From a virus: 42,527 nt of DNA. The notes beneath the pieces are model-generated. The model was not told the origin of the DNA and made no database searches. It saw nothing but the letters and a program-made list of their open reading frames with translations. Shown piece after piece: positions 1-42,527 of this stretch; the stretch's first letter is position 1, and each line of letters opens with the position of its first letter. A program made the position numbers and the translations under genes. Location: IMG/VR virus record IMGVR_UViG_3300046689_000434, positions 1-42,527 of that record, one strand, 5' to 3'.

Positions 1-245
1 CCCGCGAAACCCTCTGGGCCTTTCTCGCCGAAGCGACCAAATTCGAAATCCGCTGCGTGCGTGTCACCCACGGCAAGGCCGTGCGTCTGGACGGCAAGCG
101 GCCGATGATCAAAAGCCACGTCAACACCTGGCTGCGCCAGCACTCGCAAGTACTCGGTTTCTGCTCCTGCCAGGCCAAACATGGCGGTGCCGGCGCGGTT
201 TACGTGATGCTCAAACGCACCATGATGGAAGGCCGCGACGAATAA
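1..245 (+). CDS. Smr-domain protein, 3' end only (host gene)
   Basis: Partial gene; its start lies outside the window. The open frame runs from base 3 to the TAA at 243-245. The visible part carries the C-terminal hallmarks of the Smr (small MutS-related) domain: a V-T-H-G-K motif, then an amphipathic stretch with a WLRQ motif, then GGAGAVYVML, which matches the conserved GG.GA..V.L end of the fold. Smr domains in bacteria bind or nick branched DNA or RNA. The composition is GC-rich and typical of a Pseudomonas core gene. I read it as chromosomal flank to the left of the prophage. SmrA is the likely family member, but the missing N-terminus prevents a firm name. Confidence 0.8.
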   Translation, partial: RETLWAFLAEATKFEIRCVRVTHGKAVRLDGKRPMIKSHVNTWLRQHSQVLGFCSCQAKHGGAGAVYVMLKRTMMEGRDE

Positions 246-442
246 TCGCGTTACACCGAACTTGCAGGGTCGTGTCCGCCACCGTACCCTTGCCCTTTGC
301 GAAAATCCCCACAGGTAGTTTCATGTCCCTGGAACAGAATTACACCGCCATGTTTAAGGGTTTTCAGCAGGTTATCAGGGTCTATGAAATCAAGGACTTC
401 GCTCTTAGGGGGACTTAGGATTTCACTCAAAAACACAGCTAA

Positions 443-460
443 TGGTACAAAAATTGGTAC
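443..460 (+). repeat. Candidate attL: near-copy of sequence in integrase 3' end
   Basis: TGGTACAAAAATTGGTAC here matches TGGTACAAAATTGGTAC at 42459-42475 in the same orientation, apart from one extra A. The pair flanks the whole prophage, as attachment-site repeats would. The motif is itself an internal repeat (TGGTAC twice), so it could instead be an integrase arm site or a relic of an older integrase end. No tRNA gene is visible at either end. Confidence 0.4.
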
Positions 461-485
461 GGGATTCTCGCATCCCATCTTCTTG

Positions 486-522
486 AAAGCCCCGCCTCGC
501 TTGCGCCGATGTGGGGCTTTTT
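486..522 (+). terminator. Rho-independent terminator, rightward
   Basis: AAAGCCCC (486-493) pairs with GGGGCTTT (513-520) around a 19-base loop and is followed by further T residues. It would stop rightward transcription coming from the Smr gene. The rest of the 246-753 gap holds no convincing reading frame; the 101-codon frame at 297-602 runs through this hairpin and has no family features. Confidence 0.65.
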
Positions 523-753
523 CGTTAGCAATCACTCTCGACGCACCTCCGGACTCGGCTCGTGGCGGAGGGCAACGAAACCTTCTACAGTATTCGAGAT
601 GAGCCTGAGGAGGGGCGGGCAGGTGCAATCTTAATGGCTTTACGCCATACTGATTCGATTGGCGGCACATGATTCGCAACGTTAAATTTAAATAAGATCA
701 AACGCTTCCCTGCTTTTCGACTCTATGTTCACGTAAGTAGTCTCGGGGTTAGT

Positions 754-2829
754 ATGTTAAGGACTAATGAAAAGTATATGGAAGATCGTCGTCTCCTCGC
801 GTCAGCGGCCCTATTTCGTCAGCTTCACGAAAACAAAAAAGATGTTTATGACGTACTGGCTCAATTTATTCGCTCGTCGATCAGTTGGAGCTCTTCATGG
901 AGTTTCAATGTCACAGAATGTTCTAACATCCTAGAACGATATTTCGGTTTCAAGATTCCGGACGCAGTTATACGCACGTGCCTGAAAAAGCGTCTCAAGC
1001 GCGCGGGGGAACTATCCCTTCACCAAGGCATATACTCTACAACAGAAAACTTCGTCAGGGCTGACTCGCTGAAGGAAGACTACACGAGCATCCAAAGCGA
1101 ACAGCGCTATATCATCGACACACTGACGGAACACGTTGAGAAAATTAAAACAAGAAAACTAACCGAAGCTGAACGCACTGAACTTTCCGCAGACTTCCAC
1201 TCATATTTTTTAGGCGGATTAAAACCTTGCGAAAACTCAGTTTTTATCAGCGAGTTCATAGTCAAATTTTCTAGCTCTGCGGGATTTACTGAAAAGCTTA
1301 ATCGTGTTGAAGAAGGCCTTATCCTTTATGGTGGAATATGCCACTCCTCCAGCTTGGCCAATCATGAGCCATGGCGAAATAATTTTACTATCTATCTAGA
1401 TACCGAAGTACTATTTTATTCACAGGGATTCAACGGCACCCTACATAAGAATATTTTCGATGATTTTCACTCTCTGATAAAAGAAATCAACACACGAACT
1501 TCTCATGGCGCCAAAATTGAACTTCGCTACTTTGAGGAAGCCAAACGAGAAGTAGAAGATTTCTTTTATGCGGCCGAAAAAATTGTTCAGCAAAGGCAGG
1601 AGCCCGACCCATCTAAAGCGGCAATGGTAAACATAACTAACGGCTGCAGCACCACCGGAGACGTGCTGCTGAAAAAAGCTAAATTCTATGAGGCACTTCG
1701 TCGGCTACGTATCGAAGAAGAAGTTAGCCAAAACTACTATGACCCACCCACCTATGTTGTGGATGATATAGGAACCATTCAGTTACTTTTATCTGAACAA
1801 CCCGATTTAGATCAAGAAAAGATTCCAAGTGTTCTGCGTCTATTCACTAAAATCAACTATCTGCGACGCGGCTCAAGCCATAACGGTTTAGAGCAGTCTG
1901 CAGCTATTCTTGTTTCTGGAAAGTACATCACACGGGTTTTGGCATTTTCAAAAGCAGTATTACAAGAAGCAAGGCAAATCCCGTTCGCCACTGACCTAGA
2001 CCACTTGACTGAACGCCTATGGTTCAAACTAAACAAGGGGTTTGGAGACGGAAAGTTACCCTCCACCTTTGATGTAGTTGCACGAGCGCAGGTGATTTTA
2101 TCGACACAAGCCGGCAGCAAAGTCGCGGAGGACTATAAGTCACTACGTAGCCAGATCGAATCTGGGTCCATGAGTAACGATAGCGCTGGATTCCTACTTT
2201 CTGAGCTTCGCTCACGAACCACAAAACCCGAAGACTTCCAACCAGAAAATGTTGAGGAAATTACTGCTTTTCTGCGTAGCGAATTCATAGAAGATGCTCT
2301 TCGACAAAAAGCAGTACTTCAGCGCAAGGCGGAGGAAGGCGAACTGAGCCGAACTCAGGTAGGCGTACTTGAGGATCAACTCAAACAACAGGAAGAGTTA
2401 TCAAAACAAGACAAAGATCTACATCAACAACAGATTGACAGCACTCATATTCGGCACCAAGCACAACTACGTGCACGAGACATCGCTATGCACAAGGAGA
2501 AATTAAAACCGCTCCGCATTATTGCCGAGTACGAATACATTGGGTTTATTTTTCTCGCTTACGGCATAGCTGCGATAAGTGGCTTAGCTCTTATTTTATG
2601 GCTACGAAGCGCAAATGATACCTCACTTGGTATGCTGTCCGTAGCTTTGGGTATTTTACCTCTTGGAATTATGCTCATCAGCGGAAAAGCAATGTCTTTA
2701 TACTTCGCAAGGCGTGTCAAGGCCCGCTACCGCAGACGCCAGCGTAATAAGTTCACCATTCGCAATCTAGCCAGCTACTCCCAAGAGCTTGCGAAAGATC
2801 TTCCAGGCCTCGGCGAGTCATCCGGATAA
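754..2829 (+). CDS. Unrecognised 691-aa membrane-anchored protein, possible PIN-like segment
   Basis: Not recognised with certainty. The N-terminal ~100 residues are helical and basic and could form a winged-helix domain. Around residues 213-225 the motif IYLDTEVLF, followed by a helix rich in E and R, recalls the first acidic strand of PIN-type nucleases. Residues ~500-590 are a charged coiled-coil segment rich in Q, E and K. Two hydrophobic segments follow (~595-615 and ~625-648), then a very basic tail (RRVKARYRRRQR). Codon use is clearly AT-richer than in the phage structural genes, which suggests separate acquisition. The start at 754 has a GGGG-type ribosome site; an in-frame ATG at 778 is an alternative. 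Its position in prophage cargo next to an HNH gene makes an anti-phage role possible, but this is inference. Confidence 0.6.
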   Translation: MLRTNEKYMEDRRLLASAALFRQLHENKKDVYDVLAQFIRSSISWSSSWSFNVTECSNILERYFGFKIPDAVIRTCLKKRLKRAGELSLHQGIYSTTENFVRADSLKEDYTSIQSEQRYIIDTLTEHVEKIKTRKLTEAERTELSADFHSYFLGGLKPCENSVFISEFIVKFSSSAGFTEKLNRVEEGLILYGGICHSSSLANHEPWRNNFTIYLDTEVLFYSQGFNGTLHKNIFDDFHSLIKEINTRTSHGAKIELRYFEEAKREVEDFFYAAEKIVQQRQEPDPSKAAMVNITNGCSTTGDVLLKKAKFYEALRRLRIEEEVSQNYYDPPTYVVDDIGTIQLLLSEQPDLDQEKIPSVLRLFTKINYLRRGSSHNGLEQSAAILVSGKYITRVLAFSKAVLQEARQIPFATDLDHLTERLWFKLNKGFGDGKLPSTFDVVARAQVILSTQAGSKVAEDYKSLRSQIESGSMSNDSAGFLLSELRSRTTKPEDFQPENVEEITAFLRSEFIEDALRQKAVLQRKAEEGELSRTQVGVLEDQLKQQEELSKQDKDLHQQQIDSTHIRHQAQLRARDIAMHKEKLKPLRIIAEYEYIGFIFLAYGIAAISGLALILWLRSANDTSLGMLSVALGILPLGIMLISGKAMSLYFARRVKARYRRRQRNKFTIRNLASYSQELAKDLPGLGESSG

Positions 2830-2935
2830 ACGACTATTCGAGGAAATCACTAGCAAGTGAATGTGATTAACCGCCCGTTTCTGTCCTGAGGCGGGCGGGC
2901 GCTCCGATGATGGATTGGGCGTAGCCCGTCGCTGG

Positions 2936-2949
2936 CCCCCCCCCCCCCC
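2936..2949 (+). repeat. 14-base poly-C tract
   Basis: A run of 14 C residues lies in the non-coding gap after the 691-aa gene, 124 bases upstream of the next start codon. Long C/G homopolymers slip during replication and can underlie phase variation. They are also prone to sequencing error. Confidence 0.95.
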
Positions 2950-3073
2950 GGCTAGCCTGGCTGACTCCTCGAAATCACAATTCTTTGTAGCAATTTCTAA
3001 GCATGCAGCAATCACCGCCCATAAAGGGCACTACCGGTACTATGCTTGTTCTTTTTCGAAAGGAGTCGGAGCA

Positions 3074-3289
3074 ATGTCAGACGAATATTCGTTACGGGAT
3101 GTGCTGGAAAGGATCTACCAGAATCAGCTCGGTTTGGAAGCAGCCTTGATGGAGCTGACGCTTCATGCAGAACAGCAAGGTTTGCCCGACGTTGGTGAAA
3201 ACGTTCGTGGCGCCTTGTGGGTGATCGGCGAGAACGCTGGTCACATCAAGCAGGGCTTGGCCAAGCTGAGAGGGAAGAGCGAGGGCTAG
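3074..3289 (+). CDS. Small hypothetical protein, 71 aa
   Basis: The start at 3074 is chosen because AGGAG sits at 3061-3065 with normal spacing. The open frame extends upstream to 2915, but that part translates the poly-C tract and GC hairpin and looks artefactual. The product is acidic, mostly helical and soluble. It begins MSDEYSLRDVLERIYQNQ and has a second half rich in G, E and N (LPDVGENVRGALWVIGEN). It resembles small conserved Pseudomonas proteins of unknown function. No motif gives a role. Confidence 0.6.
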   Translation: MSDEYSLRDVLERIYQNQLGLEAALMELTLHAEQQGLPDVGENVRGALWVIGENAGHIKQGLAKLRGKSEG

Positions 3290-3373
3290 ATTGAGTGTAG
3301 ATGTCTGCCCAGATCATTCTGGGGCCTGCCAATTTCAATATGTAATGGAACACGTCAGCGGGGTGAGGGCTTT

Positions 3374-3901
3374 ATGAGGCACTGCATAAGCTCACAGGAA
3401 GTGATTGCTGCGCTCCGCGAAATTAATGCTTTAAGTATCGGTATTGATGGGATAGACGGCTCGGGCAAGTCAACGCTAGCCCTAGCGATCTCGGAAGCTC
3501 TTGGTCTTCCATGTATCAGTCTAGACTCCTTCCTTAAGAAAGATCCGGACGGGTATGTTGAGTCGCTGGACTACACGAAACTGGGATCAGCGCTGGAGGG
3601 CCTACAAGGCTACGTTGTAGAGGGGGTCTGCTTAATTCAGGTATTGCTAAGAATTCAGCTCATGCCTGCAGCGAGCATCTATATCAAACGAATTCGACAC
3701 GGGTTCTGGTTAGATGAGACACAACTAGACATCCATGAATCCGTTGAGATCATTTTGGCCAGGGAACGAGAGCGCGCCAGCCTATTCTCGCCTGGCCCGG
3801 TTGATTATCTCGGTTTGGCAGAAGAAGTCATTCGATATCACGCTGAATTTCGTCCGCATGATTTGGCAGATGTAACGTATGCCGCTCCAGCTCATTACTG
3901 A
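3374..3901 (+). CDS. P-loop nucleoside (uridine) kinase-like protein, 175 aa
   Basis: Residues 22-35 contain GIDGIDGSGKST, a clear Walker A motif of the uridine kinase/phosphoribulokinase type. LPCISLDSFL (residues ~46-55) matches the D-x-F lid region that follows in that family. VVEGVCL (~79-85) corresponds to the EG(V/I) Walker B strand. The C-terminal third (RERERASLFSPGP) is helical and may close the lid. The protein is slightly shorter than typical uridine kinases (~200-230 aa). A GAGGG site precedes the ATG. Substrate is unknown. It is part of the rightward cargo block and has no phage-core function that I recognise. Confidence 0.65.
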   Translation: MRHCISSQEVIAALREINALSIGIDGIDGSGKSTLALAISEALGLPCISLDSFLKKDPDGYVESLDYTKLGSALEGLQGYVVEGVCLIQVLLRIQLMPAASIYIKRIRHGFWLDETQLDIHESVEIILARERERASLFSPGPVDYLGLAEEVIRYHAEFRPHDLADVTYAAPAHY

Positions 3902-4167
3902 TTCACAGCAGAAGCGGCATTCGATCGTAAGGATAGGGATTCGAACCCCTTCGTTCGCCCCTCTGGGCCGCTCAGGGCCATTGAATTCGCCCCTCTCAAT
4001 GATGGCCAAAGGCCTCCCGCGGTATACAGCGGCCTCAAATTTACCCTAATTTGGCCCTAAACCACTCCCGATCCATATGGGATCTCATACGCCTCCGAGG
4101 TTCGGTTTTCTTTATCCCCTTCGTGATACTGTTTCAAGGAGCGCGGACACCTATTCGAGAAATGGCC

Positions 4168-5292
4168 ATGGACAACACCAGCTACTGTGCCCTGTGTGAA
4201 GAACGAATTGAAATCGCCAACGATTCCAGAGAGCACATCATTCCTCACTCAATAGGTGGCCGACGCAAAATTCGGTCGTTCATATGTATCGATTGCAACA
4301 GCCGTTCGGGCGATACCTGGGACGCTGAGATTTGGGAGCAATTTTCCCACCTTGCGATGATGCACGGTGTTGATCGAGAACGAGGGGCGCCACCGAATAT
4401 CAAGATTCAGACCATAGATGGAGAAAATTATCTCATGCTACCCGATGGCAGCATGACTATCCCGAATGCCACTTACAGGGCCGAGCCAAGCGAAAAAGGT
4501 CTGAAAATAAATATAACAGCAAAGGATAAGGCCACTGCTTATAAAATGGTTAAGCAGGTCGCAAGAAAAAACCCGAAGGTCGATATAAATTCTTTTTTGG
4601 GCGGCATGTCAATAAAAGAGACACCCCTTGAGTCACCCGTTACCTTTTCTGCTCAATTTGGCGGGGAGCTTGCCGGCCGTTCAATGGTCAAAACAGCGGT
4701 TGCACTAGCTGCAGCTGCTGGCGTGAGCCCTAAGTCCTGCGATGCAGCAATGCAGTACTTGAAGAACGACTCTGCAATACCACCTTACGCCTTTTTTTAT
4801 TTGCGCGACCTGGTCATGAATCGACCATCAACTCATACCTTCAATTGCGTTAGCGTTATCGGCATACCCGCGAAACGACAACTATTAGGCTACGTAGAAT
4901 ATTTTTCAATGTCGCGGATCGTGGTTATCCTTAGTGAACAATATGACGGCCCCTCGATACATACTACTTACGCTTTCAATCCTGCCAGCAGCTCTGGTCT
5001 CACCCTGAACGTGGACCTCAATCTATCCGAGGAAGAGCTAAAGCTGATCCGGACCGATCAAGCGTTGACGAATGAAACCTATACCGCCGCTCTCAAGGAA
5101 GGATTCGACATCATTTATAATCGCAGCCAATCTCGATACCTAGAGCGAGAGGCCAGCAATGCTTTCGAACACGCATGCGAGTCAATGGGTATTGAGAGAG
5201 ACAGCATCATCCCCACCGAACGAGCTGAAGAGTTCTCCAATCTCGTTGCTAATTATTTCGTTTCTAAAATAGCGCACATGATTCGTCGATAA
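4168..5292 (+). CDS. HNH endonuclease domain protein, 374 aa
   Basis: The N-terminus is an HNH nuclease domain with zinc knuckles: C7-x2-C10, then R-E-H23-I-I-P-H27, then C40-x2-C43-N44. This fits the HNH/McrA-like fold, with H23 the probable metal-binding or catalytic histidine. The remaining ~320 residues contain no motif I can name, including a KITAKDKATAYKMVKQVARK region that could be a small regulatory or recognition domain. The start is set at 4168, with GAGA seven bases upstream; 4162 (MAM...) is equally possible. The longer frame begins with TTG at 4051 and is less likely. HNH proteins of this shape are often restriction or defence enzymes carried on mobile DNA. Here that is inference from context. 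Confidence 0.7.
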   Translation: MDNTSYCALCEERIEIANDSREHIIPHSIGGRRKIRSFICIDCNSRSGDTWDAEIWEQFSHLAMMHGVDRERGAPPNIKIQTIDGENYLMLPDGSMTIPNATYRAEPSEKGLKINITAKDKATAYKMVKQVARKNPKVDINSFLGGMSIKETPLESPVTFSAQFGGELAGRSMVKTAVALAAAAGVSPKSCDAAMQYLKNDSAIPPYAFFYLRDLVMNRPSTHTFNCVSVIGIPAKRQLLGYVEYFSMSRIVVILSEQYDGPSIHTTYAFNPASSSGLTLNVDLNLSEEELKLIRTDQALTNETYTAALKEGFDIIYNRSQSRYLEREASNAFEHACESMGIERDSIIPTERAEEFSNLVANYFVSKIAHMIRR

Positions 5293-5337
5293 AGTCAGCA
5301 TCCAATAAATTCAAGGCATCGCAAGGTCCGCCATCCT

Positions 5338-5697
5338 ATGAGACGACTATTTTCAGATATTAAATTTCTTTCTGCTGTCAGCTCGTTAGTTGTGATTGCG
5401 TCTGCTGCCGCCAGCATTTGGTCAAATCATTGGCATTGGTTCGGCCGGTCAGGGGCAATCCTTACAATTGCCGGCCTATTGCTGACCTTCCGCCCACTGG
5501 TACGCGTGGGGCTCGCCGAATGGCTGAAAAGCCAATCAATCATCGACTGTGGCCATGTTGAACCAACTGAGGCTGAAGCCGAAGCTGATCGCCAAACACA
5601 AATTGACGGTTCCGCATCCAAGTGGGGCGTGACCATGGCGATTGCTGGAACTTTGGTTTGGGCATACGGAGACCTCATTGGCGGCCTTCCGCAGTGA
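5338..5697 (+). CDS. Small membrane protein, 119 aa
   Basis: Two or three hydrophobic segments are visible: residues ~10-28 (FLSAVSSLVVIASAAASIW), ~37-52 (AILTIAGLLLTF) and ~98-115 (VTMAIAGTLVWAYGDLIGG). A soluble acidic loop (EPTEAEAEADRQTQ) separates the last two. It follows the HNH gene by 45 bases on the same strand, so the two may be co-transcribed. A nuclease gene next to a small membrane protein is a common layout for two-gene defence or immunity cassettes, but nothing in the sequence shows this directly. The gene is convergent with umuC. Confidence 0.55.
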   Translation: MRRLFSDIKFLSAVSSLVVIASAAASIWSNHWHWFGRSGAILTIAGLLLTFRPLVRVGLAEWLKSQSIIDCGHVEPTEAEAEADRQTQIDGSASKWGVTMAIAGTLVWAYGDLIGGLPQ

Positions 5698-5748
5698 TGG
5701 TTAACAACGCTCAATTACGCAGCACGCTGCGGGCCGAGCATCACACCA

Positions 5749-7026
5749 TTATTTGCATCCCACCTTCCAAAGCTGATCCAGCCTCGTTGTATAGCTCTGG
5801 CTCATCATCTTCCGCCGCATGGCCCAATCAGGACTGGTCGGCACAGCCGCAGACCGAAGCGTCCCCCTGCCCCACCGTCCATTGATCTTATCCAGCACCG
5901 TCATCAGGCTCGTCGTCTCGGTGGACTGGGTGATGGCGAACAGATCCTCGGTGAGTTCACCAGGCTGGCAAAGATCGACGAGCATCACCTCTGCCTTGCT
6001 GTATTTGAATCCCGGCCGGAATACGCGCTCGACGGCGCCGACGGCTGCCTTGGTCAGCAGACGCACATCATCGGTGGGATATGGCAGCACGATCAGGATG
6101 CCGTTTGCGTACTTGGCCTCATCCGGATTGAACATACCAGTGCGAACGCTGACGCGGATTTTCTTACACAGTGAGTTCTGGGCCCGCAATTTTTCCGAGG
6201 CGCGCATCACGTAAGTGGCGACGGCCTCCTTGATCGGAGCCAGCTCCGTGAGGCGCTTGCCAAACATCCGGCTGCAGCAAATCTCCTGCTTGGGTGGATT
6301 CGGCTCGTCCAACTCAAGACACGCAGTGCCAGCCAACTCACGGGCGGTTTTCTCGATCACCACACTGAAGTTCTTTCGTAGCGTCCAGGCATCAGCCTTG
6401 GCCAGATCCATCGCAGTCTTGATGCCCATTCCATCCAGGTGGAACTTCATGCGCCGCCCTACTCCCCAGACCTCAGCCACGTCAGTGTTGCGCAGTACCC
6501 AGTCGCGTTTGATCGGGTCGCAGATATTCACGACGCCACCGGTTTGCGCCTGCAGACGTTTGGCGGTGTGGTTGGCCAGCTTTGCCAGGGTCTTGGTATG
6601 CGCGATGCCGACGCCGACCGGGATGCCCGTGCAGCGCAGCACCTGGCTGCGGACCTTGCGGCCGAGACCGTCCACGTCGTTGATTCCGGTGAGGTCGACG
6701 AACGCTTCGTCAATGCTGTACACCTCGACGGCCGGCACCATCGACTCGATCAGGGTCATGACACGTTCGCTCATGTCGCCGTACAGCGCATAGTTCGAGG
6801 AAAACGGGACGATGCCGTGCTGCTTGAGCTTGTGTTTGATCTGGAAGTACGGCTCGCCCATTTTCACGTAAGGCTTGGCGTCGTAGCTGCGTGCGATTAC
6901 GCAGCCGTCATTGTTCGACAACACCACGATGGGCACTTTGGCCAGGTCTGGGCGGAACACGCGCTCGCAACTGGCGTAGAAGCTGTTGCAATCTATCAGG
7001 CCGAATACCGGCAGCGCCTTAGACAT
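5749..7026 (-). CDS. umuC: UmuC/RulB, DNA polymerase V catalytic subunit
   Basis: A full-length (425 aa) Y-family polymerase. Motif DCNSFYASCE at residues 12-21 supplies the first catalytic Asp (D12) and the aromatic steric gate (Y17). SIDEAF at 104-109 supplies D106 and E107. A VGVGIAHTKTLAKLAN stretch (the conserved G-x-G-x-x-x-T-K-x-L-A-K motif) and little-finger residues follow. Together with UmuD' it carries out error-prone translesion synthesis. The gene overlaps umuD by 8 bases, so translation is coupled. Mobile umuDC pairs (rulAB) are common on Pseudomonas plasmids and prophages. The gene is intact, unlike many rulB copies that serve as insertion sites. Confidence 0.95.
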   Translation of the reverse strand: MSKALPVFGLIDCNSFYASCERVFRPDLAKVPIVVLSNNDGCVIARSYDAKPYVKMGEPYFQIKHKLKQHGIVPFSSNYALYGDMSERVMTLIESMVPAVEVYSIDEAFVDLTGINDVDGLGRKVRSQVLRCTGIPVGVGIAHTKTLAKLANHTAKRLQAQTGGVVNICDPIKRDWVLRNTDVAEVWGVGRRMKFHLDGMGIKTAMDLAKADAWTLRKNFSVVIEKTARELAGTACLELDEPNPPKQEICCSRMFGKRLTELAPIKEAVATYVMRASEKLRAQNSLCKKIRVSVRTGMFNPDEAKYANGILIVLPYPTDDVRLLTKAAVGAVERVFRPGFKYSKAEVMLVDLCQPGELTEDLFAITQSTETTSLMTVLDKINGRWGRGTLRSAAVPTSPDWAMRRKMMSQSYTTRLDQLWKVGCK

Positions 7027-7444
7027 GGCTGCGCACGCTGCTGGTGATCACACCCCAAATCGCCAACTCGTCACCCTCAAGGACGTACCGTGGCGGATAT
7101 TTGGGGTTTTCGGACATCAGGATGACCTCCCGACCGCGAAGGCATAGACGCTTGCAGACGGGTTCATTGTTCAAGAGCGCAATGACGATGTGGCCATGGG
7201 CTGGCTCGATTGATCGATCGACGATGGCTAGGTCTCCGTCATAGATCCCGGCACCCTGCATGCTTTCACCGATGAGAGACACCAGGTAGACATGTGGCGC
7301 GCGAATGTTCAGCACCTCATCCAACGATATCTGCGCTTCGATGTGATCCGCTGCCGGCGACGGAAACCCGGCCGGGACACGGAAGAGACACAGCGGTACC
7401 TTCGAACCGCCCTCACTAATGAGGCCTAGAATTGAGTGATTCAT
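7019..7444 (-). CDS. umuD: UmuD/RulA, SOS mutagenesis protein
   Basis: The 141-aa protein has the S24 peptidase features of UmuD: Ala25-Gly26 cleavage site (PAGFP), nucleophile Ser61 (GESMQ) and Lys98 (VCKRL), almost exactly matching the E. coli positions 24/25, 60 and 97. RecA filaments stimulate self-cleavage to UmuD', which joins UmuC to form polymerase V. The gene starts 19 bases from the LexA box at 7463-7478, and GGAAG lies upstream of the ATG. It is the first gene of the umuDC operon. Confidence 0.95.
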   Translation of the reverse strand: MNHSILGLISEGGSKVPLCLFRVPAGFPSPAADHIEAQISLDEVLNIRAPHVYLVSLIGESMQGAGIYDGDLAIVDRSIEPAHGHIVIALLNNEPVCKRLCLRGREVILMSENPKYPPRYVLEGDELAIWGVITSSVRSHV

Positions 7445-7462
7445 GACGCACGACTTCCAATA

Positions 7463-7478
7463 CTGTACGAATATACAG
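7463..7478. promoter_or_regulatory. LexA (SOS) box between umuD and the SRAP gene
   Basis: CTGTACGAATATACAG fits CTGT-N8-ACAG, and the flanks extend the dyad (TACTGT...ACAGTT). It lies 19 bases upstream of umuD on one side and 62 bases upstream of the SRAP gene on the other. It could therefore repress both divergent genes until DNA damage. Confidence 0.92.
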
Positions 7479-7539
7479 TTAACTTTCTGAAAGCCTTGCG
7501 GTCAATTTTTGTAGGAAATATCAGATAGGCGGGCAGGCA

Positions 7540-8229
7540 ATGTGCGGACGACTCTCGCAGTACAGCGGTATTCACGACTTCGTTGCCGCCTTGAGCATGC
7601 CCAATGCACTCGTCAACCATATCGGGGATCTGCCGCTGGAACGCTACAACGCCGCTCCCACCACACAACTTGCGCTGTTTCACCAGGAGGAAGGATTTCT
7701 GCATGCGGACATGGTGCGCTGGGGATGGCGACCGCATTGGGCAAAAGATCGTGCGGCCCCCATCAATGCCCGGGTAGAGAAGGTTGCGAACGGCCCGTTC
7801 TTTCGTGCCATCTGGCCGCATCGAGCTATTGTCGCGATCAATAACTGGTTCGAATGGGTAGATGAAGGCGGACCAAAAAAGCAGCCGTATTTGATTCGTC
7901 GTCGGGATCTTGTGCCCATCCTGTGGGCTGCAATTGGACAATATCCAATCGCTGGAATAGAACCCACCGAGCATTACGGCTTCGTGATCATCACCGCCGA
8001 CAGTGCAGGTGGGATGGTGGATATCCACGACCGCCGTCCGGTGGCGCTTTCGCCTGGGCTAGCACGCGAATGGCTGGATCCAGCAACACCTAAAGAACGC
8101 GCCGAAGAAATGGTGCTGCACCAGGGTGATCCGGCAGACGTATTTGAGTGGTTCAGGATAGAAGCAGCCATCGGAAATGTGCGCAATCAGGGTTCTGACC
8201 TAATCAAACCGATGACCGATTCGGTTTAA
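7540..8229 (+). CDS. yedK: SRAP-domain protein, YedK/HMCES family
   Basis: A 229-aa SOS response-associated peptidase-type protein. It has the invariant Cys2 exposed after Met removal (MCGR), NAAPT (37-41), PINARVE (74-80), E105 in NNWFEW and H163 in DIHDRRPVAL. These match the catalytic C2/E105/H160 set of E. coli YedK. Family members form a thiazolidine crosslink with abasic sites in single-stranded DNA and protect them from breakage. It is transcribed divergently from umuDC across a LexA box. Pairing an abasic-site shield with a translesion polymerase makes a coherent DNA damage-tolerance module. Confidence 0.93.
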   Translation: MCGRLSQYSGIHDFVAALSMPNALVNHIGDLPLERYNAAPTTQLALFHQEEGFLHADMVRWGWRPHWAKDRAAPINARVEKVANGPFFRAIWPHRAIVAINNWFEWVDEGGPKKQPYLIRRRDLVPILWAAIGQYPIAGIEPTEHYGFVIITADSAGGMVDIHDRRPVALSPGLAREWLDPATPKERAEEMVLHQGDPADVFEWFRIEAAIGNVRNQGSDLIKPMTDSV

Positions 8230-8332
8230 ATATTTTGTTCTGTTCGATTTACAATTTGTTCCTTAACTGTTTCATTATCAGACCGACGCCTCATCACTCC
8301 AATCATCTAACGCCTTTGCGACGATGCCATTT

Positions 8333-8404
8333 CGTTATTTCGTTATTTCGTTATTTCGTTATTTCGTTATTTCTTCATTTCTTCATTTCTTCATTTCTTC
8401 ATTT
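8333..8404 (+). repeat. Nine tandem octamers: CGTTATTT x5 then CTTCATTT x4
   Basis: Five perfect copies of CGTTATTT (8333-8372) pass directly into four perfect copies of CTTCATTT (8373-8404), with phase kept. The two units differ at two positions. The array lies in non-coding DNA. Perfect 8-bp microsatellites this long are rare in bacterial chromosomes and are expected to vary in copy number. Confidence 0.97.
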
Positions 8405-8431
8405 CGCCACCGATGGGCCGACTACGCAATT

Positions 8432-8471
8432 GCGTAATTGCGTAATTGCGTAATTGCGTAATTGCGTAATT
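8432..8471 (+). repeat. Five tandem octamers GCGTAATT
   Basis: Five perfect copies of GCGTAATT begin next to the palindrome GCAATTGC and end in a partial copy (GCGT). The array starts 27 bases after the previous one and has the same 8-bp period but an unrelated unit. Both period and proximity suggest a shared mechanism of expansion. Confidence 0.97.
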
Positions 8472-8589
8472 GCGTCAGAGGTCCGAAGGTACATTTGTAA
8501 CTTTGTACTTTTGAAAATAAACCTTCTCACACCAGACCGATCCCGACGCCATGGGCCGGGCGTTGCGCAAGGTGCGTAGCCGACACCAG

Positions 8590-8616
8590 TTGTGTAAGTT
8601 GCGCAAGTTGTGCAAA
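8590..8616 (+). repeat. Three degenerate 9-bp repeats (TTGYGYAAR)
   Basis: TTGTGTAAG, TTGCGCAAG and TTGTGCAAA occur in direct tandem. A related TTGCGCAAGG lies just upstream (about 8564-8573). It is a third short-period array in the same 300-bp stretch. Confidence 0.8.
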
Positions 8617-8842
8617 GTAGGTTCCATGATATTTTTTGCATACAGGTATTGACGAAAGTTCATCCTCACCCATAACCTAAAGACAAGCGAGCATGTCACC
8701 TTGGACGCTCGCATGCGGATAGTCACGAGCACTACTTCGCAAGCCGAAAGAGAAATACTCTGTTCCGATCATGCTCACGTCCAACGACGAGGGCCAACTA
8801 CGACCAATAGAAAGCTCTTCCTTGACTTACAGGATCTTCACA

Positions 8843-8923
8843 ATGAAATGGCTTGCCTTAGGAGTTGCGATATCTAACCTGCTTATCACTCTGCGAAGAA
8901 TATGGGAGATTTTTCGATCCTGA
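8843..8923 (+). CDS. Possible 26-aa hydrophobic peptide
   Basis: A short open frame, ATG at 8843 to TGA at 8921-8923, encodes a peptide beginning MKWLALGVAISNLLITL. It has one hydrophobic helix followed by a basic, aromatic tail (RRIWEIFRS). An AGGA motif lies nine bases before the ATG, and a T-rich tract follows the stop. Size and layout resemble type I toxin peptides or small membrane proteins. It is too short for coding statistics and may not be translated. Confidence 0.3.
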   Translation: MKWLALGVAISNLLITLRRIWEIFRS

Positions 8924-8956
8924 TTTTATTTTTTTTAGAAGAGCTTCTCTGTGACC

Positions 8957-9751
8957 TCAAAAAAGGCCACCCAGAGAAGCGGGTTCCCAATTCATGATGA
9001 CCAGTTCACCACTCACCTCAGCTTTTCCTTGTCGCTGGTTGGTTGTGGTATAGCGAATATCCAAGGTCTCGAAGTGGAAGCCTTCAAACACGCGACGGAT
9101 GTCTGGGTGGTCATTGATGCTGACCATCACTTTGCCCTTGCAGCGGCGCATGAAGTCGGCCATCCGTTCGTAGTTCTCGAACGGAAAGTCGACTCCGTAG
9201 CCGGCGGTCTGCCAGTAAGGCGGATCCATGTAATGGAAGGTATGGGCACGGTCGTAGCGTTCCGCGCATTCAAGCCAAGGAAGGTTTTCGACGTAGGTGC
9301 CGGACAGGCGCTGCCACGCGGCCGAGAGGTTTTCCTCGATACGCAGCAGATTGATGGCCGGGGCGGTGGTCGCCGTGCCGAAAGTCTGACCGGAGACCTT
9401 GCCGGCGAAGGCATGGTTCTGCAGGTAGAAGAATCGGGCGGCGCGCTGGATGTCGGTGAGGGTTTCGGGCCGGGTCATTTTCTGCCATTCGAACACCTGC
9501 CGCGAGCTGAGCGCCCATTTGAATTGGCGCACGAACTCTTCGAGGTGGTTCTGCACGACGCGGTAAAGCGTGACCAGATCGCCGTTGATGTCGTTGAGAA
9601 CTTCGACGGGCGATGGCTGGGGCTTCATGAAGTAGAGCGCGGCACCGCCGGCAAAGACTTCGACGTAGCATTCGTGTGGCGGAAAAAGCGGAATGAGGCG
9701 GTCGGCCAGGCGGCGTTTGCCGCCCATCCAAGGAATGATGGGTGTAGACAT
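8957..9751 (-). CDS. D12-class DNA adenine-N6 methyltransferase (phage Dam-like)
   Basis: Residues 7-15 (PWMGGKRRL) and the FAGGAAL motif (~33-39) form the S-adenosylmethionine-binding site typical of D12-class enzymes. DPPY at 176-179 is the catalytic motif IV of N6-adenine methylases. At 264 aa the length is normal for Dam-type proteins. ATG 9751 is preferred because the longer frame begins with TTG. It is the last leftward gene, after Rz, but has its own LexA box 18 bases upstream, so it may be expressed separately on DNA damage. Target sequence cannot be read from the protein; GATC is only one option. Phages use such enzymes to evade restriction or to time packaging and repair. Confidence 0.9.
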   Translation of the reverse strand: MSTPIIPWMGGKRRLADRLIPLFPPHECYVEVFAGGAALYFMKPQPSPVEVLNDINGDLVTLYRVVQNHLEEFVRQFKWALSSRQVFEWQKMTRPETLTDIQRAARFFYLQNHAFAGKVSGQTFGTATTAPAINLLRIEENLSAAWQRLSGTYVENLPWLECAERYDRAHTFHYMDPPYWQTAGYGVDFPFENYERMADFMRRCKGKVMVSINDHPDIRRVFEGFHFETLDIRYTTTNQRQGKAEVSGELVIMNWEPASLGGLF

Positions 9752-9768
9752 TGAAGGCAAGACCTTTA

Positions 9769-9784
9769 CTGTATGGATAAACAG
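9769..9784. promoter_or_regulatory. LexA (SOS) box upstream of the methylase gene
   Basis: CTGTATGGATAAACAG fits CTGT-N8-ACAG, with A/T-rich inner bases as in Pseudomonas LexA sites. It ends 18 bases before the methylase ATG on the leftward strand. Its placement predicts LexA repression of the methylase independent of the phage repressor. Confidence 0.8.
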
Positions 9785-9857
9785 GTGCTAGGCTCGCCGC
9801 GCTTTGTGCACGGAGCAAGAGCCTTGGCTGGACTTGCAGGGACAATCTGCAGGGACG

Positions 9858-9902
9858 GCGGTCGATCCGGATGTTGACGCATCCGGACCGGCCGCTCTTT
9901 TT
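9858..9902 (+). terminator. Strong hairpin with T-run, rightward orientation
   Basis: TCCGGATG (9866-9873) and CATCCGGA (9880-9887) form a perfect 8-bp inner stem around TTGACG. Flanking GCGGTCG/CGGCCGC extend it, and TCTTTTT follows on the + strand. It sits directly after the rz stop codon, facing it. It may protect rz from convergent transcripts, or its stem may also end the late mRNA. Confidence 0.6.
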
Positions 9903-10441
9903 CACTTCGGTGTTGAGACTTCTTTGGCGTATGCCTGACAGGCTGCGAGGGCGATCAGCCCCCGGTCGCCGTCGTCGGTGACGCCAATAATTCGTTGAGC
10001 ATGCGCCGGGTCAAGTTCGGCTCTTGTGGAGCCATGAACCACGCTGCCGGCGGTGGTGGTGGCTGGCATCGATCCATTGCCGGCGCCGGTAGCGTCGAGT
10101 AGGACTGACAAGCGCAGATCAGCAGTGGCAAGGCGGTCGCGCAGGCGACCTTGATCACGTTGGGCATCGCTTAAGGCTCGATAATGGGTTTGTTCGCTGG
10201 TTGCCAGACGCTGCTCAAGCGCGAGGCGCTTGTCCTGCTCGGCACGCTGTTGCGCGGCCGTGGCCTGGACCTGCTGTTTGAGGACTTCGGTGTGCTGCCG
10301 GGACTGCTCGCTGAGGCGACTACCGTAGCGCCAGTCCTGCACCTGCCAGGTAATGGCGGCGGATGTGCCGACCATGGCGATCAGCAGCACCACCTTGCTC
10401 AGCAGCCGATAAGGCGCAGGTATCAGGTCGCCGAGACGCAT
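9902..10441 (-). CDS. Spanin inner-membrane subunit Rz
   Basis: A 179-aa protein with an N-terminal membrane anchor (residues ~15-31, LSKVVLLIAMVGTSAAI). A long periplasmic coiled-coil region rich in Q, R, E and A follows (HTEVLKQQVQATAAQQRAEQ). This is the i-spanin layout, which joins Rz1 across the periplasm to fuse the inner and outer membranes at lysis. The start at 10441 overlaps the endolysin 3' end by 19 bases. An Rz1 frame is nested in the alternative frame, the strongest support for the call. Confidence 0.88.
   Translation of the reverse strand: MRLGDLIPAPYRLLSKVVLLIAMVGTSAAITWQVQDWRYGSRLSEQSRQHTEVLKQQVQATAAQQRAEQDKRLALEQRLATSEQTHYRALSDAQRDQGRLRDRLATADLRLSVLLDATGAGNGSMPATTTAGSVVHGSTRAELDPAHAQRIIGVTDDGDRGLIALAACQAYAKEVSTPK
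9955..10167 (-). CDS. Spanin outer-membrane lipoprotein Rz1, nested inside rz
   Basis: A 70-aa frame lies wholly within rz in another reading frame. It has a short signal peptide ending LPLLICAC, giving a lipobox with Cys20 as the likely lipidated residue, and a proline run (QPPPPPAAW). Both are diagnostic of Rz1 o-spanins. Embedded Rz/Rz1 pairs are known from lambda. The mature protein is about 50 aa. Confidence 0.85.
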   Translation of the reverse strand: MPNVIKVACATALPLLICACQSYSTLPAPAMDRCQPPPPPAAWFMAPQEPNLTRRMLNELLASPTTATGG

Positions 10442-10986
10442 AAGACCTCCCTCGCCCGTCCCCACAGCTCCAGCCGATCCTGCAGGCCATTGAGACCACC
10501 GTTGATCTTGCGGGTGATCGCATTGAATTCGTTCTGATCCGCGAGCATGTTCAACCCATTCACCGACCAGAACCATGCCGCCGATTCGGCAGCCCACTGC
10601 GGCAACTCCAGCAGCTCTGGGGTACTCAGCAATCGCTCGTCGCCGAACAGTGCCAGGCTACAGCGCAGGTAGTTGTCGTGGCCGGTCACCTGAATCAGCC
10701 CACGACCGCGATAACGCTGGCCATCGCCGTCCGCTGCCGGGGTGTTGCCCAGTTTTGTAGCCAGGGCACCGGTGTCGTATTTGCTCAGGTATTGATCGCC
10801 GCCCAGCTCCCGGACGTACTGCAGCTGACCGGACTCGTGTCCGATTTGAGCCAGGAACGCGGCTTGGCGTTTCGGTGTGTTGATCTGTCGGTGCGCCATG
10901 GCAGCGTTGAGTGCAGATACAAAAACGCCCGCTTGGCGGCGGGCGTTGGGCATGATGCGTTGCAGTTGCTGTTCTGTCAGTGACAT
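10423..10986 (-). CDS. Endolysin, GH19 chitinase-like (lysozyme-type)
   Basis: This 187-aa protein carries the glycoside hydrolase 19 core. AAFLAQIGHESG places the catalytic acid E51, and E60 is a candidate second acidic residue. YRGRGLIQVTGHDNY (~92-106) is the family's substrate-groove signature. It degrades peptidoglycan after the holin opens the inner membrane. No signal peptide is present, so export needs the holin. The sequence coding for residues 14-22 (NARRQAGVF) also forms a perfect terminator-like hairpin. Confidence 0.92.
   Translation of the reverse strand: MSLTEQQLQRIMPNARRQAGVFVSALNAAMAHRQINTPKRQAAFLAQIGHESGQLQYVRELGGDQYLSKYDTGALATKLGNTPAADGDGQRYRGRGLIQVTGHDNYLRCSLALFGDERLLSTPELLELPQWAAESAAWFWSVNGLNMLADQNEFNAITRKINGGLNGLQDRLELWGRAREVLCVSAT
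10921..10944 (-). terminator. Terminator-like hairpin inside the endolysin coding sequence
   Basis: On the leftward strand AACGCCCGC pairs perfectly with GCGGGCGTT around CGCCAA, followed by TTT. It forms part of codons 14-22 of the endolysin gene. A 9-bp GC-rich stem with a U-tract near the start of a gene could attenuate lysin mRNA unless RNA polymerase is antiterminated or ribosomes cover it. Confidence 0.6.
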
Positions 10987-11020
10987 TGATGTCTCCTTGA
11001 GGTGTGGGGATGCGACGCTC

Positions 11021-12067
11021 TTAGTTGAGCTGAACGACCTTCAGATCCTTCGCCGCCTTTTTCTTCCTGCCTTTGGCTTTTGCCTTGCCCTTCTTGCCGC
11101 CATTGCACTCGACCGTTGTGCTCCAGCCCGACTGGGTGAACACCTGCTCGACCGAGTCAACCAGATACTCGCCATCGAGGCCGACCTTGAAACCCTGAGC
11201 ATTGATCGAGCGCTCGGCGAATAGATCGGTACGCCCAGGCATTTCCAGCCGGACGCCGGCAGTGGAGCGGTTGAACGCAGTGAGACGTGCCTGGGCTGCC
11301 GCTTCGGCCGCTGATTTGTTCGGGTAGATGTGGCGGTCGGTATGCACTGGCGGCAGGCCGTCCGGCGATTCGTCGTTGTCCAAAGTGACCACCGCGAGCT
11401 TTCCGGTTTTCTTGTCCTGGTGCTTGGTCGACACCGCCTTGTGTGTGTTGCGATCACCGAGCCGAAACTGGAAGCGACTGACGTCGCGCCGCTGAATCGT
11501 CACCACGCTAAATGCCTTGCCCGAAACGCTCTGCCCCGCTTGCCGTGGCATCACCAGCAGCTTACCGTCGGCCACCTTGGCCGTGCAATCGTACTGCTTG
11601 GCCAGGCGCGTGATGAAATTGAAGTCCGACTCGTTGAGCTGATCGGCACGCGGCACCTTGGTCTGCACCGGGCAGACCGCCTGCCAGCCGTTGCGGGCCG
11701 CGACATCGGCAACGATGCGCGACAGCGGCACGTTCTCCCAACTGCCACTGCGGGTGGACTTACCGCTGCCGCGCATGTCGCTGGCCTTGCCGGTGATCAC
11801 CAACGTGTCCGGTGGACCGGACAGCTCAATCTCATCCACGACGTAACGGCCGATGCGGGTCAGTTTGGTTTCTGCATAACCGAGGAAGATCTCGATGCTG
11901 GCCCCGCGTGGAGGCAACACCACAGCGCCGTCGCGGTCGTCGATGCGCAATTCGAACTCGTCGGATTCCATGCCGGGCTTGTCTGTGGTCTTGAGCTGCA
12001 GCAGCCGATCATTGATCAGCTGGGTGATGTCGGCGCCGTCGGCCACGACACGAAAGATTGGGGTCAT
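11021..12067 (-). CDS. D: Baseplate hub protein, P2 gpD family
   Basis: The 348-aa product matches the late control D / gp27-like hub family. It has an N-terminal FRVVADGADITQLI start, a middle LNESDFNFITRLAKQYDC motif (highly characteristic of gpD) and a lysine-rich C-terminal tail (KGKAKAKGRKKKAAK). gpD forms the hub that connects the tail tube to the spike. ATG 12067 has GGACGA upstream; the longer frame starts with TTG. The lysine-rich end is unusual and may be a disordered extension. Confidence 0.9.
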   Translation of the reverse strand: MTPIFRVVADGADITQLINDRLLQLKTTDKPGMESDEFELRIDDRDGAVVLPPRGASIEIFLGYAETKLTRIGRYVVDEIELSGPPDTLVITGKASDMRGSGKSTRSGSWENVPLSRIVADVAARNGWQAVCPVQTKVPRADQLNESDFNFITRLAKQYDCTAKVADGKLLVMPRQAGQSVSGKAFSVVTIQRRDVSRFQFRLGDRNTHKAVSTKHQDKKTGKLAVVTLDNDESPDGLPPVHTDRHIYPNKSAAEAAAQARLTAFNRSTAGVRLEMPGRTDLFAERSINAQGFKVGLDGEYLVDSVEQVFTQSGWSTTVECNGGKKGKAKAKGRKKKAAKDLKVVQLN

Positions 12068-12080
12068 TGTTTCGTCCAAT

Positions 12081-12104
12081 AAAAAGCCCGCACAAGGCGG
12101 GCTT
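12081..12104 (-). terminator. Terminator after the 106-aa inserted gene
   Basis: On the leftward strand AAGCCCGC pairs with GCGGGCTT around CTTGT and ends in TTTTT. It lies between the inserted gene (12146-12466) and the gpD gene, inside the late operon. Confidence 0.8.
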
Positions 12105-12145
12105 AATAGGTTTCATCTTTTCTGCTAGCTACATGGCATTGCAGA

Positions 12146-12466
12146 TCAGTCGGTTTTAACGATGGTCAGGCTGTCTTCTCCTACAGCAATAACACTGTTG
12201 CAAACGGGGCAAGCAAAAACGTCTGTATCAGGGACAGGCAACAATTTGGTACAGGTAGGGCAGTTGCCGACCAGAAAGGATTCCCGAGAACCGAAAATCT
12301 TTGTAAAAACCGCAAACACCATCACCAATGCCAAAATCCAGCCGATCACTGGGATCAAAGCTAATAGAGCTATTACTGCAACGGAGATGACGAACCAGAT
12401 GATGCGATGAGGGATTTCCTCTTTGATACTGCGTTTGACTTCTCTCAGTTCTGTCGACTTTTCCAT
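12146..12466 (-). CDS. Membrane protein with zinc ribbon, 106 aa (probable moron)
   Basis: Two adjoining hydrophobic segments (residues ~24-43 and ~45-58) form a membrane hairpin. A C-terminal zinc ribbon follows: CPTC ... CPVC with a 15-residue spacer. No P2 or lambda tail gene corresponds to it. The base composition is AT-richer than its neighbours. It has its own terminator downstream and an 88-bp gap upstream that could hold a promoter (TTGCTA-17-TAGACT). These are the marks of a moron, a gene inserted in a phage operon for lysogen benefit. ATG 12466 is used because the longer frame starts with TTG. Function is unknown. Confidence 0.65.
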   Translation of the reverse strand: MEKSTELREVKRSIKEEIPHRIIWFVISVAVIALLALIPVIGWILALVMVFAVFTKIFGSRESFLVGNCPTCTKLLPVPDTDVFACPVCNSVIAVGEDSLTIVKTD

Positions 12467-12554
12467 GTAATGGCGCTCGCATTTTCCTAAAAATGACAAG
12501 TCTATCGGTGCCGGATTTCTCTAGCAAATTGCCATCACAAATCCAGTCGACATG

Positions 12555-12761
12555 TCAGCCCCACAGCATCACCTCACTGTCGTCGGGCGCCGGCAGATCC
12601 GGCAGCTCGATCACAATGTCGGCGCGATACGGCTGCGGCTCGTCGGCCAGCCCCTGATTAGCATCCAGCACCGCCTCGACCGTTCCGTTGAGATGCCCAT
12701 AAGCGTGGTAACACAGGGTATCGAGCAGATCTCCGTCAGACGTTCTGCAGGTCATCGCCAT
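12555..12761 (-). CDS. X: Tail protein X, P2 gpX family (LysM-like)
   Basis: A 68-aa protein reading MAMTCRTSDGDLLDTLCYHAYG and later VLDANQGLAD. This is the compact LysM-like fold of P2 gpX, which binds peptidoglycan or completes the tail. The length matches P2 gpX (~67 aa). Its start overlaps the end of gene U by 26 bases, and GGAG lies ten bases upstream. The pair is probably translationally coupled. Confidence 0.85.
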   Translation of the reverse strand: MAMTCRTSDGDLLDTLCYHAYGHLNGTVEAVLDANQGLADEPQPYRADIVIELPDLPAPDDSEVMLWG

Positions 12762-13581
12762 AACGCACAAACTCCAATGTAAACGCCTGCTTGCGCGGGA
12801 TACCGCCCTGCAGCAGCGCGCTCTGTTCTTCATCGACGCTCTTCAGACACCAGGTGCCGAGAACGTCGCCATAGCCGGTGGTCAGCGTCAGCGGCAGTTG
12901 CTGAGCGCCGAGGCTGCGCAGGGTGTCCAGTTGCTTGATGCCGCCCTTGAAGCCCGGAAAGATCGCGCCTTTAAGGGTGATCTTTTCCTCACCGATGCCC
13001 ACCGCTTGCTGCGCCGGTCGCCGGGTCAGGCGTTCCTGCGAAGCCCAGCGGTATTCAGTCGAGCGCCGCAGCTCGTCGAAGGCGGCGGTATCCAGGTTGA
13101 AGTAATACGGCACCGCTTTTGGGTCCAGGGGCTGCACGATCAGCAGATGCGGGAATGGCTTCACCGCTTCCGGTACCGGCGTCGCGTCACCGGCAAGCGA
13201 TCCGGTCGGCAGGATGTTCTCCAGCGAAGGACTGACCTTGCCGGCGATCTTGTTGATCGCGGTCGACGCCCGGGCAGCCTGTTCCTTCAGTTGGCCCATG
13301 CGCTCATCGATCTGTGACACGGCACGCGTGGCCTTGTTGTAAGTGGCCACCACCTGACCGACCTTGGCCTGGGCGGCATTCACCCCGCGCATCACGCGCT
13401 GCAGCTTTTCCCCGATTGCCGGACCGACAAATGGAATGCCTTCCAGCTCCGAGGCCGCACCGCTGATCTCGCTGATGGCGCCGTTGACCGGGCCCATCAT
13501 GCCGTCGAGGCTGCGCCGCCCGGTCTCTCCTGCTGCCGCCAGTTGCTTGAGCCCTGACTGCAGTTGCTCCATGTAGGCCAT
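12736..13581 (-). CDS. U: Tail protein U, P2 gpU family with long N-terminal extension
   Basis: The C-terminal ~130 residues (from YYFNLDTAAFDELRRSTEYRW) match P2 gpU, a tail-terminator protein, including the GEEKITLKGAIFPGFKGG motif. The N-terminal ~150 residues are an alanine-rich helical extension (ISGAASELEGIPFVGPAIGEKL) absent from P2 gpU, which is about 160 aa. The extension resembles tape-measure-type helices and may act in tail-length control or tube interaction. It lies immediately downstream of the tape-measure gene. Confidence 0.85.
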   Translation of the reverse strand: MAYMEQLQSGLKQLAAAGETGRRSLDGMMGPVNGAISEISGAASELEGIPFVGPAIGEKLQRVMRGVNAAQAKVGQVVATYNKATRAVSQIDERMGQLKEQAARASTAINKIAGKVSPSLENILPTGSLAGDATPVPEAVKPFPHLLIVQPLDPKAVPYYFNLDTAAFDELRRSTEYRWASQERLTRRPAQQAVGIGEEKITLKGAIFPGFKGGIKQLDTLRSLGAQQLPLTLTTGYGDVLGTWCLKSVDEEQSALLQGGIPRKQAFTLEFVRYGDDLQNV

Positions 13582-13590
13582 CAGGCCTCC

Positions 13591-16038
13591 TTACACATCC
13601 GGTTGGTCGTACAGTTGGCGATTTTGCAGTTGCTGCGTGGCCTGCTGCATTTGCTGCGCGATGTAGGGCTGCAGCTCACGCGCCATCTGCGCCGGGTCCT
13701 TGGCATCGCCCTGGACGGTGATGTGCAACGGCGCCGATATCTCGACTCGATGCTCAACCTTCGGCGCCTCAGATCTGGCGACCGGAGTTGGAGCGGCCAG
13801 CAGTGCCGGTGAAACTGGGGCACTGGCGGGTGCGGCCAACGAGCGGGCCACATCGCCCATTGCAGCAGGAGCCAATGGACCAGGAGCTGACTTGGGTTCG
13901 AATGACTTGGCAATGTCGCCCATCACCGGCGGCAGGTTTTTTCCAGCATCGGCCATCATCAACGGCCCGGCATCCGGTACTTTTTTCAGCGACTCATCAG
14001 CGCCGAACAGCTTTTTACCCATGACTCCACCGAGCGCATCGCCGCCCATGTAGCCGAGATAGCCGCCAATCAGGCCGCCGACGATGTTGCCGATAATGGG
14101 CACTGCCGAGCCAATGGCGGCTCCCGCAGCCGCGCCGGCCAGGGTACCTGCCAAACCGCCAGCCGCTTGTCCGTAGCCTTCCGCCTTTTCATCCTGGGTC
14201 TCGGCATTTTCATAGGTGTCGTAGGCTTTAAAACCAGCATCGACCACCGCCAGCAACGCTGGACCTTTCATGCCTCCGACTATCTTCGCGCCACGACCAC
14301 CTCCTCCACTCCCGCCGCCTTTCCCCCCTTTGCCTTTCTTGCCTTCGCCGCTGGCATCGAGATCACCGCCGCTCAGCCCGCCACCAGCACCGGGAAGGTT
14401 GGTAACGATCACCTTTTGCGGGATGTTTGGGTTGCCCATCAGCGTGCCGCGCCCGAGGTTCATCAGCCCCATACCAACCTTGAAGGCGCTGACGGCCCCC
14501 TTGAGCGCAACCAGTCCAGCCACGGCCGTGCCGATGCCAAGCGTGACCCGTGGAAATTCGTCGGCAAAGCCCGACAATTTGCGACTGACGTTGTTGATGC
14601 CGTCAGCGACGGAATCGGTGACCGGCCGGATCGCATCGCCGATGCTGCGCATTGCATCGTCCATCGACTGGGCCATTTCGGACCATTTCTGCGCCGAGGT
14701 TTGCCGGCGCTCGGCCAAGTTCTTATCGAGGATTCCGGTCGCCCCGGCGGAATCCTTTTTCAGCTGCTCATACAGATCCTTGTTCTGCATGTAGGCGGTC
14801 AAGGCTGCCTTGACCTGCATATCGGCGAACAGGTCACCGGTACGCAAAGCCTCCTCCAGCGACTTCATCATGGCTTTGGCTTTCTCGGGATCAGCCTCCT
14901 TACTGATCGCCGCTGTGGCCTTGGCCATCTCGGCGGCTCGCTTCGGATCAGTCGCTTCGATGTACTTCTGGGCCAGGGCAAAACTGGATTCCAGTGTGGA
15001 TTTGCCATTCTGCAAACCGGTCTGCATCGACCCCTTATAGTCGATCCCGGCCTTCTGGTAGGCCTTGACCGTCTCACCGGAGCCTATTTTCTCCATCCAG
15101 TTTTTGAGGTTGTTGGCCGCTTCGTCCGAACCACCGGCCGTTTTCATTTGCACCTGCAGCATCGCGCCCAGTTGCGTCACCGAATCCATGCCGGTGATAC
15201 CCAGTTTGCCCATGCCGGCCAGCAACTCAGGAAACCACTTGGCCATGTCGACCGCTTCAAAACTGCCCGCCTGGCCTTGGTAGGCGATGGCCTCCAGCGC
15301 CTGCTGCATCACTTTGGGGTCAGTGATCTTGGCGTTCTGACCCAAGGCGTTGATCATCTTCGCCGTTTCAGTGCCTTCTGATCCTTGGCCCACCGCAAAT
15401 TTGGCTGCGGTCGGTGCATAGGACAGCGCCTTGTCCAACTCCATACCGGCGCCGACCAGGGCGTTGACCACCTCGGCCACCTGATTACGCGCCATGCCCG
15501 TATCGCGTGAGGTGTCGATCACAGTCTTGGACAGCTGTGCCTCTTCCGGCGAGTTGGCAATGTTGGCCTTGATCGCAATGTCGCGAATGATCGCACCATA
15601 GTCCGCACTGACCTTGGTCGGGATGGCAGCTGCTGCGGTCAGCGCACCCGCTTGACCGAGGGTGCCTTTCAGTCCTGCCCGGCCCTCCTCGATCTGTCGA
15701 TGACCGAGTGCCTTCAGTTCGGCTCCAGCCGCCACGCGCCCCATTGTGGCGTAGGCCTTGCTCAACCTGCCCACCTCGACGCCTTGTTTCTTGAGCAGTT
15801 CGAGGTTCTTTTCGTACTTGCTCAGCAGTTTGTCCGCGCCGGCGGCGCCGGTCATGTGCGCCTTGCGCCATTCATCGCGCAGACGCATGGTGTCGCCGAT
15901 GGTGTTCTGCAACACGCGGGCCTTGCTGCCCACGGTGTCCAAATGTTTGATCTTGCTTTCGACGTCCTTGAACGCTTTGCCTACCGTCGGATCGACGGCG
16001 CCGCCAATGACAAAGCCGAGTGCGAGGTTCTTCGCCAT
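13591..16038 (-). CDS. T: Tail tape measure protein
   Basis: An 815-aa protein in the P2 T position between E/E' and U. The N-terminal half is helical with repeated Q, K and A (DVESKIKHLDTVGSKARVLQ), followed by a TP901-type core (residues ~130-330, DTSRDTGMARNQVAEVVNALVGAGM). A glycine-rich hydrophobic stretch around residues 630-680 (GAAAGAAIGSAVPIIGNIVGG) may insert in the host inner membrane during DNA ejection. Length sets tail length. The long antisense frame at 14167-15381 is a shadow. Confidence 0.93.
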   Translation of the reverse strand: MAKNLALGFVIGGAVDPTVGKAFKDVESKIKHLDTVGSKARVLQNTIGDTMRLRDEWRKAHMTGAAGADKLLSKYEKNLELLKKQGVEVGRLSKAYATMGRVAAGAELKALGHRQIEEGRAGLKGTLGQAGALTAAAAIPTKVSADYGAIIRDIAIKANIANSPEEAQLSKTVIDTSRDTGMARNQVAEVVNALVGAGMELDKALSYAPTAAKFAVGQGSEGTETAKMINALGQNAKITDPKVMQQALEAIAYQGQAGSFEAVDMAKWFPELLAGMGKLGITGMDSVTQLGAMLQVQMKTAGGSDEAANNLKNWMEKIGSGETVKAYQKAGIDYKGSMQTGLQNGKSTLESSFALAQKYIEATDPKRAAEMAKATAAISKEADPEKAKAMMKSLEEALRTGDLFADMQVKAALTAYMQNKDLYEQLKKDSAGATGILDKNLAERRQTSAQKWSEMAQSMDDAMRSIGDAIRPVTDSVADGINNVSRKLSGFADEFPRVTLGIGTAVAGLVALKGAVSAFKVGMGLMNLGRGTLMGNPNIPQKVIVTNLPGAGGGLSGGDLDASGEGKKGKGGKGGGSGGGGRGAKIVGGMKGPALLAVVDAGFKAYDTYENAETQDEKAEGYGQAAGGLAGTLAGAAAGAAIGSAVPIIGNIVGGLIGGYLGYMGGDALGGVMGKKLFGADESLKKVPDAGPLMMADAGKNLPPVMGDIAKSFEPKSAPGPLAPAAMGDVARSLAAPASAPVSPALLAAPTPVARSEAPKVEHRVEISAPLHITVQGDAKDPAQMARELQPYIAQQMQQATQQLQNRQLYDQPDV

Positions 16039-16075
16039 GTGCGGACCTTATGTGCAAGGTTGGTTAAGCGGTGGC

Positions 16076-16285
16076 TCAATCGGAGAGCCACCACACCAGT
16101 TCGTTGAAGGACATGGCCAGGATCTCGGCTGCCGAGAACCCGGTTTCTTTGGCCATACGCTTGGCCAGGATCTTCAACGTAGAGCCATCGCACTTAGTCG
16201 TCCGTGACCAGACGAAAGTAGCCGGCCTGCAAGCGCATGTAATCCACCATCTTGAGTCCCACCAGATCCGCCTCGGAGGTCTGGG
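16076..16285 (-). CDS. E': Tail chaperone E' frame, expressed by frameshift from gpE
   Basis: No independent start codon of quality exists, but this frame is open for 69 codons and overlaps the 3' end of gpE. It ends FSAAEILAMSFNELVWWLSD, which fits the hydrophobic C-terminal pattern of P2 gpE'. P2 makes E+E' by frameshifting. Here E' is in the +1 (equivalently -2) frame relative to E. The gpE codon pair TTT CGT (16217-16212) offers a classic +1 slip from UUU to UUC. A shift there gives a ~143-aa fusion, close to the P2 E+E' length. Confidence 0.75.
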   Translation of the reverse strand, partial: PRPPRRIWWDSRWWITCACRPATFVWSRTTKCDGSTLKILAKRMAKETGFSAAEILAMSFNELVWWLSD

Positions 16286-16508
16286 TCAGCGAGGAAAACA
16301 GCGACAGTTCACGCTGTTCGGCATCACCGTTGGAGGCCGCTTGCGCGGCCCGCACATCCCGCACGCAAGGTGCGCGCATAGTCAGGCGGTCGACCTGTAC
16401 ACCGTTGAGTTCCGTCGGGTATTTGAGGCTGATACGAAACCCTTCCTCGGTCAGTTCCATCCACTTAGGGAGCGACTGTTCGGGTGTAACTTGAATTGCT
16501 TGAGTCAT
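16194..16508 (-). CDS. E: Tail assembly chaperone gpE
   Basis: A 104-aa protein with the gpE/gp41 tail-assembly chaperone pattern: an N-terminal GFRISLKYPTELNGVQVDRLTMRAP beta region and a C-terminal helical part ending LVGLKMVDYMRLQAGYFRLVTDD. It sits between the tube gene and the tape measure gene, the invariant position of these chaperones. It binds the tape measure protein during tail assembly. See the overlapping E' frame for the likely frameshift product. Confidence 0.9.
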   Translation of the reverse strand: MTQAIQVTPEQSLPKWMELTEEGFRISLKYPTELNGVQVDRLTMRAPCVRDVRAAQAASNGDAEQRELSLFSSLTQTSEADLVGLKMVDYMRLQAGYFRLVTDD

Positions 16509-16519
16509 TGCGTATGTCC

Positions 16520-17023
16520 TTAAAGGCCCAGGGCCGAACGTTCTTCTGCCAGTTGATCAACGCCGTCGACCACCAGTACCATGCCGACCATGTCGATCTC
16601 GTAGATCAACCGGCCACCGACTTCGAGCTTGTAGTAGGTCAACGCCATGTTGTGTTTGCTCTCGGCTTTTTCGCCGGCTTTCCAGTCGCCCATGTCGACT
16701 TCCTTGAGACCGCCGCGCATGGTCACGATGACCGGAGTGACTTTGCCCTTGAGGCCTTTGAACGTTGCTCGGAACACCGCCGTACACGCGGTGCGGTCGG
16801 ACAGGCCGAACCATTTCAGCGCCTCGCGGCGCACACCGTTGGTAGTAAACCCGGCTTCGAGTTTCTCGACACCGGTCGGGATCTCGATCTCGCCGGCCAT
16901 GCCGCCGCCCCGGTAGGTTTCGGTTTTCAGCACGACCTTGGGCAGGGTCAGGCTCGGCATCTCGCCGGCAAAACTCACGCCGTCAATAAACCCGGCGCAG
17001 TTGGACAGAACTTCAGGAATCAT
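16520..17023 (-). CDS. FII: Tail tube protein, P2 gpFII family
   Basis: A 167-aa protein matching P2 FII in length and pattern: GFIDGVSFAGE near the N-terminus, GMAGEIEIPTGVEKLEAGFTTNG in the middle and KVEVDMGDWKAGE-type beta strands later. It polymerises as the inner tube of the contractile tail. It lies 12 bases downstream of the sheath gene, in P2 order. Confidence 0.92.
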   Translation of the reverse strand: MIPEVLSNCAGFIDGVSFAGEMPSLTLPKVVLKTETYRGGGMAGEIEIPTGVEKLEAGFTTNGVRREALKWFGLSDRTACTAVFRATFKGLKGKVTPVIVTMRGGLKEVDMGDWKAGEKAESKHNMALTYYKLEVGGRLIYEIDMVGMVLVVDGVDQLAEERSALGL

Positions 17024-17035
17024 CAGGTGGCCTCC

Positions 17036-18202
17036 TTAGGCGGCTTCAAGCACTTCGGTCATCCACTCGTTGGTGACTTCGAAGAGGAAATTCGGGTTCT
17101 CGGCCGGCGGCACGTCGGTGAAGCGGATCCGCCAATACACCTTGCCCTGCTCGATCTGGCTGGCCGTGTTCAGCTCCTGGTCGGCGTACACCTCGAAGTT
17201 GATCACCGCGCCCTGATTTTTCAGGTCGCGCATGAATGCTTCCAGGCCGTCGGTGACGTCTTTGACGTAGGTCTTGGTGATTGAGCGGTCGACCGCCCAT
17301 TTGTGCCCGGCCTGTACCGCGTCCATCAGGATGAACAGCGTGCGCACACGGGTGACGAATGCCCATTTCGGATCGCTGGAAAGCGTGCGGTTGCCCCAGA
17401 GGCGATAACCGTCGTCGCGAATGATCGTGGTGATGTTCGCGTTATTGAGCAGGTTGGCCCGGCAGGTTTCATCGCCGTCCAGGTACTCGACGGCGCGGGT
17501 GGTACCGGTGATGCCGGTGAGTTCCTTGTTCGAAGGCGAGGCCCAGAAACCATAGGTGGCATCCGTCCAGGCAAACAGGCCGGCAGTCCATGCAGAACCC
17601 GGAGCGTCCACCGTCTTGCTTTCGCCGGTGTCCCAGAACTGCACACCGGGATCGACCATGAACAGGTTGCGACTGCCGAAGTTTTTCGCGTAGGCCATCG
17701 CGGCCTCATCAGTGGTGCATGGCCCGTCGATGATGCCGATGGCCCGCAGCTTCTGCGCCAGGCTGTCCATGGCCGTGGCCACCGCTTGCGTGGCGGAATG
17801 GCCGGGCGCGATCAGCAATCGCGGCTGAGCGTTGAACAGGCTTTTGCCATCGAGCAGCGCCTGCAGGCCGGTACGCTGACCCGAAGCTAACACGCCGCCG
17901 ATGATGGCCGAGGTCTGCAGCGCCGTGTCGTCCATCTTTGGCACACCGATGGCGACGATCACCGCCTTGGCCTTGGCGTAGATCGCTTGGCAGGCCTTGG
18001 TGATCGCCGAATCGGCGCCGAACGCGGCAATGGCTTCGCGCTCAGTGGTGATCAGTTTGAGTTCGCCGGCCTTGGCGGTACCGCCACCGAGCAGCCCGGG
18101 ACTGAAGGTGTCGCACAAGCCGATGATCGACGAGGACGGCAACGAGATGGTGCGTGCGCCGGTATCGACCGAGGTGGTCGTGACGCCGTGAAAGAAACTC
18201 AT
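17036..18202 (-). CDS. FI: Contractile tail sheath protein, P2 gpFI family
   Basis: A 388-aa sheath protein, close to the P2 FI length (396 aa). The start reads FFHGVTTTSVDTGARTI, and the C-terminal third contains the family's VYWRIRFTDVPPAENPNFLFEV strands, which link neighbouring subunits. The sheath contracts to drive the tube through the envelope. Upstream are two hairpins (18228-18247 and 18281-18306) separating it from the tail-fibre genes. Confidence 0.94.
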   Translation of the reverse strand: MSFFHGVTTTSVDTGARTISLPSSSIIGLCDTFSPGLLGGGTAKAGELKLITTEREAIAAFGADSAITKACQAIYAKAKAVIVAIGVPKMDDTALQTSAIIGGVLASGQRTGLQALLDGKSLFNAQPRLLIAPGHSATQAVATAMDSLAQKLRAIGIIDGPCTTDEAAMAYAKNFGSRNLFMVDPGVQFWDTGESKTVDAPGSAWTAGLFAWTDATYGFWASPSNKELTGITGTTRAVEYLDGDETCRANLLNNANITTIIRDDGYRLWGNRTLSSDPKWAFVTRVRTLFILMDAVQAGHKWAVDRSITKTYVKDVTDGLEAFMRDLKNQGAVINFEVYADQELNTASQIEQGKVYWRIRFTDVPPAENPNFLFEVTNEWMTEVLEAA

Positions 18203-18225
18203 AGAAGTCAGTCTCCAGAAATGAC

Positions 18226-18247
18226 AAAGCCCCGCATGAGCGGGGCT
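18226..18247 (-). terminator. Terminator-like hairpin upstream of the sheath gene
   Basis: On the leftward strand AGCCCCGC pairs with GCGGGGCT around TCAT, followed by a short T-run. The U-tract is weak, so it may act as an mRNA-processing or stability element. Confidence 0.55.
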
Positions 18248-18280
18248 GTGAGGTGGGTTCGAGTTGCGCAGCGAAAATGA

Positions 18281-18306
18281 AAACGCCCCGTCAATGCAGG
18301 GCGTTT
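18281..18306 (-). terminator. Terminator at the end of the tail-fibre assembly gene
   Basis: On the leftward strand AAACGCCC pairs with GGGCGTTT around a 10-base loop, followed by TCATTTT. It overlaps the stop codon of the fibre assembly gene (18305-18307). With 18226-18247 it forms a tandem pair between the fibre cassette and the sheath gene. Confidence 0.65.
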
Positions 18307-18745
18307 ATTGGTATTGGTTGGCTACCCATTCAGGTGACGCGGGTCGGTACTCGGCCGCGGGAAAATCAGTGGACTGCGGCCAATCGCGCAGGCTCTTCAC
18401 ATAAGCCAAAAGCTCGCTGAACTGGTCAGCGGTCAGCGTGGTTGGCTCGCCGACTTCCTGTTCGTCTCGATGACGCTCACGCAGCCATTTAACCCGCTCG
18501 ATTTCAGCATCACGCCACGCACGCTCATCCCGCATAAGCTCGTCGGGCGAAGTTTGCGGAACGACCAGAATCGGCAGTCCCTCGGCATCATGGCCGCGCA
18601 CCATCCCCGGCACGGGTTCTGCGATGACAGCCTGATAACGCTCCTTGCTGATAGGCACCGCGTCGTCGGGGATCTGCCCATCATGCATACCCTGCAGATA
18701 GCAGCAGCCCGTGGTTTTCGAGTAGTACATTTTTACTGACGCCAT
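18305..18745 (-). CDS. Tail fibre assembly protein (Tfa family)
   Basis: A 146-aa protein with the Tfa/gp38-like layout. It opens with a YYSKTTGCCYLQG strand region and contains IPDDAVPISKERYQAVI (the ISxExYxxLL-type motif). A charged central helix (RDERAWRDAEIERVKWLRERHRDE) is followed by LLAYVKSLRDWPQ...FP near the end. That last element is characteristic of fibre-assembly chaperones. It lies immediately downstream of the fibre gene, with 3 bases between the two coding regions. Confidence 0.88.
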   Translation of the reverse strand: MASVKMYYSKTTGCCYLQGMHDGQIPDDAVPISKERYQAVIAEPVPGMVRGHDAEGLPILVVPQTSPDELMRDERAWRDAEIERVKWLRERHRDEQEVGEPTTLTADQFSELLAYVKSLRDWPQSTDFPAAEYRPASPEWVANQYQ

Positions 18746-18748
18746 TTC

Positions 18749-20380
18749 CTATCTCCCCACCGCGAGCCAGCGGTAGTTGGCCGCACCGCCGCCACCGGAA
18801 AAGTGATAAACAGTAATCGCCGTTTTACTAGTCGCGCTCACAGCACCGCACAAAGCTGACGTAAAGTTTCCCGAGCCGTTTACCGAGACAAAGGCATTCA
18901 GAATCGCATTGGGGAATTCGAGGGGCATCGGCACAGAAATCGACGAAGCACTGTTGATCAGCGCCGTTGATCCCCATTGAAGAATCAGCCCGCCAAGCCA
19001 GCTCGGAAATGCGATATAGCCGTTGGTGCCCAAACCGATCTGGAAGCCAAAACGTAGCTTTTTCGGAGTAACGATGGTGGCGTCATCGACCCCGGCATCT
19101 GTCAGCGCTTGCGTGGCGATCTTGGCCGTACCGAGCTTGACTTCGGTAGCCTGGGTCGCCAGGGCTGCGAGCGCGGCGATGTCGATGTTTCCCTGATTGA
19201 TCGGCGCGTTCCAAGCCTTAATGCACCACATCACCGCCAAGTTGCGCGGGCGCGATATACCATAATGCGCCTGAGCAAAAAGCGAGGTTCCGGGGACAGC
19301 AACGCCGCTTGCCGTGTAAGCACCGGAGCCGGAATAGTCAGCCATCACCGGAAGATCCCAGCCCAAGCCAACACGATTAGCATTGATACCATTTAGCCCG
19401 TGAATCTCGGCACCATTGTCATCATTACCGTGAAGCAACGAACCTTTCTGATACGTGCCAATTGCGCGACCTGCATCAACCCCGCGTCCATGATCCCAGC
19501 CCCGCAGGAACTCACCGCGTGAATCCGGCAAACGAAAGTTGCCTGCCCCCTCGTCGCCTTTATTGAAGGACGTGCCGAGGAAAGCCGCCAGATCCGGGTA
19601 GACCGCGATACTCTTGACGCTCCCGTCCAGCTCAAGAAAACCGGGCGCGACCTTGTCCAGCGGAAATGCAACAGTGGCACCGACTGGCAATGCCGAGGCC
19701 TGTGCGATCATCGCCTCGATCTCTGTCTTTGTGTAAGTGTCCTTGATGCCAAACCCGGCCAAGGTTGTCGGGTTCGACCCGGCAACAAATACGCCTCGAT
19801 CATTCACCGTGACCTTTGTATAAGTCCCAGCGACCTTGTTTGCCGGCAGCAGTCCGTTGATCAAGTCGTCCACATACCCGCGAGTGGCCAACACCACAGA
19901 CGGGTCGATCTTCAACTGAATGTTCGACGTGCCGCTGGTGATGATGTGCATCCGCACCACCTGGTTACGACCTGAGCCTTGGGCGAGTAACGGCTTGTAG
20001 CTCGGCGCCGCATTCGCCACCGCGCAGAAAACGCCGTCCTTATCTTCCAGCGCAAGCTCGCGAATCCACCAACCGCCTACATCCGGTGGCAACACCAGTT
20101 CGGCAATCAGGACATTGGAATCGGTGGGAGACACACGCAACTGGTTGAGCTGCGCCCGGTAAACCTGATTTACCAGTTTGGTTTGCGAGGCGCTGGGGAC
20201 GGGGTCGGTGCCGTTGGCATCACCGATCAGCATGTAGCGCGGTTCCCAAGGGATGCCCAGCGCGTCGCAGTTGGTCTTCTTGGCGGCACCCTGCGTGGTG
20301 AGCATGCCGCCAAAAATAGAGTTTTTATCAACCATGGGGATATACGTCCAATTCGTCGAGGGTGTATTCGCTGACGCCAT
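18749..20380 (-). CDS. H: Tail fibre protein with collar domain, P2 gpH position
   Basis: A 543-aa host-recognition protein. Residues ~1-160 match the N-terminal tail-collar fibre domain (TKLVNQVYRAQLNQLRV, then GGWWIRELALEDKDG), which anchors to the baseplate. Residues ~235-330 are a phage collar domain (LPVGATVAFPLDKVAPGFLELDG, LPDSRGEFLRGWDHGRGVDAGR). The C-terminal ~110 residues (LILQWGSTALINS, then MPLEFPNAILNAF) form a gp53-type tip domain. The start overlaps gene I by 53 bases. Such tips vary and set host range. Confidence 0.9.
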   Translation of the reverse strand: MASANTPSTNWTYIPMVDKNSIFGGMLTTQGAAKKTNCDALGIPWEPRYMLIGDANGTDPVPSASQTKLVNQVYRAQLNQLRVSPTDSNVLIAELVLPPDVGGWWIRELALEDKDGVFCAVANAAPSYKPLLAQGSGRNQVVRMHIITSGTSNIQLKIDPSVVLATRGYVDDLINGLLPANKVAGTYTKVTVNDRGVFVAGSNPTTLAGFGIKDTYTKTEIEAMIAQASALPVGATVAFPLDKVAPGFLELDGSVKSIAVYPDLAAFLGTSFNKGDEGAGNFRLPDSRGEFLRGWDHGRGVDAGRAIGTYQKGSLLHGNDDNGAEIHGLNGINANRVGLGWDLPVMADYSGSGAYTASGVAVPGTSLFAQAHYGISRPRNLAVMWCIKAWNAPINQGNIDIAALAALATQATEVKLGTAKIATQALTDAGVDDATIVTPKKLRFGFQIGLGTNGYIAFPSWLGGLILQWGSTALINSASSISVPMPLEFPNAILNAFVSVNGSGNFTSALCGAVSATSKTAITVYHFSGGGGAANYRWLAVGR

Positions 20381-20939
20381 GGTTCCCCTGAACCGTTACG
20401 TCCATGTCCGGGTTGCTCCATGGGTAAACGTCGATTTCATCACCGTCGTAAACGGCAAAACCGACATAGGCGTCCAAGTGAGTTTCAAGTGTGATGTCGA
20501 GTCCGGTCAGTTTTCGGCTGACGGGTTTGGCGTCGTCGATCAGGCGTTCAAGTTCGAGGTACATCTCTTCGGTGATACCGGTGTCCAGCACGCCGACCTT
20601 CAACGCGAAGGTGCCCGGCACGCCTTCCGGGATGGTCTGCCACCATTCCGAGATCTCGATCAGATAGCCCAGCGGTTCGACTACCCGGCGCAGAGCGCCA
20701 ATGGTGCCTTTGTGCTTGTGGATGTAGAACGAGGCCTTGATCGCGGCGCGCTTGACCGCTTCCGGCCACTTCGGATCCCAGCGGTCGACTGACCAGGCCC
20801 AGGCCAGATGTGGCAGCAGGTGCACAGGACAGGTGTCGGGGTTGTACAGCGTCCGCAACGGTATCAGTGTGGTCTCGGCAAAGGTCGCCTCGATACCCCG
20901 TTCCAGGGGAGTGCTGTGGAGCGGTAGAAGACTGCGCAT
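20328..20939 (-). CDS. I: Baseplate protein I, P2 gpI family
   Basis: A 203-aa protein with the gpI pattern: LLPLHSTPLERGIEA at the start, then LRTLYNPDTCPVHLLPHLAWAWSVDRWD, the family's signature, and HKHKGTIGALRRVVEPLGY. gpI is a wedge component that links gpJ to the fibre. It follows gpJ with one base between and overlaps the fibre gene. The C-terminus is longer than P2 gpI (176 aa) and acidic. Confidence 0.92.
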   Translation of the reverse strand: MRSLLPLHSTPLERGIEATFAETTLIPLRTLYNPDTCPVHLLPHLAWAWSVDRWDPKWPEAVKRAAIKASFYIHKHKGTIGALRRVVEPLGYLIEISEWWQTIPEGVPGTFALKVGVLDTGITEEMYLELERLIDDAKPVSRKLTGLDITLETHLDAYVGFAVYDGDEIDVYPWSNPDMDVTVQGNHGVSEYTLDELDVYPHG

Positions 20940-20940
20940 A

Positions 20941-21825
20941 TCAGCCTCCCAACACGACGGTGTACCCGGTGCAGTACGCCGCCTGTGCCTTGGTGGGTTT
21001 CAGATCCTGCCAGTCCTTGAGTTCAACGCGGGCCACACCAGCGACGTGTAACTGTGCATCGACACCAGAGCGGGCCACCTCGACGCCCAAGCGACGGCGT
21101 GGATTGATCCAGGCCTCAAGGCGCTTGATCGCCTCGGCGAGCGCGGCGTCATTTTCCGGGCCGGTACCTTTCATGTGTAGCACCGCATCGATCCGGTATC
21201 GCAGGATCTCGGCACCGCGCACTGTCACACGGTCACCAACCGGGCGCACATCGTCGTCATTCACAGCCTCAGCGACCAAGGCCAGCAGCTCCGGCCCGAC
21301 TGCGCCGTCCCCTTCCAGGCCCAGCACCGTCACGTCGACACAGGCCGGCGCCGGGCTTTCAGCCGTGGCATCGGCGACCAGTGCCGAGGCGTTACGGGCA
21401 TGCAGGATGTAGCTGTTGCGTGGCCCCGCCGTGGTCAGCCCTTCGTAGGCCATTTGCACCCGCTCACGTAAAGCATCGTAGGATTCCAGCACCGCCTCAA
21501 CCGGCGGCACCGCCTGCGGATCCGCCGCCTGGATCACCAGGCGCTTGAGATTCACGTTGGCGGCCAGTTGCTCCAGATCGGCGCTGATGGCATAGGCCAG
21601 CAGTTGCGCCTTGGCCGCGTCGTTGACCCGCGCCCGGTTGCCGAGCTTGATGTAACTGCCAACCTCCAACAGCTTGGTCACCGGGTCGCTCTCCAGCGCC
21701 GCTGTCCAGTTGTCGCCCATGTAACCGCGAAACACGTTCAACGCTTCGCCGTACACTTCTTCGAAGTCCAGAGGCTCCAGCACGTCCGGTGCGGGCAGTT
21801 CCGTCAGATCCACCAGCGTACTCAT
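20941..21825 (-). CDS. J: Baseplate wedge protein J, P2 gpJ family
   Basis: A 294-aa protein with LPAPDVLEPLDFEEVYGEAL near the N-terminus and the YILHARNASALVADATAESPAPACVDVTVLG core of the baseplate J family. ATG 21825 is chosen over the GTG at 21831 because GGAGG lies at the right distance from the ATG only. Its ATG overlaps the gpW stop as ATGA. The C-terminus (ARVELKDWQDLKPTKAQAAYC) is the usual end of gpJ. Confidence 0.93.
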   Translation of the reverse strand: MSTLVDLTELPAPDVLEPLDFEEVYGEALNVFRGYMGDNWTAALESDPVTKLLEVGSYIKLGNRARVNDAAKAQLLAYAISADLEQLAANVNLKRLVIQAADPQAVPPVEAVLESYDALRERVQMAYEGLTTAGPRNSYILHARNASALVADATAESPAPACVDVTVLGLEGDGAVGPELLALVAEAVNDDDVRPVGDRVTVRGAEILRYRIDAVLHMKGTGPENDAALAEAIKRLEAWINPRRRLGVEVARSGVDAQLHVAGVARVELKDWQDLKPTKAQAAYCTGYTVVLGG

Positions 21826-22148
21826 ACCCACACCTCCAACGTGCCGCGCTCACCGAGATACTCGCCGCTGATTCTGAAATTGATTTTCCCGCCCAACACC
21901 GAGATGGCGACCACGCGCTCAAGCTTCAGTCGCGGCTCCCACTGGCGCAGCGCCCGGGCCGCTTCCGCCTGAGCGGCGCTTTTCCAACCTTCGTTGATGG
22001 GCAGGTCGACCATGCGCCGCAGCTTGCTGCCGTATTCCGGACGCTCGCGGCGGCTCAGCAACGGCGTGCCGAGGATGTCCGCCACCGACTGACGTAAATG
22101 CTCGATGCCGGAGATGGGTTGCCCGGTGTGGCGATCCATTCCGATCAT
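21822..22148 (-). CDS. W: Baseplate wedge protein W, gp25 family
   Basis: A 108-aa member of the GPW/gp25 family. It opens MIGMDRHTGQPISGIEHLRQSVADILGTPLLSRRERPEYGS, a strongly conserved start, and ends in the LEVWV strand. It carries the lysozyme-like EPR motif (QWEPRLKLERV) that binds the sheath and initiates its assembly. It sits between V and J, as in P2. Confidence 0.95.
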   Translation of the reverse strand: MIGMDRHTGQPISGIEHLRQSVADILGTPLLSRRERPEYGSKLRRMVDLPINEGWKSAAQAEAARALRQWEPRLKLERVVAISVLGGKINFRISGEYLGERGTLEVWV

Positions 22149-22153
22149 CGGGT

Positions 22154-22384
22154 TTACTCCTTGAGTTGCTCGAGCTCGGCGTGGGCTTTAAGGCACTTCA
22201 GCGCTACATCGTCGGTGGCATCAACCGACACCTGGGCTTTCGCTACGGCCAGGGTGCGGCCGTCAGGCAGGATGACCGTGCGCGAGGTGTAGAGGATGTC
22301 GCGAAAGGTCACGGTCGAGGTCATCTGCACGGCGCTGATCGGGACGGACTCAGGCGCAGGCAAATCATCTTGATGTTTGGCCAT
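22154..22384 (-). CDS. Small hypothetical tail-module protein, 76 aa
   Basis: ATG 22384 is preferred because GGAG lies seven bases upstream. The upstream ATG at 22399 sits on the edge of a terminator hairpin. The product has a beta-rich middle (SAVQMTSTVTFRDILYTSRTVILPDGRTL) and a helical C-terminus. Its position between V and W, with tight spacing to W (5 bases), suggests a baseplate accessory role. No named family is recognised. Confidence 0.6.
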   Translation of the reverse strand: MAKHQDDLPAPESVPISAVQMTSTVTFRDILYTSRTVILPDGRTLAVAKAQVSVDATDDVALKCLKAHAELEQLKE

Positions 22385-22400
22385 GGTTTCTCCAGGCATG

Positions 22401-22423
22401 AAAAAGCCCGCTCGCGGCGGGCT
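22401..22423 (-). terminator. Terminator-like hairpin after gene V
   Basis: On the leftward strand AGCCCGC pairs with GCGGGCT around CGCGA, followed by TTTTT. It lies between V and the 76-aa gene inside the late operon. It closely resembles the hairpins at 12081-12104 and 25531-25558. Confidence 0.75.
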
Positions 22424-22437
22424 GAATGAGTGATGAG

Positions 22438-23025
22438 TTAGTGCTTGTGGTGGTTGTCACTTTGGCCGGTGGCCAAAATGTCGGCATCGCTGGTGATGCT
22501 CTGTGTCGCGTGCAGCGGGCCGTCGATGTTGACCGGCCCTTTGATGTTCACGGCGCCCTCCATATCGATCGTTCCCGACTTCACGCTGACCGCGCTGTCG
22601 GTGACTTCGGCCTGCGTCGATCCGACCTTGATGGTGACCGTACCGCTCGGCAGGGTGATGGTGTAACTGTTGGCCTGCCAGTCGTACACCAGGGAACCAC
22701 CATCATCGAAACGCCAGACCTCGACGTGGTCGCGGTTGTCGGGTGGAGGACCACCATTGCCGTAAAGACCAGGAATGAATGTGCCCTGTGCTACATCGCC
22801 GCTGGCACTGATCAAAGTACCCTGCTCGTCGATGCTCGGTGCCCGCCAGTGCCGCGCCTTCCCAGCTGCAACGCTGTGCCAGCGAACCCAGCCGCTGACC
22901 CACTCCCCGTCCGAGACTCGGCACACTGGGGGTGACGCGGCCAGATCCACCGCCACCACATAGCAATCCTTGACCAGGCCGGCGAGCATGCGGTCGTGCT
23001 GGGCCGCGACGTAACCGGAACTCAT
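22438..23025 (-). CDS. V: Baseplate spike protein V, P2 gpV family
   Basis: A 195-aa spike protein. The N-terminal OB-fold region (LVKDCYVVAVDLAASPPVCRVSDGEW) is followed by a beta-helix rich in repeated G, V, I and N (VNIKGPVNIDGPL). It ends HHKH, a histidine cluster suitable for binding the iron ion at the spike tip, as in P2 gpV. The ATG overlaps the preceding gene's stop as ATGA (23022-23025). Confidence 0.92.
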   Translation of the reverse strand: MSSGYVAAQHDRMLAGLVKDCYVVAVDLAASPPVCRVSDGEWVSGWVRWHSVAAGKARHWRAPSIDEQGTLISASGDVAQGTFIPGLYGNGGPPPDNRDHVEVWRFDDGGSLVYDWQANSYTITLPSGTVTIKVGSTQAEVTDSAVSVKSGTIDMEGAVNIKGPVNIDGPLHATQSITSDADILATGQSDNHHKH

Positions 23026-23543
23026 CGCACGTCCTCCGGACGGAACGGGCCGTCGCCTGGCTCAATGTTCAACACCAGGGTGCCCGGCGGCTGATCCGGC
23101 CAAGGCCATTCGGCCTCACCGAGGTAGATCTGCTGCGTCCATTCCACGACCCAGACGGTGTAGCCGTCCAGTTCGGGTTTGGTCCAGTCCTGCATAGCCT
23201 GAACGAACTCGGCCGGCTCGACCTCAACGCCCCAGCACTGCATGCGCAGCAACGCGGCGAGGTGGCCCGCCAAGAACACCGCTTGTTGATGATGATCCGA
23301 CTGAATCGGGTCGGTGATCACCCGAGCCTCGAACTTGCAGGCCAAGCCGGTTTCACCAGTTCCCGGATCGAGACCCGGCTCCATCTCGGCCAATTCGATC
23401 AGCACCGCAGGCAGCGGCAAGCGATCCAAATCATCCGGCCACATGCACACCGTCTGCAGGCACGGAAAGTGTTGCTGAATGCGCCGCTCGATGGCGTGAT
23501 ACAGCTGTTCAAGACTGAACGGCTCGTCGACTTGATCCGTCAC
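23022..23543 (-). CDS. Phage tail/connector completion protein, 173 aa
   Basis: An acidic protein with an N-terminal LEQLYHAIERRIQQHF helix and a central ACKFEARVITDPIQSDHHQQA segment. It then has an EWTQQIYLGEAEWPWPDQPP region. It resembles phage gp37-like and tail-terminator proteins found between the head-joining gene and gpV in mosaic myophages. The exact family is not certain. It sits one base after the gpZ-like gene and overlaps gpV by ATGA. Confidence 0.65.
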   Translation of the reverse strand: MTDQVDEPFSLEQLYHAIERRIQQHFPCLQTVCMWPDDLDRLPLPAVLIELAEMEPGLDPGTGETGLACKFEARVITDPIQSDHHQQAVFLAGHLAALLRMQCWGVEVEPAEFVQAMQDWTKPELDGYTVWVVEWTQQIYLGEAEWPWPDQPPGTLVLNIEPGDGPFRPEDVR

Positions 23544-23544
23544 G

Positions 23545-24201
23545 TCATTTCCCCTTCAAGTGCTTCTGCACTTCGAAATTGAGTTCCTGCTGCAAGACAT
23601 GAACCAGGTGTTCGTCAGCCTTACGTACCCAGCTCTCGAAGTGTGGGCGGGCCTGCTCCAACGACACCTTGGCCTTGGCCAGCGGGAAGCGGTTGTCGTG
23701 TTCGGCGATCCAGCCCGAACTCGCGCCGACCGCACCGCTGACATCGCTGTCGGGATAATCGCTCACCCTGAAGTGCTTGCTGCCGGTACGGATCCAGACG
23801 TCTGCGCTGTTGCCGTAGACCTTCTTGAAGAACGCACCCTGAAAGCGCCGGCCGCCCACTGAGACACCGGAGCGACTTTGTCGAGGCCGGCCGATGCGGC
23901 TGGCCTCCATGGCGTTAAGGCCGAACCACAATTTGCCGCTGTTGGCCCCGCCACTGACCGGGTAGGCCCGCAGGCGCTGCCGAACAGCGGCGACTGCAAT
24001 GCGTTCCTGTCTGCCGACGGCGCGGGCAATGTGTGTGGCAAGCCAGCGCAGGGTTTTGTTGATGGCTCGGCGCTGGGCGTTGGCCGCTGTTTTTGGCAGC
24101 ACGGCGGCAAAGTCCTGAAAGGCTTTCAGGTCTGCCGCCGATGTCTGCAACGAGATCATCCCGCCGCCGGCCGAGGGTTTGAAGTGACTGCCAACACTCA
24201 T
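23545..24201 (-). CDS. Minor tail protein Z-like (lambda gpZ family)
   Basis: A 218-aa basic protein with INKTLRWLATHIARAVGRQERI, the lambda gpZ-like helical start, followed by FGLNAMEASRIGRP and FFKKVYGNSADVWIRTG. gpZ-type proteins join tails to heads and help position the DNA end in the tail. Its ATG overlaps the preceding gene's stop as ATGA. Confidence 0.75.
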   Translation of the reverse strand: MSVGSHFKPSAGGGMISLQTSAADLKAFQDFAAVLPKTAANAQRRAINKTLRWLATHIARAVGRQERIAVAAVRQRLRAYPVSGGANSGKLWFGLNAMEASRIGRPRQSRSGVSVGGRRFQGAFFKKVYGNSADVWIRTGSKHFRVSDYPDSDVSGAVGASSGWIAEHDNRFPLAKAKVSLEQARPHFESWVRKADEHLVHVLQQELNFEVQKHLKGK

Positions 24202-24518
24202 GGCCGTTTCCTCAGGATCAAGGCGACCAGACCGTCACCGGTTGGCTCAAGCTGCAGCAGGTCGTAGTCTCCACCACCGTCGAGCTCCGGTACGTCAACG
24301 CTAACCAGCAGCCCCTTGCTCAAACCGTCGGCGTCAGCGACGCGGACCTCGAAGCGCGGCTCACGAATGGCGGTGTTCATCCGACCTATCCGCGGTTGCA
24401 ACCAGGGCGCCGAGAACATGCCCAGCACCGTTTCGCTGCGCCCCTCGATCCGCGCACGGTCGCCCAAGGTTTCGAAGACGACGTCGTCGACATCGGCCAT
24501 CAGCTCGCGAATGCCCAT
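24198..24518 (-). CDS. Head-tail joining protein (lambda FII-like position), 106 aa
   Basis: The start at 24518 is supported by GGAGATG just upstream and by a two-base gap to the capsid stop. The product is acidic at the N-terminus (MADVDDVVFETLG) and beta-rich after that (RIGRMNTAIREPRFEVRVAD, DYDLLQLEPTGDGLVALIL). Its place directly after the capsid gene and its size fit a head-completion or joining protein. The family is not identified by a unique motif. Confidence 0.6.
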   Translation of the reverse strand: MGIRELMADVDDVVFETLGDRARIEGRSETVLGMFSAPWLQPRIGRMNTAIREPRFEVRVADADGLSKGLLVSVDVPELDGGGDYDLLQLEPTGDGLVALILRKRP

Positions 24519-24520
24519 GA

Positions 24521-25516
24521 CTACATCTCCAACAGGATCTGCGCCAGCGGTCGGGTGCACATGTGCAGTGGGTTGGACTGCGCCTCACCGACCATGCCCT
24601 TGTTGAACGGCAAGGGTTCGATCTTGCTGTAGTACGGCACGCCTTCAGTGTTGACCGTCTCCATGTAGTCGGCCGGTGCAAACACCGAGATATACAGGTC
24701 CGGGACGCCCTCGGGAATCAGCAGCGCCTTGTCGTCATGCACGAAGGTCATGCCGGCGATCTTGCCGCGATAACGCTCCCAGGTGATGCCGCCGTAGTCG
24801 AAGCTTTCGCGGGCATCGCCACGCAGCGAAGCCGCCTGCTGCGTATTGAGATACGTCTTATTTACCTCTTCAAGCTCCAACATCGCGTTCCAGAAGTTCT
24901 TACCGCAGAACGCTCGCGAGCCGCTACGCGTCACGGTTCCAAGAGCCTCCTCCTGCATGTCCAGCGCGTCACCACATTTGACGCGGAAATTTGCCTTGGG
25001 ATTTGCGAACTCCATCGGCATACGTTGTCGCTGCACACCGAAGCGCTCATAAAGATCGAGCAGTACCGTCTTGCCGTCAGCATCGTAGATCTTGCCGTTG
25101 AGTGCGCCCAGCCGCTGGAACTCGTGGGTAACGTCCAGCTGGCGGCGCGCCTTGGCCAGACGTTTGTTAACGACGTCCTGCACCGACTGCAATTCCGAGC
25201 GTGTACCGAAGGCGCGAATTCCCTGGATCTCGTCAGCCTTGATCGTGAAGCGCTCAGGCAGGTGCACGGTGTTGAACGGAATCAGGTTGCGCTTGCTGCC
25301 CGACACCACCAGACCGGAGGTGCCACGCTCCCCCGACGGAACCAGGGCTAGGGTGTCGCCGTCTTTCTCGATCTGCACCGTCAGGGTGGTGATGCCCTCC
25401 TCCTGAAACAGGCCCAGGCTGCCAATGCGCCCGGGTACGTATTCCTGTTCGTTGATGGCGGCGGTCAACGAGGACACCGAAAACGCCTCGTCGTTGAAGA
25501 TTTGAATGTCAGCCAT
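24521..25516 (-). CDS. Major capsid protein, lambda gpE family
   Basis: A 331-aa protein starting MADIQIFNDEAFSVSSLTAAIN, the conserved lambda E-type N-terminus. QGIRAFGTRSELQSVQDVVNKRL (~95-115) is the spine region, and EGVPDLYISVFAPADYMETVN and the C-terminal strand follow. It builds the icosahedral head and is stabilised by the decoration protein encoded upstream. The start at 25516 has GGAG upstream; the longer frame is less likely. Confidence 0.93.
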   Translation of the reverse strand: MADIQIFNDEAFSVSSLTAAINEQEYVPGRIGSLGLFQEEGITTLTVQIEKDGDTLALVPSGERGTSGLVVSGSKRNLIPFNTVHLPERFTIKADEIQGIRAFGTRSELQSVQDVVNKRLAKARRQLDVTHEFQRLGALNGKIYDADGKTVLLDLYERFGVQRQRMPMEFANPKANFRVKCGDALDMQEEALGTVTRSGSRAFCGKNFWNAMLELEEVNKTYLNTQQAASLRGDARESFDYGGITWERYRGKIAGMTFVHDDKALLIPEGVPDLYISVFAPADYMETVNTEGVPYYSKIEPLPFNKGMVGEAQSNPLHMCTRPLAQILLEM

Positions 25517-25530
25517 GAAGCAGTCTCCAG

Positions 25531-25558
25531 AAAACAAAAAACCCGCACAGGGCGGGCT
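25531..25558 (-). terminator. Terminator-like hairpin between decoration and capsid genes
   Basis: On the leftward strand GCGGG and CCCGC pair around CCTGT, followed by TTTTTTGTTTT. The stem is short, but the U-tract is long. It lies 15 bases before the capsid ATG and could set the ratio of decoration to capsid mRNA. Confidence 0.6.
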
Positions 25559-25579
25559 GAAAAATCGAAGTTGATCGCG

Positions 25580-25924
25580 TTAACGGACGATCACGTTATG
25601 GGCAGCCAGCGCTTTCTCGGCGGCCAGATCCAGACCGGTCAGGTGTGCTTCGCTGACCTCGGCAAGACGCACCACGGCGCGTCCGCGACGGACAATGTCG
25701 GACGTGCTCAGCGGGCCGAAGAGAATCGCCTGCGCGTTCTCGCTGCCATCTTCGGCGGTCGGGTTGTACGGAGCGAATTCACCGGTGGCAGTGACCAGCC
25801 CCAGGATCTGACCAGGCTCCAGCGCCGGGCCGGCGGCAACGTTGATTGCTTCGCGGGAAATGGTGCCGGCTCCCTCGGACAGGAGAAATTCCCCGGCGTG
25901 CATCGGTTCACGTTGAATGTTCAT
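25580..25924 (-). CDS. Head decoration protein, lambda gpD-like
   Basis: A 114-aa protein with MHAGEFLLSEGAGTISREAINVAAG, the family's conserved start, and GQILGLVTATGEFAPYNPTAEDGS in the centre. It caps the capsid at its three-fold points and strengthens the expanded head. Order protease-decoration-capsid is the same as in lambda (C-D-E). Its ATG overlaps the protease stop as ATGA. Confidence 0.92.
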   Translation of the reverse strand: MNIQREPMHAGEFLLSEGAGTISREAINVAAGPALEPGQILGLVTATGEFAPYNPTAEDGSENAQAILFGPLSTSDIVRRGRAVVRLAEVSEAHLTGLDLAAEKALAAHNVIVR

Positions 25925-27090
25925 GCAGTAGCTCCAGTAAGAGAGGTTCGTTTGCCAGTCTGCGCCGCTTGACGTGCGGACCAGATCGAAGGCTGGTCAA
26001 TCTGCTTGGCCTGCACCTTCGGCGGCGGGTCATCAGCCAGCGGCAGGCTGTTGTCGATCTCAAAACCCTTACCGCTGCCCACCAGTTTGTCGAACAGCCG
26101 GGCTCGGACGGCCGAGGCATCCAGACCGGCCGAGACGTACTCGGCGCTGAACTCCGGCAGCCGTGCGGCGACGCACAAGTCGTTGATGGCTTTGGCCTGG
26201 TTCAACGCCGCCTGCACCACCGATTCGTTTTCCAGTTTGGTGACAGTGAGCAGCGGCTCGATCAGGTTGCTGATGCCCGCCGCCGTACAACGCTGACTGA
26301 TCAGCACCGCCAGTTGCGCAGCATTGGACGCCGGCGCCAGCGGGTCATCCGGGATCGGCGGTGCTGGCTCCGGTGTGGGTTCGGGTTCCGGATCGGTCGG
26401 TTCATCCAGTTGAGCCAGCAGCGCAGCCGGGGCATGCTGGAAACGCTGCAGCACGGCGCCCTGCCCCAAACACGCTTTGACCTTGACGCCATCGCCGATC
26501 TCATCGGCCAGCCCCAAAGCCACCGCTTCGTTTGCCGTCAACCAGGTCTCGGCCGCCACCAGGCGCCGCAGCTCAGGCTCGTCGATGTCAGGAGCCTTGG
26601 CCTTATAGGCCGCGATGATGGCTTCCATGGTCTGGTCCAACACATCGGCGACCTTGCGAAAGCTCTCGGCGTCGCCGGCGGCGTAGGTCCAAGGGTTGTG
26701 AATCATCAACATGGCATTGGACGCGATCACCACACGGTGCGCACCACACACTGCAACGCTGGCTGCGCTCGCGGCCAGTGCATCGACCCGGCCGGTGCAA
26801 CGCTCGCCCAACCGCGACAGCGCGTTGTGCATCGCCAGCCCATCGAATAGATCACCGCCGACGCTGTTAAACGCCGCCACGACGGGCGACACACCGTCGT
26901 CCATGGCGCGCAGATCCTGGACAAACTGATTGGCGGTGATGCCCCAAGTACCGATCTCGCCGTAGACAAACACTTCAATCGTGCGTTGCTCGGTGTCGCC
27001 GTTGGCCTGCATGGCGTACCAGCTCTTGTCAGAGACGTGCACGCGCTCGCCGGCCTTGTTGTAAATGCGCGGTCGCGCCTGTTTGCTCAT
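25921..27090 (-). CDS. ClpP-like head maturation protease with C-terminal scaffold
   Basis: A 389-aa protein. Residues ~35-220 form a ClpP/S49-type serine protease with S108 in ALAASAAS, H131 in MLMIHNPW and NSVGGDLFDGLAMHN (75-89) as the oxyanion loop. The C-terminal ~150 residues are low-complexity (PTDPEPEPTPEPAPPIPDDP), followed by a helical part, matching an internal scaffold (lambda C/Nu3 style). It cleaves the scaffold and portal during head maturation. The ATG overlaps the portal stop by ATGA. Confidence 0.92.
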   Translation of the reverse strand: MSKQARPRIYNKAGERVHVSDKSWYAMQANGDTEQRTIEVFVYGEIGTWGITANQFVQDLRAMDDGVSPVVAAFNSVGGDLFDGLAMHNALSRLGERCTGRVDALAASAASVAVCGAHRVVIASNAMLMIHNPWTYAAGDAESFRKVADVLDQTMEAIIAAYKAKAPDIDEPELRRLVAAETWLTANEAVALGLADEIGDGVKVKACLGQGAVLQRFQHAPAALLAQLDEPTDPEPEPTPEPAPPIPDDPLAPASNAAQLAVLISQRCTAAGISNLIEPLLTVTKLENESVVQAALNQAKAINDLCVAARLPEFSAEYVSAGLDASAVRARLFDKLVGSGKGFEIDNSLPLADDPPPKVQAKQIDQPSIWSARQAAQTGKRTSLTGATA

Positions 27091-28565
27091 GATTGCTCCT
27101 TGTCGTCGAGCGACTCGATGACGTCGAGGGTGTTGTAGTTGAGGCCCAGGCGAACGGCCCGGGCGAGATCAGCGGCGTTTTCCGCATCGACCGTTTCGGC
27201 GTCGTAGCCGGTGCGCAGCACCATCTCGCTGCGCGAGGCGAAACCGGCTTTCACCTCCATCGTACGCGCCTGCACGTCCTGCACTGGCTGTATGTAGGCC
27301 CAGCCCTGCGGCACCCAGCGGGTGCGCAGATATTCGCGCCGTCGTTGGGCGTAATCCTCCAGCACCAGCCCACCGGACAGCACTGCCATGTCCATCCACG
27401 CGGCACGAACCGGACGACACAGCTGATGCACGTAAACGCTGAACTGCAGCTGCTCAAGCCGCCGACGAAACTCGTTGAGCACGACGCGCAACGCGCGGTC
27501 GTTGATCTCGCGCATGTCGCCGGTGAGGATCTCGTAGGGTGTACCGGTACCGGCCGCAGCGGCCATCAGTTGCTGCCGCATGAAGTCCGGGTAATTGTTG
27601 CCGGCGTCCGGCGGTTTGGAGAACTCCACCTCCTCGCCCGGTCCGAGTTCCTGCATGGTCCCGGGCTCAAGCGCGACCATTGGCGTGAAGCCGTCGCGGT
27701 CGGCCACCAGTGGCTGACCGGTGACCGGGTCGCGCGGCATGGGACCGGAATCCGGCGGCGGTCGGGTGATGAAACCTGCGAACAGATTAGCCACCTCCTG
27801 ACGAAACAGCACCGCGTCATCGTAGTTGTCGAGGCTGCGCAGGCGCTTGAGCACCGGCGACAAGCGCGGCACGCCCCGCAGCTGTCCGGGCTCCAGTGGC
27901 TCGAAGATGTGCAGCACCTGGGTGGCGGGCACCCGCACCAGCTGGTTGTAGCCAGTGTTCAATGCCGAGGGATCGCCCGGGTGCGAGCGGTACATCCAGT
28001 ACGCCACGCGCTTGCCGACTGGGTTGAACTCGATGCCGGCACGGATCACGTTGCCGTCGCGGGTAGTTTCAAATTTGTCGTGCGGTACGAACTCCGGTGC
28101 GAGCAACTGCAATTGCAGCGGCACCGCATGACCGTCGTCCAGACTGCGTGGCCGCAGACGAATGAAGCACTCGCCGGAGGTTTCCACCGTCCGCGCGGCA
28201 AGCGCCTGTTGGCCGTAGAAGTCGGTGAGGTCATCGGCGTCAGACTCATCGACCCAGTCTTCCCATAGTTCCTGCAGTTGCTTACGCAGGGCGTCGTCGT
28301 CCGTCTTCGGCCGCGGGTTGATGCCGGTGCCGATCAGGTTACTGACGCGTTTGTCGATGACGTTGAAAGCATACGGGTCGTTGCGCACTGCGGCCCGCGA
28401 GCGTGAACGCAGATTGCGCAGCGCTGGCGTGTTGATGGTGTTCAAGCCATTGTCGGGCGCATCCCAGCCAGCGGAACGACGGCCCTCCCCGGCGCCTTCG
28501 TAACTGGCCTTGATGTTCGACGGCAGCAAGAATCCGTTACGGGTTAGCGTCGGATAACGAGCCAT
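27087..28565 (-). CDS. Portal protein, lambda gpB family
   Basis: A 492-aa portal. It begins with the GWDAPDNGLNTINTPALRNLRSRSRAAVRNDPYA signature of the lambda-type family. EILTGDMREINDRALRVVLNEFRRRLE is the conserved tunnel/wing motif. The portal forms the DNA entry ring and docks the terminase. The long antisense frame at 27093-28268 is a shadow. The last base is shared with the gpW start. Confidence 0.94.
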   Translation of the reverse strand: MARYPTLTRNGFLLPSNIKASYEGAGEGRRSAGWDAPDNGLNTINTPALRNLRSRSRAAVRNDPYAFNVIDKRVSNLIGTGINPRPKTDDDALRKQLQELWEDWVDESDADDLTDFYGQQALAARTVETSGECFIRLRPRSLDDGHAVPLQLQLLAPEFVPHDKFETTRDGNVIRAGIEFNPVGKRVAYWMYRSHPGDPSALNTGYNQLVRVPATQVLHIFEPLEPGQLRGVPRLSPVLKRLRSLDNYDDAVLFRQEVANLFAGFITRPPPDSGPMPRDPVTGQPLVADRDGFTPMVALEPGTMQELGPGEEVEFSKPPDAGNNYPDFMRQQLMAAAAGTGTPYEILTGDMREINDRALRVVLNEFRRRLEQLQFSVYVHQLCRPVRAAWMDMAVLSGGLVLEDYAQRRREYLRTRWVPQGWAYIQPVQDVQARTMEVKAGFASRSEMVLRTGYDAETVDAENAADLARAVRLGLNYNTLDVIESLDDKEQS

Positions 28566-28771
28566 TACAGTCCCTTGCCTCCGTGGTAAAGCCGGACCAC
28601 GCGCGAACGTGGCCCGGCAGCGTTGAGCAGCGAGGTGCGAATTTCGTCGCGGGCCTGCAACAGCTCGGTGATGGTGCGGTACTCGACGGTGCGGTCGCCG
28701 AAGCGAACGGTTTTTTCACCGCGCGCGATGGCCTTCTCGATTACGTCGAGGTGCTGTTGGGTAAAGGACAT
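28565..28771 (-). CDS. Head-tail connector gpW, lambda family
   Basis: A 68-aa protein: FTQQHLDVIEKAIARGEKTVRFGDRTVEYRTITELLQARDEIR. This is the lambda gpW pattern in length and sequence. It plugs the portal after packaging and prepares it for tail joining. It lies between terminase and portal, as in lambda. (It is not the P2 gpW listed separately in the tail module.). Confidence 0.92.
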   Translation of the reverse strand: MSFTQQHLDVIEKAIARGEKTVRFGDRTVEYRTITELLQARDEIRTSLLNAAGPRSRVVRLYHGGKGL

Positions 28772-28772
28772 A

Positions 28773-30809
28773 TCAGCGTCTCTTCAAATAACCGCTGGTA
28801 GAGCTGCGGCGTTGTGACGGCGATGCAGCAGGTCGCGGGGGTGCGACAGGTGCTGCCGGTGTAGGCGGTGCCAGCTGGGCTTGCCGGATAACAGCCGGCA
28901 GCGCTGTTTCGGCAGTTTGGGCTTGTTCAACACGCGGGGCCTGGACAGGCTGGACCGGTGCATCGTCGAACAGTCCGGATTGTGCCAAGGCTTGCCGCAC
29001 CCGATCCCAGTCATGCTCCTGGTACCGATTAATGCCCAAGTAATGCGCCATGGCCAGGCAATACACCATCAGGTCTAGTGCTTCGTTGCGCTCGGCTTTG
29101 CCCTTGATCCACTCGACACGTTTATGGCCGCGGACGTAGCGAGCGACCTTTCGTTCTGCCACACATTGGGCGAAGAAGTCGTCCGGCAAATCGTTGGCAA
29201 AATGCAGCGAGCCGGGTCCACCCGGGAACGGGTAGCGGTTGTAGATCCAGTCCTTGGCGGTGTCGGTACCGACGAACCACAGCTCGGCGCCGTGGCGCTC
29301 GGTCTGACCCTTCCAGGTCACGTCGACCATCGAGGGCCGCTGGGCAATCACCGGTCTGCCCGGCTTGCTCGCACCTTTGATGGCGAAGATGTTGCGCCAG
29401 CGCCGCATGCGGCAGAACTGGTAGACCTCATCGGTGTGATGGCCCCCGGAGTCGACAGCCGTGGCAAGAATCGCCAAGCCGACACCGCAAGGGTGCCGGT
29501 AGCGAGCTTTGAGCAAGTCATCAAGTACCGCCCAAGTTCGCTCATCAGCGGGATCGCCTGAGATCACCTTGTGATCAATCACCCAACGCTCCATACCAAC
29601 GCCCCAGCCCATGACCATCAACTCCAGACGGTTAGCCTGAACGTCGACGGCGGCGGTAAGCATCAGCGAACCGGGCGGCATTGAGCCGAGGCCGTAGCTT
29701 TCCAGACGCGCCCGGTCCATAAGAACATCGGCTTTGGTTTGCTCTTGAGCGCTGTCCCAGACCTTGGCCAGGCGGGTGTTGTAGAACACCTGCATCGGTT
29801 CAAGATCGCCTTTCGCCTGTGCCCGCTTGGCCTTCTCGTACTGCCTGGCCAGCGTACGCCAGTCCATCCAGCCTGGTGGCGAGTACAACGCGTTGAGATG
29901 AAAGCCAACCGTTTCGCCATCACCTTCGGCATGGGCTATCCACTCGCCATTGGCAAGCATCCAGCCCTTGTGGTGCTCCTCGATCAACACGTCGCACTCA
30001 GGCCCAGCACACTGGTAGTGAATGAGCTGGTAATCCTTGGAGTAGAGCAAACGTTCCCACTCCAGTACCTGCTTGTGCCCGCAAGTTGGACACGGCACGT
30101 AGAAGTAACGTTGATCGCTGGACTCGAACAGATCACTGATACGCGAAGCACCTTTGATCGTTGGTGAGCTGGAGAAGTAGAACTTGGCATTCCGGCCAAA
30201 GGTACTGCCTCGAGTCTCTGCCAGCTCGATGGGATCACCCTCCTCTCCGACGTCGACTTCCCAACGATCCACCTCATCGCCGTACACATAGCGCGCTGAG
30301 AGCTCGGCCAAGTTGGCCGCGGAACCCGCAGTGGTCACGTACAGCGAACCACCTTCAAACTCTTTGGTGTCCATCGTGTTGCGGGAGTCACGAGACCGAC
30401 TGGACGCCACTCGCTTACGCAGAACGGGCGTGGCCTTAATGGTCTTGCTGATCCTCGATGACACCCGCTTAGCCAGGCTAAGGCTCGGCAGCAGTGTCAG
30501 GATATTGGACGGTGCCATATGAATCAGGCCACCAATCCAATTTAAGGCGATTTGGGTTTTCATCAACTGCGAAGCCACCATCGTAACGACGCGCTTGCAG
30601 GGGTGAGCTGGCGATAAACAGCGCATCGGCTCACGTGCGTAAGGGGTGCGAGAGGTGCGGTATTGGCCGGGCTCAGCGGCACCTGAATCACGCGGAATAC
30701 GCATGTATTCGTCGGCCCACTCGTCCACCCACACATCCGGGTCGGGTTGAAGCCCCCGGAAATAAGCCTCGCAGTACACCGTCGCTCCATCAGATCTGGT
30801 CAGGTTCAT
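28773..30809 (-). CDS. Terminase large subunit, lambda gpA family
   Basis: A 678-aa GpA-type terminase. The N-terminal region has the WADEYMRIPRDSGAAEPGQYRTSRTPY motif. The ATPase core is VTMVASQLMKTQIALNWIGG (Q-motif and degenerate P-loop) with SLSLAKRVSSRISKTIK after it. LMLTAAVDVQANRLELMVMGWG (~388-409) places the nuclease aspartates. It cleaves concatemers at cos and powers DNA packaging. The start overlaps the small subunit by 20 bases. Confidence 0.95.
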   Translation of the reverse strand: MNLTRSDGATVYCEAYFRGLQPDPDVWVDEWADEYMRIPRDSGAAEPGQYRTSRTPYAREPMRCLSPAHPCKRVVTMVASQLMKTQIALNWIGGLIHMAPSNILTLLPSLSLAKRVSSRISKTIKATPVLRKRVASSRSRDSRNTMDTKEFEGGSLYVTTAGSAANLAELSARYVYGDEVDRWEVDVGEEGDPIELAETRGSTFGRNAKFYFSSSPTIKGASRISDLFESSDQRYFYVPCPTCGHKQVLEWERLLYSKDYQLIHYQCAGPECDVLIEEHHKGWMLANGEWIAHAEGDGETVGFHLNALYSPPGWMDWRTLARQYEKAKRAQAKGDLEPMQVFYNTRLAKVWDSAQEQTKADVLMDRARLESYGLGSMPPGSLMLTAAVDVQANRLELMVMGWGVGMERWVIDHKVISGDPADERTWAVLDDLLKARYRHPCGVGLAILATAVDSGGHHTDEVYQFCRMRRWRNIFAIKGASKPGRPVIAQRPSMVDVTWKGQTERHGAELWFVGTDTAKDWIYNRYPFPGGPGSLHFANDLPDDFFAQCVAERKVARYVRGHKRVEWIKGKAERNEALDLMVYCLAMAHYLGINRYQEHDWDRVRQALAQSGLFDDAPVQPVQAPRVEQAQTAETALPAVIRQAQLAPPTPAAPVAPPRPAASPSQRRSSTSGYLKRR

Positions 30810-31422
30810 CTATCACCTCCCAGTTAGTATCCAGTGTGTGGCCGAATTCCTCAGAGGACATACGGCCGGCGTCCTCAAGCCGTTGTCTCAATGCTGCAGT
30901 CAGGTGTCGTTCGATCTCCCATGGATCCGACATGGCCGCCAGTTCCGGAGCCAGTTGCGGAGGCATACCCAGCAACGTGTCGCGAAGCATGCGACCGGCG
31001 TTGTATGCCCCGGACTGAACTGCCGTAACCTCGACTGTTGAGCCCTGTGCTTTGTGAAACTCCATCTCGGCCATCTGCGCCAAGTAGAACTCACGGTGCG
31101 CGCGTGCCTTCTGAAAATCCGGATGCTTGTCTGTCGTCGGAGCCGCCAGCGGCGGCGCAGCCATGGAAGTCGGCTCGGTTTGGGTCGACAGTTGGCTGTA
31201 AACGTTGCGCTGAATCCGATCTTGTTGATGGCGTTCAGCAACGGCGGCCTTGCTCGGGTCGGCGGTGTCGCGAATCAGCGCTTCGGTGGCATGTACATCA
31301 ACCTGTTTGCCATTGGGCGAAAGCACCAAACGGTTGTTGTCTTTCAGCCAGGTGATGTAACTCGGCGACCTGCCGAGCCGGGCCGCGAAGGCGCTCTTCG
31401 ACAGGTAGGTTGGTTCTGTCAT
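30790..31422 (-). CDS. Terminase small subunit (Nu1-like)
   Basis: A 210-aa protein. Residues ~1-50 form a winged helix-turn-helix (YLSKSAFAARLGRSPSYITWLKDNNRLV) of the Nu1 type, which binds the packaging site. A proline-rich linker and a C-terminal helical part for TerL contact follow (RAHREFYLAQMAEMEFHKAQGS). ATG 31422 has AAGGAGG just upstream. It is the first packaging gene. The DNA immediately upstream holds inverted repeats suitable for its binding. Confidence 0.85.
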   Translation of the reverse strand: MTEPTYLSKSAFAARLGRSPSYITWLKDNNRLVLSPNGKQVDVHATEALIRDTADPSKAAVAERHQQDRIQRNVYSQLSTQTEPTSMAAPPLAAPTTDKHPDFQKARAHREFYLAQMAEMEFHKAQGSTVEVTAVQSGAYNAGRMLRDTLLGMPPQLAPELAAMSDPWEIERHLTAALRQRLEDAGRMSSEEFGHTLDTNWEVIDEPDQI

Positions 31423-31440
31423 GAGCCCTCCTTTTTCAAC

Positions 31441-31480
31441 GTATTTCAATGAATCCTTTTAAGATTTCAATGATTGAAAT
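31441..31480. promoter_or_regulatory. Inverted repeats upstream of terS, candidate TerS/cos site
   Basis: ATTTCAAT-G-ATTGAAAT (31464-31480) is a perfect 17-bp palindrome, and TTTCAATGA also occurs at 31444-31452. A GC-rich stretch with CCCC runs (31530-31560) adjoins it. Lambda-like phages place cos directly upstream of the small terminase gene, and TerS binds short repeats there. The exact cut site is not visible. Confidence 0.4.
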
Positions 31481-31568
31481 TTCAGTAAGCTGGGAAGTCT
31501 GCGGCTAACAGTTTCCCGCGGGTTTCCGACCCCGTACCTTCCGAATAACCCCAGGGTCCCCGGCGATT

Positions 31569-31913
31569 TCAGGCTGGGCCGCCGCCATTCGGCGGGACAT
31601 CGCACACACCAAGCCGCTTGGCAGCCCACCGTTCATACAAACCGATGGCAACATCCGCGCCCGCCATCGCGGTGAGGCACCCCAAAGCCCCCGCCGTCCA
31701 GAGCGACATGCCCGCCGCGATCATCAGCATCATCGCCGACACCCCGCAGACAATGCATGCACCAGACCGAAGTGCCAGCCGGCGCAACAATGCCCAGCCT
31801 CGCGCCCCATCCTTGTCTGCCCGCCACATCTCCCCCGATACGCCACCGACCAGAGCTAGGACGACCACTAACCAGATCGGCATTTCTGCCAGTGCTTGTT
31901 GCTCATTCGTCAT
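31569..31913 (-). CDS. Holin, three-membrane-segment type
   Basis: A 114-aa protein with three hydrophobic segments (~12-27, ~48-66, ~70-90) separated by short polar loops (GEMWRADKDGARG) and a short hydrophilic tail (GVCDVPPNGGGPA). This is the topology of class I holins. ATG 31913 is chosen because GGGGAG lies upstream. It is the first gene of the leftward late region, ahead of the terminase and about 20 kb from the endolysin. Similar holin placement occurs in Pseudomonas prophages. Confidence 0.75.
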   Translation of the reverse strand: MTNEQQALAEMPIWLVVVLALVGGVSGEMWRADKDGARGWALLRRLALRSGACIVCGVSAMMLMIAAGMSLWTAGALGCLTAMAGADVAIGLYERWAAKRLGVCDVPPNGGGPA

Positions 31914-32021
31914 GTCTGCTCCCCATGGTTTATAGATTCGGAACACGTCCAAGTTACTTGGCTGTCACACCAGAATGTAAGAAGCTCTATCCGACGTAAT
32001 CCAACGGATCGGAGCAGAGCA

Positions 32022-32369
32022 ATGAGTGTATTGATCGATGTCGTAACCACAGTAGGTGTGGTTGGCTCGCTAATGATTGGATGGGTTCAACTAACAGATC
32101 AGAAGCGATTGGAGCTGCGCACATGGGCAATCAAGCTCGCAACGATTGCCAGTGTTCTGTTGGTGGTGGGCAGCGGGATATGGGAAACGATCAAGTTCGG
32201 TAGGAGTGATGCGCCTTTGACGCGCATGGATATCTTGTGGCTCCTGGCTAACCTGTGGAACACAATATTTTATCTAGCGATTGGCGTGGCTCTTGCTGCG
32301 TACTGGTCTAGCCCCAAGGGTACGAAGGAAAAGCTGGCAGCCTTTCGAATTCCCACCAGCGACAAATAA
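32022..32369 (+). CDS. Small membrane protein on the opposite strand (probable moron), 115 aa
   Basis: Three hydrophobic segments are visible at residues ~5-22, ~36-53 and ~70-92 (LWLLANLWNTIFYLAIGVALAAYW). The gene is rightward, while holin and Q-like genes on both sides are leftward. It has its own strong terminator directly after the stop. ATG 32022 is preferred; upstream frame to 31896 overlaps the holin start. Placement and autonomy suggest a moron expressed in the lysogen, for example a superinfection-exclusion membrane protein. The function is not shown by sequence. Confidence 0.6.
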   Translation: MSVLIDVVTTVGVVGSLMIGWVQLTDQKRLELRTWAIKLATIASVLLVVGSGIWETIKFGRSDAPLTRMDILWLLANLWNTIFYLAIGVALAAYWSSPKGTKEKLAAFRIPTSDK

Positions 32370-32396
32370 AAAAACCGGCCATTTGGCCGGTTTTTT
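32366..32396. terminator. Strong bidirectional terminator
   Basis: AACCGGCC (32373-32380) pairs with GGCCGGTT (32385-32392) around ATTT, with A-run before and T-run after, so it can work in both directions. It ends the 115-aa gene rightward. Leftward it stands between the Q-like gene and the holin, where a Q-dependent terminator would be expected. Confidence 0.9.
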
Positions 32397-32565
32397 GTGC
32401 CGCTCTCTGCGGTCGCACCTATCGAAGATGACTACTTTTTACAGGTCGATTCCGGTGGCAGCAACCCTGTTTTAATGCCACCCGGTGAATAAGTGGGTAA
32501 CGCAGGGTGAACGCCTAGCGAATGTCGGCGAATACACCACCGCGGCATTCTGTTGTTGCGGCGGT

Positions 32566-32841
32566 GTCCCATACGTCCCACTTTTCATAATCGAAGTGGG
32601 ACGCCTGAGAACGCCTAAATTCGGGGCTTCGCCCCACTGTCCTACTTACCTTTCTTCTTTCTCGTGTAAAGGAAGAATTTTAAAGAACACGCGTTCGCGC
32701 GTAAGCGCGTAGTGCTCGCCCGCTACGCTTACACGGGCGGGAGGCACTACTAGGCGGGACGGTGGGACAACCCAACAACGACAAGGCCCGCACCTGTCCC
32801 ACTGCATCAAAACGCAGCGAGACAAGACGGGCCAGTGGGAC
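32566..32841. repeat. Array of GTGGGAC/GTCCCAC heptamers
   Basis: Exact GTGGGAC or its complement occurs at 32575, 32596, 32762, 32796 and 32835, with a GTCCCAT variant at 32566. The copies at 32575-32583 and 32594-32602 form a perfect 9-bp inverted repeat (GTCCCACTT/AAGTGGGAC). A further large hairpin lies at about 32708-32751 (GTAGTGC...GCACTAC). The 32397-32867 gap has no gene. The array follows the replication genes and could be an origin or a regulatory protein-binding site. Confidence 0.7.
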
Positions 32842-32867
32842 AACCACAACCGGAACGATGACTGGGG

Positions 32868-33227
32868 TCACGCAGCCCGCCCCATTATCACGCCGAAGAT
32901 CTGCAGATGCGCCTCATGCAAACGCTGGTAGTACGTGTCGCGGCCACAACCGCAGTGGGCATACCGCAAGCGCATATCCACATCGAGCGTGCAGTAATGC
33001 TCACGCACCACCGTCACCAGCTCCGGCGCGAGGTGCTTGGTAACGATCAGTTCGATGTCCAGCGAACTTTCAAGCGGCGCACGAAAGGCGCGCCGCCCCC
33101 TGATCAGTTGCCCGTTGCTCTCCATCATCATGGCAACCATATTTCCCCCGGCCAGCCCTCCTTTCGAATGTTCTGAATGCAGCTCCTGCGCCCATAACCG
33201 AAGCAGCGAATCGATCTCCTTAATCAA
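32868..33227 (-). CDS. Putative phage antitermination (Q-like) or HTH regulator, 119 aa
   Basis: The preferred start is TTG 33227, which has GAGGAG at the right distance and overlaps the primase stop. The sequence is IKEIDSLLRLWAQELHS at the N-terminus and has a C-terminal HTH-like CGCGRDTYYQRLHEAHLQIFGVI. That end resembles the region-4-like motif of Q-type late regulators found at this position in Pseudomonas prophages. If correct, it lets polymerase read through terminators in the late operon. The family call is by resemblance only. Confidence 0.55.
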   Translation of the reverse strand: MIKEIDSLLRLWAQELHSEHSKGGLAGGNMVAMMMESNGQLIRGRRAFRAPLESSLDIELIVTKHLAPELVTVVREHYCTLDVDMRLRYAHCGCGRDTYYQRLHEAHLQIFGVIMGRAA

Positions 33228-35436
33228 AACAAGGCTCCTCGAACGCTTCACGCTGTAGCGCCGAGGCACCGCCCCACCCTGCCGGCTTCTTGTAAGCCCA
33301 AGGCCGCTGTCCACTCTTCACCAATGCAGGCAACCGTACGCGCCGCCAACCCAACCGATGCATGATCGCGCCGACGCGCATCTGCTCAGGTTTGCCCCAA
33401 TGCCCAAAGTCCAACTTAAGCGCATTCGTCAGCACCTCGCTCCCGGTGGTGGTCTCACCGATCTGCGACTCTTCCAGCCAGGTCAGAATCGGCCCTTCCC
33501 ATTCATCCACCACAAAGCGCTCGTCCTGCTCTTCGCCGAACATTGCAGCCTCATCGAGCGTCACCCACCAGAGGTCGCCCGCGTCGTAGCAAAACACCGC
33601 CTCGGCCCAAAGCTGATCGCGCATCGAGCGCAACAGCTCCAGATCCACCTTGGTACACGCGACCGGCCAGTAACGCCGGTTGCCGGTGGCGTCCTTCAGG
33701 TACTCGTCCTGGTTGGTCGTACCCACGAAAACACACTGGCGTGGCACGTCCATCGTTCTGCGGCCGTAGCTCTCGCGATAAGTGTCGGTCGACGCCGAAA
33801 AGAACTGCTTGGCCTTCGTGCTCTCGGCCTTGTTAAAGCTATCCAGCTCGCCCAGCTCGACAATCCACTTGCCCCGGATCGCCTGAAAGCCGTCCTTGTC
33901 ACCCAACGCAAATGGCGTGTCCATAAACCAATCGCCGCCGAGGATGCTCATCGCCGTCGACTTACCAGCGCCCTGCGCACCTTCCAGAATCATCACCGAG
34001 TCAGCCTTGCAGCCGGGCTTCATCACCCGCGCCACCGCCGATAACATCCAGCGCTTGCCGACCTTTGCCGAATAATCTGTCGCCTTCACGCCCATGACGT
34101 CGGTAAGCCAACTTTCGAGCCGAGGCACCTGATCCCACTGCAGTTTGCGCAGGTACTGGCGCACTGGATGAAACGCATGGTCATGCGCAACCACGCTCAC
34201 CGCCTCAATCACATGCGAGGCCTTGACCCGCAAGTTGTACTGCTGCGCGAGCCACTTCATCACCCGCACATCATCAATATCCGCCCAATCACCCGTGCCG
34301 CCGCCATAAGGCGCCGCACGCAACTTCACGATCTTCGAACTGAACGCGCTGTAGCTGATCACACCGGCCCAACGCTCATCGTTGGCCAGGATCAACTCGA
34401 CGTTCTGCATGTGCGCAATCAGCGCGCCGCTTTCGCTGCGTGCCAGCAGATCCTTCCAGCCACCAGCAGCCGGTGGCTTAACCACCGCCAACACCTGACG
34501 GCGCACCGCCTCCAAGCCTTCCGCAACATGCAGGTCATTGAAGTCGGTCCACTTGGCTTCCCGCTCACCGGAAAAGATCGGCGCAACCACCTGGCCACCG
34601 ACAATCAGTGCCGCGTTGTTCGCTTTCTCTTCACCGGGGTTCCACGCATCGCCATTTGGCTTGGTGGTCTTCCAGTCATCGTCGCGACAGATGATCAGCG
34701 GGCAACCGGCGAAACGTTCGCGCATCGCCTTGCAAACCACCAGCAAATTGCCCGCATCAAACGCAACGGCTACGGTCAGTGACGTGGCCATATGCAGGCT
34801 TGCGCCGGTCGCGTACCCCTCACACACCAGAACTGGCTCACCCGGATCCGGATGCGGCCCGATCAAATGAAAGGCGCCCTCTTTCGACATGCCATAAGGC
34901 CAATAGGATTTGTCCCGGCCGGTGTCTTCTTGCTTGGTTGGAAAGACCACTTGCAGGCCGACAATCTCGTCGCGCACGTTGCTCATCGGTACTAGGAACG
35001 CACCGGTTCGCGGCGCGTACCGAACGCCGAAGCCGACGATCTGCTTGCGATCCAGATAGTCGCTTCGGCCCTTCTCTGGCATGCGCTTGAACATACCCGC
35101 CGCACGCTTCGCCGCCCGACGTGCCGCGTTCGCCGAGATCTCAGCGGCGCGGCGTTTGGCCTCTTCCTGTCGAGCGCGCATAACTTCGCGTTCTTCAGGC
35201 GACATGCGCCCGGCTTTGACCTTGATCTTCTGAGACTCGCCTGAACGCCAGTCACCGAACGCGCCGAAGATCAGCGTCTCGCCCTTCTCGGTGAGATGCT
35301 CGTGAGCGATGTACCAACCGTTTTTTTCCTTGCCTTTATCTTGCGTCGTCTTGCAGCGGGTCAGCTTGCCAAAGACCAATGGCTGCGCAGGCTCAACACC
35401 GTAATCCGCGAATTGCCCTAGGACCTCATCGAGCAT
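33220..35436 (-). CDS. Phage primase/helicase (TOPRIM + VapE-type ATPase)
   Basis: A 738-aa replication protein. The N-terminal part contains a TOPRIM primase domain: VLVCEGYATGASLH with E206 and IICRDDDW with D252-D254. The C-terminal half is a VapE/VirE-type SF3-like helicase with Walker A EGAQGAGKST (485-494) and a GTTNQDEYLKDATGNRRYWPV sensor/arginine region. Together they prime and unwind phage DNA. It overlaps the DksA-type gene by 11 bases. Confidence 0.92.
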   Translation of the reverse strand: MLDEVLGQFADYGVEPAQPLVFGKLTRCKTTQDKGKEKNGWYIAHEHLTEKGETLIFGAFGDWRSGESQKIKVKAGRMSPEEREVMRARQEEAKRRAAEISANAARRAAKRAAGMFKRMPEKGRSDYLDRKQIVGFGVRYAPRTGAFLVPMSNVRDEIVGLQVVFPTKQEDTGRDKSYWPYGMSKEGAFHLIGPHPDPGEPVLVCEGYATGASLHMATSLTVAVAFDAGNLLVVCKAMRERFAGCPLIICRDDDWKTTKPNGDAWNPGEEKANNAALIVGGQVVAPIFSGEREAKWTDFNDLHVAEGLEAVRRQVLAVVKPPAAGGWKDLLARSESGALIAHMQNVELILANDERWAGVISYSAFSSKIVKLRAAPYGGGTGDWADIDDVRVMKWLAQQYNLRVKASHVIEAVSVVAHDHAFHPVRQYLRKLQWDQVPRLESWLTDVMGVKATDYSAKVGKRWMLSAVARVMKPGCKADSVMILEGAQGAGKSTAMSILGGDWFMDTPFALGDKDGFQAIRGKWIVELGELDSFNKAESTKAKQFFSASTDTYRESYGRRTMDVPRQCVFVGTTNQDEYLKDATGNRRYWPVACTKVDLELLRSMRDQLWAEAVFCYDAGDLWWVTLDEAAMFGEEQDERFVVDEWEGPILTWLEESQIGETTTGSEVLTNALKLDFGHWGKPEQMRVGAIMHRLGWRRVRLPALVKSGQRPWAYKKPAGWGGASALQREAFEEPCFD

Positions 35437-35662
35437 GGCGTGCCCCTTTCAATTCCGTGAGGGAACGGCAGTCGACGCACTGGGTACAGCCGGGCTGCGC
35501 CAAACGTCGCGCTTCCGGAATCGGACCATCACAGCTTTCACAGAACAGAAACGAATGCGCCGCCAGAGCGGGCTTGGCGGCGAGGAGACGTGCAGCCAGC
35601 GCCTGATCGATGCGCTCCTGCACCAGGTCATTTGCGAAGTCGACGATATCAACCACGATCAT
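35426..35662 (-). CDS. TraR/DksA-family zinc-finger protein, 78 aa
   Basis: ATG 35662 opens MIVVDIVDFANDLVQERIDQAL. The C-terminal zinc finger is C-E-S-C ... C-V-D-C with a 17-residue spacer, as in DksA/TraR. TraR-type proteins bind the RNA polymerase secondary channel without ppGpp and could redirect host transcription. The upstream extension of the open frame overlaps the CII-like gene and is not needed. It sits between the CII-like gene (14-base overlap) and the primase. Confidence 0.85.
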   Translation of the reverse strand: MIVVDIVDFANDLVQERIDQALAARLLAAKPALAAHSFLFCESCDGPIPEARRLAQPGCTQCVDCRSLTELKGARHAR

Positions 35663-36167
35663 TACCCCGCGTAGTCTGATTGACGTAGGTAGCGCGGTTG
35701 AACAACCCCAACAGCCCTTGAATGCCTCGAAACACCTGCAGGCGAATCGCGGCCAGTTCTTCATCAGAAACCACACCGTCGCCAATGCTCTTGGCCCAGG
35801 TATCCGCCAGATCCGCGACTTGTCGGAAGTACTCGGCAATCCCGGTGGTCAGTGTCTCCGGCATGTTATTGGTGTACGCCTCAGCCAGCTCCTGCCAAGT
35901 CGTGTCACCGACCAAGGCATGCACCGCATCCAGAATGCGGCGATCCTTGGTCAGCTCCAGGATCTCGCCGAACTCTTGAATGTTCACCGTGTGGCTGGGG
36001 TGGGTTGGAGAAAGCTTGTGCTGCAGTGTGGTCGCATTTCGGCCGGTGGTGGCGGCGATAGCAGCGGCGCCGCCGGGGTAGTCACGAGCGGCATGGTAAA
36101 GCGCGAGATCGAGCGGCAAAACTTCCCGCTGCGCCCGCTCAACAGAACTCAGAGCGATACGGCTCAT
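35649..36167 (-). CDS. CII-like phage regulatory protein (CP76 family)
   Basis: A 172-aa protein with LDLALYHAARDYPGGAAAIAATTGRNATTLQHKLSPTHPSHTVNIQEFGEIL, the HTH-containing core of the phage CII (CP76) family. ATG 36167 has AAGGA upstream. The gene lies downstream of cro on the same strand, as cII does in lambda-type phages, so it probably governs the lysis-lysogeny decision. It is much larger than lambda CII (97 aa). Confidence 0.8.
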   Translation of the reverse strand: MSRIALSSVERAQREVLPLDLALYHAARDYPGGAAAIAATTGRNATTLQHKLSPTHPSHTVNIQEFGEILELTKDRRILDAVHALVGDTTWQELAEAYTNNMPETLTTGIAEYFRQVADLADTWAKSIGDGVVSDEELAAIRLQVFRGIQGLLGLFNRATYVNQTTRGNDRG

Positions 36168-36232
36168 GGCATTAATCCTTGTAAGTTGCCAGTGCCGCGC
36201 GACATGCAGTGGTGATACATTTGCCGCGTGGC

Positions 36233-36260
36233 TTGAAAGGGCCCAAACGCCGGCTAGATC
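36233..36260 (+). promoter_or_regulatory. Candidate rightward promoter for a structured RNA
   Basis: TTGAAA (36233-36238) and TAGATC (36255-36260) are spaced 16 bases apart, 5/6 and 4/6 matches to sigma-70 boxes. A start near 36267 would give a transcript ending at the terminator at 36471-36494. Confidence 0.4.
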
Positions 36261-36266
36261 TTCGGG

Positions 36267-36494
36267 ATCGATACCGGCACCGTGCCGGGGCGAGCGTTCC
36301 ATTGCTCACCCCTGGCGCAACAGCTGCCAAATCTGTGGTGGAAGAGGCAGCAACACCAAGGCTTCCGAGCCTTGGAAAAGCGCGATAAAGAGAGGTGGTT
36401 GCATGTGGTGTGCCCGCCTATCTTTATCGCGACCCGACAGCGCTGTGGTGGTGCGTGCCGGGAGGAACTGGGCGACCTTTGGGTCGCCTTTTTT
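36267..36494 (+). ncRNA. Candidate structured RNA between cro and cII
   Basis: No convincing gene fills this 331-base gap, yet it contains a series of perfect inverted repeats. CCGGCAC/GTGCCGG lies at 36274-36288 and CCAAGGCT/AGCCTTGG at 36356-36375. CGCGATAAAGA/TCTTTATCGCG (11 bp) lies at 36381-36391 and 36421-36431. The last is a rightward terminator at 36471-36494. An RNA of about 228 nt on the + strand would be antisense to cro-cII mRNA. Alternatively the leftward transcript uses these hairpins as a nut/tR1-like control region. Confidence 0.45.
36471..36494 (+). terminator. Rho-independent terminator, rightward
   Basis: GGCGACC (36471-36477) pairs with GGTCGCC (36482-36488) around TTTG, followed by six T residues. 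It points rightward, opposite to the flanking cro and cII genes, and lies four bases before the cro stop codon. This orientation implies a + strand transcript in the gap. Confidence 0.85.
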
Positions 36495-36498
36495 CTGA

Positions 36499-36759
36499 CT
36501 ACGCTGCAGCTTTTTGTGGAGCCGAAGCGTTCAACAGCCAAGCCGCTTGGAATGCGTTGCCTTTCTGCTTCGCAGCAGTCGCTAACAGCTCGGCGTATTT
36601 GGTTTCACCTGTGTAATCCGTTCTCGGCAGGCATGCAGCCTGACGCCATTTGTTCAGCGCCTGATAGCTTCTGTTGCATACCTTCGCAGCGGCCCCGATG
36701 CCGCCTACGGCTTCAAACGCGAACGCAATGGCGCTTGGAAAATCTGCGGGGTCCAACAT
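36499..36759 (-). CDS. Cro-like (YdaS-type) DNA-binding protein
   Basis: ATG 36759 is chosen because GGAGG lies five bases upstream; the ATG at 36771 lacks a site. The 86-aa product has an HTH of the Cro/YdaS kind (AFEAVGGIGAAAKVCNRSYQALNKWRQA) and an alanine-rich tail. It is divergent from the cI-type gene across the operator region. It should repress cI transcription and allow lytic growth. Confidence 0.85.
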   Translation of the reverse strand: MLDPADFPSAIAFAFEAVGGIGAAAKVCNRSYQALNKWRQAACLPRTDYTGETKYAELLATAAKQKGNAFQAAWLLNASAPQKAAA

Positions 36760-36774
36760 GACAACCTCCATTTA

Positions 36775-36789
36775 TCAACTTGCGGTTGA
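36775..36789. promoter_or_regulatory. Operator TCAAC-TTGCG-GTTGA (cro/cI region, site 1)
   Basis: A perfect dyad with 5-base spacer, 15 bases upstream of the cro ATG at 36759. The leftward -10-like TATAAC (36796-36791) lies just upstream on the cro promoter side, so binding here should block cro transcription. Confidence 0.85.
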
Positions 36790-36798
36790 TGTTATAGA

Positions 36799-36813
36799 TC
36801 AACTGACTATTGC
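36799..36813. promoter_or_regulatory. Degenerate operator (site 2)
   Basis: TCAAC-TGACT-ATTGC keeps the left half-site exactly and 3 of 5 bases of the right half-site. Its centre is 24 bp from site 1, allowing side-by-side binding. Confidence 0.5.
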
Positions 36814-36831
36814 GCAACCTTTATGAGACTC

Positions 36832-36846
36832 TCAACTCATGGTTGA
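36832..36846. promoter_or_regulatory. Operator TCAAC-TCATG-GTTGA over the cI start codon (site 3)
   Basis: The dyad includes the repressor gene's ATG (36839-36841). Binding here could block cI expression when repressor is abundant, giving negative autoregulation. Confidence 0.8.
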
Positions 36847-37570
36847 TAAAAATTCCCTCCGCGCAGCTTTCAGCGAGCGCCTACACGAAGCTCTCGACGA
36901 TGCCGGCGTACGCGCCCGTGGTCGCGGAGTGGATATTCATCGTCAGTTGAAAAGCGTAGGAGTTGATAAAACGACCCAGGCCATCAGCAAGTGGTTGAAT
37001 GGCGAAGCGATGGCTGAGGCAGATAGCATGTCTGCGCTCTGCTCATGGCTTGGTGTCAGGCGGGAATGGCTTGAGTACGGAGTTCTGCCGAAGGAGCAGA
37101 CTGGCCATAGCAACGTTCGCGTTCTAGCCCCTAGTGACTTGAACAACGTTAGTGAAATCAATCAGCGCTTTGGCAAGGTTCCATTGATCTCTTGGGTTCA
37201 AGCCGGGGCTTGGTGCGAGGCGATCTCAAACATAGAGAGCTATGATAGTGACTCCTGGTTGTCGTGCCCGGTTCCGATTAGCAACCATGGCTATGCCTTG
37301 AAGGTACTCGGTGACTCGATGACGAATCCAGGACCAGGGCGCAGTTATCCTGCAGGATGCATAATTTTCGTAGATCCTGAAGCAGAAACAAAAACCGGAG
37401 ATAGGGTAATTGCTAGAGTTCCCAGGACGAATGAAGCTACATTTAAAATACTAGTTGAGGATGCTGGCCGCCAATTTTTACGCCCAATCAACCCTCAATA
37501 TCCGATTATTGAAATCACAGAGGAAACTCATATTTGCGGAAAAGTAGTAGGCTCTTTCATCCCGGAATAA
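36839..37570 (+). CDS. CI-type phage repressor (HTH + S24 peptidase)
   Basis: A 243-aa lysogeny repressor. The N-terminal ~80 residues form a DNA-binding domain (VDKTTQAISKWLNGEAMAEADSMSALCSWLGV). The C-terminal S24 peptidase domain has Ala122-Gly123 as the autocleavage site (QAGAW), Ser160 (GDSM) and Lys203 (TFKIL). RecA-stimulated cleavage would induce the prophage on DNA damage. No strong ribosome site precedes the ATG, and an operator covers it, so the mRNA may be leaderless or short-leadered. Confidence 0.95.
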   Translation: MVDKNSLRAAFSERLHEALDDAGVRARGRGVDIHRQLKSVGVDKTTQAISKWLNGEAMAEADSMSALCSWLGVRREWLEYGVLPKEQTGHSNVRVLAPSDLNNVSEINQRFGKVPLISWVQAGAWCEAISNIESYDSDSWLSCPVPISNHGYALKVLGDSMTNPGPGRSYPAGCIIFVDPEAETKTGDRVIARVPRTNEATFKILVEDAGRQFLRPINPQYPIIEITEETHICGKVVGSFIPE

Positions 37571-37580
37571 CTCCAAAAAT

Positions 37581-38618
37581 TTAGAGATCTAGCTTAAGCT
37601 CATCGTCTTCCTCTTCCCACTCATAATAGTCGTCGTCACCCTCAACATATCTAACAAGAATAACAGAATACCCTTTCAGCATAAGCATTTTAGAAAACTT
37701 CTTAAAGAACTCGATCTCAGGATCAACCGAACTCAGTCTTAAAAGCTGCTGCCCCAATCTTGTAACAAGATAAGATTTATAATCCACGCTTTTCGCGTCA
37801 TCACTTTCAATTACTAGCAACTTTTTGCCTGATAAAGCGATTAACGTCCTAAACCGCCCATCCTCTTCATCGATAGAGGGAACACTACTTATCAATGATT
37901 CAGCTTCTACGCCCGAAATCACGCCTAAACCTTGAAGCTCCATTAAATCATCAAAGCTAAAACCAAACTCCTCAAGAACATCATCTTCACCCCAAAGATT
38001 TTTTATGAAGCTAATCTTTGCAAGTCGCTCTATAAGATGCGCTTCTTGGCGAGAGAGATTTTTTATAAACTCAAGGCATCGTAAAGAAAAAGAACCAGGG
38101 GATTCGACCTCTTCTGCTAATAGCCGGCCCCACAAGCGTTGCATTTCTTCTGAGGAAACATTGCCCACAAGCTCGCGCCATCGATGAACCCAATCTTTCT
38201 CTACCGTAGTATTTGTCTCAGGACTGGCCTTATGCTTTAAGTGATCTTCAGCATAAAACACTGCTTTGGAAATATTGATATTTTTTCGAACGTTATCACC
38301 AATCATTTGCTCGATGGATTTTTCAAAAAATTCTGAAGCTATTAATACAGGCTCTACACGGTCATCAATAGAATCGTTAGAACGCTTTTGAAGCAAAAGG
38401 TTATTTCGTGGCATAAAGTCTTGCAGACGTTTACTGCCCTCTTTTATTTTTTCTGCATCCGCCTCAGCCTGAGCCATCGAAAGTAGCTCTAAACGACGAA
38501 TTTCAATCTGAGCGGATCCCTCACGCATTATCTGCCAAGGTTTTAGTAGAGTACTAACTCCGCTTACAGCAAGAGTATCCCAAAGACGTAAGATTAGTTT
38601 TTCGCCGGGAAAATCCAT
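37581..38618 (-). CDS. DUF2806-like protein in the immunity region, 345 aa
   Basis: The protein reads VHRWRELVGNVSSEEMQRLWGRLLAEEVESPGSFSLRCLEFIKNLS (~145-190), which looks like the DUF2806 core. It has an N-terminal helical part rich in E, Q and K and a C-terminal domain ending in a strongly acidic tail (EGDDDYYEWEEEDDEL). It is convergent with cI and AT-rich. GAGG lies upstream of the ATG. A gene between repressor and early promoter is often a lysogen-expressed accessory gene; anti-phage genes such as BstA sit in a comparable spot. A defence role here is inference. Confidence 0.6.
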   Translation of the reverse strand: MDFPGEKLILRLWDTLAVSGVSTLLKPWQIMREGSAQIEIRRLELLSMAQAEADAEKIKEGSKRLQDFMPRNNLLLQKRSNDSIDDRVEPVLIASEFFEKSIEQMIGDNVRKNINISKAVFYAEDHLKHKASPETNTTVEKDWVHRWRELVGNVSSEEMQRLWGRLLAEEVESPGSFSLRCLEFIKNLSRQEAHLIERLAKISFIKNLWGEDDVLEEFGFSFDDLMELQGLGVISGVEAESLISSVPSIDEEDGRFRTLIALSGKKLLVIESDDAKSVDYKSYLVTRLGQQLLRLSSVDPEIEFFKKFSKMLMLKGYSVILVRYVEGDDDYYEWEEEDDELKLDL

Positions 38619-38721
38619 TTAGAACCTCATTTTTATATGCTTTAAGCACAAGTGCTTTTTAGGCAGACGTCGTTAGGGATACTCACAATGATAGCCGTAT
38701 GCCTCCACCGCATCCAAAAAA

Positions 38722-38736
38722 TCAACCAACAGTTGA
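38722..38736. promoter_or_regulatory. Operator TCAAC-CAACA-GTTGA at the early rightward promoter
   Basis: A perfect match to the cro/cI operators, about 1.9 kb away. Its right half overlaps the -35 box TTGACA (38733-38738). Confidence 0.85.
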
Positions 38737-38761
38737 CATAAAGCAACCAAAGGTTGATATT
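38733..38761 (+). promoter_or_regulatory. Early rightward promoter
   Basis: A perfect -35 box TTGACA (38733-38738) is followed by GATATT (38756-38761, 4/6) at 17-bp spacing. It lies inside the two-operator cluster and 37 bases upstream of the first early gene, so it should be off in the lysogen. Confidence 0.75.
38743..38757. promoter_or_regulatory. Operator GCAAC-CAAAG-GTTGA, second copy at the early promoter
   Basis: Nine of ten half-site bases match. Its centre is 21 bp (two helical turns) from the neighbouring operator, which favours cooperative binding on one DNA face. It covers the spacer and the edge of the -10 box. Confidence 0.75.
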
Positions 38762-38797
38762 AATCTCACTCTTCCACCACAGAGCGAGGCAAACACC

Positions 38798-38974
38798 ATG
38801 CACACCACAGCAACCCTGCACGTCCACCCGGCCGCTGCAAACCCCTTCCAAATCTTTGAAATCCGGCGCCTAGCCCGCAAGTACGGCTGCGCGTTCGCCA
38901 TCAGCAAACCGAAGCTGACAGCACGCATCACTCCTGCCCCAGTCAATCCGAACGGCGGAGGGCATGCAGCATGA
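38798..38974 (+). CDS. Small early protein, 58 aa
   Basis: ATG 38798 follows the early promoter; the longer frame to 38699 would start upstream of the promoter and overlap the operators, so it is rejected. The product starts MHTTATLHVHPAAANPFQIFEIRRLARKYG, has a basic central helix and ends in a G/N/P-rich tail. Function is unknown. Its stop overlaps the next ATG as ATGA. Confidence 0.6.
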   Translation: MHTTATLHVHPAAANPFQIFEIRRLARKYGCAFAISKPKLTARITPAPVNPNGGGHAA

Positions 38975-39561
38975 TCAAGTACAAAATCGACAACCGCACC
39001 CTGCAGCTGCTCAATGCCCAGGTCAACCTGACCGAGACCTTCAACCACGTCCTGCGGACTGCGCCTAGGCGCGAGTGCCTGGCGTTTCGCCTCAAGGTTG
39101 AACGTGGCATCTCAGAAAGCACCTTCGTCGTGGAGCTGGGCAGCGAACGCCACACGCTGACCCTGCCGAATGAAAAGAAGATGCATCTCAAACTGGCCGA
39201 CTTCATCGAAGAGATCGCCAACGGCCCGTTCGACGCGAGCAATACCAGCGACCTGCTGCATCGCCCCCACGCCAGCCGCGAATACGGCCGCTTTGAGGTA
39301 TCGGATAAGCAGCGGGTGTTCGGGCTGGTAGGCACCGGCGGCGTGCTGAGCCTCGACATGGGCTTCGACTACCCACTTCAGGTTGCGCTGCACCGCACTC
39401 AATCGCGCTCAGGCGTCACCACCATCCTGAGCATCGGTAACAAAAGCCCGCACACCCGGTGCTTCACCGTGTACGGCAGCGATGCAGAGATCTACGTCAA
39501 GGTAAGCGAGTCCATCAACCATCTTGCTGCTGCGGCCACCCCAGCCGCGCACACGGCATGA
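38971..39561 (+). CDS. Early phage protein of unknown function, 196 aa
   Basis: A soluble protein with MIKYKIDNRTLQLLNAQVNLTETFNHVLRT at the N-terminus and MHLKLADFIEEIANGPFDASN in the middle. Its beta-rich second half includes YPLQVALHRTQSRSGVTTILSIGNKS. No family is recognised. It is coupled to the preceding gene by ATGA and followed after 10 bases by the KilAC-like gene. GC-rich codon use matches the phage core. Confidence 0.7.
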   Translation: MIKYKIDNRTLQLLNAQVNLTETFNHVLRTAPRRECLAFRLKVERGISESTFVVELGSERHTLTLPNEKKMHLKLADFIEEIANGPFDASNTSDLLHRPHASREYGRFEVSDKQRVFGLVGTGGVLSLDMGFDYPLQVALHRTQSRSGVTTILSIGNKSPHTRCFTVYGSDAEIYVKVSESINHLAAAATPAAHTA

Positions 39562-39571
39562 GGGGCACACC

Positions 39572-39856
39572 ATGGAACGCACCCTCGCCCAAGCCGCAAC
39601 CCACCTCGGCCTGACCCGGCCAAAGCTCATCGCACGCATGCGTGAAAAAGGTCTGCTCAACGAGCGGAACCTACCGGCCTACCCCAACCGTGATCGCGAC
39701 TACCTGCGCATCAAGGACGGCCAGTGGTACCACGATCAGCTCGGCATGCAGTACAGCCAATCGACCCGGATCAAACAGCACGGTATCCGTTGGCTAGCCG
39801 ACCAGTTGGGCATCGACCTACCCGCCATTCCGGCAGACAGCCGTGACGTGGCCTAG
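39572..39856 (+). CDS. KilAC/Ant-like DNA-binding protein, 94 aa
   Basis: The sequence RTLAQAATHLGLTRPKLIARMREKGLLNERNLPAYPNRDRDYL matches the KilAC domain of phage antirepressors, which usually sits at the C-terminus of larger Ant proteins. Here it stands alone. AGGGG precedes ATG 39572. It may bind DNA or the repressor and modulate induction. The absence of the N-terminal Bro/AntA domain is notable. Confidence 0.7.
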   Translation: MERTLAQAATHLGLTRPKLIARMREKGLLNERNLPAYPNRDRDYLRIKDGQWYHDQLGMQYSQSTRIKQHGIRWLADQLGIDLPAIPADSRDVA

Positions 39857-40022
39857 GGAATACGCCCGCCAGATTATCGCCATGCGGACACGAGAGGAGC
39901 GCAACGCCGCGCTCCTCGAAGTGCCCGAACATCTGCGCGAGCTGACCAGAACGCATTGCCTAATCGCCTGGAACCACCCGGCCAGAAAACAACGCAAGGA
40001 GGCCCAACAAAGCCATGAGTAG
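39843..40022 (+). CDS. Small early protein, 59 aa, GTG start
   Basis: GTG 39843 opens a frame reading VTWPREYARQIIAMRTREER, then LLEVPEHLRELTRTH, then WNHPARKQRKE. The start overlaps the KilAC-like 3' end by 14 bases and the stop overlaps the PrtN-like ATG by 8 bases. Such tight tiling supports translation. The pattern WPREYA...VPEH...WNHP recurs in small Pseudomonas phage proteins of unknown function. It is basic and helical. Confidence 0.7.
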   Translation: MTWPREYARQIIAMRTREERNAALLEVPEHLRELTRTHCLIAWNHPARKQRKEAQQSHE

Positions 40023-40332
40023 CACAGCACAAAACCCGCTCCGCCTGCACCCGGCACCGGAGTCAGCCACCGTCGAACTGCTTTACCGCATCTTCGGCGA
40101 CGTCCTGATCCCGCTCGACAAAGTGCGTGAGCAGTACTTCCGCAACCTCAACGAGCAATCGTTCGTGGCCGAGATCAGCAGCGGCCGTATCCAGCTCCCG
40201 ATCACCACGCTGGACACCAGCCGAAAGGCACCGAAGTACGCCCACATCCGCCACGTCGCCTCATTGATCGACATCCGCGCATACAAGGCCGATGAAGACA
40301 TGCAGCGACAGCAGGACGACACCAACGAGTAG
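40015..40332 (+). CDS. Pyocin activator PrtN-like protein
   Basis: The 105-aa product has TVELLYRIFGDVLIPLDKVREQYFRNLNEQSFVAEISSGRIQLPI followed by KAPKYAHIRHVASLIDIRAYKADED. This matches the PrtN family (pyocin activator), DNA-binding proteins that switch on pyocin genes after DNA damage. Here it is part of the early operon under CI control, so it could activate a phage promoter or host pyocin genes. AAGGAGG lies upstream. Confidence 0.8.
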   Translation: MSSTAQNPLRLHPAPESATVELLYRIFGDVLIPLDKVREQYFRNLNEQSFVAEISSGRIQLPITTLDTSRKAPKYAHIRHVASLIDIRAYKADEDMQRQQDDTNE

Positions 40333-40391
40333 CATCCACAAAACCGAACGGCTGCCACCACCAGCCAATGAAATCACCAGGAGCACACCAC

Positions 40392-40811
40392 ATGACTGCA
40401 ATTCAGATCTGCGCACTAATTGGACTCATTGCCGGAGCAGTCCTTCTGTACTGGATTGGTTATCGCAACGGCATGGCTGATGGTCGATATGAAGGCCGGG
40501 AGGATGGCAAGAATACGGAGCGCGCCGAAAACGCCAAAACCATTGGCGAACTGAGGGCATCCCTCGACTTCATCAAGGCTAACCATAAGCATTTGGCGCA
40601 ATTCAGCAAGCGTTTGCAGCGTGTATCGGCATTTGGCGAAACCGAACGCCAAACGCTACTCGACATTGCTGAAAAGCTTCGGATCGCAGCCGAGACTTTT
40701 GCCGCGTTTCGTACGGGTAAAAAACTGGAGCGTGAAACCAGAGCCTTGCACGACCAAGCGCTGGCCATGGCTGACATTCTGCAGGCCGCCACGGAAGGAG
40801 AAGCCGCATGA
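40392..40811 (+). CDS. Membrane-anchored coiled-coil protein, 139 aa
   Basis: ATG 40392 has AGGAG upstream. One N-terminal hydrophobic segment (IQICALIGLIAGAVLLYWIGYRNG) is followed by a long charged helical domain (EGREDGKNTERAENAKTIGELRASLDFIKANHKHLAQFSKRL), likely a coiled coil facing the cytoplasm. No family is recognised. It is coupled to the excisionase gene by ATGA. Confidence 0.65.
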   Translation: MTAIQICALIGLIAGAVLLYWIGYRNGMADGRYEGREDGKNTERAENAKTIGELRASLDFIKANHKHLAQFSKRLQRVSAFGETERQTLLDIAEKLRIAAETFAAFRTGKKLERETRALHDQALAMADILQAATEGEAA

Positions 40812-41449
40812 ACGGCACGCTCTCCTACTTCGGACCAACTCATTATCGAATCTCAGAGCAAAGCGGCGAACAATCTCGCGTACGAGCACGATTGTCGACC
40901 GCTTTGCTCTGCGACGACACGCGAGTCGACACCCATGAAATAAACAGTCTCTGCCGCGCAGCAGCAGGCATTAATGCTTTTCCTCAAGCCGCTACCGAGG
41001 CATCTACCCCCCACCAAAAGCTGCGCCGGGCAGCGCCTCACAATGCAACGCTGAGCGCTCAGAAACGCTCGCCCGCGCAGCTTGCCGAGGGGTATACGCA
41101 GTGTGATGAGGCGGCAGAGCCATCGCTGCCGACCTATCACCTCGACAAGATTCCAGAAGACAAGATGGCTGAACTAGTCGGTACAACGCGCCGGGCATTG
41201 CAAGGCAAGCGCGCCAGAGGCGTCATCCCCAAAGGGGTCTGGAACAGCATCGATAGCCGCATTTATTACAGCCTAAGGAGATACGAAGCATGGCTCGAGA
41301 GCCAATGGGATTGCCCACCGGAGTTGAATTTGCAGGACAGTCCGTCCGCATTCGCTTCACCTGGAATGGGCAACGCCGTTGCGAAACCCTCCCCTATCCC
41401 CAAACGCCGAAGGGGATTAAGGCTGCCGCCGACTTACGCGCTAACGTAA
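40808..41449 (+). CDS. xis: Excisionase-like protein with N-terminal extension, 213 aa
   Basis: Residues ~110-175 (LDKIPEDKMAELVGTTRRALQGKRARGVIPKGVWNSIDSRIYYSLRRYEAWLESQWDCPPELN) form an excisionase-type winged helix of the kind often next to integrases. It bends attachment-site DNA to drive excision. The first ~105 residues have no recognised fold and may be a fused or misannotated extension, but no better in-frame start exists before the domain. The 3' end overlaps the integrase by 160 bases. Confidence 0.75.
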   Translation: MNGTLSYFGPTHYRISEQSGEQSRVRARLSTALLCDDTRVDTHEINSLCRAAAGINAFPQAATEASTPHQKLRRAAPHNATLSAQKRSPAQLAEGYTQCDEAAEPSLPTYHLDKIPEDKMAELVGTTRRALQGKRARGVIPKGVWNSIDSRIYYSLRRYEAWLESQWDCPPELNLQDSPSAFASPGMGNAVAKPSPIPKRRRGLRLPPTYALT

Positions 41450-42498
41450 CCAGCCTGATCAAGCACGGCGTGCTGGATGATCAGCGCTACGCCGAACTGT
41501 TCCCCAACTCCACCTATGCCACCTACTCGGCGACTCCCCGTTTCGGGGAGTACGCCCAGGAGTGGCTAGACAGTCGCGAGATCGTGGCCGGGACGCGCAA
41601 GAACTACCTCGGCTCCCTCAATCTATATTGGATGCCGTACCTGGCGATGCTGCCCATCGACAGCATCACCTCGGTGATGCTGCGCAAGGTGGTAGCCAAT
41701 ACCGAATGGCCGACGCCGGGCGTAAAGCGCGCGGCGATCCAGCGCCTGACCACAGTGTTCGGTACAGCGGTAAAAGATGGCCTGATGAACCGCAACCCAG
41801 TGGAATCCATCGAACTGCCAGTGAAGGCCAAAAAGCCCATCGATCCGTTCACGGTCGGCGAGGCCAACCAGATCATTGATCACCTTTATAAGACGCTGAC
41901 CCATTCAATGGGGATCTACGCGGCCTATTTTGAGTTCGCCTTTTACACCGGCATGCGCCCCAGCGAGATCGCGGCGCTGCGCTGGGAAGAGGTCGACAAG
42001 GAAAAGCGGCTGGTCAACGTGTGTCGAATCGTCGCGGACTATAAGATCGAGGAGCGTACCAAAACCCGTAACGGGCGCCAGGTCATGCTCAACAGTCGCG
42101 CACTGCACGCCATCGAACAAGCCGAGCTGGTGGCGCAACAACGAGCCTTGCAGAGCCGTCGCAAACGCGCCGAATCGCCCTACGTGTTCCCACCAACGAA
42201 GAACTTCGAGTTCATTCAACAGTCGAGCGTGACCGATAAACACTTCCAGGCTGCACTGACCGAATTGGGGATTCGCGCCCGCCGGCAATACAACTGCCGA
42301 CACACTTACGCTACCATGTGCCTCATGGCGGGTATGAACCCTGCGTTTATTGCCACTCAGCTCGGTCATAGCGTTCAGATGTTGCTATCGACCTACGCCC
42401 GATGGATCAACTCCAGCACCGACTGGGGTGAACTCGGAAAGCTCGAAAACAGCTTGATTGGTACAAAATTGGTACAGACAGAAACAGTACCCCTCTGA
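41290..42498 (+). CDS. int: Tyrosine-recombinase integrase
   Basis: A 402-aa phage integrase. The N-terminal ~70 residues form an arm-type DNA-binding domain (GVEFAGQSVRIRFTWNGQRR). Residues ~80-170 are the core-binding SAM-like domain. The catalytic domain has R223 (GMRPSEIAAL), R337-H338 (CRHTYAT), H360 (LGHS) and nucleophile Y369 (STYARW). The first histidine of the H-x-x-R box is replaced by tyrosine (Y334), as in some related integrases. AAGGAG precedes the ATG. Integration site choice is set by this enzyme. Confidence 0.95.
   Translation: MAREPMGLPTGVEFAGQSVRIRFTWNGQRRCETLPYPQTPKGIKAAADLRANVTSLIKHGVLDDQRYAELFPNSTYATYSATPRFGEYAQEWLDSREIVAGTRKNYLGSLNLYWMPYLAMLPIDSITSVMLRKVVANTEWPTPGVKRAAIQRLTTVFGTAVKDGLMNRNPVESIELPVKAKKPIDPFTVGEANQIIDHLYKTLTHSMGIYAAYFEFAFYTGMRPSEIAALRWEEVDKEKRLVNVCRIVADYKIEERTKTRNGRQVMLNSRALHAIEQAELVAQQRALQSRRKRAESPYVFPPTKNFEFIQQSSVTDKHFQAALTELGIRARRQYNCRHTYATMCLMAGMNPAFIATQLGHSVQMLLSTYARWINSSTDWGELGKLENSLIGTKLVQTETVPL
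42459..42475 (+). repeat. Candidate attR: near-copy of the sequence at 443-460
   Basis: This 17-bp sequence lies within the last codons of the integrase gene (reading I-G-T-K-L-V). Overlap of attP with the integrase 3' end is common in phages. The one-base difference from the left copy means an exact core cannot be defined here. The window stops 52 bases further on, so the right host flank cannot be checked. Confidence 0.4.
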
Positions 42499-42527
42499 AA
42501 CCCTTATGGAATCAGCCCCTGTGACAC

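Follow-up and report, generated by a model that had tools for sequence, protein, structure and literature searches.

A prophage-end gene encoding a winged-helix, PIN-fold and putative membrane-hairpin protein with a predicted role in phage defense

What does the AT-rich gene at the outer edge of this prophage encode, and why is it carried there? The window analyzed here is the whole 42,527-nucleotide stretch of the virus record IMGVR_UViG_3300046689_000434 (IMG/VR). The gene is the outermost prophage cargo; other cargo and umuDC follow it, and the sequence before position ~245 looks like the end of a chromosomal gene. The initial annotation, made from the letters alone, described a possible membrane-anchored nuclease of unrecognized architecture and suggested that it could serve in abortive infection. 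The reading frame is open throughout and codes for 691 amino acids, and its GC content is 44.6% compared with 57.3% for the whole window, which bears out the AT-richness noted at first. The architecture was likewise unfamiliar to the model libraries, since the 691-aa protein itself is not recognized by any model of Pfam, NCBIfam, PHROGs, or PADLOC. The PADLOC-DB 2.0.0 HMMs gave no match at E ≤ 1, and neither the protein nor a profile of 7 members found anything usable in Pfam, NCBIfam, PHROGs, PADLOC, or PDB sequences. Weak matches to E1-E2_ATPase, AtoC, and FEN1 were discarded, being located on helices or low-scoring. The reading that we favor, with a probability of roughly 0.55, is that the gene encodes a PIN ribonuclease that works as a single protein, is anchored in the membrane and auto-inhibited, and aborts infection by phages. 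The features on which the analysis draws are collected in Table 1.

Table 1. Positions of the features in the window
Feature	Position	Strand	Basis or remark
att-like repeat TGGTACAAAAATTGGTAC	443-460		Outside the gene; partner TGGTACAAAATTGGTAC at 42459-42475 adjoining the integrase; suggestive
Stretch ahead of the gene that moves along with it; probably the gene's promoter/5' UTR	618-753	+	blastn, promoter scan
Complete gene, coding for 691 aa; in order, a winged helix, a helical linker, the PIN domain, a long helix, a predicted two-TM hairpin, and a basic tail	754-2829	+	ORF, homologs, purifying selection
Winged-helix domain, residues ~26-125	829-1128	+	AF2 pLDDT ~75-92; VIA-align
PIN domain, residues ~208-425; carries a large insertion compared with VapC	1375-2028	+	VIA-align; PIN_3 match of L007
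D216-T217-E218 motif, end of PIN strand 1	1399-1407	+	Alignment of homologs
E266, second PIN acid, helix after strand 2	1549-1551	+	Invariant in 16/16; also in the distant clade (E288 of L030)
V360 at the canonical third PIN Asp position (D382 of L030)	1831-1833	+	Asp lost in the window's clade
D416, clade-specific acid, end of PIN strand 5	1999-2001	+	Acidic (D or E) in 86% of close-clade members
Long amphipathic helix/coiled-coil stalk, residues ~511-590	2284-2523	+	AF2 helix 511-618
Predicted TM helix 1, residues 596-614	2539-2595	+	Kyte-Doolittle 2.28
Predicted TM helix 2, residues 624-642	2623-2679	+	Kyte-Doolittle 2.19
Basic tail, residues 651-676	2704-2781	+	Sequence

Homology and purifying selection identify the reading frame as a genuine protein-coding gene. 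The dN/dS ratio between the window copy and the 85%-identical copy on a viral contig (L002/L013) was 0.066, indicating strong purifying selection. By part, the ratio was lowest (0.02 to 0.03) in the winged helix, the PIN domain, and the segment after it, with 0.033 each for the first two, and highest (0.18) in the membrane part and tail. Translation may begin at ATG 754 or at ATG 778; homologs on Pantoea, Duffyella, and Chromohalobacter DNA have a start equivalent to the latter (M9). In blastn, homology to the viral contig begins at 618 and homology to the S. stutzeri copy (L009) at 644, and both stop at ~2780 to 2788. Because the homology ends ~110 to 136 bp upstream and at the 3' end of the gene, the gene and its upstream stretch behave as one mobile cassette. 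Promoter and terminator scores upstream of the gene were at or below chance, with no sigma-70 match above chance in 618-753. A region with a 124-aa ORF lies downstream of the gene in the window (2946-3291) and upstream of it in L013 (4080-4424), with 84% nucleotide identity, and this placement on opposite sides indicates that the cargo modules are shuffled.

The family is sparse and widely scattered. Apart from the viral contig copy, the closest relative was that of S. stutzeri (80% identity), followed by copies on enterobacterial plasmids of Pantoea, Citrobacter, and Duffyella (43 to 49%) and by those of Shewanella, Chlorobiaceae, Chromohalobacter, and two further Gammaproteobacteria (33 to 37%). 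More distant homologs were found in Helicobacter and Bacteroidota, and the relatives together span Gammaproteobacteria, Bacteroidota/Chlorobi, Campylobacterota, Actinomycetota, and Bacillota. Full matches occurred in 3 of 369 Gammaproteobacteria genomes and in 3 of 296 genomes of the phylum of L010, where the distant L030 was found in addition. Among 398 genomes of its family, the S. stutzeri genome itself was the only match. Four of 5,426 complete E. coli genomes carry a relative (WP_136676584.1), which has 87% nucleotide identity to the Citrobacter plasmid copy; the search of E. coli genomes for close matches to the Klebsiella homolog found none. When viral contigs were scanned with the homologs of Chlorobiaceae and Helicobacter, no further relatives emerged. 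Short, weak matches in G261, G1065, and G1251 were left uncounted. L024/L025 (the same loci as L031/L032) were tried as homologs on a weak match and left out of the count because their full ORFs failed the profile search at E 0.01; both adjoin TIR/caspase-like genes.

The whole protein was modeled with AlphaFold2 from six sequences (mean pLDDT 73.5, moderate), and the region 186-470 was also modeled alone (mean pLDDT 64.5). In VIA-align comparisons with PDB structures, residues ~26-125 matched the winged helices of F93 (Z 9.5), PadR/LmrR, MarR, and IclR at Z 8 to 9.5. The model thus supports the N-terminal winged helix that had been proposed at first, and the domain may act as a DNA-binding-like sensor. 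For the whole model, the top rows were VapC toxins (3zvk, Z 9.7, rmsd 2.6 Å, 129 of 132 target residues; 6nkl, Z 9.5), with model residues ~211-416 superposing on these PIN toxins. The isolated PIN region matched VapC at Z 8.4, and nearly all of its rows were PIN proteins (VapC, FitB, HARP, Nmd4, Rrp44, and Utp23/24); the rmsd across the VapC matches was about 2.6 Å over ~125 to 129 residues. Z scores of 8 to 10 are middling. Plain Foldseek, with the whole model or the domain, returned mixed, insignificant matches and nothing below E 0.001, so that VIA-align 2 gave the PIN assignment where plain Foldseek stayed insignificant. The order of strands and helices in the model fits a PIN domain, with a parallel sheet of ~5 strands and a VapC-like topology. 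In addition, the homolog on an Arthrobacter plasmid (L007) matches Pfam PIN_3 (E = 3.4e-4) over the same motif, and this family is matched by two of the seven distant-clade members. These results support a PIN fold for the central part of the protein. The fold search suggested by the initial annotation was accordingly dominated by PIN proteins, and the acidic strand that it had picked out, IYLDTEVLF (residues 213-221), lies within this continuous, mid-protein domain. The coiled coil predicted at the same time corresponds to the long helix of the model.

The residues of the predicted active site were compared across 16 homologs in all; the close clade has 14 members and the distant clade 7, and the two are homologous over 474 columns (hhalign 99.8%, E 6e-30). 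An Asp near residue 216 had been singled out for mutation, and it is exactly D216, conserved in 15 of the 16 homologs and replaced by Glu in L029. T217 is conserved in all 16, E218 in 14 of 14 members of the close clade, and E262 is near-invariant in that clade. The seven distant homologs have the canonical acids, with D246, E288, and D382 (L030 numbering) invariant together with T410. In canonical PIN nucleases the third acid stands before the helix preceding strand 4. The window protein has V360 there, and this position is non-acidic in all 14 close homologs, whereas its Asp is invariant in the seven distant ones. Because the third Asp is lost, the active site of the window's clade is non-canonical, and the protein is not classed as a canonical PIN nuclease. 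With this acid missing throughout the close clade, catalysis could be altered or lost. Either the metal site was rebuilt in this clade or catalysis was given up; the invariance of the remaining residues argues for rebuilding, and we infer that the PIN domain is catalytic. The nuclease proposed at first is thus supported in its fold and in the retained D216 and E266, and has a non-canonical active site. The lost third Asp beside a conserved D-T-E motif poses a precise enzymological question.

The C-terminal part was as initially described, with hydrophobic segments at 596-614 and 624-642, followed by ARRVKARYRRRQRNK. By hydropathy, two segments are present in 14 of 16 homologs and one segment in L008 and L029. 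Basic residues precede the first segment and fill the tail, so by the positive-inside rule both ends would be cytoplasmic, which suggests an N-in/C-in hairpin. The absence of the third Asp from all 14 close homologs raises a different reading of the protein, in which a degenerate, non-catalytic PIN domain binds a ligand or RNA and the hairpin is the effector, oligomerizing upon activation and damaging the inner membrane. Transmembrane proteins are common effectors of abortive infection (PMC9122126), and the long helix runs into the hairpin. However, D216, E218, and E266 show little or no variation and few parts are as well conserved as the PIN domain, whereas the membrane part is the least conserved (dN/dS 0.18 versus 0.03) and shows a single segment by hydropathy in two homologs. 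We consider this reading unlikely. Being the least conserved, the membrane part more likely serves as an anchor or a regulator, and a second effector role for it is not demonstrated, in contrast to the membrane effector suggested initially. Computationally, the gene is a conserved, selected, and mobile single-gene cassette that combines a winged helix, a PIN fold, and a predicted C-terminal membrane hairpin.

The surroundings of the gene and of its relatives bear on its function. In the two E. coli genomes inspected, a lambda-like prophage at ssrA has the relative as its outermost gene, adjoining the tail-fiber genes; the Shewanella and Helicobacter copies also lie inside prophages, and plasmid carriage is frequent. 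Other relatives have defense genes as neighbors. L010 separates Mod from Res in a type III restriction-modification (R-M) operon with a YhcG nuclease, L037 adjoins a type III R-M system, L030 directly follows hsdRMS with an AAA_15 ATPase beyond, and L026 adjoins a C5 DNA methyltransferase. In addition, L034 is one gene away from a CBASS operon, L011 is near a PDC-S59 candidate (PADLOC), and L009, in a mobile element, has an RT-Toprim gene ~6 kb away. In total, 7 of ~21 inspected loci are near R-M, CBASS, RT-Toprim, or PADLOC candidates, which is a raw count; L027, L028, L029, and L044 had no recognizable defense neighbors. The relatives concentrate in prophage ends, plasmids, and defense islands. 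Because they recur at the ends of prophages and next to established defense systems, the gene probably encodes an unrecognized, self-contained bacterial immunity protein. The prophage-end position and the neighbors of the relatives support a predicted role in anti-phage defense.

An HNH gene had been named as a neighbor of the gene. It is present 1.2 kb downstream (4051-5292, plus strand; HNH_5, E = 1.7e-11) with two ORFs between, and it is not a conserved partner: in the homologs inspected in detail no HNH gene is directly adjacent, and HNH-type sequences occur at a distance in L007 and L030. Judging by the loci inspected, the neighborhood is coincidental. The HNH_5 protein has relatives on plasmids of Pseudomonas, Azotobacter, and Cupriavidus, annotated as HNH endonucleases, and is separate cargo. 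Across the inspected loci, neither a conserved partner gene nor a conserved adjacent small, antitoxin-like gene was seen.

The fusion of a winged helix to a VapC-like fold and the frequent carriage on plasmids would also fit a single-chain toxin with its own DNA-binding or antitoxin half, which stabilizes mobile elements by addiction and has no anti-phage role. This would leave the location in or beside R-M and CBASS loci unexplained, and proteins of 600 to 700 aa are far above the matched VapC chains (127 to 142 aa). Moreover, post-segregational killing is hard to obtain, because a fused antitoxin cannot be lost separately. Such an addiction function is decidedly unlikely. A winged helix at the N terminus, a membrane anchor at the C terminus, and the outermost position beside other cargo and umuDC recall a prophage accessory gene with another role, such as a membrane-tethered regulator of the ToxR/CadC type or a factor that processes host or prophage transcripts during lysogeny. 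However, the family occurs in R-M operons, plasmids, and islands of at least five phyla, with no conserved regulatory targets or divergent promoters, and ToxR-type regulators are not known to contain a PIN domain. We regard an accessory role of this kind as quite unlikely.

If the gene encodes an abortive PIN ribonuclease, the protein would sit on the inner membrane with its winged helix and PIN domain in the cytoplasm, and the PIN domain would be held inactive by the winged-helix and helical part. An infection cue, which may be phage DNA, a phage protein, or a disturbance of a neighboring restriction system or of the membrane, would release it. The PIN domain would then cut tRNA or mRNA using D216, E266, and the clade-specific E218, E262, and D416, and translation would halt before phage maturation. 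A separate antitoxin would not be required.

Several known systems share parts of this design. VapC and other PIN toxins of type II toxin-antitoxin systems share the fold, as the best structural match, together with the strand-1 Asp and the second Glu. They differ in being small toxins with an adjacent antitoxin gene, whereas the window protein is a 691-aa single chain with a large insertion in the PIN domain, without the third Asp, and with an added winged helix and predicted TM hairpin, and its family has no separate antitoxin. Of the systems examined by experiment, DS-3 and DS-5 come nearest; in both, mutation of the PIN catalytic residues abolished protection (PMC13092281). DS-3, found by DefensePredictor, is a one-protein PIN defense with essential catalytic residues; it has no antitoxin, and auto-inhibition up to the time of infection has been proposed for it; DS-5 is a two-protein defense in which the PIN domain is essential (PMC13092281). 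The window protein resembles DS-3 as one protein with a PIN domain and no antitoxin, but by its description the PIN domain of DS-3 is split between the N and C termini, whereas that of the window protein is continuous. DS-5 likewise depends on a PIN domain but needs a second protein (DUF5830/AcrIF4-like), and the window family has no conserved partner. The anticodon nucleases PrrC and RloC are of the ABC-ATPase/HEPN type and not PIN proteins. As toxic RNases tied to R-M operons, they offer a functional analogy for the R-M-linked homologs; they have no known membrane anchor, and the window copy has no R-M partner. PrrC is described as a toxic tRNase that its linked type I R-M enzyme keeps silent and that a phage anti-restriction factor activates (PMC2610378). 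Prophage-encoded single-gene defenses are exemplified by the HEPN protein Tha (PMC11087260) and by an S. aureus prophage protein that is anchored in the membrane and acts against kayviruses (PMC10127798). Both are encoded by prophage cargo genes and stop infection; they have other folds, and neither is described as combining a winged helix with PIN and TM parts.

The protein is a likely PIN-based defense of new architecture, with its function predicted. If the reading holds, it belongs to an overlooked single-gene defense family in at least five phyla and ~1% or fewer of the sampled genomes, and adds a membrane-tethered member, unrecognized by any library searched, to the few known PIN-based defenses. 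A broader view, which we offer as tentative and on balance doubtful, is that of an unnamed family of wide distribution whose members are one-protein immune receptors with a winged-helix sensor, a PIN effector, and a membrane stalk, and in one clade of which the active site was rebuilt around D-T-E. Copies embedded in type I or type III R-M operons could then serve as guards, responding once restriction is disabled by a phage, and prophage copies would act alone. Because a close relative is present in four E. coli genomes, the defense idea is directly testable in laboratory E. coli.

Several other genes were observed in the window and around the relatives. At the opposite end of the prophage, an AT-rich gene (37581-38618, minus strand) adjoins the S24 repressor; its product matches DUF2806 (E 3.6e-26) and weakly Abi_alpha (E 0.0018), and it is probably a second cargo gene of the exclusion/Abi type. 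In the S. stutzeri mobile element near rpoD (L009, 5-5272), unannotated genes separate an RT-Toprim_I-C gene (E 1e-218) from a cll-like gene (E 4e-20). On the Hymenobacter plasmid (L037, 9438-13371, minus strand), two CHAT-domain genes are close to the type III R-M system and the PIN homolog. The islands L031 (6564-10328) and L032 (5530-10885) share an uncharacterized protein of 658 to 670 aa beside TIR-like and caspase-like ORFs. In L030 (2895-5976, minus strand), an AAA_15/NsnB-like ATPase and then two unannotated ORFs lie downstream of the type I R-M operon and PIN homolog and are a candidate for another defense module. In L026 (5452-6483, minus strand), a 343-aa ORF with no Pfam or PADLOC match lies directly beside the C5 DNA methyltransferase and is a candidate restriction endonuclease of a new type.
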